Positions 1-56,921 of a stretch of DNA of 56,921 nucleotides are shown here, piece after piece. Source of the stretch: Candidatus Venteria ishoeyi (GTDB lineage: Bacteria; Pseudomonadota; Gammaproteobacteria; Beggiatoales; Beggiatoaceae); the NCBI RefSeq assembly GCF_030378065.1, contig NZ_JAUCGJ010000031.1, positions 1 through 56,921 of the forward strand. Reading direction: 5' to 3'. The notes under the pieces were generated by a model, which saw nothing but the letters and a program-made list of their open reading frames with translations, ran no database searches and was not told where the DNA came from. A program made the position numbers and the translations under genes. Position 1 is the first letter of the stretch. Every line of letters begins with the position of its first letter.

Positions 1-127
1 CAGGATTTTTATTCATTTTCAAGGCGTGAAAACAGGCGCATAGCCAGCTATGTAACTGTTTTCGGAACGCAGAAAATGGAGAAAAAGACCAGCCAAGTTG
101 CTGAAGTTATAAAATTCTCGCTCCTAA
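1..127 (-). repeat. 164-bp palindromic MITE-like element, copy A (cut by window edge)
   Basis: This is the distal part of the dispersed element found complete at 6581-6744, 9047-9210, 13831-13994 and 23212-23375. It has the central GTGAAAACAG / CTGTTTTC hairpin and ends at CTCGCTCCTAA (117-127). It lies in the same orientation as the 6581 copy and opposite to those at 9047, 13831 and 23212. The other end lies outside the window. Confidence 0.8.
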
Positions 128-171
128 ACAGCCCTTTTTTTAAAATAATATTATTTAGATTTTTAAAAGAC

Positions 172-200
172 TTTATCCTTTTTAAAAAAACCTTTATACT
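172..200 (+). promoter_or_regulatory. Possible promoter of tRNA-Leu
   Basis: A TATACT hexamer at 195-200 lies 12 bases before the tRNA. A weak -35-like TTTATC is at 172-177, 17 bases upstream of it. The surroundings are very AT-rich. The -35 match is poor, so this is only a candidate. Confidence 0.35.
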
Positions 201-211
201 ACAGGGTTTAC

Positions 212-296
<85 letters not shown>

Positions 297-367
297 GAAT
301 TCCTTAACACCCTGAGTTGGCTTTTATAGGCTCATTACTCAGTCAGCAACCGAGCCAAGAGGTAATC

Positions 368-1693
368 ATGCAGGTATCCGTAGAAATCAATAATCTTGAA
401 TGTCAAATGACCGTGGGCTTGCCCCGCACCCGTTTAGACACCGCCATGAATAAGCGGTTGAAAGAACTGGCACGCACCACAAAAATCAATGGTTTCAGAC
501 CGGGTAAATCACCTATTCGCCTGATTAAACAGCGCTTTGGCAAAGAAGTCAGAAACGAAATTTTAGGCGAACTGTTTAACGAAAGTTTTCAGGAAGCGAT
601 CACTGAAAAAAATCTGCGCCCTGCGGGCATGCCTGATGTGAAATTTGAAGATGAAACCGGTAACAGCGAAGAATTCAGCTATACCGCCAAATTTGAAATT
701 TATCCTGAAGTTGAAAATATTGCTCTGGACGGTATTCAGGTTGAAAAATCTGTTGCTGAAGTCACAGAAAACGATATTGATAAAATGGTACAAAAATTAC
801 GCCAGCAGCGTCAAACCTGGGAAGCTGTGGAACGTGCCGCAGAAAATGGCGATCAACTGGAAATTGATTTTGTCGGTACCCTGGAAGGTGAAGAAGCACC
901 TTTTGAAGGCGGCAGCGCAAACGGTCATCATCTGGAACTGGGTAAAAATCAGTTTATTCCTGGCTTTGAAGAAGCTTTGGTTGGTGCCATGCCAGGTTCT
1001 GAGCAAACTGTGGCACTACAGTTTCCTGAAGAATACAACGCCGAAGCTCTGGCAGGTAAAAATGTCAGTTTTAAAGTGACAGTGCATCAGGTTAATGCCC
1101 CATCATTACCTGAGATTAATGAAGATTTCATTAAAGCCTTTGGCGTGGCTGACGGTACTATGGACTCTTTTCGCGCAGAAGTGCGCAATAATCTGAGCCG
1201 TGAGTTGGAAGCAAAATTAAGCGCCAGCCTGAAACAGAATGTGCTGGATGCTTTGCTGGAAAAAAATGAAATCCAGGTGCCTAATGCAGCGGTTACTTCC
1301 GAAGCTGAGCAACTGAAAAAGAATATGGAAGCAGAGTTTGCGCAACAGGGTATTCAGGCTGAGCAACTGAGTTTAACCGTAGACCAGTTCAGAGAACGCG
1401 CAATAACCCGGGTTAAACTGGGCATTTTGATGGGTACCGTGATTCGCCAGGAAAACTTTACCCCAGCGCCAGAAAAAGTAAAAGCTGCTGTTGAAAAATT
1501 GGCCAGCACTTACGAGCACCCGGAATCTGTGATCTCCTGGTTCTATTCTGATCCGGCTAATCTGCACGATATTGAAGCCTCCGTACTGGAAGATCAAATT
1601 GTGGACTGGGTATTGGAAAAAGTTGAAGTCTCTGAAGTTGCAAAAAACTTTGCAGAAGTTATGGAACCTGAAGCTGAAGCCGCAGTCGCTTAA
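368..1693 (+). CDS. tig: Trigger factor, ribosome-bound chaperone and prolyl isomerase
   Basis: The product is a 441-residue trigger factor that binds nascent chains at the ribosomal exit tunnel in the cytoplasm. The N-terminal ribosome-binding domain carries the signature GFRPGKSP near residues 44-51. A central FKBP-type isomerase domain (roughly 150-245, starting near GDQLEIDF) and a long helical C-terminal chaperone domain follow. The start at 368 (protein beginning MQVSVE) is preferred over an upstream in-frame start at 317, because AAGAGG lies at 357-362 at good spacing and the usual family N-terminus begins here. Length is close to the E. coli protein. It heads the conserved tig-clpP-clpX order. 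Confidence 0.95.
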   Translation: MQVSVEINNLECQMTVGLPRTRLDTAMNKRLKELARTTKINGFRPGKSPIRLIKQRFGKEVRNEILGELFNESFQEAITEKNLRPAGMPDVKFEDETGNSEEFSYTAKFEIYPEVENIALDGIQVEKSVAEVTENDIDKMVQKLRQQRQTWEAVERAAENGDQLEIDFVGTLEGEEAPFEGGSANGHHLELGKNQFIPGFEEALVGAMPGSEQTVALQFPEEYNAEALAGKNVSFKVTVHQVNAPSLPEINEDFIKAFGVADGTMDSFRAEVRNNLSRELEAKLSASLKQNVLDALLEKNEIQVPNAAVTSEAEQLKKNMEAEFAQQGIQAEQLSLTVDQFRERAITRVKLGILMGTVIRQENFTPAPEKVKAAVEKLASTYEHPESVISWFYSDPANLHDIEASVLEDQIVDWVLEKVEVSEVAKNFAEVMEPEAEAAVA

Positions 1694-1859
1694 ATAACCC
1701 GAGTTCGATGTAAGCTTCTTTTTGCGCTGATGGCGCAAAAAATCGCTTCCATCTCATGCTAAGTTTTTGATAGTCACTGCTGGATTCCAGTATTTTTGGA
1801 TAAAATATCTTATATCTAACTCAGGTTAAATACTATTAATTTTATTTTGACCTATACCA

Positions 1860-1894
1860 GACCTTCCAGGTTTTGAAAACCTGGAAGGTCTTTT
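1860..1894 (+). terminator. Perfect hairpin with short T tract between tig and clpP
   Basis: A perfect 15-bp inverted repeat (GACCTTCCAGGTTTT and its complement around one base) is followed by TTTT. It looks like a Rho-independent terminator for tig. It ends only 27 bases before the clpP start, so transcripts reaching clpP from any upstream promoter must pass through it. Near-identical hairpins follow clpX (4757) and the HD-GYP gene (41281). Confidence 0.65.
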
Positions 1895-1920
1895 AATAAA
1901 ATAACAGGGACGCTTAAGAA

Positions 1921-2544
1921 ATGGCATTGGATATTCAGGCAGCAGGCGGCTTAGTGCCAATTGTGGTTGAGCAATCAGCGCGTGGCGAGCGCTCATATGA
2001 TATTTATTCACGTTTGCTCAAAGAGCGCGTTATTTTTCTGGTGGGTCAGGTTGAAGATTACATGGCGAATCTGATTGTTGCCCAGTTATTGTTTCTGGAA
2101 TCAGAAAACCCGGAAAAAGATATTCACTTATATATCAATTCACCTGGTGGCTCGGTAACTGCGGGTATGGCTATCTATGACACCATGCAGTTTATCCGCC
2201 CCAACATCAGCACCTTGTGCGTTGGTCAGGCCGCCAGCATGGGCGCTTTACTGCTGGCAGCCGGTGAAGCAGGAAAACGCTATACCCTGCCTCATGCGCG
2301 TATGATGATTCATCAACCCTTAGGCGGTTATCAGGGGCAGGCAACAGATATTGATATTCATGCCAGGGAAATGCTACAGGTGCGTGATCGTTTAAATAAC
2401 ATCCTGTCCAAACATACTGATAACCCGTTAGAAAAGATTGCGCAGGATACTGAACGGGATAATTTCATGGATGCAGAAACCGCCGTTGAATATGGCCTGG
2501 TTGATGCTGTTATGGATAAACGCGAAACTTCCACTTCCTCTTGA
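1921..2544 (+). CDS. clpP: ATP-dependent Clp protease proteolytic subunit ClpP
   Basis: The 207-residue product is the serine peptidase that forms the tetradecameric Clp chamber and degrades substrates unfolded by ClpX or ClpA. The catalytic triad is visible as Ser106 (QAASMGA), His131 (MMIHQP) and Asp180 (ERDNFMDA). The oxyanion-region motif INSPGGSV is at 72-79. AGGGA, about 11 bases before the ATG, is a possible ribosome binding site. It normally forms one operon with clpX; here a methyltransferase gene intervenes. Confidence 0.97.
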
Positions 2545-2592
2545 TTCAGAATAGGGGCAGGCTTTTTTGAGAAAAAGAGGTACAGCATAACC

Positions 2593-3351
2593 ATGAAAGC
2601 CTTTTTGAACTGGTTAAAAAAAGCCTGGAATTTTCTGACATATACTGTTCAATGTATACGTTATTATAAAAGTATTCAGCGAACCGGAGCAGATATGTCA
2701 GCAGGGCAGTTGGTTGATGCTATTTTTCATAGGTGGGGGGGTATCCTTAAACCCATTCAGGTTCCTTATGAAATAAGGCTATTTTCAGAACTGGTAGAAA
2801 AAAATCAACCACAAACGGTACTTGAAATTGGTACAGCAAATGGCGGGACACTATTTTTATTTTCTCGCCTGGCAGACAAAAATGCTCATATTATCAGTAT
2901 CGATCTGCCAATGGGACTCATGCGTCTCTATTTTTTTATACGTTTACTTTTTTTTAAGAGCATCCCCCTGTCTGGGCAAACATTAAATTTGTTGAGATCA
3001 AACTCACAAAAACTTATCACAAAAAAGAAAATTGAAAAAATACTCAATGGTAAAAAAATAGACCTGTTGTATATTGATGCCGATCATTCCTATGAAGGTG
3101 TCAAAAAAGACTTTGAGCTATATTCTCCATTAGTTACGCCCGGCGGTATTATTGTATTTCATGATATAGTGCATCATCCCTCAGGAACCACCGCCCATCT
3201 AGCGGAAGTTGATCGTTTTTGGAATGAGATCAAAACCCAGTATCACTGTGTGGAAATTGTTGAAAACTGGAATCAATGGTGGGCGGGTATCGGAATTTTG
3301 ACAAAAAAGCACTTGAACCCGAATATTCCAAAATGCAATAAAGTTATATAA
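2593..3351 (+). CDS. Class I SAM-dependent methyltransferase
   Basis: This 252-residue protein has a Rossmann-type methyltransferase core. Motif I is VLEIGTANGG (76-85), the acidic motif is YIDADHSYEG (160-169), and FHDI is at 189-192. The pattern resembles the Methyltransf_24 / cephalosporin-hydroxylase-like group, whose members often modify sugars or small molecules. The N-terminus is lysine- and aromatic-rich and could be membrane-associated, but no clear signal is seen. GAGG lies upstream of the ATG. The gene sits 48 bases after clpP and 101 bases before clpX, on the same strand, which is not the usual arrangement. Lysine codons are mostly AAA and the gene is richer in A+T than clpP or clpX, hinting at acquisition. 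The substrate is unknown. Confidence 0.8.
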   Translation: MKAFLNWLKKAWNFLTYTVQCIRYYKSIQRTGADMSAGQLVDAIFHRWGGILKPIQVPYEIRLFSELVEKNQPQTVLEIGTANGGTLFLFSRLADKNAHIISIDLPMGLMRLYFFIRLLFFKSIPLSGQTLNLLRSNSQKLITKKKIEKILNGKKIDLLYIDADHSYEGVKKDFELYSPLVTPGGIIVFHDIVHHPSGTTAHLAEVDRFWNEIKTQYHCVEIVENWNQWWAGIGILTKKHLNPNIPKCNKVI

Positions 3352-3369
3352 CATATCAGAAAGTGTAGC

Positions 3370-3398
3370 TTGTCTTTATTGATGAGTGACACAATATT
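3370..3398 (+). promoter_or_regulatory. Possible clpX promoter
   Basis: TTGTCT at 3370-3375 and AATATT at 3393-3398 are separated by exactly 17 bases, upstream of clpX. This would let clpX be expressed apart from clpP and the intervening methyltransferase. Sequence match only. Confidence 0.35.
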
Positions 3399-3452
3399 CA
3401 GACAACGATTTAACCAGTTATCCAGAAAATTTATGCGAGAGGAAATCGACCA

Positions 3453-4721
3453 ATGAGTGACAGCAAAGATAAATCAGGTGATGACGAACGCCTGCTGTAT
3501 TGCTCTTTTTGTGGCAAAAGTCAGCATGAGGTGCGCAAGCTGATTGCCGGTCCCTCTGTATTTATCTGTGATGAATGCGTGGAGCTGTGTAATGACATTA
3601 TTCGTGAAGAAATTCAGGATGAAGTCAATACTGATACCGGGCAGCATCTACTGACCCCCAGAGAAATCAAAGAAAAACTGGATGATTATGTCATTGGTCA
3701 GGGTCATGCTAAAAAAATCCTCTCTGTTGCCGTTTATAATCACTATAAGCGTATCGCTTCTGAAGTCAAAAAAGACGATGTGGAACTGGCTAAAAGTAAC
3801 GTATTGCTGATAGGCCCCACCGGTTCCGGTAAAACCCTGCTGGCAGAAACACTGGCGCGCTTGCTGAATGTACCTTTTACCATTGCCGATGCCACTACCT
3901 TAACCGAAGCCGGTTATGTGGGCGAGGATGTGGAAAACATCATTCAGAAATTGCTGCAAAAATGTGATTATGATGTTGAAAAAGCGCAAACCGGCATTGT
4001 CTATATTGATGAAATCGACAAGATTTCCCGCAAATCGGATAACCCTTCCATCACCCGTGACGTTTCCGGTGAAGGCGTGCAGCAGGCGCTGTTGAAGCTG
4101 ATTGAAGGCACGGTCGCTTCAGTGCCACCACAAGGTGGGCGCAAACACCCACAACAGGAATTCCTGCAAGTAGATACCTCCAATATGTTGTTTATTTGTG
4201 GCGGTGCTTTTGCCGGTCTGGATAAAGTCATTCGGGATCGTACTGAGAAAAGTGGTATCGGTTTTTCTGCGGAAGTTAAAAATAAAAATGATAAGGTTGC
4301 GCTCAGCAAGCATCTGGATAAAATTGAACCAGAAGACCTGGTGCGTTATGGTTTGATTCCAGAATTTGTAGGTCGCCTGCCTATCACTGCGGTCTTAAAA
4401 GAACTGAATCAGGTGCAATTGGTGCAGATTCTGACCCAGCCAAAAAATGCACTGACCAAACAGTATGCGCATTTATTTGAAATGGAAGGCGTGGAACTGG
4501 AGTTTCGCGAAGAAGCCTTGCAGGCCGTGGCGAAAAAAGCCATGGACAGACATACCGGTGCGCGTGGCTTACGCTCCATTTTGGAAAATGTTTTATTAGA
4601 CACCATGTATGAATTACCTTCCATGGATAATGTCGTGCGTATCGTCACTGATGCGGCTGCTATTGAAGGTGAATCCAAACCGCTTATCGTCTTTGAAGAA
4701 AATGAGCGCATGGAAGCCTAG
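3453..4721 (+). CDS. clpX: ATP-dependent Clp protease ATPase subunit ClpX
   Basis: The 422-residue AAA+ unfoldase recognises tagged substrates and threads them into ClpP. The N-terminal zinc-binding domain has Cys17, Cys20, Cys39 and Cys42. Walker A is GPTGSGKT (121-128) and Walker B is IVYIDE (182-187). The GYVGED pore loop (154-159), the RKH loop (230-232) and the IGF loop that docks on ClpP (269-271) are all present, so the protein should work with the ClpP encoded upstream. The start is preceded by GAGAGGA. Length matches the family. Confidence 0.97.
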
Positions 4722-4756
4722 TACAGCAGCAACATTCTATTGCCGGGCTTCATAGC

Positions 4757-4795
4757 AAAGACCTGACAGGTTTTTAAAATCTGTCAGGTCTTTTT
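4757..4795. terminator. Bidirectional Rho-independent terminator
   Basis: AAAGACCTGACAG and CTGTCAGGTCTTT form a 13-bp stem around an AT-rich loop, with a T tract on the right and an A tract on the left. It can end transcription of clpX (plus strand) and of the convergent histidine kinase gene (minus strand). Confidence 0.8.
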
Positions 4796-4819
4796 GAATC
4801 CGGCTTTATATTCATTCTT

Positions 4820-6568
4820 TTACACACTTGGCAAGCTAATCCGAAGCAAACAGCCTTTCCCCTTGCCTTCACTAAACGCTTCAATATACCCCCCCATTTC
4901 GCCAATATAATTGGCACAGGAATGCAAACCAAAACCATGACCATTAGTTTTGGTGGTATAGCCATGCTGAAAAATATGGGTTAAACGATCTGGTGCAATG
5001 CCTTCGCCATTATCAATGGCATCTAGTACCACCCAATTATTTTTTTCATACAGGCTAAAGCTAAATTTACGTTGGCTAACCGGCGTGACGCGTAATGCCT
5101 CTTTGGCATTGCTCATCAGATTATTAATCACTTGATGGAGTTTGGCGCGTTCACCCCGCACGGGAGGCACATCCTGAAGTTCAAGTTGCAACTGGATATG
5201 ATATCGGTTCAGAGAGTCACTCATCAGCTCAGTGGTTTCTCTGAGCACCTGCCCCATGTCAAAGCACTCTTCAAAATTGTCTGCTTTCGCGTATTGCTGC
5301 TGGGTGGCGATGATAGATTTAATCAGCTCTATATTACGCTGCATACGGCTGTTATCAGTTATTAATGCCTGATTTTCCACAGCCAGTACATCCCCCAGTT
5401 TTTGTAATAATTGGGGTATCAGTCTGCCTTTGGGGTCTTGCGTGCAAAAAGCTGTGATGTCGTTTTGATGGGCTTGTAATAAGCTCAGCGTCTGTTGCAG
5501 CAATGGCAGTTTCGAGCTTTGCAGCATATCTGCGCTATGTTGACTGGCAACATTAACACTGTTAATGACATTACCAATATTATGCAGCACGTTAACAGCG
5601 ACTTCAGCCATGCCCGCAGCCCGAGCCGCCTCAACCAGTTGCGCCTGTAACTGCTCTAACTCTTTAGTACGTTCCCGAACTTTTTGTTCCAGGTTTTGAT
5701 TCAAATCACGTAGCTCAGTCTGCGCAATTTCTAAATCAGTATTATTAAGCTCCAATTTATGCCGATGCTCAAGTATGCCCAGGCGCATTTTTTCAAAACT
5801 GTGGCTGAGTTCGCCAATTTCGCTGCGGCTGCGAATCGCTATTTTCTGGCTATAGTCCCCTTGCGCAATATGTTTGCTGGCTTTGGTCAGCTTTGCCAAT
5901 GGCAAGGTGATTTTTGCCGCCATTTGCAACGTAGCAAACAGGCTGGCAGCCACTGCAATAGCACCAACGACAAACAACACTATTAGCATTTTAATGGTTG
6001 AAAGGTGCGCTTCCTGGCGTTCCTGCTCCAGTGTGGAAACCATGCTGTGGGTGGAAAAACCGTAACGAATGGTGCCTTCGCGTTGTTCATCCAGCATGAC
6101 CGGCGCGGCAAACTCATAAATTGCAATGTCTTTATAATCTCCAATGCGATGAGCGGTTTTTTGAATTTTCCCGGCCCACAATGCAAAGGGATCATCCAAT
6201 GTCACGCGCTCCTCAACCACACCATCAGGATACCTGGGGTTAGCAAATACCCAGGGCTGCCTATACTGATCCATGTAAATGCCATAAACAATATCCTGAT
6301 GATTCGCCACGGTATCAGCAACCAAACCCTGAATCGCACCAAATGCATTATCCGCCACCATTTCTTTCAATGCATGACTGTTATTGCTTGCCAACACCAA
6401 ACCCTGTTTGATGAGGGTGCTGCGAATGTAATCTGCCGTGCGCTCAAGACTTTTCCGGGTGTCAGAAAAGCTGATTAGCGCAATCAGCAGGATGATACAG
6501 AAAAAAGTTGTCATCAAAATGACCGTAAAACGCTCAAACAGCGACTGGCGTATGCTTTTAGTTTTCAT
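4820..6568 (-). CDS. Membrane sensor histidine kinase (HAMP, HATPase)
   Basis: The 582-residue protein has a transmembrane segment at about 14-33, a periplasmic sensing region to about 190 and a second membrane helix at about 192-214. A HAMP domain (about 215-268) and a coiled coil (about 270-312) follow. The predicted phospho-acceptor is His329 in NVLHNIGNVINS, an H-box variant seen in some HisKA-like kinases. The C-terminal ATPase has an N box (NNLMSNAKEAL), a G1 motif (DNGEGI) and a G2 motif (GHGFGLH). No receiver partner is adjacent on the same strand. The hybrid protein beyond the two TonB receptors (11410) is the nearest candidate partner, which is inference. It is convergent with clpX and shares its terminator. 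Confidence 0.9.
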   Translation of the reverse strand: MKTKSIRQSLFERFTVILMTTFFCIILLIALISFSDTRKSLERTADYIRSTLIKQGLVLASNNSHALKEMVADNAFGAIQGLVADTVANHQDIVYGIYMDQYRQPWVFANPRYPDGVVEERVTLDDPFALWAGKIQKTAHRIGDYKDIAIYEFAAPVMLDEQREGTIRYGFSTHSMVSTLEQERQEAHLSTIKMLIVLFVVGAIAVAASLFATLQMAAKITLPLAKLTKASKHIAQGDYSQKIAIRSRSEIGELSHSFEKMRLGILEHRHKLELNNTDLEIAQTELRDLNQNLEQKVRERTKELEQLQAQLVEAARAAGMAEVAVNVLHNIGNVINSVNVASQHSADMLQSSKLPLLQQTLSLLQAHQNDITAFCTQDPKGRLIPQLLQKLGDVLAVENQALITDNSRMQRNIELIKSIIATQQQYAKADNFEECFDMGQVLRETTELMSDSLNRYHIQLQLELQDVPPVRGERAKLHQVINNLMSNAKEALRVTPVSQRKFSFSLYEKNNWVVLDAIDNGEGIAPDRLTHIFQHGYTTKTNGHGFGLHSCANYIGEMGGYIEAFSEGKGKGCLLRISLPSV

Positions 6569-6580
6569 ATTTTTAGTTGG

Positions 6581-6744
6581 TAAGGAGTGAGGATAAAATA
6601 AATACAGGAACTGGGCACAGGATTTTTATTCATTTTCAAGGCGTGAAAACAGGCGCATAGCAAGCTATGTAACTGTTTTCGGAACGCAGAAAATGGAGAA
6701 AAAGACCAGCCAAGTTGCTGAAGTTATAAAATTCTCGCTCCTAA
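6581..6744 (-). repeat. 164-bp palindromic MITE-like element, copy B
   Basis: This is a complete copy running from TAAGGAGTGAG to CTCGCTCCTAA. It lies 12 bases upstream of the histidine kinase start and just before the region feeding the first TonB receptor gene. The whole 164 bp is an imperfect palindrome centred on the GCAA tetranucleotide of CATAGCAAGCTATG. TAA occurs in direct orientation at both ends, consistent with either a target duplication or part of the element. Confidence 0.85.
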
Positions 6745-6760
6745 TGCAATAATGAACACC

Positions 6761-6766
6761 TATAAT
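6761..6766 (+). promoter_or_regulatory. Possible -10 element upstream of first TonB receptor
   Basis: A perfect TATAAT lies 69 bases before the ATG, within ACCTATAAT. The same ACCTATAAT context precedes the second receptor gene (9022-9030), so the element was probably duplicated with the gene. No good -35 is visible; its expected position falls on the end of repeat copy B. Confidence 0.35.
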
Positions 6767-6834
6767 GATACTGTCTGTTTTTTAATCCAGCGACTTATTC
6801 CATACAGATAATTATAAAAAAACAGGGGATCACC

Positions 6835-8985
6835 ATGATAACGCTTACACCGCAATTTTTCTCTTTTGGGCTGCTGGCATTGCTTTTTACGATGCCAAGC
6901 GTCCAGGCGCAAAAAGTCATTGATGCTGACATTGAGCAGGAAATCTCTCTGGAAGGCTTGTATGAACTGCCTCTGGTTGAGATTGCCAGCGGCATCGCCA
7001 CTTCGCTGGAAAAAGCCCCCGCCGTGGCTTCAGTGATTACCGCAGCCGATATTAAAGCGATGGGCGCAATCACCCTGGCGCAGGTGCTGGAATCAGTGCC
7101 GGGGATACATCCACGGCCTTCCACGCTGACGGCTGCCACGCCATTTTATGTGCGCGGACTCTACAGCACACAAAATCCGCAGGTTTTGATTCTGCTTAAT
7201 GGTCATCGAATTTCCAGTGATGTGAATAGTGGTATTTATCCTTCAGATGCCAGAATTAACGTTAAAAACATCAGCCGTATTGAAGTCATTCGCGGTCCCG
7301 GCTCTGCCATTTATGGCGCGGATGCTTATGCCGGGGTAATTAACATCATCACTAAAACGGCAAAAGAGCTGGATGGCTTTCATGTTGGTGGACGCGCAGG
7401 CAGTTTTGACACCAAAAATACCTGGCTACAATACGGTGGTCAGATAGGCAAGGGCTGGAATCTGGCGCTTAATCTGGAACACGCGCGGGAAGGTCTGGAT
7501 AACAGCAGGGTTGTGAACGCGGATGCCCAGAGTAATCTAGACAAGATGTTCGGTACCACAGCCTCACTGACACCGGGGCCACTGAATTACCGCTATAAAA
7601 CCACCACCTATAATCTCCATGTCAATAATAAACATTGGTCTATCGGCGTGGATGGCTGGTCTCACCGCGATATTGGTTCCGGGCCGGGTGTCGCACAGGC
7701 GCTGGATCCCAAGGGCTATACCGACATTGATCAAACGCTGTTCAGCCTTGAATATCAAACTGAAGACTGGTATCCCGGCCTTAAATTCAACGCCGCCATG
7801 AGTTATCAGCAAATAAATGCTCAATATAACTTAAATATATTTCCATCAGGTACGCTGGCATTGATTGGTACAGATGGTAATTTGTTCACTCCGCCGTTCA
7901 ACCCGGTATTATTTACCGATGGCGTAATAGGCAACCCTGGGCGGGAAATAGAAACCCCGCAACTGGATCTCACTTTTCTCTATGATGGCTGGGCCAGCCA
8001 CACCTGGCGCTTGAATCTGGGTTGGAAAAAAGAGCAGGTAAAACTGAATTCAAGTCAAAATTTTGGGCCGGGTGTGATTGATGGCAGCATCTCCCCCATT
8101 GACGGTAAACTGACAGATATCACAGGGACACCTTATATTTATGGTACAGATGAAAGCCGCAGCGTATATCATCTGTCTTTGCAAGATGTCTGGTATTTAT
8201 CACCGGACTGGACTTTAACCTCCGGCTTGCGCTATGACCATTATTCCGACTTTGGCTCCACCGTCAATCCCCGGCTTTCTCTGGTGTGGCAGACAAACCC
8301 ACAACTGACCAGCAAATTGCTGTACGGACGCGCTTTTCGTGCCCCTGCTTTTGTTGAGTTATATGGGCGTAATAACCCGGTTGCATACGGCAACCCCAAT
8401 CTTGACCCGGAAACCATCGACACCTATGAACTGGCTTTTTCTTATCTGCTCCGCCCTGAACTCAGACTGGGACTGAACCTTTATCGTTATCAGGCCAGTG
8501 ACATGGTGGATTTTGTATTAAATCCCGATGGCACCAGCACCGCGCAGAATCACACGGACTTAACCGGACAGGGCGCGGAACTGGAACTGGACTGGAAAAT
8601 TAATGCACAATGGTTATTACGTGCCAATTACGCCTGGCAAAAAACCACCAATGATGCCACCGATGGACAACTGCCTTATTTGCCACGGCAACAATTCTAC
8701 CTGGATGCGCGCTGGAAATTTATGCCGAACTGGCAGTTGTCCAGTCAGTTAAGCTGGGTGGCGGACAGGGAGCGCGCCAGTGATGACAAGCGTGATGCCA
8801 CAGATGATTACACCCTGGTGAATCTGAGCCTGCAGCGGGAGAATTTTGCCAAACACTGGGATTTCAGCGCCACGGTAAATAATGTATTTAATACTGATGT
8901 CCGCGAGCCGAGCAGCACTTCGATTCCTGATGATTACCCAATGAACAAACGCAGCGTGTACGTCGGGCTGGAATATCATTTTTAA
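6835..8985 (+). CDS. TonB-dependent outer-membrane receptor (paralogue 1)
   Basis: The 716-residue product has a Sec signal peptide (about 1-26, ending VQAQ). A plug domain (about 62-172) contains IEVIRGPGSAIYGADA (149-164). A 22-strand-type beta barrel ends in the aromatic terminus EYHF. Such receptors import siderophores, haem, vitamin B12 or sugars using TonB energy; the ligand cannot be read from the sequence. GGGG lies 7 bases before the ATG. The next gene (9260) encodes a protein of the same length and very similar sequence throughout, so the pair is a tandem duplication. No clear canonical TonB box is seen between the signal peptide and the plug. No iron-box-like operator was recognised. 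Confidence 0.93.
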   Translation: MITLTPQFFSFGLLALLFTMPSVQAQKVIDADIEQEISLEGLYELPLVEIASGIATSLEKAPAVASVITAADIKAMGAITLAQVLESVPGIHPRPSTLTAATPFYVRGLYSTQNPQVLILLNGHRISSDVNSGIYPSDARINVKNISRIEVIRGPGSAIYGADAYAGVINIITKTAKELDGFHVGGRAGSFDTKNTWLQYGGQIGKGWNLALNLEHAREGLDNSRVVNADAQSNLDKMFGTTASLTPGPLNYRYKTTTYNLHVNNKHWSIGVDGWSHRDIGSGPGVAQALDPKGYTDIDQTLFSLEYQTEDWYPGLKFNAAMSYQQINAQYNLNIFPSGTLALIGTDGNLFTPPFNPVLFTDGVIGNPGREIETPQLDLTFLYDGWASHTWRLNLGWKKEQVKLNSSQNFGPGVIDGSISPIDGKLTDITGTPYIYGTDESRSVYHLSLQDVWYLSPDWTLTSGLRYDHYSDFGSTVNPRLSLVWQTNPQLTSKLLYGRAFRAPAFVELYGRNNPVAYGNPNLDPETIDTYELAFSYLLRPELRLGLNLYRYQASDMVDFVLNPDGTSTAQNHTDLTGQGAELELDWKINAQWLLRANYAWQKTTNDATDGQLPYLPRQQFYLDARWKFMPNWQLSSQLSWVADRERASDDKRDATDDYTLVNLSLQRENFAKHWDFSATVNNVFNTDVREPSSTSIPDDYPMNKRSVYVGLEYHF

Positions 8986-9001
8986 TGGAAATTTTTAAAA
9001 G

Positions 9002-9030
9002 TTGGTCAGGCTATGGTGAATACCTATAAT
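9002..9030 (+). promoter_or_regulatory. Candidate promoter for second TonB receptor and hybrid kinase
   Basis: TTGGTC (9002-9007) and a perfect TATAAT (9025-9030) are separated by 17 bases. Repeat copy C begins 17 bases after the -10 hexamer, so a transcript starting here would carry the whole palindrome in its leader before reaching the receptor start at 9260. Confidence 0.45.
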
Positions 9031-9046
9031 AATTAATATCTGCTCC

Positions 9047-9210
9047 TTAGGAGTGAGAATTTTATAACTTCAGAAACTGGGCTGGTTTTTTTCTCCATTT
9101 TCTGCGTTGTGAAAACAGTTACATAGCTTGCTATGTGCCTGTTTTCACGCCTTGAAAATGAATAAAAATCCTGTGCCCAGTTCCTGCACTTATTTCATCT
9201 TCACTCCTTA
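9047..9210 (+). repeat. 164-bp palindromic MITE-like element, copy C
   Basis: This is a complete copy, TTAGGAGTGAG to TCACTCCTTA, in the opposite orientation to copy B. It lies between the two receptor genes, downstream of a promoter-like sequence. The matching region upstream of paralogue 1 has no insertion at this point, so the element appears to have entered after the duplication. Confidence 0.88.
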
Positions 9211-9259
9211 ATCAGATGACTGGCTCAGTATATACAAGTCTAAAAAACAGGTGTTTACC

Positions 9260-11410
9260 ATGACAATGCGTATGCTTCAACTTTTCTTTTTTGGATTGTC
9301 GATACTGCTTTTTACGATACAAGGAGTGCAGGCACAAAAAGTCGTTGATCCTGACATTGAGCAGGAGATCTCCCTGGAAGGTTTGTATGAACTGCCACTA
9401 GTTGAAATCGCCAGCGGCATTGCCACCTCCCTGGAAAAAGCTCCGGCGGTGGCCTCGGTGATTACGGAAGCAGATATTAAAGCCATGGGTGCAATAACCC
9501 TGGCTCAGGTACTGGAATCCGTACCTGGGCTGCATCCGCGCCCTTCCTCACTGGTGCCAGCCACGCCATTTTATATGCGTGGACTCTACACTACACAAAA
9601 TCCGCAGGTTTTAATTCTGCTCAATGGCTATCGTATTTCCAGTGATATTGCCAGTGGCGTTTACCCTTCAGCGGCCAGGATTAATGTTAAAAATATCAAT
9701 CGCATTGAAATAATCCGGGGTCCGGGGTCTGCTATTTATGGCGCGGATGCTTATGCCGGGGTGATTAATATTATCACCAAAACGGCTAAAGACTTAAACG
9801 GGCTTCATGTTGGTATACGTGCCGGTAGTTTTGAAACAAAAAGTGCCTGGCTGCAATACGGTACGCAGATAGGCAAGGATTGGAGCCTTGCTTTTAATCT
9901 GGAACACACGCGGGAAGGTCTGGATAACAGCCGGATTGTGAACGCAGATACCCAAAGCAATCTGGATAAATTATTCGGCACCACAGCTTCGCTGGCACCT
10001 GGTTCTCTGAATTACCGCTATAAAACCACAACTTATAACCTCCATGTCAATAATAAACATTGGTCTATTGGCATAGATGCCTGGTTACACCGGGATATTG
10101 GTTCTGGAGCTGGCATCGGGCAAGCCCTGGATCCCAAGGGAAATTCTAACATCAATCAAATTTTGTACAGCCTTGAATATCAAACTGAGGATTGGCATCC
10201 TGACCTTAAATTTAATGCTGCCATGAGTTACCAGCGGATCAGCTCACAATATACCCATCGTATATTCCCGCCGGGAACGCTGGTGCTTATCGGTGCAGAT
10301 GGTAATTTGTTCACCCCGCCATTCAACCCCGTATTATTCACTGATGGCATAATAGGCAACCCTGAGCGAGAAATAGAAACACCACAACTGGATCTCACTT
10401 TTTTGTATGACGGCTGGGTCAGTCATACCTGGCGTTTAAACCTGGGCTGGAAAAAAGAGCAAATAATATTAAAAGAAAATAAAAATTTTGGACCGGGCGT
10501 GATTGATGGCAGCCAATCCCCCATTGACGGCAGACTAAGCAATGTCACCGGCACGCCTTATATTTATGGCATGGATGGAACGCGCAACACATATTATTTA
10601 TCTTTGCAGGATGTGTGGTATCTGTCACCGGACTGGACTTTAACCTCTGGCCTGCGCTATGACCATTATTCTAACTTTGGCTCCACCTTCAACCCCCGTC
10701 TTTCTCTGGTATGGCAGACAAGTCCGCAACTGACCAGTAAATTACTCTATGGACGCGCTTTTCGCGCCCCTTCTTTTTCTGAATTATATGGCCGCAACAA
10801 TCCGATTATTTATGGTAATTTCAATCTTGATCCGGAAACCATCAATACCTATGAACTGGCTTTTTCTTACCTAATCCGCCCTGAACTCAGATTGGGGCTG
10901 AATCTCTATCATTATCAGGCCAGTGATATGGTAGATTTGGTATTAGATCCCGATGGCAGCAGCACCGCGCAGAATTATACGGATTTAACCGGACAGGGGC
11001 TGGAGCTGGAACTGGACTGGAAAATTAATACGCAATGGTTATTACACGCCAACTACGCCATGCAAAAAACCACCAATGACATCACTAACAGGCAACTGCC
11101 TTATTTGCCCCGGCAGCAGTTTTACCTGGATGCGCGTTGGAGATTTATGCCGGACTGGCAGTTGTCCACCCAGCTCAACTGGGTGGCGGATCGGGAACGT
11201 GCTGCTGACGATGAGCGCGATGCCACGGATGATTACACCCTGGTTAATCTGAGTCTGTGGCGGGAGAACTTTGCCAAACACTGGGATTTCAGCGCCACAA
11301 TCAATAATCTATTTAATGCCGATGTCCGTGAGCCGAGCAGCGGCTTAATTCCCGATGATTATCCCATGAACAAACGCAGCATGTACATCGGCCTAGGATA
11401 TCACTTCTAA
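9260..11410 (+). CDS. TonB-dependent outer-membrane receptor (paralogue 2)
   Basis: This 716-residue TonB-dependent receptor is the tandem paralogue of the 6835 gene. It has the same signal peptide type (ending GVQAQ), a near-identical plug (IEIIRGPGSAIYGADA) and a closely similar barrel ending GYHF. A GTG start nine bases upstream is possible, but the ATG at 9260 aligns with the start of paralogue 1 and gives the same length. Differences cluster in parts of the barrel, for example near residues 320-335 and 400-430, which could alter ligand choice. Its stop overlaps the next start in TAATG, suggesting translational coupling to the hybrid signalling protein. Confidence 0.92.
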   Translation: MTMRMLQLFFFGLSILLFTIQGVQAQKVVDPDIEQEISLEGLYELPLVEIASGIATSLEKAPAVASVITEADIKAMGAITLAQVLESVPGLHPRPSSLVPATPFYMRGLYTTQNPQVLILLNGYRISSDIASGVYPSAARINVKNINRIEIIRGPGSAIYGADAYAGVINIITKTAKDLNGLHVGIRAGSFETKSAWLQYGTQIGKDWSLAFNLEHTREGLDNSRIVNADTQSNLDKLFGTTASLAPGSLNYRYKTTTYNLHVNNKHWSIGIDAWLHRDIGSGAGIGQALDPKGNSNINQILYSLEYQTEDWHPDLKFNAAMSYQRISSQYTHRIFPPGTLVLIGADGNLFTPPFNPVLFTDGIIGNPEREIETPQLDLTFLYDGWVSHTWRLNLGWKKEQIILKENKNFGPGVIDGSQSPIDGRLSNVTGTPYIYGMDGTRNTYYLSLQDVWYLSPDWTLTSGLRYDHYSNFGSTFNPRLSLVWQTSPQLTSKLLYGRAFRAPSFSELYGRNNPIIYGNFNLDPETINTYELAFSYLIRPELRLGLNLYHYQASDMVDLVLDPDGSSTAQNYTDLTGQGLELELDWKINTQWLLHANYAMQKTTNDITNRQLPYLPRQQFYLDARWRFMPDWQLSTQLNWVADRERAADDERDATDDYTLVNLSLWRENFAKHWDFSATINNLFNADVREPSSGLIPDDYPMNKRSMYIGLGYHF

Positions 11411-13431
11411 TGACTATTGAATCCGTATCATCAGCACCTGTTCCGGTACTGGTCGTAGATGACAACCAGGGCATACATGATGATTTTTGCCTGATATTAA
11501 CTTCGGAGTCTCATGACTCACGGCAGGATGCTGAGCTAGACGATCTGCTGCAACAAGTTCTGGACGTTAAAAAAAACCAGTCCCCGCATTTATCCTTTAC
11601 CGTGGCTTCCGCCTATCAAGGAGAAGAAGCCCTGGCAATGGTGGAACAGGCACAGGCAGAAAACCGGCCTTTTGCTGTAATTTTCATGGATATGCGTATG
11701 CCGCCCGGATGGAACGGGCTGGAAACCATTAAACATATCTGGGAAAAATATCCTGATATCGAAATGGTGCTGTGCAGTGCTTATTCTGATTTCAGTTGGG
11801 AAGAAATTCAGGCTGAACTGGGGGATACCCACCGCTTATTGGTGTTAAAAAAACCTTTTGACACTATGGAAGTGAAACAAATCACCCTTTCTCTGGCAAA
11901 AAAAACCGATTATTATCTCACATACCGCAATTATGTTGAGAAGCTGGAACAGGCGGTGCAGCAGCGCACACAGGAACTGGAGCAGGCCAGACTTGCCGCA
12001 GAACAGGCCAAAGAGCAGGCGGAACACGCAAACCGGGCGAAAAGTGTGTTTCTGTCGAATATGAGTCATGAGTTACGCACACCGATGAATGCCATTCTTG
12101 GTTTTGCACAATTAATGCAGCGTGATTCAAAGTTAGATGCTGAACAACGGGAATATCTGGCAACTATTAACCGCAGTGGTCAACACCTGCTGGCTTTGAT
12201 TAACGACGTGCTGGAGATTTCCCGCATCGAAACCGGGCGCAACGAACGGGTAGAGCATATTTTTAATCTGAATGAATTGCTTGCCGGTGTTGAAGAAATG
12301 ATTCAGGTGCGCGCAGTGACGAAACAACTGATACTGCGTACTGAGTATGGTGATGGCTTGCCGGGTTATGTACTGGGTGATGAGAACAAATTACGCCAGA
12401 TACTCATTAATCTGCTGGGCAACGCAGTCAAGTTTACCAATAGCGGCAGTATTACGCTGCGCGTCACGCTTGAGGCCGGTAACCAGCAACACACACATAT
12501 TGGTTTTGCCATTGCCGATACCGGTATTGGTATTAAACCTGAAGATCAGCAATGTATTTTTGAACCTTTTATACAAACGGAAGCAGGAGAAAAACAAGGA
12601 GAAGGCACCGGTTTAGGACTGGCAATCACCCGGGAATTTGTACACTTACTCGGTGGAGAGCTGGAATTGAAAAGTAGTCCGGGTAAAGGCAGCCGCTTTT
12701 TTTTCGAACTCCCCATAAAATTGGTGGATCAGGCTGGCTTGCCGCCAGCCATAAAAAACACACAGGTGGTTGGACTGGCTGAGGGACAATCTGATTTTCG
12801 GATTTTGATTGTTGAAGATAAGGCCGACAACCGTTTATTACTGCGCCGCTTACTAGAACAAACCGGGTTCCAGGTGCATGAAGCCAATAATGGTGAAGAA
12901 GCAATTAAGCAGTTTCAACAGTGGCACCCGCATTTAATCTGGATGGACATTCGTATGCCGGTGATGGATGGCTATGAAGCCACAAGACGAATTAAAGCCA
13001 TGCCACAAGGCAAACACACCGAAATCATTGCCCTGACCGCCAGTGCTTTTGAAGAAGATCAAATGTCAGTCATCGCCGCAGGTTGTAATGGCTTTGTACG
13101 TAAACCCCTACAGGAAGAAGAAATTTTTCAGGCCATGGAAAAAGCCCTGGGGGTGCGTTACCTTTATGAAGAAGTATTAGGAAATAACGCACAAATGGAA
13201 CGTATCCAACTCACGCCTGAAGTTTTTTCAGTATTACCGCAAGCCTTAATACTCGCGCTTGAAGAAGCCGCAATCCGCCTGGATTCTGATGAATTAAAAC
13301 AAGTCATTGAACAGGTACATGTCAGTGCGCCGACATTAGCCAATACCTTAAATACGCTGGTGAACGAGTTTCGCTTTGACCTGATTGTGACGGCTTTGCA
13401 GGATGCCCATACCGAACAAGATACACAGTAG
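11410..13431 (+). CDS. Hybrid signalling protein: receiver, histidine kinase, receiver
   Basis: The 673-residue cytoplasmic protein has no membrane segment. An N-terminal receiver domain has Asp94 as predicted phosphorylation site (FMDMRMPPG), with a lysine near 148. A coiled coil (about 175-212) is followed by a HisKA domain with His220 in MSHELRTPMN. The ATPase has motifs NLLGNAVKF, DTGIGI and GTGLGL. A second receiver has Asp513 (WMDIRMPVMDGYE). The last 110 residues are helical and of unknown role. The start codon overlaps the receptor stop (TAATG). No DNA-binding domain is present, so output is by phosphotransfer. The N-terminal receiver could accept phosphate from another kinase, such as that at 4820; that link is inference. 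Confidence 0.92.
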   Translation: MTIESVSSAPVPVLVVDDNQGIHDDFCLILTSESHDSRQDAELDDLLQQVLDVKKNQSPHLSFTVASAYQGEEALAMVEQAQAENRPFAVIFMDMRMPPGWNGLETIKHIWEKYPDIEMVLCSAYSDFSWEEIQAELGDTHRLLVLKKPFDTMEVKQITLSLAKKTDYYLTYRNYVEKLEQAVQQRTQELEQARLAAEQAKEQAEHANRAKSVFLSNMSHELRTPMNAILGFAQLMQRDSKLDAEQREYLATINRSGQHLLALINDVLEISRIETGRNERVEHIFNLNELLAGVEEMIQVRAVTKQLILRTEYGDGLPGYVLGDENKLRQILINLLGNAVKFTNSGSITLRVTLEAGNQQHTHIGFAIADTGIGIKPEDQQCIFEPFIQTEAGEKQGEGTGLGLAITREFVHLLGGELELKSSPGKGSRFFFELPIKLVDQAGLPPAIKNTQVVGLAEGQSDFRILIVEDKADNRLLLRRLLEQTGFQVHEANNGEEAIKQFQQWHPHLIWMDIRMPVMDGYEATRRIKAMPQGKHTEIIALTASAFEEDQMSVIAAGCNGFVRKPLQEEEIFQAMEKALGVRYLYEEVLGNNAQMERIQLTPEVFSVLPQALILALEEAAIRLDSDELKQVIEQVHVSAPTLANTLNTLVNEFRFDLIVTALQDAHTEQDTQ

Positions 13432-13830
13432 ATTTTGCATACGACTTTGAAGGACGGGAATACAGTGTGTTGTAACCTCTTGTTCCACCTCGTTCCCAAG
13501 TTCTACTTGGGAATGCCTACCTCGCAAGCTCCGCTTGACCAGTACTGGAAACAGGGCTTCCAATGCCTATGCTCCCAACAAAGACACTGAAGAACAAGGT
13601 GTAACTTTCTGTACTCAGGGGGACTCACTGCGCATAGAGTGAATAACTAAACAACCACCCGCTAAAAGACGGGGGGGGTTAGAGCGTTTGGCGGCTGAAA
13701 GCCGAGATACAGGGCGGACAAGCCCTGTTGTTTAGCCCCAACGGGGCGCATTAATATAGCCAGGGGTAACACCCCTGGAATTGTATCCGTGTCATTCTCT
13801 ACCCTGGGGCGCTGCCCCACTACCATTAAC

Positions 13831-13994
13831 TTAGGAGCGAGAATTTTATAACTTCAGCAACTTGGCTGGTCTTTTTCTCCATTTTCTGCGTTCCGAAAAC
13901 AGTTACATAGCTTGCTATGCGCCTATTTTCGCGCCTTGAAAATGAATAAAAATCCTGCGCCCAGTTTCTGTATTTATTTTATCCTCACTCCTTA
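13831..13994 (+). repeat. 164-bp palindromic MITE-like element, copy D
   Basis: This is a complete copy from TTAGGAGCGAG to CTCACTCCTTA, in the same orientation as copies C and E. It sits amid other palindromes, not in a gene. Length is exactly that of the other full copies. Confidence 0.88.
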
Positions 13995-14010
13995 AGAAAA
14001 TATTCAGCCA

Positions 14011-14198
14011 GCCCCAAAGGGGTATAACATACCAGCCCAGGGCAACGCCCTGGGTGTGTAATGTGATGATACCAGAGCCCTGAAAGGGCGATACATAAAT
14101 GACGCGCCCTCTGATGTATCGCCCTTTCAGGGCTCTAATTCAACAAAATAACCTGCCTGGGGCGCTGCCCCAGGCTATATTAAAATACCCCTTTGGGG
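14011..14198. repeat. Nested inverted repeats with 23-bp perfect arms
   Basis: The core is a 23-bp perfect inverted repeat: 14074-14096 begins AGAGCCCTGAAAGGGCG and 14114-14136 is its exact complement, separated by 17 bases. It is flanked by hairpins CCCAGGGC/GCCCTGGG (14036-14054) and CCTGGGGC/GCCCCAGG (14156-14173). The outer pair is GCCCCAAAGGGG (14011-14022) and CCCCTTTGGGG (about 14188-14198). The whole block is roughly symmetrical. Confidence 0.75.
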
Positions 14199-14276
14199 TG
14201 TTAGCGCTAAAACCCATATTTTAAGTTTTACCGTTAAACATTAGAGATAAATCTGTTCGCCTGAAAGGCGAAGGTT

Positions 14277-14738
14277 TTAACCTTGTGCATGGAAAATAAA
14301 AATTAATATCACGATTAGTGCGGCAAAATACCAACCCAGACGCACCATGCCTTTGGCAATGCTAACCATTAAATCTTTTTCCGGTGGTATGGCTTTTTTA
14401 TGCTTGGCTTGGCGGTGACTTTTTTTAGGTGGTGGCGGAGATTTTTTATCTCGCACCCGCTGCGCCAGAATGCGTTTCTGGTAAGCGCGGCGCTGCTTAG
14501 GATCAATCAGGGTGTTGGCAGCCTGTTTAAAGGTATTGGTTTTGAACAAAGCAATTTTTTCCAGCGTATGCGCGCTGGCATCGGCTTTCAGCCCAAAATA
14601 CTGATGATCTTTGCGTGCCAGGGCTGCTTCAATCTCATCAGTTTGGGTTTTGAGCCGTTCCTGAATACGCTCTGGCGGGTCGGTCATGGATACCGCTAAT
14701 AATTTAAGCGGATCTTGTTGGGGTTGTTCGCTGTCCAT
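14277..14738 (-). CDS. Hypothetical single-pass membrane protein, possibly J-domain-derived
   Basis: The 153-residue protein is cytoplasmic and charged for most of its length. It has a proline/lysine-rich linker (PPPPKK, about 102-115) and one C-terminal hydrophobic helix (about 133-150), so it is probably tail-anchored. Residues about 42-95 (YFGLKADAS, then TLIDPKQRRAY) recall the start and end of a DnaJ J-domain, but the diagnostic HPD tripeptide is absent. That resemblance is weak and co-chaperone activity should not be assumed. It lies downstream of rlmB on the same strand, about 190 bases away with a repeat between. Confidence 0.6.
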   Translation of the reverse strand: MDSEQPQQDPLKLLAVSMTDPPERIQERLKTQTDEIEAALARKDHQYFGLKADASAHTLEKIALFKTNTFKQAANTLIDPKQRRAYQKRILAQRVRDKKSPPPPKKSHRQAKHKKAIPPEKDLMVSIAKGMVRLGWYFAALIVILIFIFHAQG

Positions 14739-14794
14739 TGATTAATAGTGTTAGTAGTTACATAGGAAAAAGAAAAAAACTAACTCACATTACA

Positions 14795-14841
14795 CCTCGT
14801 TCCCAATGTCTTCGTTGGGAACGTATGCCTTGGGAATGAGG
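14795..14841. repeat. Short palindromic repeat
   Basis: CCTCGTTCCCAA at the left end pairs with TTGGGAATGAGG at the right, and a second copy of TTGGGAACG lies inside, so alternative stems are possible. A related sequence is at about 13486-13520. Confidence 0.55.
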
Positions 14842-14931
14842 GGAATTAAAACCAGCGTGAAGCAAAAGCGGTTTTTTTGCATTGCAAACCTGCAAAACCT
14901 GCAAAAAAGAAGCTTTTGCATAACCCCAATT

Positions 14932-15699
14932 TTATTTGGAAAACTGTCGCTGGCGCAGTACTTCAAACAGGCAAACGCTGCTGGCAGCGGAGACATTGAG
15001 ACTTTCCACCTGCCCCAGCATGGGAATTTTGACCAGTTGATCACAGGTATCCCGCGTCAAACGGCGCAGCCCTTTTTCTTCCGCGCCCATGACCAGCGCC
15101 ATCGGCCCGGTCAAATCCGTTGCATACAGTGTTGCCTGCGCTTCACCAGCCAGTCCCACCAGCCAGATACCCTGTTCCTGTAAATTGCGTAAGGTGCGAG
15201 CCAGGTTGGTCACGGTGATTAAAGGCACGTTTTCAGCACCACCAGAGGCGACCTTGCGCACCGTGGCGTTCATGCCAACGGCACGATCTTTGGGAATAAT
15301 CACCGCGTTGACCCCGGCAGCATCCGCGCTGCGCAGGCAGGCACCGAGGTTATGCGGGTCCTGCACGCCATCAAGCACCAGTAATAAAGGCACTTGCTCC
15401 TGCTGTTCAAGTTGCTCTAATAACCAGAACTCATCTTTTTCAGCTTCGGCTTTGCAGCGTAATACGATGCCTTGATGATTGCCCTGCTCAGCCAGTTTAT
15501 CCAGGGTTTTACGAGCCACCCATTGTGTTGGCAGGCCGTTGTGCTGAATTTCTGCCAGAATTTTATCCAGTTTTGGGTCGCTGCGCCCTTGTTGTAAATA
15601 CACTTCCAGAATACGCAGGGGATTTTTTTGCAAAACAGACAAGCTGCTGTGCAGTCCAAACAGGTACTCAATATTTTTCTGGGGATGTTTGCCGCTCAT
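14932..15699 (-). CDS. rlmB: 23S rRNA (guanosine-2'-O)-methyltransferase RlmB
   Basis: The 255-residue SPOUT-fold enzyme is predicted to methylate the ribose of G2251 in the 23S rRNA P loop. The N-terminal substrate-binding domain (about 10-80) starts with YLFGLHSSLSVL. The trefoil-knot catalytic domain shows DGVQDPHNLGACLRSAD (motif 1), LVMGAEEKGLRR (motif 2) and IPMLGQVESLNVSAA (motif 3). It starts 5 bases after the accD stop, so the two are probably co-transcribed. Length fits the family. Confidence 0.93.
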   Translation of the reverse strand: MSGKHPQKNIEYLFGLHSSLSVLQKNPLRILEVYLQQGRSDPKLDKILAEIQHNGLPTQWVARKTLDKLAEQGNHQGIVLRCKAEAEKDEFWLLEQLEQQEQVPLLLVLDGVQDPHNLGACLRSADAAGVNAVIIPKDRAVGMNATVRKVASGGAENVPLITVTNLARTLRNLQEQGIWLVGLAGEAQATLYATDLTGPMALVMGAEEKGLRRLTRDTCDQLVKIPMLGQVESLNVSAASSVCLFEVLRQRQFSK

Positions 15700-15704
15700 T
15701 GGAT

Positions 15705-16625
15705 TTAATGCTCAGGGTTTTCAGCGTCAGGATCATTTTTATGTGGTTGCAGGATTTCTTCTTGAGGCGGGGCTTCGCATCCCATCATCATTGCCAGTAA
15801 GCCTGCAATTTTCTGGCGCATTTCCTGACGACTGATAATTTGATCAACCGCACCGTGCGAGAGTAAAAACTCACTGCGCTGGAAACCTTCCGGCAGGGTT
15901 TCACGCACGGTTTGTTCAATCACGCGGGGGCCAGCAAAACCAATCAAGGCATTCGGCTCGGCGATATTAATATCGCCCAGCATGGCGAAACTGGCAGAAA
16001 CGCCGCCCATCGTGGGATCGGTTAATACGGAAATAAACGGCAGTTTTTGTTCCTGCATCTTGGTCAATACCGCGCTGGTTTTTGCCATTTGCATCAGGGA
16101 AAATAAAGATTCCTGCATTCTGGCACCGCCACTGGCGGAAAAGCACACCAGAGGAATTTTATGCTGCATCGCGATATTGGCGGCGCGGACAAATTTTTCA
16201 CCAACCACCGCGCCCATAGAGCCGCCCATGTAGCCGAATTCAAAAGCCGCTGCAATCAGCGGCACGCCCAGCACTTCACCTTGAATGGTAATCAGCGCAT
16301 CTTTTTCTCCGGTATTTTTTTGCGCAATCGACAGCCGCTCTTTATAACGCTTACTGTCTTTGAATTTCAGCTTGTCTACCGCAGTCAGATTTGCGTTAAG
16401 CTCTTCACGCTTGTCGGCATCCAGAAAATGCTCCAGCCGTTGCCGCCCGGAAATGCGCATATGATGGTTGCACTTAGGGCAGACATTCTGGGTGCGTTCC
16501 AGTTCCGCGCGATATAACACGGCCTGACACATGGGGCATTTGCTCCAGATGCCTTCCGGTACTGAACGCCGCGTTTTGGCATCAGTGCGAATCCGTGCCG
16601 GGATTAGTTTTTCAAACCAGCTCAT
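15705..16625 (-). CDS. accD: Acetyl-CoA carboxylase carboxyltransferase subunit beta
   Basis: The 306-residue protein is the zinc-binding beta subunit of acetyl-CoA carboxylase carboxyltransferase, which makes malonyl-CoA with AccA for fatty acid synthesis. The four-cysteine zinc ribbon is at the N-terminus (KCPMCQ and VCPKCN). The crotonase-like fold includes [30 protein letters not shown] and [11 protein letters not shown]. The start at 16625 (MSWFEKL) is chosen over an upstream in-frame start because GGAG lies just before it and the family begins with this sequence. In many gammaproteobacteria accD lies near folC; here it is between purA and rlmB. Confidence 0.95.
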
Positions 16626-16650
16626 TGATTTAACTCCAAAATCAGTGTGA

Positions 16651-16694
16651 AACAAAAAACGTAGGCTTTTAGCCTCCCCGCCTTGCAGGCGGGG
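16651..16694 (-). terminator. Possible terminator downstream of purA
   Basis: Read on the minus strand, an 8-bp GC-rich hairpin (CCCCGCCT/AGGCGGGG, 16676-16694) is followed by a small stem AGGCT/AGCCT and then TTTTTT. It lies between purA and accD. Similar GC-rich hairpins occur at about 36630-36650 and 36725-36742, so it may be a repeat serving as a terminator. Confidence 0.4.
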
Positions 16695-16739
16695 GGACTG
16701 CTCGTGCCAAATTTGGCTTAAGTTAATGAGCGCTTTATT

Positions 16740-18044
<1,305 letters not shown>

Positions 18045-18136
18045 TTAGATTTAAGTTGTTTAATCAGGTTCGCAAAATCTAAAAAAAGACTTTTGCTAAA
18101 CCAAAATTCAGAAATTATACCGATTTATAAGAAACC

Positions 18137-19318
18137 TTAGTCATCAATTGCTTGTATCACCCAATTACCATCCTGATACACCAGGATTTGTTCACACCCC
18201 ATGTCTTGGGCGCTGGCTTCCTGGCTGGGCAGACTCTGCACCACAATGTGACCTTGTTCGCGTAATTGCTGGATTTGTTGCACCTGTTCTGCCTGATGTG
18301 CCAGGTCGCTGATAGGCGCAAAAATTTTCTGGCTGCGCTTGTCACAGGCCATAAATGAAACCAGGGTAATCAAATCCGTACTAAAACCAGTTGCCGGTCG
18401 GGGATGTCCAAAGGCTTCGCCGATGTGGTCATAACGCCCACCCTGCGCAATGGCCTGACCATGTTCCGGCACATAAGCCGAAAAGACTGCGCCCGTGTGG
18501 TAACTGTAACCACGCAATTCCGCTAAATCCACATGCAGGTTCTGTTTGGACAAGGCGGTTGCAAGGGTGCGCAAATCATCCAACGCGGATAACACCACAT
18601 CACCCGCCGCTTCAAACACCTGTTCGGCTTCACTGAGCACTTCCAGGCCGCCGTGTAATTCCGGCAGACGCGAAAGCATGGTATGCAGGGTTGGATGAAT
18701 CTGCCAGTCTGATAACAAGGCATTGATTTCGGAGAGTGCTTTGCGTTGCATGGCATCGAACAAACGGTTTTCCTGTTCGTCATCAAGCTGGGCTTGTTTG
18801 CACAACTCCCGATAAATCGCCACATGCCCCAGGTCGATATAATAATCTTCTATACCGGTGATGCGCAGTGTTTCCTGCATCAGTCGCAGCACTTCAATAT
18901 CCCCGGCAATGCCGGGATAACCATAAAGCTCCGCCCCCACCTGCAACGGTGTGCGGCTATGGGAAAAACCATCAGGACGGGTATGCAGCACCGTACCCAG
19001 ATAACAAAAGCGGTTGGGCGCTTCGGTTTTCAGTTGATGCGCATCCAGCCGTGCTATCTGCGGGGTAATATCTGCGCGTATCCCCATCAGGCGACCAGTA
19101 AGTTGGTCGGTCAATTTAAATGTTTGCAAATCTAAATCTGCACCCGCGCCACTTAATAAAGAATCCAGATATTCAATAAACGGCGGGAAAATTAATTCAT
19201 ATCCCCAGGAGGTATAAGTGTCCAGCAGGCGACGCCGCACCTGTTCCAGACAGGCGGCCTGTTGCGGCAGCAGTTCATGCACGCCTTCGGGTAATAACCA
19301 GCGATTAACAGTGGGCAT
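18137..19318 (-). CDS. hisZ: ATP phosphoribosyltransferase regulatory subunit HisZ
   Basis: The 393-residue protein resembles the catalytic domain of histidyl-tRNA synthetase but is the regulatory partner of the short-form HisG, which carries out the first step of histidine synthesis. Visible class II synthetase-like features are RADITPQIARL (motif 2 region), GGRYDHIGEAFG and the ATGFSTDL segment. It lacks a C-terminal anticodon-binding domain of HisS type. It starts 2 bases after the stop of the DUF2065 gene, and purA follows, an arrangement common in gammaproteobacteria. hisG is not in the window. Confidence 0.93.
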   Translation of the reverse strand: MPTVNRWLLPEGVHELLPQQAACLEQVRRRLLDTYTSWGYELIFPPFIEYLDSLLSGAGADLDLQTFKLTDQLTGRLMGIRADITPQIARLDAHQLKTEAPNRFCYLGTVLHTRPDGFSHSRTPLQVGAELYGYPGIAGDIEVLRLMQETLRITGIEDYYIDLGHVAIYRELCKQAQLDDEQENRLFDAMQRKALSEINALLSDWQIHPTLHTMLSRLPELHGGLEVLSEAEQVFEAAGDVVLSALDDLRTLATALSKQNLHVDLAELRGYSYHTGAVFSAYVPEHGQAIAQGGRYDHIGEAFGHPRPATGFSTDLITLVSFMACDKRSQKIFAPISDLAHQAEQVQQIQQLREQGHIVVQSLPSQEASAQDMGCEQILVYQDGNWVIQAIDD

Positions 19319-19320
19319 AA

Positions 19321-19509
19321 TTAATAACGCACCAGATAAAGTAATAAGAGTCCCGTTGCCATGATGAAAAAGCCAAACCAGTGTAATTGCCGGTTGTCCA
19401 GTTCCAGCGCGGAACGTAATAATTTACGCCACAGCTCAGGGTTAAGAAAAGGCATCATGCCTTCAAATATCAGCATCAGGGCCAATGCGGCCCATAAGTC
19501 ATTAAACAT
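19321..19509 (-). CDS. DUF2065 (YjeT-like) small membrane protein
   Basis: The 62-residue protein has two hydrophobic helices (about 5-22 and 43-60) around a short charged loop, with the family-typical sequence EGMMPFLNPELWRK. DUF2065 proteins are found next to hisZ and purA and near the hflKC genes in many gammaproteobacteria; their function is not established. The gene nearly abuts hisZ, indicating an operon. Confidence 0.88.
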   Translation of the reverse strand: MFNDLWAALALMLIFEGMMPFLNPELWRKLLRSALELDNRQLHWFGFFIMATGLLLLYLVRY

Positions 19510-19588
19510 GGCGCTAATTGTACAAGTTAGTGGCGATTTTTCAAAGTTATCGTTTTGTTATGAGGCATTTTTTACTTCATCAAGCGGC

Positions 19589-21223
19589 TCATTGAACCGG
19601 CGGCAGTCCCAGTTCTTTAAGAAATGCATTGTGTGTTTCAGCGGCTTTTGTTACGCGCTTTTCTATCGCTTTCAACTCAGTGTTCACTAATTGCAAATCA
19701 ACTTTCGGCTCAGGTTTGGCAGTGCTGACGTAGCGCGAAATATTGAGATTGTAATCATTCTTCTCAATTTCTTCCATCGAGACGCGACGAGAATAACGCA
19801 CGGCTTCTTTGCGAAACTGATAAGTATCAACGATTCTTTCAATATCCCCCATCCCGCCGTCCGGCATTTCCTGCGTGGTTCGGAGACGATTTTGCCGTTT
19901 GCCCTTCTCAAAGTGCTCACTGGCATTGATGAACAGCACATCATCCGGCTTCTTGCAGCGTTTCAACACCAGAATGCAAACCGGGATGCCGGTGGAAAAA
20001 AACAGATTAGCGGGCAGGCCGATCACGGTGTCGATATGACCGTCTTGTAATAACTTGGTGCGGATGCGGGCTTCCGCGCCACCTCGGAACAACACGCCGT
20101 GGGGCAGAATAATCGCCATTACGCCGCTGTCACTCAAAAAATGAAAGCCGTGCAGCAGAAAAGCAAAATCGGCAGCGGATTTGGGAGCGAGACCATGATT
20201 TTTGAAACGGAAATCTTCGCCCAGCGTTGCCGACGGCTGCCAGCGGTAACTGAAAGGCGGATTGGCGACCACAGCATCAAATTGCAGCTTCTTCGCCGGG
20301 TTCATCTCATTGAGTATATCCCAGTCGTTATGCAGCGAGTCGCCGTGATGAATCTCGAACTCGGTATCTTTCATCCCGTGCAGCAGCATATTCATGCGCG
20401 CCAGGTTATAGGTGGTGATATTTTTTTCCTGCCCGTAAATCTTGCCAATACCGTGAGGGCCGATTTGCTTACGCACATTCAACAGCAAGGAGCCGGAACC
20501 ACAGGCAAAATCGAATACCTTATTCAGTTTTTGTTTTGCGCCAGTCTTTGGCTCCTGGCTGTCCAGGGTGACGATGTTGGACAAAATGGTGGAAATTTGC
20601 TGCGGGGTATAGAACTCACCCGCCTTTTTACCGGAACCTGCGGCAAATTGACCAATCAGGTATTCATAAGCATCGCCAAGGATGTCGGTGTTGGTGCTGA
20701 AGCGGGCAATGCCATCGGCAATTTTTTTAATAATGCTACACAGTTTATCGTTGCGGACTTTCTGCGTCTTTCCCAACTTTTCCGAGTACAAGTTGATTTC
20801 AGAGAACAGACCTTGAAAGCTGCTGCCAAAGGAGCGTTCTTCAATGTACTTAAAGCCGTTATCAAGATTTATCAGCAAATCCGGGTGCTGGGTGCGCGCC
20901 ATCTCATGAATGCTGCTCCACAGATATGGCGGCTCGATGACATAATGCACCTTGAGGCGCATTTGCTTCTCGAAGTCGCTGACATCCTCTGCATTTTCTT
21001 GATACCAGATTGCCAGCGGTGCGCGTTTGCCGTCCTCTTCCGGTGCGGGATAATCCCGCCCCAGCTCCTTCCGCGCCGCCGTTTCGTAGTTATCGGAGAG
21101 ATAACGCAAAAACAGGAACGACAGCATATAATCGCGGAAATCATCGGCATTCATCGCGCCGCGTAAATCGTCGGCAATCGCCCAGAGGGTTTTGCCGAGT
21201 TGGTTGAGTTGTTCTTGGGTCAT
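19589..21223 (-). CDS. hsdM: Type I restriction-modification DNA methyltransferase subunit HsdM
   Basis: The 544-residue subunit methylates adenine in the recognition sequence as part of the M2S complex. The N-terminal helical HsdM domain (about 6-140) is followed by N6-adenine methyltransferase motifs: DFACGSGS (238-245) for SAM and NPPF (321-324) for catalysis. GEFYTP at 202-207 is the usual pre-motif. It is the last gene of the minus-strand cassette, 261 bases after hsdS. The spacer shows no gene but contains a CGCAGAAATACGCAGAA-like repeat. The spacer may hold its own promoter. Confidence 0.95.
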   Translation of the reverse strand: MTQEQLNQLGKTLWAIADDLRGAMNADDFRDYMLSFLFLRYLSDNYETAARKELGRDYPAPEEDGKRAPLAIWYQENAEDVSDFEKQMRLKVHYVIEPPYLWSSIHEMARTQHPDLLINLDNGFKYIEERSFGSSFQGLFSEINLYSEKLGKTQKVRNDKLCSIIKKIADGIARFSTNTDILGDAYEYLIGQFAAGSGKKAGEFYTPQQISTILSNIVTLDSQEPKTGAKQKLNKVFDFACGSGSLLLNVRKQIGPHGIGKIYGQEKNITTYNLARMNMLLHGMKDTEFEIHHGDSLHNDWDILNEMNPAKKLQFDAVVANPPFSYRWQPSATLGEDFRFKNHGLAPKSAADFAFLLHGFHFLSDSGVMAIILPHGVLFRGGAEARIRTKLLQDGHIDTVIGLPANLFFSTGIPVCILVLKRCKKPDDVLFINASEHFEKGKRQNRLRTTQEMPDGGMGDIERIVDTYQFRKEAVRYSRRVSMEEIEKNDYNLNISRYVSTAKPEPKVDLQLVNTELKAIEKRVTKAAETHNAFLKELGLPPVQ

Positions 21224-21484
21224 GGCGTGTGTTCCGTTTCAGCGTTTACAGTGGTTTTATCATTTAGATCGGTAGGTTGGGCTGAGGTACAAAGTCCAAT
21301 ATTTCAGGGATGTGTTGATGTTGGGCTGCCTTCGTCAGCGCCAAGCTACAGGCCAATTTACCACGTTGTATCATCCTTTCAGTGTTTTTTTGCCGCAGAA
21401 GTCGCACAATAACGCAGAAAAAGAAGCGGTTGCGATGAACGGAATCTTCTGCGTATTTCTGCGTTTTCAGCGGCAATAAATTAT

Positions 21485-22786
21485 TCACCCATTTGCCTCC
21501 GGGGTGGGGAATAGCTGCTGCATCAGGCCTTTTTTGTGGGTTTTGAGGGTATCGATTTTTTCAGCCTGGGCGGTAATCAGCGCATCGAGGGAGGTGAGGC
21601 AATTGGCTATTTTTTGTTGTTCGAGACCACATGGAAACTTAATAGGGAGTTGGTGCAGAACTTTTCCTTGAATACCTTGCACAGTACTACCAATTGCCTT
21701 TGCCCTTAAAAGTCCTTGGAATTCACCTCCAAGCATGTAATATTTAAGATAATCGTTGCTTATGAAATCTCTACTCCTAAACTTGATAACTCGTTGTGCC
21801 AACGCAATATATTCTCTGTCGATCTGGGCTATATTTCCTAAAGGGGCTTCAGTAGTAATAAGCACATCACCTTTTTCCGGTTTTCCTTTTTTCATTACAT
21901 TTTCATAATCGTTAGGTGATACATATTCCTTTGAAATATCATAGTCTATATAACCGTGCTTAATATTTTTTGCAGTCACCAAAAATATTCCATGTTCACA
22001 TTTGGCTGGACTTCTACCTCTATAATCAACATATGTTGTTAATTCGTTTAGAGCCTTCTCATCCCACTCCCTCTGATCCCAAAACTCAGGAAAGCGGAGT
22101 TTGGGCAGGGTTTCGCCTTCGGCGGGGAAGAGTTGCTGCATCAGGCCTTTTTTATGGGTCTTGAGGGTGTCGAGTTTTTGGGTTTGGGCGGTGATCAGTT
22201 CGTCAATGGCGGTGAGGCAATCGGCGATTTTTTGTTGTTCTCGCGAAGTAGTTGGCAAAACCACTATTACCTGCTTTAGGTCCGTCTTATTTATTTTCGG
22301 ATGTGCTCCGCCGCCAATTGCTTTAGCAATGCTATCTTGTCCATTTTCACTATCTAAAAGGTAGTAAATATAATTGCTACTCACATTTGTTTTAAACTTA
22401 ATCATTATCATATTGGGAGCTAATGTTGCTGGCTTATCTACCATCGGCATTTGCCATACCTCTCCAACATTTGCGCCAATATTCGCTATTAAAAGTTCAC
22501 CACCATGAAGAGCTGACTTTTTCAAAAAGTCATAGCTAGATTGAACAACATATTTTTGATCTTTGTGACCAAGACCTGCTCTTAGGTCACTAAGTCTGAT
22601 GTAGTAAGCAAATTCATTTGTGTTGAGAATAACAACATTTTCCCTTAAGGATTGAAAACTTCCATTTGCAACGTAGTCGGTTACTATTGAAGCTACATCA
22701 TTTATCTTGGCAAATTTCCATTCCTTATTTCCAAACTCAGGAAACCTTAACTCCGGCACCAAGCCCTTTTTCTCTGGTTTATTCAT
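21485..22786 (-). CDS. hsdS: Type I restriction-modification specificity subunit HsdS
   Basis: The 433-residue subunit sets the bipartite DNA target. It has two half-repeats, each a target recognition domain opening with LRFPEF and ending in a helical spacer with the shared phrase DTLKTHKKGLMQQLFP. The spacer pair is nearly identical at the DNA level (about 21505-21560 and 22110-22170), so domain exchange by recombination is plausible. The start at 22786 (MNKPEKKG) is preferred over a longer in-frame version. It overlaps the stop of the upstream DUF1016 remnant by 8 bases (ATGAATAA), which suggests translational coupling. Target specificity cannot be read from the sequence. Confidence 0.93.
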   Translation of the reverse strand: MNKPEKKGLVPELRFPEFGNKEWKFAKINDVASIVTDYVANGSFQSLRENVVILNTNEFAYYIRLSDLRAGLGHKDQKYVVQSSYDFLKKSALHGGELLIANIGANVGEVWQMPMVDKPATLAPNMIMIKFKTNVSSNYIYYLLDSENGQDSIAKAIGGGAHPKINKTDLKQVIVVLPTTSREQQKIADCLTAIDELITAQTQKLDTLKTHKKGLMQQLFPAEGETLPKLRFPEFWDQREWDEKALNELTTYVDYRGRSPAKCEHGIFLVTAKNIKHGYIDYDISKEYVSPNDYENVMKKGKPEKGDVLITTEAPLGNIAQIDREYIALAQRVIKFRSRDFISNDYLKYYMLGGEFQGLLRAKAIGSTVQGIQGKVLHQLPIKFPCGLEQQKIANCLTSLDALITAQAEKIDTLKTHKKGLMQQLFPTPEANG

Positions 22787-22913
22787 CGCTCTTCTCCAGT
22801 TCCTGCGCAAGCAGCTCATGCAGTTTGGCCTGCAATAGTTTTTTGTCCGGTAGTTGTAATTGATACTCGGCAATCAAAGTTGGCGAGAAGTTACGGGACA
22901 GGGTGTATTCCAT
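22779..22913 (-). pseudogene. C-terminal remnant of a DUF1016 (YhcG-like) gene
   Basis: The 44-codon open frame begins MEYTLSRNFSPTLIAEYQL and continues LPDKKLLQAKLHE. This matches my recollection of the C-terminus of DUF1016 / YhcG-type PD-(D/E)XK nuclease-fold proteins, which often accompany type I restriction genes. The matching N-terminus is at 23376-23556; the middle of the gene is gone. The frame has its own ATG with GGGG upstream and overlaps hsdS by 8 bases, so it might still be translated and help start hsdS. The call rests on remembered family motifs. Confidence 0.65.
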
Positions 22914-22931
22914 TTTTCCCCGTCATAATGA

Positions 22932-23114
22932 TTATAAGCTCTCCATAGAGTTATCTAACGCTAAACCCTCAATCCAGTTAAAATCTTTGTCAACAGAGGA
23001 ATCATGAACATGGCTCTTTTGTTCTAAATAAAGCGTGTAATTAAGCAGTTCGCGTTGCAAGACCAATGGCAGGCTGGCGGCGTGTTGTTGTAGTTGTTCC
23101 AAAATAGCATTCAT
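22932..23114 (-). CDS. Small DUF2281/VapB-like protein
   Basis: The 60-residue protein begins MNAILEQLQQHAASLPLVLQ, with the pattern LPxxLxxELLNYTLYLEQK. This resembles DUF2281-type small proteins, often antitoxin partners of PIN toxins. A good ribosome binding site (AAAGGAG) precedes the ATG. No toxin gene is adjacent. It occupies the gap between the two DUF1016 remnants, so it probably arrived when that gene was broken. Confidence 0.6.
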   Translation of the reverse strand: MNAILEQLQQHAASLPLVLQRELLNYTLYLEQKSHVHDSSVDKDFNWIEGLALDNSMESL

Positions 23115-23211
23115 TCCGATGCTCCTTTTTTACGCTTGGTTTGATAAAGGTTTACCTGGTAAGTTTTAGCGTCTGATACAGTTATTACAAATTTTGCAAC
23201 AATAGTTGTCT

Positions 23212-23375
23212 TTAGGAGTGAGAATTTTATAACTTCAGCAACCTGGCTGGTCTTTTCCTCCATTTTCTGCGTTGTGAAAACAGTTACATAGCTTGCTATG
23301 CGCCTGTTTTCACGCCTTGAAAATGAATAAAAATCCTGTGCCCAGTTTCTGCATTTATTTCATCCTCACTCCTTA
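23212..23375 (+). repeat. 164-bp palindromic MITE-like element, copy E
   Basis: This is a complete copy with ends TTAGGAGTGAG and CTCACTCCTTA. It lies at the point where the DUF1016 N-terminal reading frame stops matching its family. Its two halves pair over 80 bases with no need for gaps around a TTGC centre. Confidence 0.9.
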
Positions 23376-23556
23376 TAAGACATGGTGTATGGCTGGGTGT
23401 AATTCTCTCACCACTGGTGAGAGTTTTTCCAACCGACCAGTAGAGGTCAATCAGCGTAGTATTCACCTGTTGCAGCGCTTTTTGTCGTGCCTGTTGTATC
23501 TGTTTTAACAAGTCTTCAAATACTTTTTGCTGTCCTGTTGTCAGTGGTTCACTCAT
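23376..23556 (-). pseudogene. N-terminal remnant of a DUF1016 (YhcG-like) gene
   Basis: The frame starts MSEPLTTGQQKVFEDLLKQI and continues with an AVN-like helix and IDLYWSVGKTL. This is the usual N-terminus of DUF1016 proteins (helical region ending LYWxIG). The open frame runs on into repeat copy E and stops at 23296, giving a false tail. The ATG overlaps the hsdR stop by 8 bases (ATGAGTGA), and hsdR's last codons supply GGAGG as its binding site. The missing middle and displaced C-terminus show that the gene is dead. Confidence 0.75.
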
Positions 23557-26500
23557 AAACCTCCAACCCCGAAATCTCGCGCCCGTCTGCGAGCTTTTGC
23601 AAATAGGGCAGGAGGTCTTCCATCAGTGCCAGCTCGACCACGCGCCGCGCTTTCCAGCCTAATTCCAGGGGGCTGAGCAGGTCGGTAAGCTGTTCGGCAT
23701 CGAAAATCATGCGCGCTATAATGCCATCAACAAAGCTTTGCAGCGCATCGCCTGACAGTTCGTGTTTGGCGGCGATTCCAGCCAGGTCGGCGGCGGCCTT
23801 TTGGGTTTTGTAGTGCTGGTAGCCTTCGCGGATTTCACTTGTTTGCAGGGGTCTGTCGGTTGGCAGGCTGTAGATGTAGGGAATGATGTCATCACGTTCT
23901 GCTACCAGATTGGCATCGGCGCTGATCATGTCAACCACTTGCTGCCGTGACATTTTGGTCTTGCCGGTTGATTCAGTGGATTGGGCGAGCAGACCCATAA
24001 TGTAGTCGTAATCAATGATACTGGAGGCGAACAGCACCAGGTCAAATTCCAGTTGCTCTACGGCCTCGTTTGTCTCCTTACCCTTGCCCTGTTTGCGCTT
24101 GAGTTCCAGCGCGGTGTCAAGATAGGCGGCTTTGAAGCTGCGCAATGTGTCGCTGGGCAGTTGCTGCTCAATGCTGTCTTGGCTCTGTTTGTCGAGGTCG
24201 GTGTATTGTTCCAGTTGAGTCTTGAGCCTTTGCACCGCCTTGAAGTGGTTGATAAATTCCGCCTTGGCGTTATCCCCCTTGAGGTTGTGCACTTGCGAAG
24301 GTTCGCATTCCAGCCCTTTGGATTGCATGAAGCTTTCCAACTGCCCCACGGCTTCCTGGTACTTTGCCACCACTTCGGGCGCGGGATCAACCAGCCAGAC
24401 TTCCCGCGCCTTGTCTTTGGCTGCGCCGGAGAAGAGTTCAATGGCGCTATCCACTTCGTTCTCCTGATAGCGGAAGTCGAGAATATTACCCCAGGGCTTG
24501 CTGTCGTTGAGCACGCGGTTGGTGCGCGAGAAGGCTTGAATCAGGCCGTGGTGTTTGAGGTTTTTGTCCACGTACAGGGTGTTGAGATATTTGGAGTCGA
24601 AGCCGGTGAGCAGCATGTCCACCACGATGGTGATGTCAATTTTTTTACGGCGGGGATAGTCGGCATTGCTGTATTGCTGCTTCTTGATGCGCTGTTGCAC
24701 GTTCTGATAATACAGGTCGAATTCATTAATGCTGTGATTGCTGTCATATTGCGCGTTGTAGTCGGCAATAATGGTCTTGAGTGCGGCTTTCTTTTGTTCC
24801 GGTGCTTGCTTGTTGTCTTCTTTTTCCTGGGTCAGGTCTTCCTGTAGCTGCTGCACGTCCTTGTTGCCTTCTGCCGGTGGCGAGAACACGCAGGCGATAT
24901 GCAGCGGCTGGAAGTTTTTATCTGCGGCCTGTTTATCGGCCTGGAGGGTTTGGAACCGGGTGTAATATTCAATGGCGTGGTTGATGGAAGCGGTGGCGAG
25001 GATGGCGTTAAAGCGGCGCTGGTCGGTGGCGCTGTCGTGCTTTTCCAGTATGGCCTCAATGACGGCTTCCGGTGGTGGTGTTTGCCCATTTTGCGGTTTG
25101 TTATCACTATCCTTACCAAAATAATCAATGTGAAAACTCAGCACGTTTTTATCATCAATGGCGTGGGTGATGGTGTAGGCGTGCAATTCTTTTTCAAAGA
25201 TTTTTTCAGTGGTGAGGTCATAGGCAACCGCTTTTCCGTCTTGCGCCGCCTCAGCGGTGTTGTCAACCCGCACATAACTGGCGTTTTCAGGAAAAATCGG
25301 TGTGCCGGTAAAACCAAACAGTTGCGCTTTGGGAAAAAAGGCTTTTATCGCCTTGTGGTTTTCGCCGAACTGGGAGCGGTGGCATTCGTCAAAAATAAAC
25401 ACCACGCGCTTGTCGCGCAGCGGTTCAAGGCGTTGCTTGTAGGTTTGTTTGCCTTCTTTTTGTTTCGCCTTGTTGCGCTTGCTGTTCTCATCCAGCGCCA
25501 AACCCAGTTTCTGGATGGTGGTGACGATTACCTTGTCGGCGTAGTCGTCGGACACCATGCGCCGTACCAGGGTTTCGGTGTTGGTGTTGTGCTCGACGCA
25601 GCCTGACTGGAATTTATTAAATTCTTCGCGGGTCTGGCGGTCGAGGTCTTTGCGATCCACCACGAACAGGCATTTTTCAATATCGGGGTTGTCTTTGAGC
25701 AGGGTTGAGGTCTTGAATGAGGTCAGGGTCTTGCCACTGCCGGTGGTGTGCCAGATATAGCCGTTGCCGCGATTCTGGTGAATGCATTCGATAATCGCCT
25801 TGACTGCGTAAATCTGGTAAGGGCGCATGATGAGGATTTTTTGCTCACTTTGCACCAGCACCATGTAGCGGCTGATTAACTGCCCCAGGCTGCACTTTTC
25901 CAGGAAGTCATCGGCAAATTCTTGCAGGTGGGTGATTTTGTTATTCTCTTTATCGGCGTGCTGGTAAATGGGCAAAAAGCGTTCTTTGGCGTTAAAACTG
26001 AAATGCTGGTCGCGGTTGTTGGCAAAATAGCGGGTGTCGGTTTCGTTACTAACGATGAACAACTGCATGAAACAGAGCAGGGTATTGCCGTAGCCGTTGC
26101 CGGGGTCGTTTTTGTAATCGACAATCTGCTCCATAGCGCGGCGGGGGCTGATTTGCAGGGTTTTTAGCTCGATTTGCACCAGTGGCAGGCCATTGATGAG
26201 CAAAATCACGTCATAACGGTGAAAACTGTTATCGGTGTTGATGCGAAGCTGGTTAATGACTTCAAAATCATTTTTACACCAGTCACGGAGATTAACCAGC
26301 ATGTATTCCAGCGGGGTGCTATCTTCGCGGGTGAATTTGCCTTTCTCGCGCAGTACCTGGGAGGCGGTGAAGACATCGGCGCTCACGATTTCATCACGCA
26401 GGCGGGTGAACTCGGCATCCGTTAGATTGACCCGGTTCAGCGCCTCGAATTTCTGGCGGAAGTTTTGCTCAAGTGTGGCCTTGTCGCGGATGTCGTCGCG

Positions 26501-26569
26501 GTAGGTGTATTTGAGCGCCCTGAGCCTGTTGATTAATTGTTGCTCAATCTCTTTTTCTTTTAACATCAT
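23549..26569 (-). CDS. hsdR: Type I restriction endonuclease subunit HsdR
   Basis: The 1006-residue motor and nuclease subunit cleaves unmodified DNA after ATP-driven translocation. The N-terminal nuclease domain has a PD-(D/E)XK pattern with Asp120 and the pair Glu134/Lys136 (VQIELK). The helicase has Walker A HTTGSGKT (274-281), DECH box (394-397) and motif III GFTGTPIF. Later motifs include DMLLTGFDSKYLNTLYVD and the QAFSRTNR motif VI. A helical C-terminal region would contact HsdM/HsdS. The sequence is intact. It appears to be the first gene of the cassette; no strong ribosome binding site precedes the paired ATGs at the start. Confidence 0.95.
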   Translation of the reverse strand: MMLKEKEIEQQLINRLRALKYTYRDDIRDKATLEQNFRQKFEALNRVNLTDAEFTRLRDEIVSADVFTASQVLREKGKFTREDSTPLEYMLVNLRDWCKNDFEVINQLRINTDNSFHRYDVILLINGLPLVQIELKTLQISPRRAMEQIVDYKNDPGNGYGNTLLCFMQLFIVSNETDTRYFANNRDQHFSFNAKERFLPIYQHADKENNKITHLQEFADDFLEKCSLGQLISRYMVLVQSEQKILIMRPYQIYAVKAIIECIHQNRGNGYIWHTTGSGKTLTSFKTSTLLKDNPDIEKCLFVVDRKDLDRQTREEFNKFQSGCVEHNTNTETLVRRMVSDDYADKVIVTTIQKLGLALDENSKRNKAKQKEGKQTYKQRLEPLRDKRVVFIFDECHRSQFGENHKAIKAFFPKAQLFGFTGTPIFPENASYVRVDNTAEAAQDGKAVAYDLTTEKIFEKELHAYTITHAIDDKNVLSFHIDYFGKDSDNKPQNGQTPPPEAVIEAILEKHDSATDQRRFNAILATASINHAIEYYTRFQTLQADKQAADKNFQPLHIACVFSPPAEGNKDVQQLQEDLTQEKEDNKQAPEQKKAALKTIIADYNAQYDSNHSINEFDLYYQNVQQRIKKQQYSNADYPRRKKIDITIVVDMLLTGFDSKYLNTLYVDKNLKHHGLIQAFSRTNRVLNDSKPWGNILDFRYQENEVDSAIELFSGAAKDKAREVWLVDPAPEVVAKYQEAVGQLESFMQSKGLECEPSQVHNLKGDNAKAEFINHFKAVQRLKTQLEQYTDLDKQSQDSIEQQLPSDTLRSFKAAYLDTALELKRKQGKGKETNEAVEQLEFDLVLFASSIIDYDYIMGLLAQSTESTGKTKMSRQQVVDMISADANLVAERDDIIPYIYSLPTDRPLQTSEIREGYQHYKTQKAAADLAGIAAKHELSGDALQSFVDGIIARMIFDAEQLTDLLSPLELGWKARRVVELALMEDLLPYLQKLADGREISGLEVYE

Positions 26570-26574
26570 TATAT

Positions 26575-27093
26575 TTAAACGGCTTGAGTAAAAAATACCA
26601 TACGGTTACGTCCCTTGCTGTTTGCTTGATGTAGCGCCGTATTTGTATTTTTAAATAATGTATCAAGCGAACAGCTATTCTTCCCTTTCTGCGCAATACC
26701 ACTGCTGATTGTGCAACTGAATCCCTGCTGAGGTGTAATTTTTATTTTAAGTTGGAAAATTATGGCATGAATTTTTTCAGCCAGACTGATTGCGTCTGCC
26801 TGTGTCGCCACTTGAAATAAAGTGGCAAACACTGCACCATCCATACGCCCTAAAATTGCATTATGCGGTAACAAGTGGGTAATAAACCAAATCACCCGCT
26901 TCAGCGCCTGCTCGCCTGCATAAGTACCATGCTGCTCGTTGATTGCCTGAAAAGCGTCAATGTTTAGTATCATCATAAACAACTGATTATCGGCTTTTGC
27001 ATAGATATTCTGCGCCATTTCCATAAATGTTTGTTGATTGTAAGTACCCGTCAGTTTATCTCTGCTTGCCGTGAGCTTGAGTTCATGAAACAT
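26575..27093 (-). CDS. GGDEF domain, degenerate, split from its receiver by a frameshift
   Basis: The 172-residue frame starts MFHELKLTASRDKLTGTYN, the usual entry to a GGDEF domain, and spans the whole domain. The active-site signature reads DGAVF (within GRMDGAVFATL) instead of GGDEF, so cyclic-di-GMP synthesis is unlikely. It overlaps the receiver frame (27051-27476). Restoring one base near 27120 joins both into a receiver-GGDEF protein of about 300 residues. It lies 5 bases before the hsdR start on the same strand. Confidence 0.75.
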   Translation of the reverse strand: MFHELKLTASRDKLTGTYNQQTFMEMAQNIYAKADNQLFMMILNIDAFQAINEQHGTYAGEQALKRVIWFITHLLPHNAILGRMDGAVFATLFQVATQADAISLAEKIHAIIFQLKIKITPQQGFSCTISSGIAQKGKNSCSLDTLFKNTNTALHQANSKGRNRMVFFTQAV

Positions 27094-27476
27094 TTTCTGA
27101 AACTTGAGTTGGGCGCGTACCGTGTTAATAATTCCCTGGGCTTAAAAGGTTTGGTGACATAATCAAAGCCACCCATTTTATAAGCTTGTTCCATGCTTTC
27201 TTCATCATTTTTCACGGTAAAAAAAATTACCGGTATATCACGGGTTTTGTCATTGGCTTTCAGTCTTTCACAAACCTCAAAGCCACTCATAGTGGGCATG
27301 ATGATATCCAGCAGAATGAGATCCACTGTTTTTTCTTCCACTATCGCTAATGCTGCTTCACCGCTGTTAACTGGGGTCACATCATAGTCTTTCAGAATAA
27401 TCAGTAGAATATCAATATTGGCTTCAATATCATCTACCACCAGAATTTTGTTAAATGTTTGAGTTGCAAGCTGCAT
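27051..27476 (-). CDS. Response regulator receiver domain, frameshifted from its GGDEF partner
   Basis: This is a receiver domain with DD at 15-16, predicted phosphorylation site Asp57 (LILLDIIMPTMSG), Thr near 87 and Lys near 109 (VTKPFKPRELL). After residue about 118 the frame drifts into a meaningless tail (YAPNSSFRKCF). One added base there gives LLTRVRAQLKFQKMFHELK, which runs straight into the downstream GGDEF frame. GGAG precedes the ATG. Full-length homologues of this type are fused receiver-GGDEF proteins. Confidence 0.85.
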   Translation of the reverse strand: MQLATQTFNKILVVDDIEANIDILLIILKDYDVTPVNSGEAALAIVEEKTVDLILLDIIMPTMSGFEVCERLKANDKTRDIPVIFFTVKNDEESMEQAYKMGGFDYVTKPFKPRELLTRYAPNSSFRKCFMNSSSRQAEIN

Positions 27477-27735
27477 ATTGCTTATCTCCAGTAATTATTT
27501 TCAACAACTGCTCAATGTGTTGGTAGTGTGAGCTTTTCCAATAAATTTTCCCGCACTGCTCACATTGATAAAAATCTTCATAATAACGCCGGGTTAATGG
27601 CGCAAGTTGTGCACTAATTTTGGCCTTGCTGACGCTCACTATATCACCATTACAACAACTACAACGGGTAAATCAGGCAACTTTACGATGCAGGTCAAAA
27701 TTGTTGTATTACTTTGCTTCTGCTTGGGCAGGAAA
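27451..27735 (-). pseudogene. Decayed Mut7-C type RNase gene fragment
   Basis: Read in one frame, the fragment gives NNFDLHRKVA, a stop, then FTRCSCCNGDI and later FYQCEQCGKIYWKSSHYQH. The paired cysteines (CSCCN, CEQC) and YWxxSH match the C-terminal zinc-ribbon of Mut7-C domain proteins. At least two in-frame stops (TAA, TGA) interrupt it and the N-terminal PIN-like part is missing. A GTG at 27639 would give a 62-residue open frame, but that is only the last part of the domain. It overlaps the receiver gene start by 26 bases. Confidence 0.6.
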
Positions 27736-27739
27736 TCAT

Positions 27740-27757
27740 TAAGGAGTGAGCATAAAA
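27740..27757. repeat. Possible solo end of the 164-bp element
   Basis: TAAGGAGTGAG followed by CATAAAA matches the terminal 11 bases of the dispersed element exactly and then diverges. The opposite end is not seen. It sits at the broken end of the Mut7-C remnant. The 200 bases beyond it (to 27952) hold a perfect 9-bp hairpin TTCATCGCT/AGCGATGAA (27854-27874) and CTGAGTTTGA-type short repeats, but no gene. Confidence 0.4.
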
Positions 27758-27952
27758 ACGCAATTTAATCTGAGTTTGACGTAAGACTTTCATGCTTGAA
27801 ACATCCAAATCCAGCACAAACAACCAAAAACTTAGCGTGAGATTTTGGCGACTTTCATCGCTATAAGCGATGAATGAAGCTTAAATCGAATTCAGGTTAA
27901 TTTAATCTGAATCATTGTTATAGAATATTTTGTGTAGGTTTTTTGGTCAAAA

Positions 27953-28852
27953 TCACCTGAGCCATATCCATGCCAGACCTAAACCCAGCGCAACCATTAA
28001 AACCACTAAAAATATTTGCCAGTGAAATTCTGGCGTGGGGTTTTTTAAGGCGGCAAATTCCCAGGATACCGTTTGTACTGAGGCATAACGTTGTCGCCAG
28101 TCAGGATGTTGCAGACGTTGCAGCACCTGACAGAATTTAGCCGATAATTTTACCCCCTGGGGTAAAACGCAGCGTTCATAAGGTGTTGCAATGGGGGTTT
28201 CACCCGTGAGCAGAAATACCAGGATTTTACCCAAGGCATACAAATCCGAGCTTGGGCGCACCGCGCCGCTGGATTGCTCAGGTGCCAGATAACCATAACT
28301 GCCTGCCGTGCCAGTGGTGTTGCCTGTGTTTTGTTGCTTGCTCATTTCCTGCGCCGCACCAAAATCAATCAGACTGATGTGACCCTGTTTACTGAGCAAC
28401 AAATTATCGGGGGTAAGATCCTGATGAACCACGGGCGGCATAAAACCATGCAGATATTCCAGAATGTCGCAAATTTGCAAGGCAATATCCAATACTTCAT
28501 CAACCTGGAATTTACGTCCACCGTGTACCCATTGCAACAGGCTTTTACCCGGTATCTGTGATTGCACCAGATAGGCTTGTTTCGCGGCAGCATCTTCAAA
28601 ACCCTGATAATCAATCAGACGGGGAACCCGTGGGTGATGCAGCAGGCCTAATAAATGGGCTTCCCGCGCCAGTAATTCACGGCAGCGCGGGGCATTGGCG
28701 GTGTTATAGGCCAGTAATTTAATAATGCAGGGCTGCTTTTTAACCTGATCGAATGCTTGCCAGGTGCTGTGTTCCCGACTGTCTCGAATTTTTTGTTGCA
28801 GTTGAAAGCGCTCACCTAAAATACTGGCTTGTGGTGTTTGTATCTCATTCAT
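27953..28852 (-). CDS. Membrane-anchored serine/threonine kinase-like protein
   Basis: The 299-residue protein has a Hanks-type kinase fold: ATP-binding Lys45 (CIIKLLAY), helix-C Glu64, catalytic loop HQDLTPDN (143-150), DFG (163-165) and APE-like APEQ. The glycine loop is poor (no GxGxxG), and HQD replaces the usual HRD, so it is a non-RD kinase and may be weak or atypical. A single C-terminal helix (about 277-295) anchors it with the kinase in the cytoplasm. The start at 28852 overlaps the nfeD stop by 8 bases (ATGAATGA), indicating coupled translation. No PASTA or other sensor domain is attached. Confidence 0.85.
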   Translation of the reverse strand: MNEIQTPQASILGERFQLQQKIRDSREHSTWQAFDQVKKQPCIIKLLAYNTANAPRCRELLAREAHLLGLLHHPRVPRLIDYQGFEDAAAKQAYLVQSQIPGKSLLQWVHGGRKFQVDEVLDIALQICDILEYLHGFMPPVVHQDLTPDNLLLSKQGHISLIDFGAAQEMSKQQNTGNTTGTAGSYGYLAPEQSSGAVRPSSDLYALGKILVFLLTGETPIATPYERCVLPQGVKLSAKFCQVLQRLQHPDWRQRYASVQTVSWEFAALKNPTPEFHWQIFLVVLMVALGLGLAWIWLR

Positions 28853-29279
28853 CCATGCGTTCCACAACTAAATCGGTATCCTGGATACCAGTGATTTTAA
28901 CGACCGTATCCACAGGCAAATCCTCACCGCGTACCCGCCAGAAACTATCATCAAGTTTAACCCGGCCTCGACCATTAATAATGGCTTTTTCAAGTTTGCA
29001 CACGCGCCCGATAAATTGCGCCTGACGTTGATTGAGCAAAGGTTGCTCGCTTTGGATAGGATTTTTATATAAATAAAGACGTCCCAGTACCATGCTGGCA
29101 ATAGCAAATAAGGACAGTAATAATAATTGAAATTGTATGGACAGAGGAATAAATACCAGCAATAAACCCACCAGACTGGCAGCAACGGCAATCCCCAGAA
29201 ACAAAGCACCCGGTAAAAATGCTTCCAGTGCCAAACACAGCAGTGCAATCGTCCACCAGTGCCAGAATGTCAGTTCCAT
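28845..29279 (-). CDS. NfeD-like membrane protein
   Basis: The 144-residue protein has an N-terminal block of hydrophobic helices (about 8-66) and a C-terminal OB-fold domain (about 85-140) with GRVKLDDSFWRVRGEDLPVDT, typical of the short NfeD family. These proteins usually work with a stomatin/SPFH-family partner; no such gene is in the adjacent sequence. AAAGGA precedes the ATG. It is the first gene of a two-gene unit with the kinase-like gene, overlapping it by 8 bases. Confidence 0.88.
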   Translation of the reverse strand: MELTFWHWWTIALLCLALEAFLPGALFLGIAVAASLVGLLLVFIPLSIQFQLLLLSLFAIASMVLGRLYLYKNPIQSEQPLLNQRQAQFIGRVCKLEKAIINGRGRVKLDDSFWRVRGEDLPVDTVVKITGIQDTDLVVERMDE

Positions 29280-29445
29280 TATTTATCCTTTATGCGTTCA
29301 GCTTAAAAGCAGTTGATTAATCATCATTGTGTTGCAGGATGATAGAGTATGTCAAATACTTCGCTCTAAAGGGGGCAATGGGTTTTATATTGGCGAAAGC
29401 ACCTGCGTCATTAGCATAAATCCACCCAAAACCCAGTAGCTGCGC

Positions 29446-29451
29446 TATAAT
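29446..29451 (+). promoter_or_regulatory. Possible -10 element of smc
   Basis: A perfect TATAAT lies 43 bases before the smc ATG. No convincing -35 hexamer is seen at the right distance, so this is tentative. Confidence 0.3.
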
Positions 29452-29494
29452 AGCCCATTTTTTCCATTATTGCGGTTTCCCTCAACCATACTCT

Positions 29495-32400
29495 ATGCGT
29501 CTGCACCAAATTAAATTAGCGGGTTTTAAGTCTTTTGTAGACGCAACCACCATTTCCTTTCCCAGTAACCGCGTTGGCGTGGTCGGGCCTAATGGCTGCG
29601 GCAAATCCAATGTGATTGACGCTGTGCGTTGGGTGATGGGGGAAAGCTCGGCGAAAACCCTGCGCGGCGCATCTATGGCGGATGTTATTTTTAATGGCTC
29701 ACGCACCCGCCCCAAAGCCAGTTTTGCAGAAATTGAACTGGTTTTTAGTGAAGCCGATTTACCGCAATATCCTGATATGCCGGAAATCGGCATCAAACGC
29801 CGCCTGGGGCGGGATAATAAATCCCAGTATTTTCTCAACGGGGTAAAATGCCGACGTAAAGACATTACCAGCATCTTCCTCGGCACCGGCCTGGGGCCGC
29901 GCAGTTATTCCATTATTGAACAGGGCATGATTTCCCGCTTTATTGAAGCGAAACCGGAAGAACTGCGTATGTTTCTGGAAGAAGCGGCGGGGGTGTCACG
30001 CTATAAGGAGAAACGCCGGGAAACCGAACTGCGCTTACAGCATACCCAGGATAATATGGATCGCCTGTCCGATTTACGTGTGGAAATGGACAAGCAGGTG
30101 GACAAACTGCGGCGGCAGGTACGTGCAGCGGAAAAATACAAACAACTCAAAGAAGCCGAGCAATTGCTCAAAGGCCAGTTACTGGCTATGCGCTGGCGTA
30201 ATTACAATGATTCAGTCAGCGGTCAGGAACAAACCATTCAGGTTCAGGCACAGACCTTATCTGAATATCAGATGCGCCTGAGCGAGTTGGAAGAATTGCA
30301 TGGCAGCAGCCGGGAAACTTACGCCCAGGCCAATCTCCAGTTTAATGATCTGCAAGCCAGTTATTACGCGCATCAATCAGACATTGAGCGCATGGCACAA
30401 AGCATGGAGCATTCCAAGGAAAAACAGGATCAACTAAGCTGGGATTTGGAACAGGCACAAAACCAACTGACGGAAACCCGTACCACCCGCGATGCCGATG
30501 AAAGCCGCCTGGTGGCGCTGGAAACCGATATTTTTGCCGCAGAAGCGCAATTAGAAGAGATTTCCATGTCGGTGCAAGGAGCCAGCGAAACCCTGGAAGC
30601 CGCACAGGATACCCTGCAAACCGTAGAAATCCGTTGGGAAAGCTTAAACCAGCAACTGGCCCAGCCCACTGAGCAGATTCAGGTACAGCAAACCCGGATT
30701 CAAAGCCTGAGCCAGAATCTGGAAAATAATCGTATGCGCCTGCAACGTCTGGAGCAGGAAAACGGTGAACTGGACTTGCAAAGTCTGGAAAGTGAACTGG
30801 CGGAGCTTAATCAGCAGGTGATAGAACTGGAATCCATGCTGGAAGACCGGCAAATGGAACTGGGCAACCAACTGGAAGCCATTTTATTACAGCGCGAGCA
30901 AAACGAAGAATACAACGAAGCCCTGCATCAGCAACAATCCCAATTGCAACAGGCGCAGGGGCGTTTATCCGGCCTCGAAGCCATGCAGGAAGCCGCGCTG
31001 GGTAAAAATCGCGAAGAACTGGATGAATGGCTGGTGGAGCGTAATCTGCACAAAGACCTGCCACGTCTGGCGCAATTGCTGGAAGTGGAACAGGGCTGGG
31101 AACGGGCGGTGGAAACCGTGCTCGACACCCGTCTGGAAGCCTTGTGCATTGAAGATTTAAGCGCATTGACTGCACAGCTTGACAGTTTGCCGCAAGATCA
31201 GCTTACAGTCATTGATACCAATATTCCGGTGAATGCCATGCAGCCTCACCCGGAAGCCAAGCCGCTGGCGGATAAAATCAAAACTGACTGGGATTCACAT
31301 TCGCTGCTGGCGGGGATTTATGTGGCGGATAATCTGCACGAAGCCCTGCAACTGCGCGCCCAGTTAGCCCCTTATGAATCAGTGATTACTGCGCAGGGTT
31401 TATGGCTGGGCACCAACTGGCTGAGCATTACCGAAGATCGCGATCAACGCGCCGGGGTATTCGCTCGTGAGCAGGACATACGGCAACTGCAAAAAGCCAT
31501 AGAAACCCTGGAAAATCAAGTCACGGAAAATACTGAAACCCTGAAATCAGGCCGGGAAACGCTGGAACAACAGGAAACGGGTCGTGAGCAGCTACAGCAG
31601 CAGATTAACCAGACCCAGCAGCAACTGAGCCAGCTCAAAGCCAGTCATGGCGGACACAGCGCGCGCCTGGAGCAAATGGGGCTGCGCGCACGGCAATTGC
31701 TGGGCGAACATAGCGAACTCAGCAACGCTATTGAAGAAGACGACATGGCGGTGCAGGAAGCCAGAGAACAACTGGAAATAGCGCAAAGTACGCAGGAAGA
31801 ACTTCTGCTGGAACGGGAAAACCTCACCAGCGAGCGTAATCGGCAGCGGGAATTGGTTGAGCAGCACCGCGCCTTATGGCAAAACACGCGAGAAAGCGAG
31901 CAGCAAACCCAATCCCAGGTACAAACCCTGAGTGCGCAGGTCAGCCACTTAAAAGAAAGCATGGAACGCCTGCAAAACCAAATAACGGACTTGCAGGAAA
32001 AAATTCAGGATTTACAGGACAATCTGCAACAAGCACAACCGCTGGATGATCATCGGGCTGAATATGAATTAAAACTGGCAGCGCATGAAGCATTGGAAAA
32101 CCAGGTAAAACAGCAGAAAGAACAAGTGCAGCAACTGGAAAGCCAGTTACGCCAGTATGAAGAAGAACAGCGCCAGATAGAAGGTCAGAGTACGGCAGTG
32201 CGCGCCACCCTGGAAAAAATACGGCTGGAACATCAAACCGGCAGCGTGCGCAGACAAACCGTAGAAGAGCAACTGGCGGAAACCGATTATGATGTGGAAA
32301 CCCTGCTGGCGGAATTGCCGGAAGAAGCCAATGAAGAAGTCTGGCAGGAAGGCATAGAAACCCTGGAAAAGAAAATTCTGAAACTGGGTTCTATTAACCT

Positions 32401-32998
32401 CGCGGCACTGGAAGAATACGAAGAACAAAGAGATCGCCAGACCTATTTGCAGGAACAACAAGACGACATCTTTAAAGCCAAGCAGATGCTGGAAGATGCG
32501 ATTATGGAAATTGATACGGAAACCCGCACCCTGTTGCATAATACGCTGGATACCATTAACAGCGGCTTTCAGGCGATGTTCCCGCGTTTATTCGGTGGCG
32601 GTCAGGCCAACTTACGCCTGCTGGGGGAAGATATACTGGCCTCTGGTATTGCGGTGATGGCGCGTCCACCCGGCAAACGCAACAGCTCCATTCATTTGCT
32701 CTCCGGTGGAGAAAAAGCCCTGACTGCCGTGGCGCTGGTATTTGCAATTTTTGAGTTAAATCCCGCGCCGTTTTGTATGCTGGATGAAGTGGACGCGCCG
32801 CTGGATGATACTAACGTCAGCCGTTTTTGCAATCTGGTCACGCACATGTCCGAGCATGTACAATTTATTTTTATTTCGCACAATAAAGTGGCGATGGAAA
32901 TGGCGGATCAACTTATCGGTGTGACCATGCAGGAACCGGGCGTTTCGCGCTCGGTGGCGGTGGATATTGATCTGGCGGTGGAAATGGCAGAGATGTAA
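29495..32998 (+). CDS. smc: Chromosome segregation ATPase SMC
   Basis: The 1167-residue protein organises and helps segregate the chromosome. Walker A is GPNGCGKS (31-38). Long coiled coils (about 170-500 and 660-1010) flank a hinge domain (about 510-650, near LPRLAQLLEVEQGW). The C-terminal head has the ABC signature LLSGGEKAL (about 1066) and Walker B CMLDEVDAPLDD. Length matches bacterial SMC. The usual downstream partner zipA is absent; rsmG lies convergently just after. scpA and scpB are not in the window. Confidence 0.96.
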   Translation: MRLHQIKLAGFKSFVDATTISFPSNRVGVVGPNGCGKSNVIDAVRWVMGESSAKTLRGASMADVIFNGSRTRPKASFAEIELVFSEADLPQYPDMPEIGIKRRLGRDNKSQYFLNGVKCRRKDITSIFLGTGLGPRSYSIIEQGMISRFIEAKPEELRMFLEEAAGVSRYKEKRRETELRLQHTQDNMDRLSDLRVEMDKQVDKLRRQVRAAEKYKQLKEAEQLLKGQLLAMRWRNYNDSVSGQEQTIQVQAQTLSEYQMRLSELEELHGSSRETYAQANLQFNDLQASYYAHQSDIERMAQSMEHSKEKQDQLSWDLEQAQNQLTETRTTRDADESRLVALETDIFAAEAQLEEISMSVQGASETLEAAQDTLQTVEIRWESLNQQLAQPTEQIQVQQTRIQSLSQNLENNRMRLQRLEQENGELDLQSLESELAELNQQVIELESMLEDRQMELGNQLEAILLQREQNEEYNEALHQQQSQLQQAQGRLSGLEAMQEAALGKNREELDEWLVERNLHKDLPRLAQLLEVEQGWERAVETVLDTRLEALCIEDLSALTAQLDSLPQDQLTVIDTNIPVNAMQPHPEAKPLADKIKTDWDSHSLLAGIYVADNLHEALQLRAQLAPYESVITAQGLWLGTNWLSITEDRDQRAGVFAREQDIRQLQKAIETLENQVTENTETLKSGRETLEQQETGREQLQQQINQTQQQLSQLKASHGGHSARLEQMGLRARQLLGEHSELSNAIEEDDMAVQEAREQLEIAQSTQEELLLERENLTSERNRQRELVEQHRALWQNTRESEQQTQSQVQTLSAQVSHLKESMERLQNQITDLQEKIQDLQDNLQQAQPLDDHRAEYELKLAAHEALENQVKQQKEQVQQLESQLRQYEEEQRQIEGQSTAVRATLEKIRLEHQTGSVRRQTVEEQLAETDYDVETLLAELPEEANEEVWQEGIETLEKKILKLGSINLAALEEYEEQRDRQTYLQEQQDDIFKAKQMLEDAIMEIDTETRTLLHNTLDTINSGFQAMFPRLFGGGQANLRLLGEDILASGIAVMARPPGKRNSSIHLLSGGEKALTAVALVFAIFELNPAPFCMLDEVDAPLDDTNVSRFCNLVTHMSEHVQFIFISHNKVAMEMADQLIGVTMQEPGVSRSVAVDIDLAVEMAEM

Positions 32999-33008
32999 GC
33001 TTCTCTGG

Positions 33009-33659
33009 TTATCTACTACGCATGGAAGCAGGACTCAGGCTGATGAGGTGGCGCTCAGCATCCAGTCCGGGAATGTTCAGTGCTTCAATAGAGAGTTCAT
33101 CCTGCGCTACGGACAGGTGTTGCAGTTCTTCCTCTGGTATTTTACCTTTCATGGCTATCATCAGCCCATTGCTTGCGCAATGCGGTTGTGCATCCTGGTA
33201 AAATTGTCGTAAACTGCTGTAAGCACGGCTGATGACAATATCAAAATGGTTTTTCCCAGCCTGCCATTGCTCAATTCTTTGATGTTCCACAGTGACATTT
33301 TTTAACCCCAGTTGGGCAACCGCCTGTACCAGAAAACGGGTTTTTTTGCTGTTGCTGTCCAGTAGCGTCAATCTCCAATCCGAACGCGCCAGGGCCAGGA
33401 TTAAACCGGGAATACCCGCGCCTGTCCCAATATCAAGAATGCTCAGTTGAGCCTTATGGCGCTTGTCCAGCGTGGGTAAAACCACCAGCGCATCCTGCAC
33501 ATGGTGGGAAATCATTTTTTCACGTTCCCGGATTGCCGTCAGATTATAGGTACGGTTCCATTTTTCCAGCAGATCCAGATACTGTGACAGGTGTTGTACG
33601 ATATTTTCTGGTAAATCCAGTTGCAGCATGGCAACTGCCTTGGCTAATGATAATGACAT
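33009..33659 (-). CDS. rsmG: 16S rRNA (guanine-527-N7)-methyltransferase RsmG
   Basis: The 216-residue Rossmann-fold enzyme is expected to methylate G527 of 16S rRNA. The SAM-binding motif is ILDIGTGAGIPGL, with family motifs YNLTAIRE, HHVQDALVV and ISRAYSSL. Its stop is only 10 bases from the convergent smc stop. The usual neighbours (mnmG, parA, parB) are not here, so the gene has moved from its typical oriC-linked cluster. A degraded palindromic element lies directly upstream. Confidence 0.93.
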   Translation of the reverse strand: MSLSLAKAVAMLQLDLPENIVQHLSQYLDLLEKWNRTYNLTAIREREKMISHHVQDALVVLPTLDKRHKAQLSILDIGTGAGIPGLILALARSDWRLTLLDSNSKKTRFLVQAVAQLGLKNVTVEHQRIEQWQAGKNHFDIVISRAYSSLRQFYQDAQPHCASNGLMIAMKGKIPEEELQHLSVAQDELSIEALNIPGLDAERHLISLSPASMRSR

Positions 33660-33680
33660 CCTTCATATCTCAATTAACAA

Positions 33681-33793
33681 ATTTCTGTATTATGAAAACA
33701 GTTACATAGCTTGCTATGCGCCTGTTTTCATGCCTTGAAAATGAACAAAAATCCTGTGCTCGGTTTCGGTTCTTATTTCATCCTCGTTCCTAA
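33681..33793 (+). repeat. Degenerate 164-bp element, copy F (left arm lost)
   Basis: The central hairpin (TGAAAACAG, then ACATAGCTTGCTATG, then CTGTTTTCA) and the right arm to TTCCTAA are recognisable, with more mismatches than in other copies. About 50 bases of the left arm are missing. It lies 22 bases upstream of rsmG. Confidence 0.75.
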
Positions 33794-33882
33794 GTTAGGA
33801 TAGCACAAACTCAGATTAAGCAATTTGCTTTCCCCTCGCGTTGAGTTTGCTCAGTGCAGTTTGAGCCTTGCAATCCATATTT

Positions 33883-33920
33883 TTTAAAGGCGTCCAATCC
33901 TCGGATTGGATGCCTTTAAA
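33883..33920. repeat. Hairpin immediately downstream of the subtilisin-like gene
   Basis: TTTAAAGGCGTCCAATCC and GGATTGGATGCCTTTAAA form an 18-bp stem with one mismatch and a two-base loop, directly after the stop at 33921. No T tract follows in the minus-strand transcript, so it is not a standard intrinsic terminator but may protect the 3' end. Confidence 0.6.
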
Positions 33921-36503
33921 TTAACGCAGTTGCTTATGCACTTTACGCTGAAAACCCGCTTGCCCACTGCGCTGTTCTCCCGGTTGGCCTGCCAATTGCG
34001 AAGTCGGCGCGACAAAGCGGGTGTTGAAGTTAATATCAAAGTTCAGGTTCTGGCGCTGTCCGGCAATGGTCAGACGCTGGGCGCGGGATAAGACGGGGAA
34101 CGCGCCGCAGGATTCACCTTCTTCGCAGATATAGGTGTCATTGTCATTATCGCTGCCGGAAACCAGAAGATAATCCCCATCGGGAATATCGACAAAGCGG
34201 TAAGTGTACAAGCCGTTGACCGGCGTGTTACGCACTTCATACAGGCTTTCCAGGGTATCTGGGTCAACCAGCAAGGTGTATTGATAACCGGCGTCACCGC
34301 TGGAACCGCTTTGCAAGACCTGCCAGACCACCGCCACTTCCACGGTATTGGCATTGCTGACAAAACGCAGCGTGGCGCGGTAGGTGCCGGTGGCTTGATT
34401 GCTGCGATTGAGCATTACCGTGTAAGTGCCCAGACCGTTGCTGTCAACCGCGTTGGCAGTAATGCTTAAACGTCCATTGCTGTTTTCGGTGGCTCCCAGT
34501 AGTTGTAAACTGCCGCCACCACTGTTGCCCAGGTTAATGGATAAGGCGGTATGGCTGCTGGAAAAATTCAGGCTGCGCGGGGCGATGCTCAGTTCCGGGC
34601 TGGCTTCCGGGGCGCGTCCGCCGACCAGGGCGTTAGCGGCTTGCACGGCATCATAGGCGTCAATCAGGCCATAACCAAATTCATCATCCCTGCCATTTTG
34701 ACCAATATCACTGCTGATGTCGCCGTTGCGAATCAGGCTGTCTACTTCACTGGGGCTTAAACCGGGATATATCGCTTTCATCAGCGATAAAATACCCGCG
34801 ACATGCGGCGTTGCCATAGATGTGCCGAATAAGGGGGCAAAAATTGCGCGTATGCTGCCTGCCTGGGAGTCATCACCCAGGGTGCTGACCACGCCATCTA
34901 TCACCCCGTCCCCGTTGACATCCTGGTTATTGCCACCGGGCGCGGCAATATCCACGGAATAGTTGTAATTGGAATAGTTCGCGCGCTGGCGCACAATATC
35001 CACTGCCGCCACAGAAATCACACCATCTAAAGCGCCGGGATAGGTCACGGTGCTGTCGCCATTGTTACCGGCGGCGGCGACTATCATCACCCCGGCATTA
35101 CGTGCGGCAGTGATGACATTCTGGAAACTGGAGGCGATTGCCGGGCCGCCCAGACTGAGGTTGATAATATCAGCACGGCGCGCTGGGCGCGTACCGGAGT
35201 CATTAGCTAAACCGGCAGCAAAACGAATGGCCTGTTCAATATCGTAATCCGTGCCGTTACCGCCCTTGCCTAATACCCGCAGCGGCATAATCATGGTGTT
35301 CCAGCCAATGCCTGCGGTGCCTGAGCCGTTATTGCTTAACGCGCCTACTGTACCGGCAACATGGGTGCCGTGAAAGCTGCTGCCAGTGCCACCATCGGGG
35401 GAATCACCGGGATCATCAGGGTTGTTATCTATGCCGTCACCATCCAGCGCCACATTGCGGTTGCGGATAAAGTCATAACCATCCACCAGCTTGCCTTGTA
35501 AATCGGGGTGGCCCAATAAAACGCCGGTATCGATGACTGCGACAATCACCTCAGCGCTGCCCTGGGTTAAGTCCCAGGCCTGCGGCATACTAATCATGGG
35601 GTAATGCCATTGGTAGCGGTATAAGGGATCATCCGGCACGGCTTGCGCGCTGAGTATGAAGTTGGGGCTGGCGCTGGCTACATCATCACGCTGTTGTAAT
35701 TGTTTCACCGCCATCAGGGTCTGGTATTTCTGGCGCAGCTTATCATCAGCAAAGACCAGCGGGTCGGTGCCAGGGATATTTTGTATGTATTTCTGGCTTT
35801 GGCTGTTGAGTTCATCGAGTTGGAACAGACCGCGCCGCTGTGGGTTGTCTGCCAGTGCTTTTAAGCCCAGGCTTTGCAGGGATTGGTATTGTTGTTCCTT
35901 AAACTGTACCGTTACTTCACCCGGCACAAAATCAGCACTTAAGGCCATGCCGTGTCCTGCGCTACGCGCGCCCTGCGGATAACCAATGCTGAGGCTGTAA
36001 CCGGAAGCGCCGGTAAACGCCTGCACCTGCACCACATAACTGCCATCATGCGGCACGTATAACACTTCTTCATGACTGCGCCCGGTGGAAGCATCAATCA
36101 CTTCGCCACTGCTGCGCAGTAATACCAATTCCAGGTCGTTATTGTTAATATCGGTTTCAGAAATAAACAATACGATTTCTTGTCCGGCGCTTAAATCCAC
36201 CGCGTAAGAATCCACCGGATCGCCTGCCAGAAGTGAGCGCCCATCCGGCCCTGCCCCGGCGATGTTGACATAACCACCCAGCAAAACCGGATTGGGAACC
36301 GTTTGTGGACTGCTAAAACTGTTATTATTACGAAATGGCGCATCGCGATTATTAACATCGCTGTCGGCGGCGGTATTACCGGGCACCAGCATCTGCCCGC
36401 TGACCGTGGCCCCGCTGGGCGCGGATTGCGAGGAAGAGTCACCACCGCCGCAGGCTTGTAATAACAAGGTGCTTAAAAGTGCAATATAAAGATAGATTTT
36501 CAT
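33921..36503 (-). CDS. Subtilisin-like (S8) serine protease, lipoprotein
   Basis: The 860-residue protein begins with a lipoprotein signal (LLLQAC, lipidated Cys18) and should be anchored in the outer or inner membrane facing outward. A PPC-like beta domain (about 75-175) precedes a prodomain-like segment starting FVPGEVTVQFKEQ (about 192-285). The peptidase domain (about 305-640) has the triad Asp325 (VIDTGV), His378 (FHGTHVAGT) and Ser562 (GTSMATPHVAG), plus the oxyanion Asn in AAAGNNGD. Beta-sandwich-like regions follow to the C-terminus, including a calcium-like DNDNDTYICEEGE loop. All catalytic residues are present. Substrates are unknown. Confidence 0.93.
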   Translation of the reverse strand: MKIYLYIALLSTLLLQACGGGDSSSQSAPSGATVSGQMLVPGNTAADSDVNNRDAPFRNNNSFSSPQTVPNPVLLGGYVNIAGAGPDGRSLLAGDPVDSYAVDLSAGQEIVLFISETDINNNDLELVLLRSSGEVIDASTGRSHEEVLYVPHDGSYVVQVQAFTGASGYSLSIGYPQGARSAGHGMALSADFVPGEVTVQFKEQQYQSLQSLGLKALADNPQRRGLFQLDELNSQSQKYIQNIPGTDPLVFADDKLRQKYQTLMAVKQLQQRDDVASASPNFILSAQAVPDDPLYRYQWHYPMISMPQAWDLTQGSAEVIVAVIDTGVLLGHPDLQGKLVDGYDFIRNRNVALDGDGIDNNPDDPGDSPDGGTGSSFHGTHVAGTVGALSNNGSGTAGIGWNTMIMPLRVLGKGGNGTDYDIEQAIRFAAGLANDSGTRPARRADIINLSLGGPAIASSFQNVITAARNAGVMIVAAAGNNGDSTVTYPGALDGVISVAAVDIVRQRANYSNYNYSVDIAAPGGNNQDVNGDGVIDGVVSTLGDDSQAGSIRAIFAPLFGTSMATPHVAGILSLMKAIYPGLSPSEVDSLIRNGDISSDIGQNGRDDEFGYGLIDAYDAVQAANALVGGRAPEASPELSIAPRSLNFSSSHTALSINLGNSGGGSLQLLGATENSNGRLSITANAVDSNGLGTYTVMLNRSNQATGTYRATLRFVSNANTVEVAVVWQVLQSGSSGDAGYQYTLLVDPDTLESLYEVRNTPVNGLYTYRFVDIPDGDYLLVSGSDNDNDTYICEEGESCGAFPVLSRAQRLTIAGQRQNLNFDINFNTRFVAPTSQLAGQPGEQRSGQAGFQRKVHKQLR

Positions 36504-36552
36504 GGGTTTATAACCTTTTTATGAGTCTTGAATTTTGCATTCTTTTTTCTCG

Positions 36553-36798
36553 TTACCATGCGCTACGTCACTGCTATTAACTTAAGGCTTTCGTAGCCCA
36601 TAAATGTGGGCTTTTGGCCTCCCCTCCTTGAAGGAGGGGATAGAGGGGGTGAGCTAATACCTTACTTTAACCAGGGAAAAGCACAAGAAAAGGAAAGCTG
36701 CTTTTGATCACCGTCCCCTAACCCCCGCCTGCAAGGCGGGGGGACATCAGCGTCAGCGTTATTTCTGACATTAATAGCAGTGATGCGCTGCGTGGTAA
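36553..36798. repeat. Element-like block with 28-bp imperfect inverted ends
   Basis: The 320-bp gap between the protease and birA has no gene. It holds a block whose ends, 36553-36580 and 36771-36798, are imperfect inverted copies (TTACCATGCGC... and ...TGGTAA outer parts, with CACTGCTATTAA and TTAATAGCAGTG inner). Inside are GC-rich hairpins of the CCTCCCCTCC/GGAGGGG and CCCCCGCCTGC/GGCGGGGGG type, related to 16676-16694. Confidence 0.5.
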
Positions 36799-36823
36799 TG
36801 AAAAATATTCATAAGGTATCACA

Positions 36824-37864
36824 TTGAATTCTCCCTTGTTTAACTCAGTACATCAACAGCTTTTAAGACAATTTGCAACGGCCTGTGTAACTGCCGCAGA
36901 TAAGCCTGTCATAAGCCTGGACAAAACTTTCTTTGCACAGTTTAACGCAGAATCGCAACAGGTGGTTGCCGCATTAAAAGATTTTACTGACTGGGGTTTG
37001 CCGCTGCGCTTTGATGATGCCACAAGACCTCGGCAATTATGGCTGACGGCAGACATTGAATTACTGGACAGTGTGAGCATTTTGAGTTCCATGTCTGCAA
37101 GCAGCCAAACCCGGCTCAAACACCTGGATATTTTCCCACTGCTAAATTCCACCAATCAATACCTGCTGCAACAGGATTTTCCTGCTTGCGCCGCCTGCCT
37201 TGCGGAATATCAGCAGGCCGGACGCGGGCGTCAGGGGCGGCGCTGGTTTTCCCCGTTTGCCAGCGGTTTGTGTTTATCGCTGCAATGGCAATTTGACAAG
37301 CCGCCCCAGGCTTTAGCCCTGGCCTTGGCAACGGTCATTGCCAAGCGCCTGATACAACTGGGCGCAACAGATTTAAGCCTGAAATGGCCTAATGATTTAT
37401 TGTGGAAAAAGTCTAAAAAACTGGCGGGGCTGTTAATCGAAACCCGGCACAGCCGTGCGGGTTGGAAGGTGGTAATTGGTTTGGGTTTGAACATTGCTCA
37501 ACCTGGACAGGTTTTGTTTGATACGGAAAACCCGCAAAACAGCCCGGATCAACCCTGGGTTGAACTGCAAAGCCTTTGTCGCCAAAAGCTGTCACGTAAT
37601 CAGGTGGCGGGCTTGTTGCTCAATGATTTGATTGAGGCGCTGGAAAGTTATGAGCAGCAGGGCTTTGCCGCCTATCAAGCCGCTTGGCAGGCACTGGATG
37701 CCTGTTATTTGCAAGCCGTTACGCTGCACACGGAACAAGGGCAAATTTCCGGCATTGCTCAGGGCGTGGATGAGTATGGCGGCTTGCGTGTACAAACGCT
37801 AAATGGCAGCCGGGTGTTTGTTTCGGGAGAGGTAAGCTTGCGTTTGGATAAGACTGCTCACTGA
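36824..37864 (+). CDS. birA: Biotin-[acetyl-CoA-carboxylase] ligase BirA
   Basis: The 346-residue enzyme activates biotin and attaches it to the AccB carrier, serving the pathway in which AccD (15705) acts. The ligase core shows GRGRQG (133-138), KWPNDL (187-192) and GLLIETR. The C-terminal SH3-like domain ends with VSGEVSLR. The N-terminal 75 residues have the length of the DNA-binding helix-turn-helix of bifunctional BirA but match it only loosely, so repressor activity is uncertain. The start is TTG at 36824, with AAGG upstream; no ATG fits. Confidence 0.9.
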   Translation: MNSPLFNSVHQQLLRQFATACVTAADKPVISLDKTFFAQFNAESQQVVAALKDFTDWGLPLRFDDATRPRQLWLTADIELLDSVSILSSMSASSQTRLKHLDIFPLLNSTNQYLLQQDFPACAACLAEYQQAGRGRQGRRWFSPFASGLCLSLQWQFDKPPQALALALATVIAKRLIQLGATDLSLKWPNDLLWKKSKKLAGLLIETRHSRAGWKVVIGLGLNIAQPGQVLFDTENPQNSPDQPWVELQSLCRQKLSRNQVAGLLLNDLIEALESYEQQGFAAYQAAWQALDACYLQAVTLHTEQGQISGIAQGVDEYGGLRVQTLNGSRVFVSGEVSLRLDKTAH

Positions 37865-37879
37865 ATAACCCGAAACCGC

Positions 37880-38185
37880 TTATAAGAAATCAGAAAGATC
37901 AATAATCGGCGTACCGGGTTCAGTTTCTTGTTGTTCTTCGGCTTCGCCCTGGGCGATTAAATCCCAGTGTTGTTCTATCTCCTGGTATTTTTCCAGACTG
38001 ATAGCACTTTCCTGTATCTGCCCGGATTGACATAGGGGGCAGTGGGAAAGAGGGCGTTGGTAGGGGTGCAACGGGCTTTGAAAACCGCGCAGGGGGGTTT
38101 CCCAGCGAATACAGACAATATATTCACAATTTGTGCAATAGGTCTGGTAATAACGTAAGGCCCTGGCTGAGCGTGGTTTTTTCAT
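37880..38185 (-). CDS. Hypothetical zinc-ribbon protein coupled to RNase G
   Basis: The 101-residue protein has two paired-cysteine motifs, CTNC (17-20) and CPLC (49-52), which could bind one zinc ion. An acidic glutamine-rich tail follows. It starts inside the rng stop (ATGA overlap, 38182-38185), so translation is coupled to RNase G. I do not recognise the family. A role linked to RNA processing is suggested only by position. Confidence 0.65.
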   Translation of the reverse strand: MKKPRSARALRYYQTYCTNCEYIVCIRWETPLRGFQSPLHPYQRPLSHCPLCQSGQIQESAISLEKYQEIEQHWDLIAQGEAEEQQETEPGTPIIDLSDFL

Positions 38186-39675
38186 GCCAATACAATATCA
38201 TATTGTTCCTGAATATAATGTGGCTCGATCTGGAAACGGATGCTGCCATCAATAAAATGCTCCAGTTGTTCGATGGTTTCCGATTCTTCTATTAATAAAT
38301 CCACCACTTCTTCCGAAGCATAGACTAAAAAGTTCTGCGCATCAAACTGGCGGGCTTCACGGGTGATTTCTCGCAGAATTTCATAGCAGATGGTTTCCGC
38401 ACTTTTGACGGTGCCGCGTCCGTTACAGGTGGGGCAGACATCGCATAAAATATGTTCCAGACTTTCGCGGGTGCGTTTGCGGGTCATTTGCACCAGACCC
38501 AGTGCAGAAATATCACTGATGTGGGTTTTGGCGTGATCTTTTTCCAGGTGTTTTTCCAGCGAACGCAATACCTGGCGGCGGTGTTCAGAGTCCACCATAT
38601 CAATCAGATCTAAAATGATAATGCCGCCGAGGTTGCGCAGACGAATCTGGCGCACGATGGCCTGGGTGGCTTCCAGATTGGTCTTATAGATAGTTTCTTC
38701 GAGATTGCGATGACCGACAAATTTACCGGTATTGACATCAATGGTGGTCATCGCTTCAGTTTGTTCAATAATCAGATAGCCGCCAGATTTCAGTTCAATA
38801 TGACGTTTCAGCGCGACGGTGATTTCTTCTTCGACATTATATAAATCAAAAATCGGGCGCTCGCCGGTATAATATTCCAGCAAGGGATGTATATCGGGGA
38901 TAAATTCTTCAGCAAAGGCGGTCATTTCCAAAAAGGAGCTGCGTGAATCCACCAATACCCGCGTCATATTCATGCCGCTCATGTCGCGCATGGTACGGAT
39001 TTTCAGTGGAAAATCCTCATATACCAGGGAGGCGGGCTTAGCTTCTCTGGCTTTAATTTGTATGGACTTCCAGATCCGGGATAAAAATTCCATGTCGGCC
39101 TGTAAGGTATCCTCTTCCACGCCATCGGCGGCAGTGCGGATAATAAACCCGCATTTGAAACGCTCCCCCGCTTTCGGTGCCTGTTCGTCAATTTCTTCCC
39201 ACAGCTTGCCAGTTTCCATATAGTGTTTGACGGTCATCAGCAGGCGCTCGCGCTCAGTACCGATAATGCGTTGAGACACGCCGATATTGGGTTCAATATC
39301 GGGTAAAAACACCAGATAGCGGGAAGGAATGGAAATTTGCGTGGTCAGACGCGCACCTTTAGTGCCTAGCGGGTTTTTAATCACCTGCACCAGCAGATTC
39401 TGGCCTTCGTGTAATATCTCGCTGATATTGTTGTTTGACTGAGGGGGGGGCAGGTTGATGTCGCTGGCATGAAGAAAGGCTGCGCGCTCTAAGCCGACAT
39501 CGACAAAAGCTGCCTGCATCCCCGGCAACACCCGACACACCCGACCTTTATAAATATTACCCACCAGACCGCGTTTGCTAACGCGCTCAACGATGACTTC
39601 CTGTAATACGCCATTTTCAACCACGGCAACCCGGGTTTCCCGAGGCGTGACATTAATCAGTACTTCTTCACTCAT
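38182..39675 (-). CDS. rng: Ribonuclease G
   Basis: The 497-residue endoribonuclease matures the 5' end of 16S rRNA and degrades mRNA. The S1 RNA-binding domain spans about 37-125 (NIYKGRVCRVLPGMQAAFVD). The DNase-I-like catalytic domain has two metal-binding aspartates in IDVNTG (about 312) and LDLIDM (about 358). The Zn-link is CPTCNGRG (about 415). The length is that of RNase G, not the much longer RNase E. It overlaps genes on both sides by ATGA (39672-39675 and 38182-38185), making a tightly coupled three-gene unit. The usual upstream neighbour maf is absent. Confidence 0.95.
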   Translation of the reverse strand: MSEEVLINVTPRETRVAVVENGVLQEVIVERVSKRGLVGNIYKGRVCRVLPGMQAAFVDVGLERAAFLHASDINLPPPQSNNNISEILHEGQNLLVQVIKNPLGTKGARLTTQISIPSRYLVFLPDIEPNIGVSQRIIGTERERLLMTVKHYMETGKLWEEIDEQAPKAGERFKCGFIIRTAADGVEEDTLQADMEFLSRIWKSIQIKAREAKPASLVYEDFPLKIRTMRDMSGMNMTRVLVDSRSSFLEMTAFAEEFIPDIHPLLEYYTGERPIFDLYNVEEEITVALKRHIELKSGGYLIIEQTEAMTTIDVNTGKFVGHRNLEETIYKTNLEATQAIVRQIRLRNLGGIIILDLIDMVDSEHRRQVLRSLEKHLEKDHAKTHISDISALGLVQMTRKRTRESLEHILCDVCPTCNGRGTVKSAETICYEILREITREARQFDAQNFLVYASEEVVDLLIEESETIEQLEHFIDGSIRFQIEPHYIQEQYDIVLA

Positions 39676-41240
39676 GTGGTAATCAATCCCAGTTCAAAAA
39701 ATTTCCCCAGGCGCATTGTCAGTAGTTGGTCTAACTCGGTCTGTAAAAGCTCAATCTGGGTTTGTTGGTCGTTTATGGCTTCCCCTTGCACGTTCAGGGA
39801 TTTTCCGGCGCTGTCCAGGCGCATCCAGGCCCATTGAGGAATAGCCTCAAGCGGCACCTGGGTAAGTCCATATAATAATAAGGCCTCCAGCAGCGATAAT
39901 AAGAGGCCGTCACCTAATACCGGCGAAGCAAGATAAACGCCGGCTTCCTCGCTTTGATGACAATACTCTAAAATGCGTTGGTTAAAAGCGCAGGGAATAT
40001 GCAGTTTTTCCGGGGACAGCGGCGCATTGATAGGGGCTGCCGGTTTTGCTGGTTGTGCAAAAGCCCGGAATTCACCGCCTAATATTAATAAGTTCACGGC
40101 TTCCAGCACATCACTGCTGCTATGGTTTTTTAAATTTTCCGTTTGTTGTAATTGCGCCAGGTTTTGCACTATCTGGCACAGGCTTTCCTGTACAGTTTTG
40201 CGCGGTTCACCGCGAAATTCCAGGTGTACCTGCTCTTTGCCATTTTCCAGTACCACTTCCTGTGAAACGCTGCTGTATTCTGTGCCAAAATAAAAATCCT
40301 GGAACAGTGGTGGGCGTTTTTCCTCCGCTAAAGACCAGTCTGCGGCTTTGATATACACATCGCGGCGAAACCTGTCATTACGCACAAAGGCTTTGTGTCG
40401 CTCCAGGGTTACGCGATCCGGCGCACCTTTAAAAAAATCATGAAACACGGAAGGAATGCTGCTTTCCAGATAATTGGAAGCAATCGGCAGGGTGCCGACA
40501 AAACTCAGTTCAGCTTCTGCCATGTGCTGGGCAACTTCAATAAAATAAAACGGTTTCCAGTGCTGGTTGAAAAACTCATGCGCCAGATAATGATCATCGC
40601 GCTCCAGATAATTTTCAATGGCAGATTTTGCCAGTGGGTTTTCCACAAAAAAACCCGCATCGTGTTCACATAAATAACGTAAATATTTAATGCCTTCCTG
40701 GACTTTTTCCAGTAGCGGTGCGTCTTCCATGCCCAGCGTATAAGCCAGCATCATGTCCCGAATCGGTTGTATCATCGAAGAACCGGGCATGGCGTTATAA
40801 CTGAGCATCACCAAACCACCCGGTTTGAGTTTGTTGTTAATAAACTGTAGCAGATGCTGCCGGGTCGCTTCTCCCACCCAGGAATACATCCCATGAATGG
40901 TAATAAAATCAAATTCCGGTAATTCGTGATTTTCAATGACATTCAGGTCTTTTTCCAGAAATTCAATATTGCTGAGTTTCGATAGTCGGGCTTCTTCCCG
41001 CGCATAAGCGATATGCTCAGGGTTAATATCCACCCCGAAAAAACGCCCCTGCGGGTTGGCCGCCGCCAGCAGCAAAGTTGTTGACGCACCGCCGCAACCC
41101 AGTTCACAGTAGGTAAAACCGGGGTTTAAGGGACGCGGTGGGAAACCATGTAAAGCTGCCAGATAGTTCAGCAGCACGGGACTCATGAAATCGTAGAAGC
41201 GGGAAGGGTAAAATAAATCTGTTAAATATTCTTGTGGCAC
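39672..41240 (-). CDS. Methyltransferase with regulatory domain
   Basis: The 522-residue protein has an N-terminal class I SAM-dependent methyltransferase (motif I CELGCGGAST at about 45-54, GVDINPEHI acidic motif, YNAMPG downstream). A central region of about 150 residues (starting near FFNQHWKPFYFIE) resembles the MethyTransf_Reg family found in such bidomain proteins. The C-terminal part is helical and of unknown role. The start is GTG at 41240. Its stop overlaps the rng start (ATGA), so it lies in an operon with RNase G. A ribosomal or RNA-related substrate is possible but unproven; a protein or small molecule is equally likely. Confidence 0.82.
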   Translation of the reverse strand: MPQEYLTDLFYPSRFYDFMSPVLLNYLAALHGFPPRPLNPGFTYCELGCGGASTTLLLAAANPQGRFFGVDINPEHIAYAREEARLSKLSNIEFLEKDLNVIENHELPEFDFITIHGMYSWVGEATRQHLLQFINNKLKPGGLVMLSYNAMPGSSMIQPIRDMMLAYTLGMEDAPLLEKVQEGIKYLRYLCEHDAGFFVENPLAKSAIENYLERDDHYLAHEFFNQHWKPFYFIEVAQHMAEAELSFVGTLPIASNYLESSIPSVFHDFFKGAPDRVTLERHKAFVRNDRFRRDVYIKAADWSLAEEKRPPLFQDFYFGTEYSSVSQEVVLENGKEQVHLEFRGEPRKTVQESLCQIVQNLAQLQQTENLKNHSSSDVLEAVNLLILGGEFRAFAQPAKPAAPINAPLSPEKLHIPCAFNQRILEYCHQSEEAGVYLASPVLGDGLLLSLLEALLLYGLTQVPLEAIPQWAWMRLDSAGKSLNVQGEAINDQQTQIELLQTELDQLLTMRLGKFFELGLITT

Positions 41241-41280
41241 GCTGTTTATAACCTGGTTTTCAGTTAATGATGAACGGATG

Positions 41281-41316
41281 AAAAGACCTTCCAGATTTTC
41301 AAAACCTGGAAGGTCT
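41281..41316 (-). terminator. Rho-independent terminator after HD-GYP gene
   Basis: A 16-bp near-perfect stem (AGACCTTCCAG... arms, one mismatch) is followed by TTTT in the minus direction, just after the HD-GYP stop at 41348. It is nearly the same sequence as the hairpin at 1860-1894. Confidence 0.75.
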
Positions 41317-41347
41317 GATGTTCATCACAGTAATATGAGCAATACGT

Positions 41348-43090
41348 TTATGCGGGTGGACTGTAACCCGGCAACCGGGTGACATCAAACTCATCAATTT
41401 GTTCTGCTTTAAGATATTCTTTGGCATAACGTTCATAGACTTTCTGATGAATAAACACATCAAAAATATCAGGATCAATATGACCTTCGAGCTTGAGTTT
41501 ACCCAAAATAGTTAAGGCGACAGATAATTTCATTGCCGGTTTGTAAGGCCGATCACCTGCTGTCAGGGCTTCAAACACATCGGCAATACCCATGCTGCGC
41601 GCTTGCAGCGACATTTGTCTGCGTTTCAGACCTTTGGGATAACCCTTGCCATCCATGCGCTCATGATGACCCCCTGCAAATTCCGGTACCCGTTTTAAGT
41701 GTTTGGGATAAGGCAGGGATTCCAGCATGTTAATTGTTGAGGTAATATGATGGTTGATATGCAAACGCTCACGGTCGCGTAATGTGCCTTTATTAATACA
41801 CAGATTTTCAATTTCACCACGAAATTTGGCTAAATCTGTTTCCGGGCGTTGTTCATTGGCTCTGGGTGGATAAAATAATACTTCAGTGGCTTTATCATCA
41901 AATAATAAAGGTCGTTGCTGACCATTTTTGTCAGTCCAGGTTCTTTGCGCAATCTGGCGTATTTTATTCTGGTCTGCCTCCGCCATAAATTCGCCACCTT
42001 TATTGCTGTGATGCAAAAAGTCCCGTTCCTCATCCAGTGTCTGTCTGGTATTGTCCAGCGCCGTTTCCATTGCCGTAAAATCCGGAGTCTGGCCTTGTTT
42101 CATGGTATCAATCTGAGCGCGTAACATGGCGATTTCAGTATCGCGTTTTATCAGTTCAAAACGTGCATCCACTAAATGCACCCGATCAAAAATGGTTTCC
42201 AGTTTGGTGGCCTTATCCACTACATATTCTTTGGTAGTAATTTTGCCGCAGTCATGCAACATGCCAGCCACCCATAATTCATAGCGTTCATCTTCATTCA
42301 TCTGAAAATCACGAATTTCCTGCGGGCCGGTTTTAGTTTTGGCAATCGCATCGGCTAATAAGGTGGTGATGACTGGCACCCGGGTACAGTGTCCACCCGT
42401 GTAAGGTGACTTATCATCAATGGCACGGGCAATCAGTTTAATAAAAGATTCAAAAAGTTCTTTTTGCTCGGCGATAAAACGCTGGTTGACCAGTGCAATT
42501 GCCGCCTGAGAAGCCAGCGATTCCACCAATTCCTGCTCGGAGCGGGTAAATGGGTGGATTGCTTTAGTTTCCGGGGTGGTGGCATTAATCAATTGCAGCA
42601 CGCCAATGACTTCATTTTCATGATTTTTCATGGGTACGGTCAAAAAGGATTTTGACCGGTAATGCATTTTTGCATCAAAATCACGCATACCGGAAAGCTC
42701 AAAACGGGTTTCTTCGTAAGCATCCGGGATATTAATAGTTTCTTCTTGAACTGCGGCGCAGGCGGCGACAATATGTAGGTTGGGCTTGTTATTCTCATCA
42801 TAGAGCGGCAGCGGCGGGAAGTTAATCGGCTCGCCACTGCTGCCGCCTTTATGAATGCCCAGGGTTTCATTGAGCATGATTTCAAACTTCAGTGTATCCC
42901 CTTGTTTCATATACAGGGTGCCACCATCGGCATAGGTTAAGGTTTTGGCCGCTTGCAAGATACGCTCTAATAAGCGGTTGCCGTCTTTTTCTGAAGATAA
43001 GGCAACGCCGACCGCATTGAGTTTTTTCAGGCGGTTTAATAAATCGTCGTCAAGATATTCGTGTTGAAAAGGCTGTTGCGTGGCGTCCAT
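41348..43090 (-). CDS. GAF and HD-GYP phosphohydrolase with internal insertion
   Basis: The 580-residue protein has an N-terminal GAF-type sensor (about 35-205) followed by an HD-GYP domain that likely hydrolyses cyclic-di-GMP. Metal-ligand motifs are HD (279-280) with Lys283, HH (447-448), HHE (475-477) and the GYP signature (483-485). The HD and HHE motifs are nearly 200 residues apart, far more than the usual 60 or so. A charged helical insertion of about 125 residues (about 310-435) splits the domain. It is followed by a terminator. The nearest other cyclic-di-GMP-type gene, at 26575, is degenerate. Confidence 0.9.
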   Translation of the reverse strand: MDATQQPFQHEYLDDDLLNRLKKLNAVGVALSSEKDGNRLLERILQAAKTLTYADGGTLYMKQGDTLKFEIMLNETLGIHKGGSSGEPINFPPLPLYDENNKPNLHIVAACAAVQEETINIPDAYEETRFELSGMRDFDAKMHYRSKSFLTVPMKNHENEVIGVLQLINATTPETKAIHPFTRSEQELVESLASQAAIALVNQRFIAEQKELFESFIKLIARAIDDKSPYTGGHCTRVPVITTLLADAIAKTKTGPQEIRDFQMNEDERYELWVAGMLHDCGKITTKEYVVDKATKLETIFDRVHLVDARFELIKRDTEIAMLRAQIDTMKQGQTPDFTAMETALDNTRQTLDEERDFLHHSNKGGEFMAEADQNKIRQIAQRTWTDKNGQQRPLLFDDKATEVLFYPPRANEQRPETDLAKFRGEIENLCINKGTLRDRERLHINHHITSTINMLESLPYPKHLKRVPEFAGGHHERMDGKGYPKGLKRRQMSLQARSMGIADVFEALTAGDRPYKPAMKLSVALTILGKLKLEGHIDPDIFDVFIHQKVYERYAKEYLKAEQIDEFDVTRLPGYSPPA

Positions 43091-43251
43091 CTTAATAATA
43101 CCTTTCTATGCGCGTTTAAAATTGCCTGGATACAGATCAATAGAGCATTTTCAAAGTATATAGCATTCATTACAATACTGAAATATCATCACAATAGTCT
43201 TAACCAACAACCACTAAAATAACCACTAAAACAACTACTAGAGGAAGCCAC

Positions 43252-43758
43252 TTGAATTTTACATCCTGCCCGCAAATAAATTCGACAAAACCTGATTCAT
43301 ACTGGCTGCCTGACAGTCTTGCCACAGAACAGGCAGGTGCCTGGCTGGCAAAGCATTGCAAACCCGGTATGCTGCTGATTTTACATGGTGATTTGGGCGC
43401 GGGGAAAACCACTTTTGTGCGCGGCTTTATTCAAGCTTTGGGGCATGTGGGCAATGTTAAAAGTCCCACTTATACCTTGGTAGAGCCTTATGCCTTATCC
43501 GGCCCGGTCACGCAGGTGTATCATTTTGACTTATACCGCCTGTCCGATCCTGAAGAGCTGGAATATCTGGGTTTACGGGATTACCTTGACCAACAGGCCA
43601 TTTGTCTGGTGGAGTGGCCACAACGCGCAGGGGATTTACTGCCGACAGCCGACCTGGAAATTAAGCTGTGTTATCAGGGAGAAGGCCGCTGTTTGCAATT
43701 AATGCCAAAAACCAGCTTGGGTAGGAAAATCGTGCTGCCGATTTGTACACAAATATAG
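43252..43758 (+). CDS. tsaE: tRNA t6A-modification ATPase TsaE
   Basis: The 168-residue ATPase supports TsaB-TsaC-TsaD in making t6A37 on ANN-decoding tRNAs. Walker A is GDLGAGKTT (46-54). Family motifs include SPTYTLVEPY, YHFDLYRL and CLVEWPQR. The start is TTG at 43252, supported by GAGGAAG just upstream. The C-terminus is a little longer than in E. coli. The usual downstream partner amiC/amiB is not here. Confidence 0.93.
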   Translation: MNFTSCPQINSTKPDSYWLPDSLATEQAGAWLAKHCKPGMLLILHGDLGAGKTTFVRGFIQALGHVGNVKSPTYTLVEPYALSGPVTQVYHFDLYRLSDPEELEYLGLRDYLDQQAICLVEWPQRAGDLLPTADLEIKLCYQGEGRCLQLMPKTSLGRKIVLPICTQI

Positions 43759-43853
43759 GATTTGGTAAGGCGTAAATGATTATCAGGGATTTTACCTGGG
43801 TCTTATAGTAAAATAGCGCAATTCTACCTGAGTTTGAGATAAGATTTTTTATT

Positions 43854-46800
43854 GTGAGCACTTTCAGCAAGCAGGATATCCGCAAAAATATTCCAACAGC
43901 CGCATATAGTCGGGGAAATGACTATTGGATTCGGCGACGGGTTGTTACTCTCCAGACTGAATTTACCACGCGTGGCGAACTAAAAATTAATGCCACGGTG
44001 CTGGGTTCTGGCGGCAAACGCTATCACCAAACCATTTTGGCAGAGTATTCTCTACAACAAGGTTTTTTATTTAATGCCAGTTGCACATGCCCTGTGGGTT
44101 ATCGCTGCAAACATATCGCGGCGGTTTTACTAAAAGCGATTGAGGATGGTAAAAATGTACTGGATCCCAACCTGATTAAACAGCGCAAGCCGAAAATCAA
44201 AAATAAAAAACTGCAAAGCAACAGTGAGCAAAATATACCAGTTGCGGAAAAACAACTACCCACATCAGTGTCACAGTGGTTTCAGGATTTGGTGGAACAT
44301 GCGGAAAACCCCGATGATAATCACTATCCTCAGCGTATCAAACACCGTTTATTATATCTTTTAAGCTTGGAACATAAACAGAACAATAGCACGCAACTCA
44401 GCGTACAACTGGTAACCACACGGCAGTTAAAAGACGGGGGTTATGGAACCAGTTCCCCGTTTCGTGGTAACGAACCGGCTTATTTGCGTCCGATTGATAA
44501 ATCACTGATTCGCCAGTTGAATATTTATGTCCGGCAACACACTTACGATTTCAATGAATTGCATTATGATTTGCAGGGTGAAGGGTCGGCTGAGTTGTTG
44601 CAGGCACTGGTTGCAACCGGGCGTTGTCACTGGAACAGTAAAAATAACCCGCCCTTGACCTTGGGAGAGCCGCGCCCTGCCAGCCCCCAATGGCAGGTCG
44701 GTGCTGATGGGCATCAGTCTTTTGTGTGCAAAATGCAGGCGGAAAACGATGTGCTGCTGCCGCTAACGCCGCCGTGTTATGTCGATACTGAACATGCACT
44801 TTGCGGCCTGCTGGAAACCCAGGTACCTGATGGGCTGATGCAATCCTTATTAAATGCGCCCACCTTATTGCCGGAACAGGCGGTTAAACTAAATCAATTA
44901 TTTAGCAAACAATTACCGGATTTACCTGCGCCGCGTCCATTAGATGAAGTGCGTGAAGAAAAAAGTAAGCCGGTATTTTGTCTGCATTTATCCAGTCAGA
45001 ACCTGGAATTGGAATATATCTATCGTTGGCAACACGCTTTCGAGTCTATTGATATTCCCATCTTTGCCTTATCGTTCCAATATGGTCAGTTAAACGTACC
45101 TTACAATGCCCGTCAACAAACCACGGCACTGAATTTTTATGACGAAAAAAACGGGGTATTAACCCGCTACCTGCGGGATACTCAGGCTGAGAAACAAGCG
45201 CTTAAGCAGTTGTATAACGAAGGTTTGATATCCTTGTCCCTGTATACACAACAGCATAGCTTGAGATTACCCCAGGATTCTCAGCAGCATTTGACCTGTT
45301 ACCAGGAGTACCTTGACCCGGATGCCCCGGAAAATCCACAACTGGCACTGGATTTCAGTTTGGAAACTGTGCCGCGTCTACGTGCCGGGGGTTGGCAAAT
45401 CACCATGGATGCGGATTACCACTATCAAGTGGTCGATCCTGAACTAATCCAGGACTGGTATGCCGAAATTGATGAAGGCAGCGGCATTGATTGGTTTGGC
45501 CTGGAATTAGGCATTAATATTGATGGTGAGCGCACGAATTTATTGCCGCTGTTGGTTGAAATGCTGCACGGTATTCAGAGTACCGGAGATTTGCAGGGCT
45601 TATTAGAACTGGACGATGATACCCTGTTGACCATGCGCCTGGAGGATGGACGCATTTTACCCATACCTTTGGGCCGGGTGAAAAATATTTTATCAACGCT
45701 GGTGGAACTCTTAGACAAAGAGCCACTGGATGAAGAAGGTCGCCTGCGCATGATGACCTTGCAGGCTGCACAGTTAGTAGAACTGGAAGCGGCGATGGGT
45801 GCAGCGCAATTGCGTTGGCTGGGCGGTGAGCGGCTACTGGATTTGGGGAAAAAATTACAGGATTTTAAAGGCATTCAAACTGTAGAAATTCCCAAGGATT
45901 TTCAAACCGAATTACGCCCCTATCAACATGAAGGCGTGAACTGGCTGCAATTTCTGCGGGAATATCAACTGGCTGGCATCCTCGCCGATGACATGGGCCT
46001 GGGTAAAACCGTACAAACCCTGGCGCATATTCTGATTGAGAAACGCGCCGGTCGCCTGGAAAATCCGGTATTAGTGGTTGCCCCGACCAGCCTGATGGCA
46101 AACTGGCGCATGGAAAGCGAGCGTTTTGCACCGGATTTAAAGGTACTTACCCTGCATGGCCCGGAGCGTAAACAACACTTTGAGCAGATAAATAACTATG
46201 ATCTGGTGTTGACGACCTATCCCCTGTTACCGCGTGACAAAGAAGCCTTAATGCAATCCCACTACCATATCCTGGTATTGGATGAAGCACAGAATATTAA
46301 AAATCCCAAGGCCAAGGCCACGCAACTGGTACATCAAATCAAAGCTGATCACCGTTTATGCCTGACTGGTACACCGATGGAAAACCACCTGGGTGAGTTG
46401 TGGTCATTGTTTCATTTTCTGATTCCCGGTCTACTGGGCGATCCTTACAGTTTCCGACAATTATTCCGTGGCCCCATTGAGCGTGATGGCGATCCAACCC
46501 GAAGCAAAATTCTCAGCCGCCGCATTGCACCGTTTATGCTGCGCCGTACTAAAGAAGAAGTGGTCAAGGAGTTACCAGAAAAAACTGAAATTATCCGTAA
46601 GGTGGAAATCAGCAACCAGCAACGGGATTTATACGAAACCATCCGCCTGACCATGCATGACAAGGTGCGCCAGGAAGTCGCCAATAAAGGCATGGCACGC
46701 AGTCAGATTATTATTCTGGATGCCTTGCTCAAACTGCGTCAAATCTGCTGTGACCCGCGTTTGTTGAAACTGGCGGCAGCGGCTGAAGTCAAACAATCCG

Positions 46801-47306
46801 CCAAGCTGGAATTGCTCATGGAAATGCTGCCGGAAATGATAGAAGAAGGCCGCAAAATTCTGTTGTTCTCCCAATTCACCAGCATGTTGGCTTTGATTGA
46901 AGAAGCCTGTAAACAGAAAAAAATTGCTTACGTTAAACTCACCGGACGCACCAAAAAGCGCGGTGAAGTTATTGAAGCCTTTCAAAATGGCAAGGTGCCA
47001 TTATTCCTGATCAGCCTTAAAGCCGGTGGCGTGGGGCTGAACCTGACCGCCGCAGATAGCGTGATTCATTATGATCCCTGGTGGAACCCCGCCGCTGAAA
47101 ATCAAGCCACCGACCGCGCACACCGCATTGGTCAGGATAAAAAAGTATTTGTGTATAAACTGATTACTGAAGGCACGGTGGAAGAAAAAATTCAGGAATT
47201 GCAGGAACGCAAACAACAATTGGCGGATGCTTTGTTTGCCGGGAAAGCCAAAAGCAGCAAACTCAGTCAGTCGGATCTGGAAGCGTTATTTGAGCCTTTG
47301 GTTTGA
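43854..47306 (+). CDS. SNF2-family helicase with SWIM zinc finger
   Basis: The 1150-residue protein has an N-terminal SWIM zinc finger (Cys77, Cys79, Cys85, His87 in CTCPVGYRCKHI) and a long middle region without clear motifs (about 120-680). A C-terminal SNF2/Rad54-type ATPase follows, with Walker A ADDMGLGKT (about 708), DEAQ box (about 808), TGTPMEN, and helicase C motifs FSQFTSML and TDRAHRIGQ. Such proteins move or remodel nucleoprotein complexes; the bacterial members' roles are mostly unknown. The start is GTG at 43854. A CTGAGTTTGA-type short repeat lies just upstream (about 43829). Confidence 0.9.
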   Translation: MSTFSKQDIRKNIPTAAYSRGNDYWIRRRVVTLQTEFTTRGELKINATVLGSGGKRYHQTILAEYSLQQGFLFNASCTCPVGYRCKHIAAVLLKAIEDGKNVLDPNLIKQRKPKIKNKKLQSNSEQNIPVAEKQLPTSVSQWFQDLVEHAENPDDNHYPQRIKHRLLYLLSLEHKQNNSTQLSVQLVTTRQLKDGGYGTSSPFRGNEPAYLRPIDKSLIRQLNIYVRQHTYDFNELHYDLQGEGSAELLQALVATGRCHWNSKNNPPLTLGEPRPASPQWQVGADGHQSFVCKMQAENDVLLPLTPPCYVDTEHALCGLLETQVPDGLMQSLLNAPTLLPEQAVKLNQLFSKQLPDLPAPRPLDEVREEKSKPVFCLHLSSQNLELEYIYRWQHAFESIDIPIFALSFQYGQLNVPYNARQQTTALNFYDEKNGVLTRYLRDTQAEKQALKQLYNEGLISLSLYTQQHSLRLPQDSQQHLTCYQEYLDPDAPENPQLALDFSLETVPRLRAGGWQITMDADYHYQVVDPELIQDWYAEIDEGSGIDWFGLELGINIDGERTNLLPLLVEMLHGIQSTGDLQGLLELDDDTLLTMRLEDGRILPIPLGRVKNILSTLVELLDKEPLDEEGRLRMMTLQAAQLVELEAAMGAAQLRWLGGERLLDLGKKLQDFKGIQTVEIPKDFQTELRPYQHEGVNWLQFLREYQLAGILADDMGLGKTVQTLAHILIEKRAGRLENPVLVVAPTSLMANWRMESERFAPDLKVLTLHGPERKQHFEQINNYDLVLTTYPLLPRDKEALMQSHYHILVLDEAQNIKNPKAKATQLVHQIKADHRLCLTGTPMENHLGELWSLFHFLIPGLLGDPYSFRQLFRGPIERDGDPTRSKILSRRIAPFMLRRTKEEVVKELPEKTEIIRKVEISNQQRDLYETIRLTMHDKVRQEVANKGMARSQIIILDALLKLRQICCDPRLLKLAAAAEVKQSAKLELLMEMLPEMIEEGRKILLFSQFTSMLALIEEACKQKKIAYVKLTGRTKKRGEVIEAFQNGKVPLFLISLKAGGVGLNLTAADSVIHYDPWWNPAAENQATDRAHRIGQDKKVFVYKLITEGTVEEKIQELQERKQQLADALFAGKAKSSKLSQSDLEALFEPLV

Positions 47307-47404
47307 TAAACCCTATCTACTTTGAAATTGACAAAAATATTCTATTAATGTCATACCTGTGCAGGCAGGGACTGCCACCGCGAAGGCGTGTGGAATCCAG
47401 TCAG

Positions 47405-47565
47405 GTAGGGTGGGCAAAATTCCGTCCAATGAATTTTGATGTTGGCGCTTAATTATCACAGAATTTCGCCCACCATTTCCCCCAACCTAACGGCAATTGG
47501 TGGGCAAAATGCCGATAAATACCGCGCCCAAATCAAGTATCGTGGCGGTATTTCGCCCACCCTAC
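47405..47565. repeat. Palindromic repeat block (GTAGGGTGGGC ends)
   Basis: Perfect 11-bp inverted ends GTAGGGTGGGC and GCCCACCCTAC bound a 161-bp stretch that contains two more inverted copies of the TGGGC/GCCCA motif. There is no gene in 47307-47590. It resembles the general style of dispersed palindromes in this genome but is a different family from the 164-bp element. Confidence 0.55.
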
Positions 47566-47590
47566 TTGGCTAATGATAGTCACATCAGTC

Positions 47591-48163
47591 CTATTCACTG
47601 CTCACCATATTCGAATAAAACTTGATGAGTTTTAATTCATTCTCATCTTCATCACATTTTTCTTCCAGGTTCGGTGGCGGGCATATGCTATCTACATTCT
47701 CATCGTAGCACTCCCTGGCCTTGTTTTCCGGACCTGCCAGCATTTCTTTCTTGGCTTCATCCAAGCAGCTGAGCCAGACCGCCTTTTCGCATTTGTCATG
47801 GGCTTTCTGAAGTTTTTTACGGCACTTTCTCTTCTTCTTATAGAGAGCTTTCACATCTTTCTTGAAGTTGGCAAACTTCTCTTTATCTACCTTTCCAAGT
47901 TTATCCTTACATGTAAAATAGTTCTTCTGTCCCTGGGTGATACATTTTTTATAGATTTTATCCGCCTTTTTTTGGCCCTTATCCGCCTCATCCGGTGATT
48001 CAGCGCCATAAATAGCATCAGTTATTTGCTTATTATGGACCATCTCGCATCTATCATCATATTGTTGCCAATCCTTGTCACATTCATCATCAGCTTGTGC
48101 CGGTAAGCTCAGGCTTAAAGCTAACATGGCTGCGGAGGTCAGTATGGTATTTTTGATTTTCAT
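47591..48163 (-). CDS. Secreted lysine- and cysteine-rich hypothetical protein
   Basis: The 190-residue protein has a clear Sec signal peptide ending PAQA (about residue 24), then a strongly charged, lysine-rich helical region with about ten cysteines. Many cysteines are spaced as if paired (ECDKDW, RCEMV, KKCITQ, TCKDK). In the periplasm these would form disulfides. GAGAGGA precedes the ATG. No family was recognised. Confidence 0.7.
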   Translation of the reverse strand: MKIKNTILTSAAMLALSLSLPAQADDECDKDWQQYDDRCEMVHNKQITDAIYGAESPDEADKGQKKADKIYKKCITQGQKNYFTCKDKLGKVDKEKFANFKKDVKALYKKKRKCRKKLQKAHDKCEKAVWLSCLDEAKKEMLAGPENKARECYDENVDSICPPPNLEEKCDEDENELKLIKFYSNMVSSE

Positions 48164-48543
48164 CTCGTATCCTCTCGATGGATTTGTTTTATGTTTTATA
48201 AAGGTGGGTCATTAAGTCAGCGTAAACGATGTACCCGAGTAAAATTTCAGATAACCGGGAAATGGTTGGTACTGGCTTTGGGTTATACTACCGTCCATTT
48301 TAGTGGTCGTCAAACAATCCATATTTCAGCTATTCAACGCCCCTACCCAATCCAAAATAATTTCAATGCACTTTAAAACAGACTGGTATATTTTTAATAA
48401 GAGGGAATGTTTTTAGGAGCCTGTCCGAGAATAGCAAAATCAATGATTTTACTAAACTTAACCCATTATTTATCAATGGCTTAAAAATCCAGTTTTTTGA
48501 AAAACCGAGTTCTCGGACAACCTCTCAGTGGCAACCAACGGCT
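48164..48543. other. 380-bp gap with one inverted-repeat remnant
   Basis: No convincing gene is seen. At 48422-48431 and 48510-48519, TGTCCGAGAA and TTCTCGGACA are perfect 10-bp inverted repeats 78 bases apart. They look like the ends of a small element or a decayed insertion sequence. The interior is AT-rich and has no coding frame. Confidence 0.5.
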
Positions 48544-49896
48544 TTACTCAGCACTATACAATACCCGGTATATTGGTTTTAACACGCTTTCGGCTGCTTT
48601 GGGCACGTTATAATACAGGCGTTTGTATTTCTCATCCCATTGCACCGGGTGTGCTTTGAATAAACCGGGGGCGTTGCCACGCTGATTTTCCAAAAATTCC
48701 GGGAATGCGCTGAGTGAACGGCCTTCGGCACGGAACCTGGCTTTGAGCTTGAGCAGGTTAAGCAGTCCGTCCAGAGCCTGTATGCGCAAAGCATAACCAA
48801 CATGATGGGCAGGATTGCTAATCTCCACTAACAGTGCGCCAGTCATATTATAGCCATAGTGCCACCAAAATAGCCCTGCGCTGGCTTGTGAGCGTATTTC
48901 CAGCAAAGCCTCGGGGGATAAATTGCCGTATTGGGCAGCCTCGCGATACTGTGAAAACGCATGGTTCATGGTTGCATTGGGTTTGTATGAGAGTAATGCT
49001 GACAGGAGTTTATCAAACATACCGGTTTGCCTGGATTGCTCTGACTGCGTGATGTTCGTGTAATGCAGCGCCTGAAACTCGGTGTGTTCGACTTGCTGCA
49101 TATTTTTTTCGGCAGTGTCAAGCGCTGGCAGTTTGGCAATGGTTTGTAATAATGCCAAAGGTATTCTTTTGCCATCAAGGAATTGACTATAGACATGGAA
49201 GATATCCACGATCATTTTTACTGCAACCATTTTGGTAATCAAGTGATTGTTATTTGCCAACAGGCTGCGGGCATAGCTTAAATCATCTGCCAGTTGGGAA
49301 AGTGCAATATCATGCTCGCCCTGGGTGTAGTGGGCAAGCAGTTGTGCATGATGCAATTGCTGCATGTTGAGCATTGTGCGGAAATTTGGGGGCGGCATAT
49401 TGACATGTCTTGCGCCAATCGGGTCGTGATAGCGTGGTTTTTGGTATAAAGATTGGTAACGCGCCAGCCAGGGTGCATAAACCCCGGATAATTCTGCGAC
49501 TGTTTCGCCATGCTCTGCATACCAGGATAGACAATTTTGCGCACTCATTACGCATAGGTCTGCAAAACGCTTGTCTACCGGCATGCTTGTTTCGGGATGT
49601 GTCCTGGCAATGGCTGCCGCATCGGGTTCGGCTCCGGTTTTTTCGTGGTTTTCAATGGCCTGCGCCCAGACCTTGGTACGGGTAATGCCAAATTGCCGGG
49701 GGTCGTGATCGACCGGGGCGAGAAACCCCATCAGGGTAAAATAGCTGTTTTGCGTAGCAGAATAATCAATGGGTTCAAGCTTTAACCAGGCTGCTGCCTC
49801 CGGCTCAAGCGCCTGATCTGGCGAGAAATACAATACCAGATAAGTTGCCAGTGCCAGAAAAAATACCAGAAAAGCGGTTTTTATAAATAGTCTCAT
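48544..49896 (-). CDS. Hypothetical membrane-anchored protein (450 aa)
   Basis: The protein has a single N-terminal membrane helix (about 6-24) and a large, mostly helical periplasmic part. There are two cysteines at about 114 and 121 (LCVMSAQNCLSW), likely a disulfide. I do not recognise a family. AAGGA precedes the ATG. It starts 89 bases after the LRR-Roc-COR stop on the same strand and may be co-transcribed with it. Confidence 0.65.
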   Translation of the reverse strand: MRLFIKTAFLVFFLALATYLVLYFSPDQALEPEAAAWLKLEPIDYSATQNSYFTLMGFLAPVDHDPRQFGITRTKVWAQAIENHEKTGAEPDAAAIARTHPETSMPVDKRFADLCVMSAQNCLSWYAEHGETVAELSGVYAPWLARYQSLYQKPRYHDPIGARHVNMPPPNFRTMLNMQQLHHAQLLAHYTQGEHDIALSQLADDLSYARSLLANNNHLITKMVAVKMIVDIFHVYSQFLDGKRIPLALLQTIAKLPALDTAEKNMQQVEHTEFQALHYTNITQSEQSRQTGMFDKLLSALLSYKPNATMNHAFSQYREAAQYGNLSPEALLEIRSQASAGLFWWHYGYNMTGALLVEISNPAHHVGYALRIQALDGLLNLLKLKARFRAEGRSLSAFPEFLENQRGNAPGLFKAHPVQWDEKYKRLYYNVPKAAESVLKPIYRVLYSAE

Positions 49897-49985
49897 TTAG
49901 TGAGTCCTTAATGATGTATTGGTTTTTAAGTTCTGCATATTGCTTGCGGCTGCTTCCATGATAATGCTCAGCGAGCCGTGCTGAT

Positions 49986-52900
49986 TCAGGGGTGCTTGAT
50001 GTCCTGTACACGCGCCAACAAACGCTCGAAATCCCCATCTTTTTGTTCTGCATATTTCAACAAAGCAATTGCCTGTTTTACTTGCGGGGTTTCGTTGCTG
50101 GGCAAATAACTTTCCGGGGCTTCGTAAATGAAAACCAGTTCCTCAAACTGTGCAGGGCTTAAGGCTTTCAAACACTTTAAAGCCGCTGCGCGACTGCTGC
50201 CAACTACGGCTTTCCGGGTGGGCAAAGTTTTTTTGCTTATTGGTATCGAGTCATAAATATGCACATCCCCCGCCGCATTGATTTGCTGCTCTGACTGCTG
50301 CCTGCCTTGCTCAAAAATACGATGCCCGGATTCCATGCCATGACGCGCTGCATCTTCCATCATTTTTTCTGCGGTAAACACGCCATTTAAAATTTGTGCA
50401 GCGTCCAGCATCTGGTAACACGGCTTTTTACCGTTATTACATTGAATGGCTTGCTGTGCCATCAAAGCCCCACGCAAATTACCCAAACTAAACTGGCCTT
50501 GTTGTTCACTGCGCCCACATTGGCAAGGAATTAAAACTTTAAAATCCAGCCCCTTAAAGCGCCCATGAATCGTCTCTAAGTCATCCATCAACAAGGTTGC
50601 CATATCGCGGCAGCCATTGCCATGTAAACGCAGATGCAATTCTCGCCGTTCGCGGTCTTCAATGATTTCTGCGCGGGTGCCGCCGTGTGCCAGCACTGCG
50701 CCATAACGCCATGCCAAGGTACGATTTTGTTCAATCCACTCATGTCGCCGTACCAGCAAATGCCCGACGATGCCCGATGGCATAAAGCCAGTGTAATCAT
50801 ACATAATCAGCAAGCCGCCATCGGGAAAATTATAGCTTTTCGCGGTTTTGTCCAACAATGATGGCGCAATATATTCATTGGCTTGCGGCAAGGCATAACA
50901 CAATTCAAAACGCTGCATCATTGCCAGCAACTCATCGTGCATCCGGGCAAAATCTTTAGGCTGCCATTCATGCTGTTTCAGGCAATCGGCAAAACGACTT
51001 TGGCGGACTTTTTTCGGGGTTTGCCAAATGCGGCACACATCATCCAGGGTGAAACGCCCGGTTTGTAACTGCACTTCGCGGTCATCCAGCACCCGATACA
51101 CCGCTTCGGTTGCCCAGGTCGGTTTTAAGATAATGGTTTTTTTCAACAACGGCACATCGGTAAAATACAAACACACGCCGAGGTTATGCAATAAATCCAT
51201 CAAAGTCCTTGCAGAATCCTGTTTTAAACCGGCATCCAGGCAAATCTGCTCATAGGTATCCCAGGCAATATACGGCTCAGGACGGTGTTCCAGGGTTTCG
51301 CGCACAGTTTTCCACAAACGCGGGTATTTCTCGCCAATGTGTTTCAGCTTGCGTACACGGTGGCGGATTTCGGCTTTAATTGTTGGCAAACCGCGCTGCG
51401 TGGCTAAATTCGCTGTGACAATCTCTTTCAGGTTTTTGCTAAAACGCTTAAGCAGGCTGCCTTCATCCAGAGAAAATACACGGTCGTCCATTTCATTTTT
51501 CAGCAATAACACCGGGCTGTCGCCGCCAAGTTTTTCCACAATGCTCAACCACCAATAAAAATCCGTGTCATTACGCCGCGTATTAGCGACCAACACATAC
51601 AACGCATTGTGGCTGAGGAAAAACTGATGGGTGGCGTGGTAAATGTCCTGTCCACCGAAGTCCCAAATATTCAAGCGCACAGCGTGTTGCTCGCCGTTGC
51701 TTAAGGGGCAATCCAAATCCCATTGCCAGACATCAATGCCCTCGGTGCTTTGGCTTTCATTGGGCATGGGAATGCTTTCATCCATTAAACGCCATGCCAA
51801 GGTGGTTTTACCTGCGCCGCCTTCGCCGATAATTAACAGCTTGGCTTCATAAATCGCTTCTAAATCCTGTTTTGCGGCATCACGAAAATAGATATGCAGT
51901 TTTGTGATGTCAATAGCGCCTTGGCAATACCGATTACCAAAATAGCCTTGTTGCGGATCCAGCGAAGCCAACGGTGGCAGTTCCAAAGGGTTTTCATGCA
52001 GATCAAAAATACGCAGATCCAATAGTTTTGTGATTTCGGGTGGCAGCGCGCTGAGACCATTATTTCTCAGGTCAAGCGAGGAGAGGTTTTGCAGTTGGCC
52101 GATTTCGGGCGGCAGCGCGCTGAACTGGTTAAAGCCCAAGTTAAGCGAGGAGAGGTTTTGCAGTTGGCCGATTTCGGGCGGCAGCGCGCTGAACTTATTA
52201 CTACTCAGGTCAAGCGAGGAGAGGTTTTGCAGTTGGCCGATTATCTGAGGCAGCGCGCTGAACTTATTATTACTCAGGTCAAGCGAGGAGAGGTTTTGCA
52301 GTTGGCCGATTTCGGGCGGCAGCGCGCTGAACTGGTTAAAGCTCAAGTCAAGCGAGGAGAGGTTTTGCAGTTGGCCGATTTCGGGCGGCAGCGCGCTGAA
52401 CTTATTACTACTCAGGTCAAGCGAGGAGAGGTTTTGCAGTTGGCCGATTATCTTAGGCAGCGCGCTGAACTTATTACTACTCAGGTCAAGCGAGGAGAGG
52501 TTTTGCAGTTGGCCGATTTCGGGTGGCAGCGCGCTGAACTTATTACTACTCAGGTCAAGCGAGGAGAGGTTTTGCAGTTGGCCGATTTCGGGCGGCAGCG
52601 CGCTGAACTTATTACTACTCAGGTCAAGCGAGGAGAGGTTTTGCAGTTGGCCGATTTCGGGCGGCAGCGCGCTGAACTTATTACTACTCAGGTCAAGCGA
52701 GGAGAGGTTTTGCAGTTGGCCGATTTCGGGTGGCAGCGCGCTGAACTTATTACTACTCAGGTCAAGCGAGGAGAGGTTTTGCAGTTGGCCGATTTCGGGC
52801 GGCAGCGTGCTGAACTTATTACTAATCAGGTCAAGCGAGGAGAGGTTTTGCAGTTGGCCGATTTCGGGCGGCAGCGCGCTGAACTGGTTAAAGCTCAAGT

Positions 52901-54251
52901 CAAGCGAGGAGAGGTTTTGCAGTTGGCCGATTATCTTAGGCAGCGCGCTGAACTTATTACTACTCAGGTCAAGCGAGGAGAGGTTTTGCAGTTGGCTGAT
53001 TTCGGGTGGCAGCGCGCTGAGTTCGTTATCCATCAGGTCAAGCGAGGAGAGGTTTTGCAGTTGGCCGATTATCTTAGGCAGCGCGCTGAGACCATTATTT
53101 CTCAGGTAAAGCGAGGAGAGGTTTTGCAGTTGGCCGATTTCGGGCGGCAGCGCGCTGAGACCATTATTTCTCAGGTCAAGCGAGGAGAGGTTTTGCAGTT
53201 GGCCGATTATCTTAGGCAGCGCGCTGAGACCATTATTTCTCAGGTAAAGCGAGGAGAGGTTTTGCAGTTGGCCGATTTCGGGCGGCAGCGCGCTGAACTT
53301 ATTACTACTCAGGTCAAGCGAGGAGAGGTTTTGCAGTTGGCCGATTATCTTAGGCAGCGCACTGAGACCATTATTTCTCAGGTCAAGCGAGGAGAGGTTT
53401 TGCAGTTGGCCGATTATCTTAGGCAGCGCGCTGAACTTATTACTACTCAGGTCAAGTGAAGAGAGGTTTTGCAGTTGGCCGATTTCGGGCGGCAGCGTGC
53501 TGAGTTCGTTATCCATCAGGTTAAGCGAGGAGAGGTTTTGCAGTTGGCCGATTATCTTAGGCAGCGCGCTGAGACCATTATTTCTCAGGTCAAGCGAGGA
53601 GAGGTTTTGCAGTTGGCCGATTTCGGGCGGCAGCGCGCTGAGTTCGTTATCCATCAGGTCAAGCGAGGAGAGGTTTTGCAGTTGGCCGATTATATTAGGC
53701 AGCGCGCTGAACTTATTACGACTCAGGTCAAGTGAGGAGAGGTTTTGCAGTTGGCCGATTTCTGGTGGCAACACACTGATTTCATTGTTATTCAGGTATA
53801 GTTTTTGCAATTTTTTATATTGATAAATCTGTTCGGGTATTGCCTGCAAACGCTGCGCACTCAAATCCAACCAGCGCAGCGGTAGTTGCAAAGCCGCCTC
53901 CAGCAGTGCGCCCTCCAGCCAACGCAGCCATAAACCCGCTATTTGTTCGGGCGCAGGTTCTAAACGCTGCCACACGCCTTGATCCAGTACCAGGTTCGGC
54001 ACATCCCCTAAATCGCGCAAGGGGTTTTGATTGAGTTGAATGAATTGGAGATTGGTTAAATTGGTCAACCAGGATGGCAGGATTTGGATGGCATTGTTGC
54101 CCAGCAGCAGTTGTTCGAGGTGTTCAAGTTCGCGGATTTCTGTGGGGATGTGGGTTAATTTTTGCCATAAATTACCCCGCAAATCCAACACGGGATCGCG
54201 CCGGGCTTGATTGGCCTGGATTTTTTCGAGAATGTATTTGGGCGTGTGCAT
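49986..54251 (-). CDS. LRR-Roc-COR GTPase with adaptor-like C-terminal domain
   Basis: The 1421-residue protein has an N-terminal irregular leucine-rich part (1-167) and then 25 near-identical 23-residue repeats of pattern LQNLSSLxLxxNxxSxLPxxI (168-742). The Roc GTPase domain has P-loop GEGGAGKT (809-816), switch II WDFGGQ (863-868) and a G4-like NEMD (919-922). A COR domain follows (about 960-1245), ending near cysteines 1243, 1245, 1272 and 1278. The last 60 residues (about 1362-1418, SPAQFEELVF...LLKYAEQ) resemble small effector-associated adaptor domains of bacterial conflict proteins; that call is from memory. No kinase domain is fused. There is no good ribosome binding site. It is related to the LRRK2-like ROCO family. 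Confidence 0.92.
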   Translation of the reverse strand: MHTPKYILEKIQANQARRDPVLDLRGNLWQKLTHIPTEIRELEHLEQLLLGNNAIQILPSWLTNLTNLQFIQLNQNPLRDLGDVPNLVLDQGVWQRLEPAPEQIAGLWLRWLEGALLEAALQLPLRWLDLSAQRLQAIPEQIYQYKKLQKLYLNNNEISVLPPEIGQLQNLSSLDLSRNKFSALPNIIGQLQNLSSLDLMDNELSALPPEIGQLQNLSSLDLRNNGLSALPKIIGQLQNLSSLNLMDNELSTLPPEIGQLQNLSSLDLSSNKFSALPKIIGQLQNLSSLDLRNNGLSALPKIIGQLQNLSSLDLSSNKFSALPPEIGQLQNLSSLYLRNNGLSALPKIIGQLQNLSSLDLRNNGLSALPPEIGQLQNLSSLYLRNNGLSALPKIIGQLQNLSSLDLMDNELSALPPEISQLQNLSSLDLSSNKFSALPKIIGQLQNLSSLDLSFNQFSALPPEIGQLQNLSSLDLISNKFSTLPPEIGQLQNLSSLDLSSNKFSALPPEIGQLQNLSSLDLSSNKFSALPPEIGQLQNLSSLDLSSNKFSALPPEIGQLQNLSSLDLSSNKFSALPPEIGQLQNLSSLDLSSNKFSALPKIIGQLQNLSSLDLSSNKFSALPPEIGQLQNLSSLDLSFNQFSALPPEIGQLQNLSSLDLSNNKFSALPQIIGQLQNLSSLDLSSNKFSALPPEIGQLQNLSSLNLGFNQFSALPPEIGQLQNLSSLDLRNNGLSALPPEITKLLDLRIFDLHENPLELPPLASLDPQQGYFGNRYCQGAIDITKLHIYFRDAAKQDLEAIYEAKLLIIGEGGAGKTTLAWRLMDESIPMPNESQSTEGIDVWQWDLDCPLSNGEQHAVRLNIWDFGGQDIYHATHQFFLSHNALYVLVANTRRNDTDFYWWLSIVEKLGGDSPVLLLKNEMDDRVFSLDEGSLLKRFSKNLKEIVTANLATQRGLPTIKAEIRHRVRKLKHIGEKYPRLWKTVRETLEHRPEPYIAWDTYEQICLDAGLKQDSARTLMDLLHNLGVCLYFTDVPLLKKTIILKPTWATEAVYRVLDDREVQLQTGRFTLDDVCRIWQTPKKVRQSRFADCLKQHEWQPKDFARMHDELLAMMQRFELCYALPQANEYIAPSLLDKTAKSYNFPDGGLLIMYDYTGFMPSGIVGHLLVRRHEWIEQNRTLAWRYGAVLAHGGTRAEIIEDRERRELHLRLHGNGCRDMATLLMDDLETIHGRFKGLDFKVLIPCQCGRSEQQGQFSLGNLRGALMAQQAIQCNNGKKPCYQMLDAAQILNGVFTAEKMMEDAARHGMESGHRIFEQGRQQSEQQINAAGDVHIYDSIPISKKTLPTRKAVVGSSRAAALKCLKALSPAQFEELVFIYEAPESYLPSNETPQVKQAIALLKYAEQKDGDFERLLARVQDIKHP
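52026..53750 (-). repeat. 25 tandem 69-bp LRR-coding repeats
   Basis: Twenty-five consecutive 69-bp units (GGCAG landmark at 52042 and every 69 bases to 53698) encode the 23-residue leucine-rich repeat. Differences are confined to a few codon blocks: SSNKF, RNNGL, MDNEL or SFNQF in the variable part, and PPEI or KIIG in the other. Most other codons are identical at DNA level. Each unit is a multiple of three, so gain or loss of units keeps the frame. Confidence 0.97.
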
Positions 54252-54385
54252 ATTTTCTGTTTATAACGAAGTCTGTTGATCTGTTGTTCTGAAAGAGTCT
54301 GCTTAAAAAGCATCCACTTTTTCTAATTGTGCTGCCAAATCTGTTTCAGGGGCAAAGTCCAATCCGCATAAACCAGTATGTCCAT

Positions 54386-54700
54386 TCAGCTTTTGCTCCA
54401 AGTGCCTAATAGTTTGGCATCTTGCAGCTTACGCCCGAACTCATCATCCAGCGCAACCCGTGTTAAATCTTCTGCCAGATTGAGTGTTGCCAGAACTACC
54501 AGATAATGTCCGATAGAGACCCCGGCATTGCCTTGTTCAACCTTGCGAATCGTCGTCCGGCTCAATCCGGTACGCTCAGCGATGAGTTGTTGCGTCAGTT
54601 CCCGGCGTTTACGCGCCAGTTTGATGTTCTCCCCCAGGATTTTCAGGATATGTTGTTGACGTGGAAAAATTAATGCCTGCCGCCGCTCTGTTTCAATCAT
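54386..54700 (-). CDS. HipB-like Xre-family DNA-binding protein
   Basis: The 104-residue regulator begins with an IETERRQALIFPRQQHIL lead-in, then a helix-turn-helix (LTQQLIAERTGLSRTTIRKVEQG) and the tail ALDDEFGRKLQDAKL. That pattern fits antitoxins of the HipB type encoded beside HipA-like kinases. No hipA gene is present. The next gene downstream is the LRR-Roc-COR gene, 134 bases away. The start at 54700 (MIETERR) is preferred over a longer in-frame one. It may control the cluster or be an orphan. Confidence 0.85.
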   Translation of the reverse strand: MIETERRQALIFPRQQHILKILGENIKLARKRRELTQQLIAERTGLSRTTIRKVEQGNAGVSIGHYLVVLATLNLAEDLTRVALDDEFGRKLQDAKLLGTWSKS

Positions 54701-54769
54701 AATGAGCACTATAGTTATCAAAAAATCATGTAATGTCTATTATAGCATCCATTTAATATACTGTTTTTA

Positions 54770-55369
54770 TCAGGAATGCTTTGGTAAAGCCTGCCCGGTA
54801 AACAAATTGCGACATTGCGCCGCAGCATTTCTGCCCTCCACAAAAACCTGCAAGGGGCAGGCATAACCCGGAATCACTTTTCTTTGTTGTATTATCCACG
54901 GCTGATGTAACTGGTAAAAACTGCGGGCATAGGTACCAAAAAAGGCTTCAGCGACAGCACGGTCGCAAATTCGGTGCTGCACGCAAATCTGCAATTGGTC
55001 AAAAAAATCCACCAGGTTTTTGATGTCTTTTTGTAAATGTAATTTTTCCACTATCGGCAAGACAATGGCTGCTTGAATTTTTGCTTGTTCGTCACGATTG
55101 GCGGTACTAAGCTGATTGATTTGCTGGATAACCGCCTGACGCGCGCCCCAGACTTCGGCTAACCGATTGTAGGCTGCTTGCAGTTTTTCATCTTCATTGA
55201 ATTTTTTCCGTTCTGCCATGCTTTGTTTGACACGGTTTTCCTGTTTGACATCAAAGTATTGGTAAATTGCCGCAAGCGTGGTGCAGACGATAATGATTTT
55301 AATATGCAGCTCTACCCAGCCGATGAAAGTTTGTGGCAAAAAAGCCGGTTTTTGTTGGTTTTCGCTCAT
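54770..55369 (-). CDS. Hypothetical membrane protein with coiled coil
   Basis: The 199-residue protein (start MSENQQK) has one N-terminal hydrophobic helix (about 17-36) and a charged coiled-coil-like stretch (about 40-80). A helical domain with cysteines at QICVQHRIC and two more near the C-terminus follows. The start at 55369 overlaps the stop of the upstream secreted-protein gene (ATGA), so the two are co-translated. A longer start at 55399 is possible but lies inside the upstream gene. The family is not recognised. Confidence 0.7.
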   Translation of the reverse strand: MSENQQKPAFLPQTFIGWVELHIKIIIVCTTLAAIYQYFDVKQENRVKQSMAERKKFNEDEKLQAAYNRLAEVWGARQAVIQQINQLSTANRDEQAKIQAAIVLPIVEKLHLQKDIKNLVDFFDQLQICVQHRICDRAVAEAFFGTYARSFYQLHQPWIIQQRKVIPGYACPLQVFVEGRNAAAQCRNLFTGQALPKHS

Positions 55370-55776
55370 GGTTTTGTCCCGTTTTTTGTGGCTGGGCATT
55401 CCGCGGTAAAACTGATGTCAAGCGGGTTTTTTTTCATTTTTATCAACTCCTCAAATTGCTGGCGAAAGCAATGTAGCTGAGCATGGCTGAGTACGAGAAT
55501 GTCATTTGCGGTAATGTCGGGCTGGTTGCTGATTTTGGGTTTGATAACGGGTAAGGGCGTGCGTTGTTCTGTGGCTGTGATTGCTTTTGTACATAACAGT
55601 AAAATAACAATCGGGTCAGTGCTTTCCGTCAGCAGGTTTTCACTTTTTTGATACAGACATTGCATCTGGCTTTTGCTCAAAGTATGGCTATCCGTTTCTG
55701 CCTGAGTCGTTTGGAAAACGGACAAATAAAATACAAAAAAAGTGAGTAAGCAGGTATATGAGGGTGTTTTTAGCAT
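55366..55776 (-). CDS. Small secreted protein with duplicated Cys motif
   Basis: The 136-residue protein (start 55776, AGGA upstream) has a Sec signal peptide ending TTQA (about 27) and two copies of a similar unit. The first is LSKSQMQCLYQKSENLL followed by a second cysteine, the second is LSHAQLHCFRQQFEELI followed by a cysteine. Each unit would form one disulfide. The internal duplication is clear at protein level. It overlaps the next gene by ATGA. Function unknown. Confidence 0.7.
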   Translation of the reverse strand: MLKTPSYTCLLTFFVFYLSVFQTTQAETDSHTLSKSQMQCLYQKSENLLTESTDPIVILLLCTKAITATEQRTPLPVIKPKISNQPDITANDILVLSHAQLHCFRQQFEELIKMKKNPLDISFTAECPATKNGTKP

Positions 55777-55947
55777 GACCGTATTCCTGTAAAAAATGTG
55801 CTGGCTCCACAGGTTTAGCGCGGGAGGGTAATGTGATCCATTAATCATCCCATACGTAACCCGAATATTTTGAATTGATAGCCACGTGTATTTAATGTAT
55901 TTTAATTCAAAAAATTTAATTAAATTAATATGTAACAGAAATTTTTT

Positions 55948-56790
55948 ATGGAAAAGCAAATAATTAACAAATTATTAACAATATTACTTATTTCCTGTTT
56001 TTTTATATTTTTCGGCAGTCAAGCTGCTTTTGCCTGGCAGATTACGCTTAAAGTCAATGCTGACAATACGCCTGTATTTTCGGCAAACCCAGAACCGCCT
56101 ATGCTCTGGTTGAGTAATGACCGGATGATGCACAATATGATGGTGTATCTGAGTGTGCTGGATATAGACGCAACAGCCGGTGAGGATATTCAGAGCTGGG
56201 ACTTACAACAAGGCAAATGGCAAACAGCGCTCCAACCATTAACCACAACACCGCTGAATATTGAAGCTTTTGAGGATTTTGCCGCGCTGCATCCACCTGC
56301 GCCCTGCCCGGTGGAACATCGCTGTTTTGCCGCGCTTGTTGCGGTGAACCCTGGTGATAATGTGGCTGATATAGATAACTGGCAGGCTGCTTCACTGGAG
56401 CCACTGAGTCTGAAAGCCGGGTATATGCAGATGCCGTGGCAGAATTTCATGCTAACGCCTGGATCGCCAACCAATACCACCGCAAGCGGCCTATCTCCCG
56501 TGCCCTTAGTTTTTGATGAGTTTTTACATTTTCTCAATAGCAACCGCAAAAAAGAGAGCGCTTTGTTGCCACAACAAGGTGAATATCTGCTGAAAACTGA
56601 TTTTACGCGCTTGTTGCGTTATCACACTGACAATATTGAAATACCGGAAAATATCTGGGAATTAAGCCAGCGTTATCCCTATGTCAGCGTTGATGAGAAT
56701 AAAGCGGTGTTTTATAGTGCCACGCCTTTTGTTCTGCAATTGATTGATATGGAAACCGACACCGTTTATCCGGCAGGGCAATCGCATTAA
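55948..56790 (+). CDS. Hypothetical secreted protein
   Basis: The 280-residue protein has a Sec signal peptide (about 1-29, ending AAFA) and no later membrane helix. The mature part is mixed sequence with tryptophans and cysteines (CPVEHRC at about 119-125). It is divergent from the 55776 gene, and the 170-bp AT-rich gap between them may hold both promoters. No family was recognised, although the signal peptide and codon pattern support a real gene. Downstream to 56921 I see nothing definite. Confidence 0.68.
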   Translation: MEKQIINKLLTILLISCFFIFFGSQAAFAWQITLKVNADNTPVFSANPEPPMLWLSNDRMMHNMMVYLSVLDIDATAGEDIQSWDLQQGKWQTALQPLTTTPLNIEAFEDFAALHPPAPCPVEHRCFAALVAVNPGDNVADIDNWQAASLEPLSLKAGYMQMPWQNFMLTPGSPTNTTASGLSPVPLVFDEFLHFLNSNRKKESALLPQQGEYLLKTDFTRLLRYHTDNIEIPENIWELSQRYPYVSVDENKAVFYSATPFVLQLIDMETDTVYPAGQSH

Positions 56791-56921
56791 AAATTTAATA
56801 AATACCATAGTGTTATGTAGTTCTTGGTTTTTACGACGTGCCCAATAAAATTTTTAGCAGATATGTTTCATTCCAACCAGCTTTGAGACGTTTGGTTTTA
56901 ATACCAACTTTAGAAGTTTTT

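Follow-up and report, generated by a model that had tools for sequence, protein, structure and literature searches.

A 164-bp palindromic MITE of Candidatus Venteria ishoeyi contains a hairpin core which recurs across phyla and is probably related to ERIC

The 56,921 nt of Candidatus Venteria ishoeyi DNA analysed here (the window, meaning this whole stretch) contain several copies of a 164-bp repeat, which raises the question of what kind of element this is, what has spread it, and which part of its long palindrome is kept, and in what form. The four complete copies listed in a preliminary description of the window are present as given there, and the copy cut by the window edge, the degraded copy and the solo end are likewise all real (Table 1). 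The complete copies are each 164 bp in length with pairwise identities of 90.9-97.6%, and the copy at 6581, of which the plus strand (6581-6744) defines what we call the R strand, lies in the opposite orientation to the other three, with TAA...TAA as its flanks. When searched with up to one mismatch, TAAGGAGTGAGNATAAAA is found at four places in the window, three of which are ends of full copies and the fourth is the solo end at 27740, with 0.00 places expected by chance. The suggestion that the whole element forms one hairpin holds up as well, as the RNA fold of copy 6581 has a free energy of -66.9 kcal/mol versus -30.95 +/- 3.58 kcal/mol for shuffled sequences (z -10). The type I restriction-modification genes hsdM, hsdS-like and hsdR are located at 19589-26569 in the window, and the copy starting at 23212 sits in the spacer between the hsdS-like and hsdR genes.

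Table 1. Copies of the 164-bp repeat in the window and positions of the loop motifs in the copy at 6581
Feature	Position	Strand	Details
Cut copy	1..127	+	R (folding) strand +; 99% identity to copy 6581 over 127 bp; ERIC-model match 4-86 +
Complete copy	6581..6744	+	R strand +; ERIC-model match 6621-6703 +
Target site duplication TAA of copy 6581	6581-6583, 6742-6744		Element proper 6584-6741
Loop A 5' motif GGATTT (within CAGGATTTTT)	6620..6625	+	Sequence; cross-phylum alignment
Loop B 5' motif AAGGCG	6638..6643	+	Sequence
Loop C 5' motif CAGGCGCATAG	6650..6660	+	Sequence; motif scan 32/32 at 6650
Loop C 3' motif TAACTG	6670..6675	+	Sequence
Loop B 3' motif AACGCA	6683..6688	+	Sequence
Loop A 3' motif AAAGAC	6701..6706	+	Sequence
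Complete copy	9047..9210	-	R strand -; target site duplication TTA; best ERIC-model match 9078-9181 -, E 0.001
Complete copy	13831..13994	-	R strand -; target site duplication TTA; ERIC-model match 13853-13974 -
Complete copy	23212..23375	-	R strand -; target site duplication TTA; ERIC-model match 23250-23337 -
Solo terminal repeat TAAGGAGTGAGCATAAAA	27740..27757	+	Unrelated interior; 0.00 expected by chance
Degraded copy	33681..33793	-	About one third missing at one end; 88% identity over 110 bp

The preliminary description had deduced a very high copy number, and the search of the whole genome (4,408,079 bases in 115 contigs) bears this out: the 25 left bases of the repeat, with up to three mismatches, match at 308 places (158+150), where a control pattern gave 0 matches. 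These ~308 copies account for approximately 1.1% of the genome; a BLAST search of the repeat against its own genome gave at least 48 matches, the best 40 of 338 candidates having been scored. Further anatomy was read from 82 full copies, which are a non-random sample as 40 stretches had been picked via a TTA-containing pattern. The constant length of 164 bp proposed earlier applies to the four window copies, but genome-wide to only 63 of the 82 (16 are of 176 bp, with one each of 163, 165 and 121 bp); similarly, the shared ends were confirmed in that these terminal inverted repeats read GGAG[TC]GAG in 75/82 copies, although the ends do vary among copies. Identical 3-bp flanks were present in 78/82 full copies (TTA in 62, TAA in 11, ATA in 4 and TGA in 1), in agreement with the earlier view of TTA/TAA as a target duplication, with the share of TTA inflated because of the pattern used for the 40 stretches. 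Since copies with ATA/ATA and TGA/TGA also exist, the target site duplication comprises 3 bp and the element itself measures 158 bp (GGAGYGAG...CTCRCTCC), usually inserted at C|TTA. This leaves room for 52 codons at most, the 176-bp variant (flanks included) being the longest of the full copies. The interior contains CAGGAT (loop A) in 80/82 copies, TCAAGGCG (5' side of loop B) in 75/82, ATGTAACT (3' side of loop C) in 76/82, AACGCAGAA (3' side of loop B) in 66/82 and AAGACCAG (3' side of loop A) in 76/82.

Traces of movement are present as well. Contig C67 contains three head-to-tail copies with a single TTA shared between neighbours, and a copy on contig C17 (L048) is nested inside a second dispersed repeat, of which four other members have no interruption at the insertion point; they thus provide the paralogous empty site, where three carry TTA once and the fourth (L067) has CTA. 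The 63 copies of 164 bp have a median identity of 98.8% to their nearest neighbour (maximum 100%), therefore activity is recent, whether present or past. Open reading frames are avoided by 58/59 own copies tested, many of which sit in tight spacers. The proposal that the 164-bp repeat is a MITE lacking a transposase of its own is supported: it is short, and has terminal inverted repeats, a target site duplication and an empty site. No match to either the element or its core was obtained in plasmid, phage and viral-contig collections, from which records close to the source genome may be absent, and the only Rfam families at gathering score in the window, 14 named loci and 8 ERIC-model loci were tRNAs, none overlapping the element. 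The Rfam family Acido-Lenti-1 was considered and rejected as the identity of the element, as its matches near 13734-14200 are outside the copies and below cut-off; these matches (13734-13778, 14010-14054 and 14156-14200; 24.5-32.9 bits versus a cut-off of 37) flank the copy at 13831. The second dispersed repeat itself has hairpin potential and is found in the window at 1692-1762 and 27832-27902, and elsewhere at L027:2488-2556 and L067:682-764. Another copy (L086, contig 55) is split by an IS66-family element (L086:507-2609) encoding a 590-aa PF03050 transposase and flanked by the 8-bp duplication TCTTTTTC.

A longer element with matching ends and a transposase, which would be the expected mover, was searched for and not found in the genome; the nearest candidate is a 110-aa PF01609 fragment at locus L093, the C-terminal side of which is located ~100 bp from TTAGGAGTGAGAAGC, with the one matching end reading TTAGGAGTGAGAA. 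This adjacency is possibly a coincidence, because the genome holds several hundred such ends. The own genome contains PF01609 at eight places and no PF13586, and no intact insertion sequence with GGAGTGAG ends was found in it. Among 42 genomes of the family, 10 had a match to the L093 protein, all distant except for that in the own genome, and there was no match in the genome contig collection. Five of six other host genomes contained PF01609, yet neither inspection of 30 loci nor the end scans gave a complete partner insertion sequence with both matching ends, and the same was true for four solo CTAGTACA ends in two genomes, where the neighbouring open reading frames were judged by eye rather than by profile. 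In genomes of the same family, 4/28 transposase loci have TTA/TAA duplications with ends GAGCCTGTTCAAAA, GAACCTGTTTAAAG, GAGTCTGTTTAAAG or GAGGGTGTTTTAAAAG, which resemble the GGAACTGT.. and GGGCCTGT.. ends of several element members. We take the duplication and ends of the 164-bp repeat to fit IS5-family groups (features of the IS1031/IS427 groups), and this comparison of ends and duplications suggests an IS5-group source for the MITE. The difference from the IS1031/IS427 subgroups is that the own genome offers a PF01609 fragment and no intact GGAGTGAG-ended insertion sequence.

The inner part of the hairpin has a much wider distribution than the complete repeat. A BLAST search of 57 related genomes gave a match in only four, own included; three relatives have the same inner hairpin, whole or partial, and two of them have clearly different ends (GGAACGTGCA and GGCGATT). 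When a core pattern of 21 fixed bases and a free loop was run over the named GTDB genomes, at least 96 stretches were identified, in Lachnospiraceae and other Clostridia of the Bacillota (including A4 and D16-36, which are not labelled as MAGs), in Methylococcaceae (including M. buryatense 5G, Methylomicrobium sp. wino1 and Methylobacter marinus A45), and in Nitrosomonas, Accumulibacter, Mariprofundus, Desulfocapsa/Desulfobulbaceae and Bacteroidales/Bacteroides. Hence the hairpin core recurs across the Pseudomonadota, Zetaproteobacteria and Bacillota, and in the Desulfobacterota and Bacteroidota in MAGs alone; many of the core-bearing records are MAGs, for which mis-binning is possible, and the two loci inspected for the latter phyla (L119 and L188) yielded no pair of terminal repeats. 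Eighty of the loci (L119-L198) were analysed, 64 of which had 60 bp on either side; a terminal-repeat pair could be delimited in 38 of the 64 but not in the other 26. Equal TTA or TAA flanks were found in 33 of the 38, with a score which slightly favours equal flanks. After dropping L145 and L170, 36 elements remained, many of them from the same few genomes and hence not independent, with 32/36 having a length of 154-161 bp. In Methylococcales the same core is also located between TATACTTCGCGCG ends, and Lachnospiraceae-type genomes have a form with CTAGTACA ends. Since the same core occurs between different terminal repeats, it is the core which is conserved, with ends and targets changing. 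A model of the window family (R1) detected the core in 31/369 genomes sampled from the class, own included, and in 24/200 genomes sampled from the family of a Lachnospiraceae-type genome, centre included. Four Methylococcales loci (L135, L139, L166 and L177) have an extra hairpin of ~46 bp (CCTACATGGATGTAGG...GGAAGC and variants) inserted at one position of the core.

Both the pairing and the strand of this core appear to have been kept. The consensus structure from 29 cores has 28 pairs, 14 of which have changed at both partners in some sequence; pairing holds in 95.8% of cells, versus 39.5-49.6% after a shift of the partners by 1-3 columns, and the covariation score was reached by 0/500 shuffles. 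Nine pairs are invariant, of which seven belong to the inner helix; this is due in part to their being fixed in the search pattern, and for that reason the invariance of the 21 pattern-fixed bases is uninformative. The pattern did not include loops A and B or the outer stems. The R strand is predicted to fold better than its complement in 36/36 cross-phylum elements (mean 17.2 kcal/mol) and in 79/79 own copies (mean 15.9 kcal/mol), because A-C mismatches on the complement read G-U on the R strand: the complement has 62 (Firmicutes), 45 (other) and 187 (own) A-C mismatches versus 7, 14 and 10 G-U pairs, respectively. In 18 unrelated hairpins, which were taken from the window and from three methylotroph genomes and at 124 bases are shorter than the elements, the strand difference had a mean of 3.2 and a maximum of 11.7 kcal/mol. 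The R strand, as read by motif, was also the lower in energy in 22/24 elements found by the model instead of the search pattern (exceptions L257 and L361; L360, L362, L364 and L368 lacked coordinates and are left out), a count which was 19/24 when made mechanically, before L250, L365 and L369 were re-assigned by motif. Only L271 goes the opposite way among 11 further motif-bearing stretches. Such one-sided folding would not be expected from binding of double-stranded DNA, and a single-stranded form is its natural reading; taken with the compensatory pairs and the fixed loop motifs, it means that a single-stranded form of the R strand, either RNA or single-stranded DNA, is probably under selection.

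The ERIC sequences, widely used for bacterial fingerprinting (ERIC-PCR), have a centre of CAGGAG-CUUAC-loop-GUAAG-UGACUG, to be compared with CAGGCG-CAUAG-loop-CUAUG-UAACUG in the window element. For this comparison 14 ERIC loci were used, with CAGG and ACTG being part of the ERIC search query, and in each of the first eight the corresponding strand is the better folder. Scoring with six motifs of the window family, which were chosen post hoc after the ERIC alignment, gave 32/32 in the Klebsiella ilvC-ilvY ERIC (L346 and L352, one sequence in two records), and 11/14 loci outscored all of their 150 shuffles, the exceptions being L349, L353 and L356; in a background of ~1.56 Mb (both strands, top two places per strand and piece) six places scored at least 27 and none scored 32. 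With an ERIC-only model (R2), the top five places in the window went to its five best-preserved copies, each matched on the R strand (E 0.001-0.017), followed by a short hairpin of 17.9 bits, with the degraded copy ninth at only 14.5 bits (33682-33739, minus strand). With hand-picked loci, R2 detected 10/12 and 9/10 other members with E values up to 1, some of these below unrelated hairpins. Two unrelated hairpins reached 24.5 and 23.2 bits with R2, on a par with several members; the R2 controls included two recognised non-members (L303 and L308). In the opposite direction, R1 detected ERIC weakly, with E values of 0.0012-0.17 for 6/8 loci and 0.0019-0.25 for 6/6 short loci (some matches covering the centre only), and with ranks of 5 (11.6 bits) and 14 (8.9 bits) in a 72-kb background, and a sequence-only ERIC model (R3) found no window copy as such.

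We regard kinship with ERIC as probable because there are intermediates which mix both anatomies. R2 gave matches in 2/8 genomes searched, and one small-genome gammaproteobacterium (G327) contains seven elements with R2 scores of 46.5-62.9 bits, which have the TATACTC-type ends and loop C of ERIC together with window-like GGATTTTT (6/7), AAGGCG, and AACGCA, AACACA or AACATA. Loci L273 and L269, and with a weaker loop A also L271, have loops A and B of the window type together with a loop C which resembles that of ERIC and lies further outward. Intermediates in rRNA operons likewise connect the window element with ERIC. The 164-bp element is therefore probably a relative of ERIC. A hairpin of ~70 bp with ends TATACCC...GGGTATA and no visible core motifs is present at L308:6187-6253 (in G413, which also contains the M. 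buryatense 5G locus L173), and is possibly another MITE which uses the same mover.

With regard to the form of the R strand, its orientation relative to genes, as called mechanically from open reading frames of at least 80 aa, is without bias: in co-directional spacers it was sense and antisense in 17 and 13 own copies, and in 16 and 16 others. The fold is therefore not kept by hosts retaining one orientation only, and more likely matters for the success of the element itself or for its tolerance in either orientation. Three members of the class with small genomes (L262, L267 and L270) have rRNA operons with motif-bearing stretches in the 16S-23S spacer, some of them between tRNA genes, and L270:2826-2948 is an ERIC-like hairpin with superfamily motifs inside the 23S rRNA match, an apparent intervening sequence. 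We rejected the possibility that these are chance hairpins as they carry the motifs, and for the same reason the three loci cannot serve as negative controls of the ERIC model. In 8/9 rRNA-operon copies (E up to 1) it is the R strand that corresponds to the rRNA sense strand, L262:1251-1345 being antisense, and the two copies from L267 are the weakest by motif. Known 23S rRNA intervening sequences are removed at the RNA level by RNase III, and by analogy insertions in rRNA operons must presumably be handled at the RNA level as well. Small as the sample is, the sense bias is what chiefly favours RNA over single-stranded DNA.

The reading we favour, at a probability of about 0.62, is that of an IS5-mobilised MITE, representing one branch of a superfamily which spans phyla and includes ERIC, with exchanged ends and a functional core of R-strand RNA. 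The repeat would consist of the 158-bp MITE and its 3-bp target duplication, and would depend for its movement on a trans-acting DDE transposase of the IS5 group, an enzyme for which the genome yielded no intact copy. The branches of this presumably old superfamily would share a rod-shaped hairpin with loops A (GGAUU/AAAGAC), B (AAGGCG/AACGCA) and C (GG-G/U-A-C) on one defined strand, with terminal repeats and target duplications differing by lineage, as if swapped with the locally available transposase. We infer both this exchange of terminal repeats between lineages and that RNA of the R strand is the functional form, most likely as an RNA module which is processed and tolerated: cutting of the RNase III type would make insertions in transcribed spacers, even those of rRNA operons, survivable. 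Alternatively or additionally, the R-strand RNA may help the element to multiply.

The same superfamily could also have been selected as a hairpin of single-stranded DNA, for example extruded in replication, which is recognised or serves in joining the ends and for which transcripts are irrelevant. DNA energy parameters favour the R strand in 79/79 own copies and 36/36 others, and as they give the same sign as the RNA parameters, folding alone separates neither form from the other; absence of orientation bias relative to genes also fits with a DNA hairpin. A link to replication was looked for in three methylotroph genomes, with replichores judged from GC skew in 20 sampled 10-kb pieces per genome, and the R strand was on the lagging side for 12/14, 13/20 and 4/10 copies. 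With 29/44 overall and the third genome going the opposite way, this is inconsistent, and we rejected replication-strand bias as an explanation. As the sense strand is favoured in the rRNA operons, and the target duplications indicate ordinary double-strand cut-and-paste, we see selection of a DNA hairpin as unlikely, albeit the most serious of the competing explanations.

A simpler view has an ordinary IS5-derived MITE with a functionless palindrome, cores which reached other phyla by horizontal transfer, and a likeness to ERIC that reflects long hairpins only. The TTA/TAA duplication and IS5-like ends, the failure of the sequence-only ERIC model, the weak detection of ERIC by R1 and the scores of up to 24.5 bits for generic hairpins are in its favour. 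It is nevertheless improbable and already largely contradicted, by the compensatory stem changes between phyla around constant loop motifs, by the one-sided folding, by a core kept while terminal repeats differ, and by the seven high-scoring ERIC-model elements with A and B motifs of the window type. The position of almost all own copies outside open reading frames, often in tight spacers, would also suit a regulatory or mRNA-stability repeat owned by the host, comparable to REP/BIME and spread by host enzymes instead of a transposase. This we regard as very improbable, given the target duplications, terminal inverted repeats, tandem insertion and empty site, the absence of gene-orientation bias, and a length and architecture unlike the 20-40 bp of REPs.

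The RNA-core MITE reading can be extended, more tentatively and at less than even odds, to an ancient family of mobile RNA hairpins in the Pseudomonadota, Desulfobacterota, Bacillota and Bacteroidota, analogous to SINEs and with ERIC as its best-known branch. The core would have been inherited via ever new IS5-group ends, with loops that bind a universal host factor (RNase III, RNA polymerase and the ribosome being candidates), either making insertions harmless or aiding spread. The cross-phylum core with different ends, the folding of one strand and the probable ERIC kinship go beyond the earlier description as a MITE. They suggest that, for at least one large family of MITEs, conservation lies in the inner fold and not in the terminal repeats, and name the loop motifs of the ERIC superfamily as testable parts. 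Placing ERIC in a trans-phylum family with differing ends would also offer a route to its transposase, via those branches with clear IS5-type ends. The mode of movement of ERIC was stated to be unresolved in 2007 (accessible text of PMC2759123), and no later settlement was found. Among the papers listed by the literature searches, with subscription journals mostly outside their reach, none described the 164-bp element or relatives of ERIC outside its known phylum.

Several described repeats resemble the element in part, and are compared here by description from the accessible text of the respective publications. YPAL/RU-2 of Yersinia is palindromic, intergenic and ~168 bp in length, but has duplications of 3-26 bp, no TA ends, and internal inverted repeats (PMC2229807). 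The hupL and dsrA families of Thiomargarita are likewise high-copy MITEs in a Beggiatoaceae genome, one of them with a long hairpin, but have either 10-bp direct repeats, or TATAG ends and a location in a group I intron (PMC4853749). Chunjie of Geobacter uraniireducens is a mostly intergenic MITE with dozens of copies, set apart by its length of 178-235 bp (PMC10969869). ERIC (enterobacterial repetitive intergenic consensus; IRU, RU-1) is described in Enterobacteriaceae and Vibrionaceae (PMC10969869). It shares with the 164-bp element the imperfect palindrome from end to end, the intergenic position, high copy number and non-autonomous nature, and in addition the loop A, B and C motifs in the same order (11/14 loci) and the same strand preference (the eight folded loci); an effect of RNase E which depends on orientation is described for ERIC in the accessible texts of PMC10969869, PMC2759123, PMC2229807, PMC2267715 and PMC4853749 taken jointly. 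ERIC loop C is located ~11 bp further out than that of the window element and reads GGAG/UGA. As ERIC is 127 bp in length with TA ends and a TA duplication (accessible text of PMC2759123 and PMC2229807), in contrast to the 158 bp, GGAGTGAG ends and TTA/TAA duplication found here, the element is best seen as a relative of ERIC, and not as an ERIC itself.
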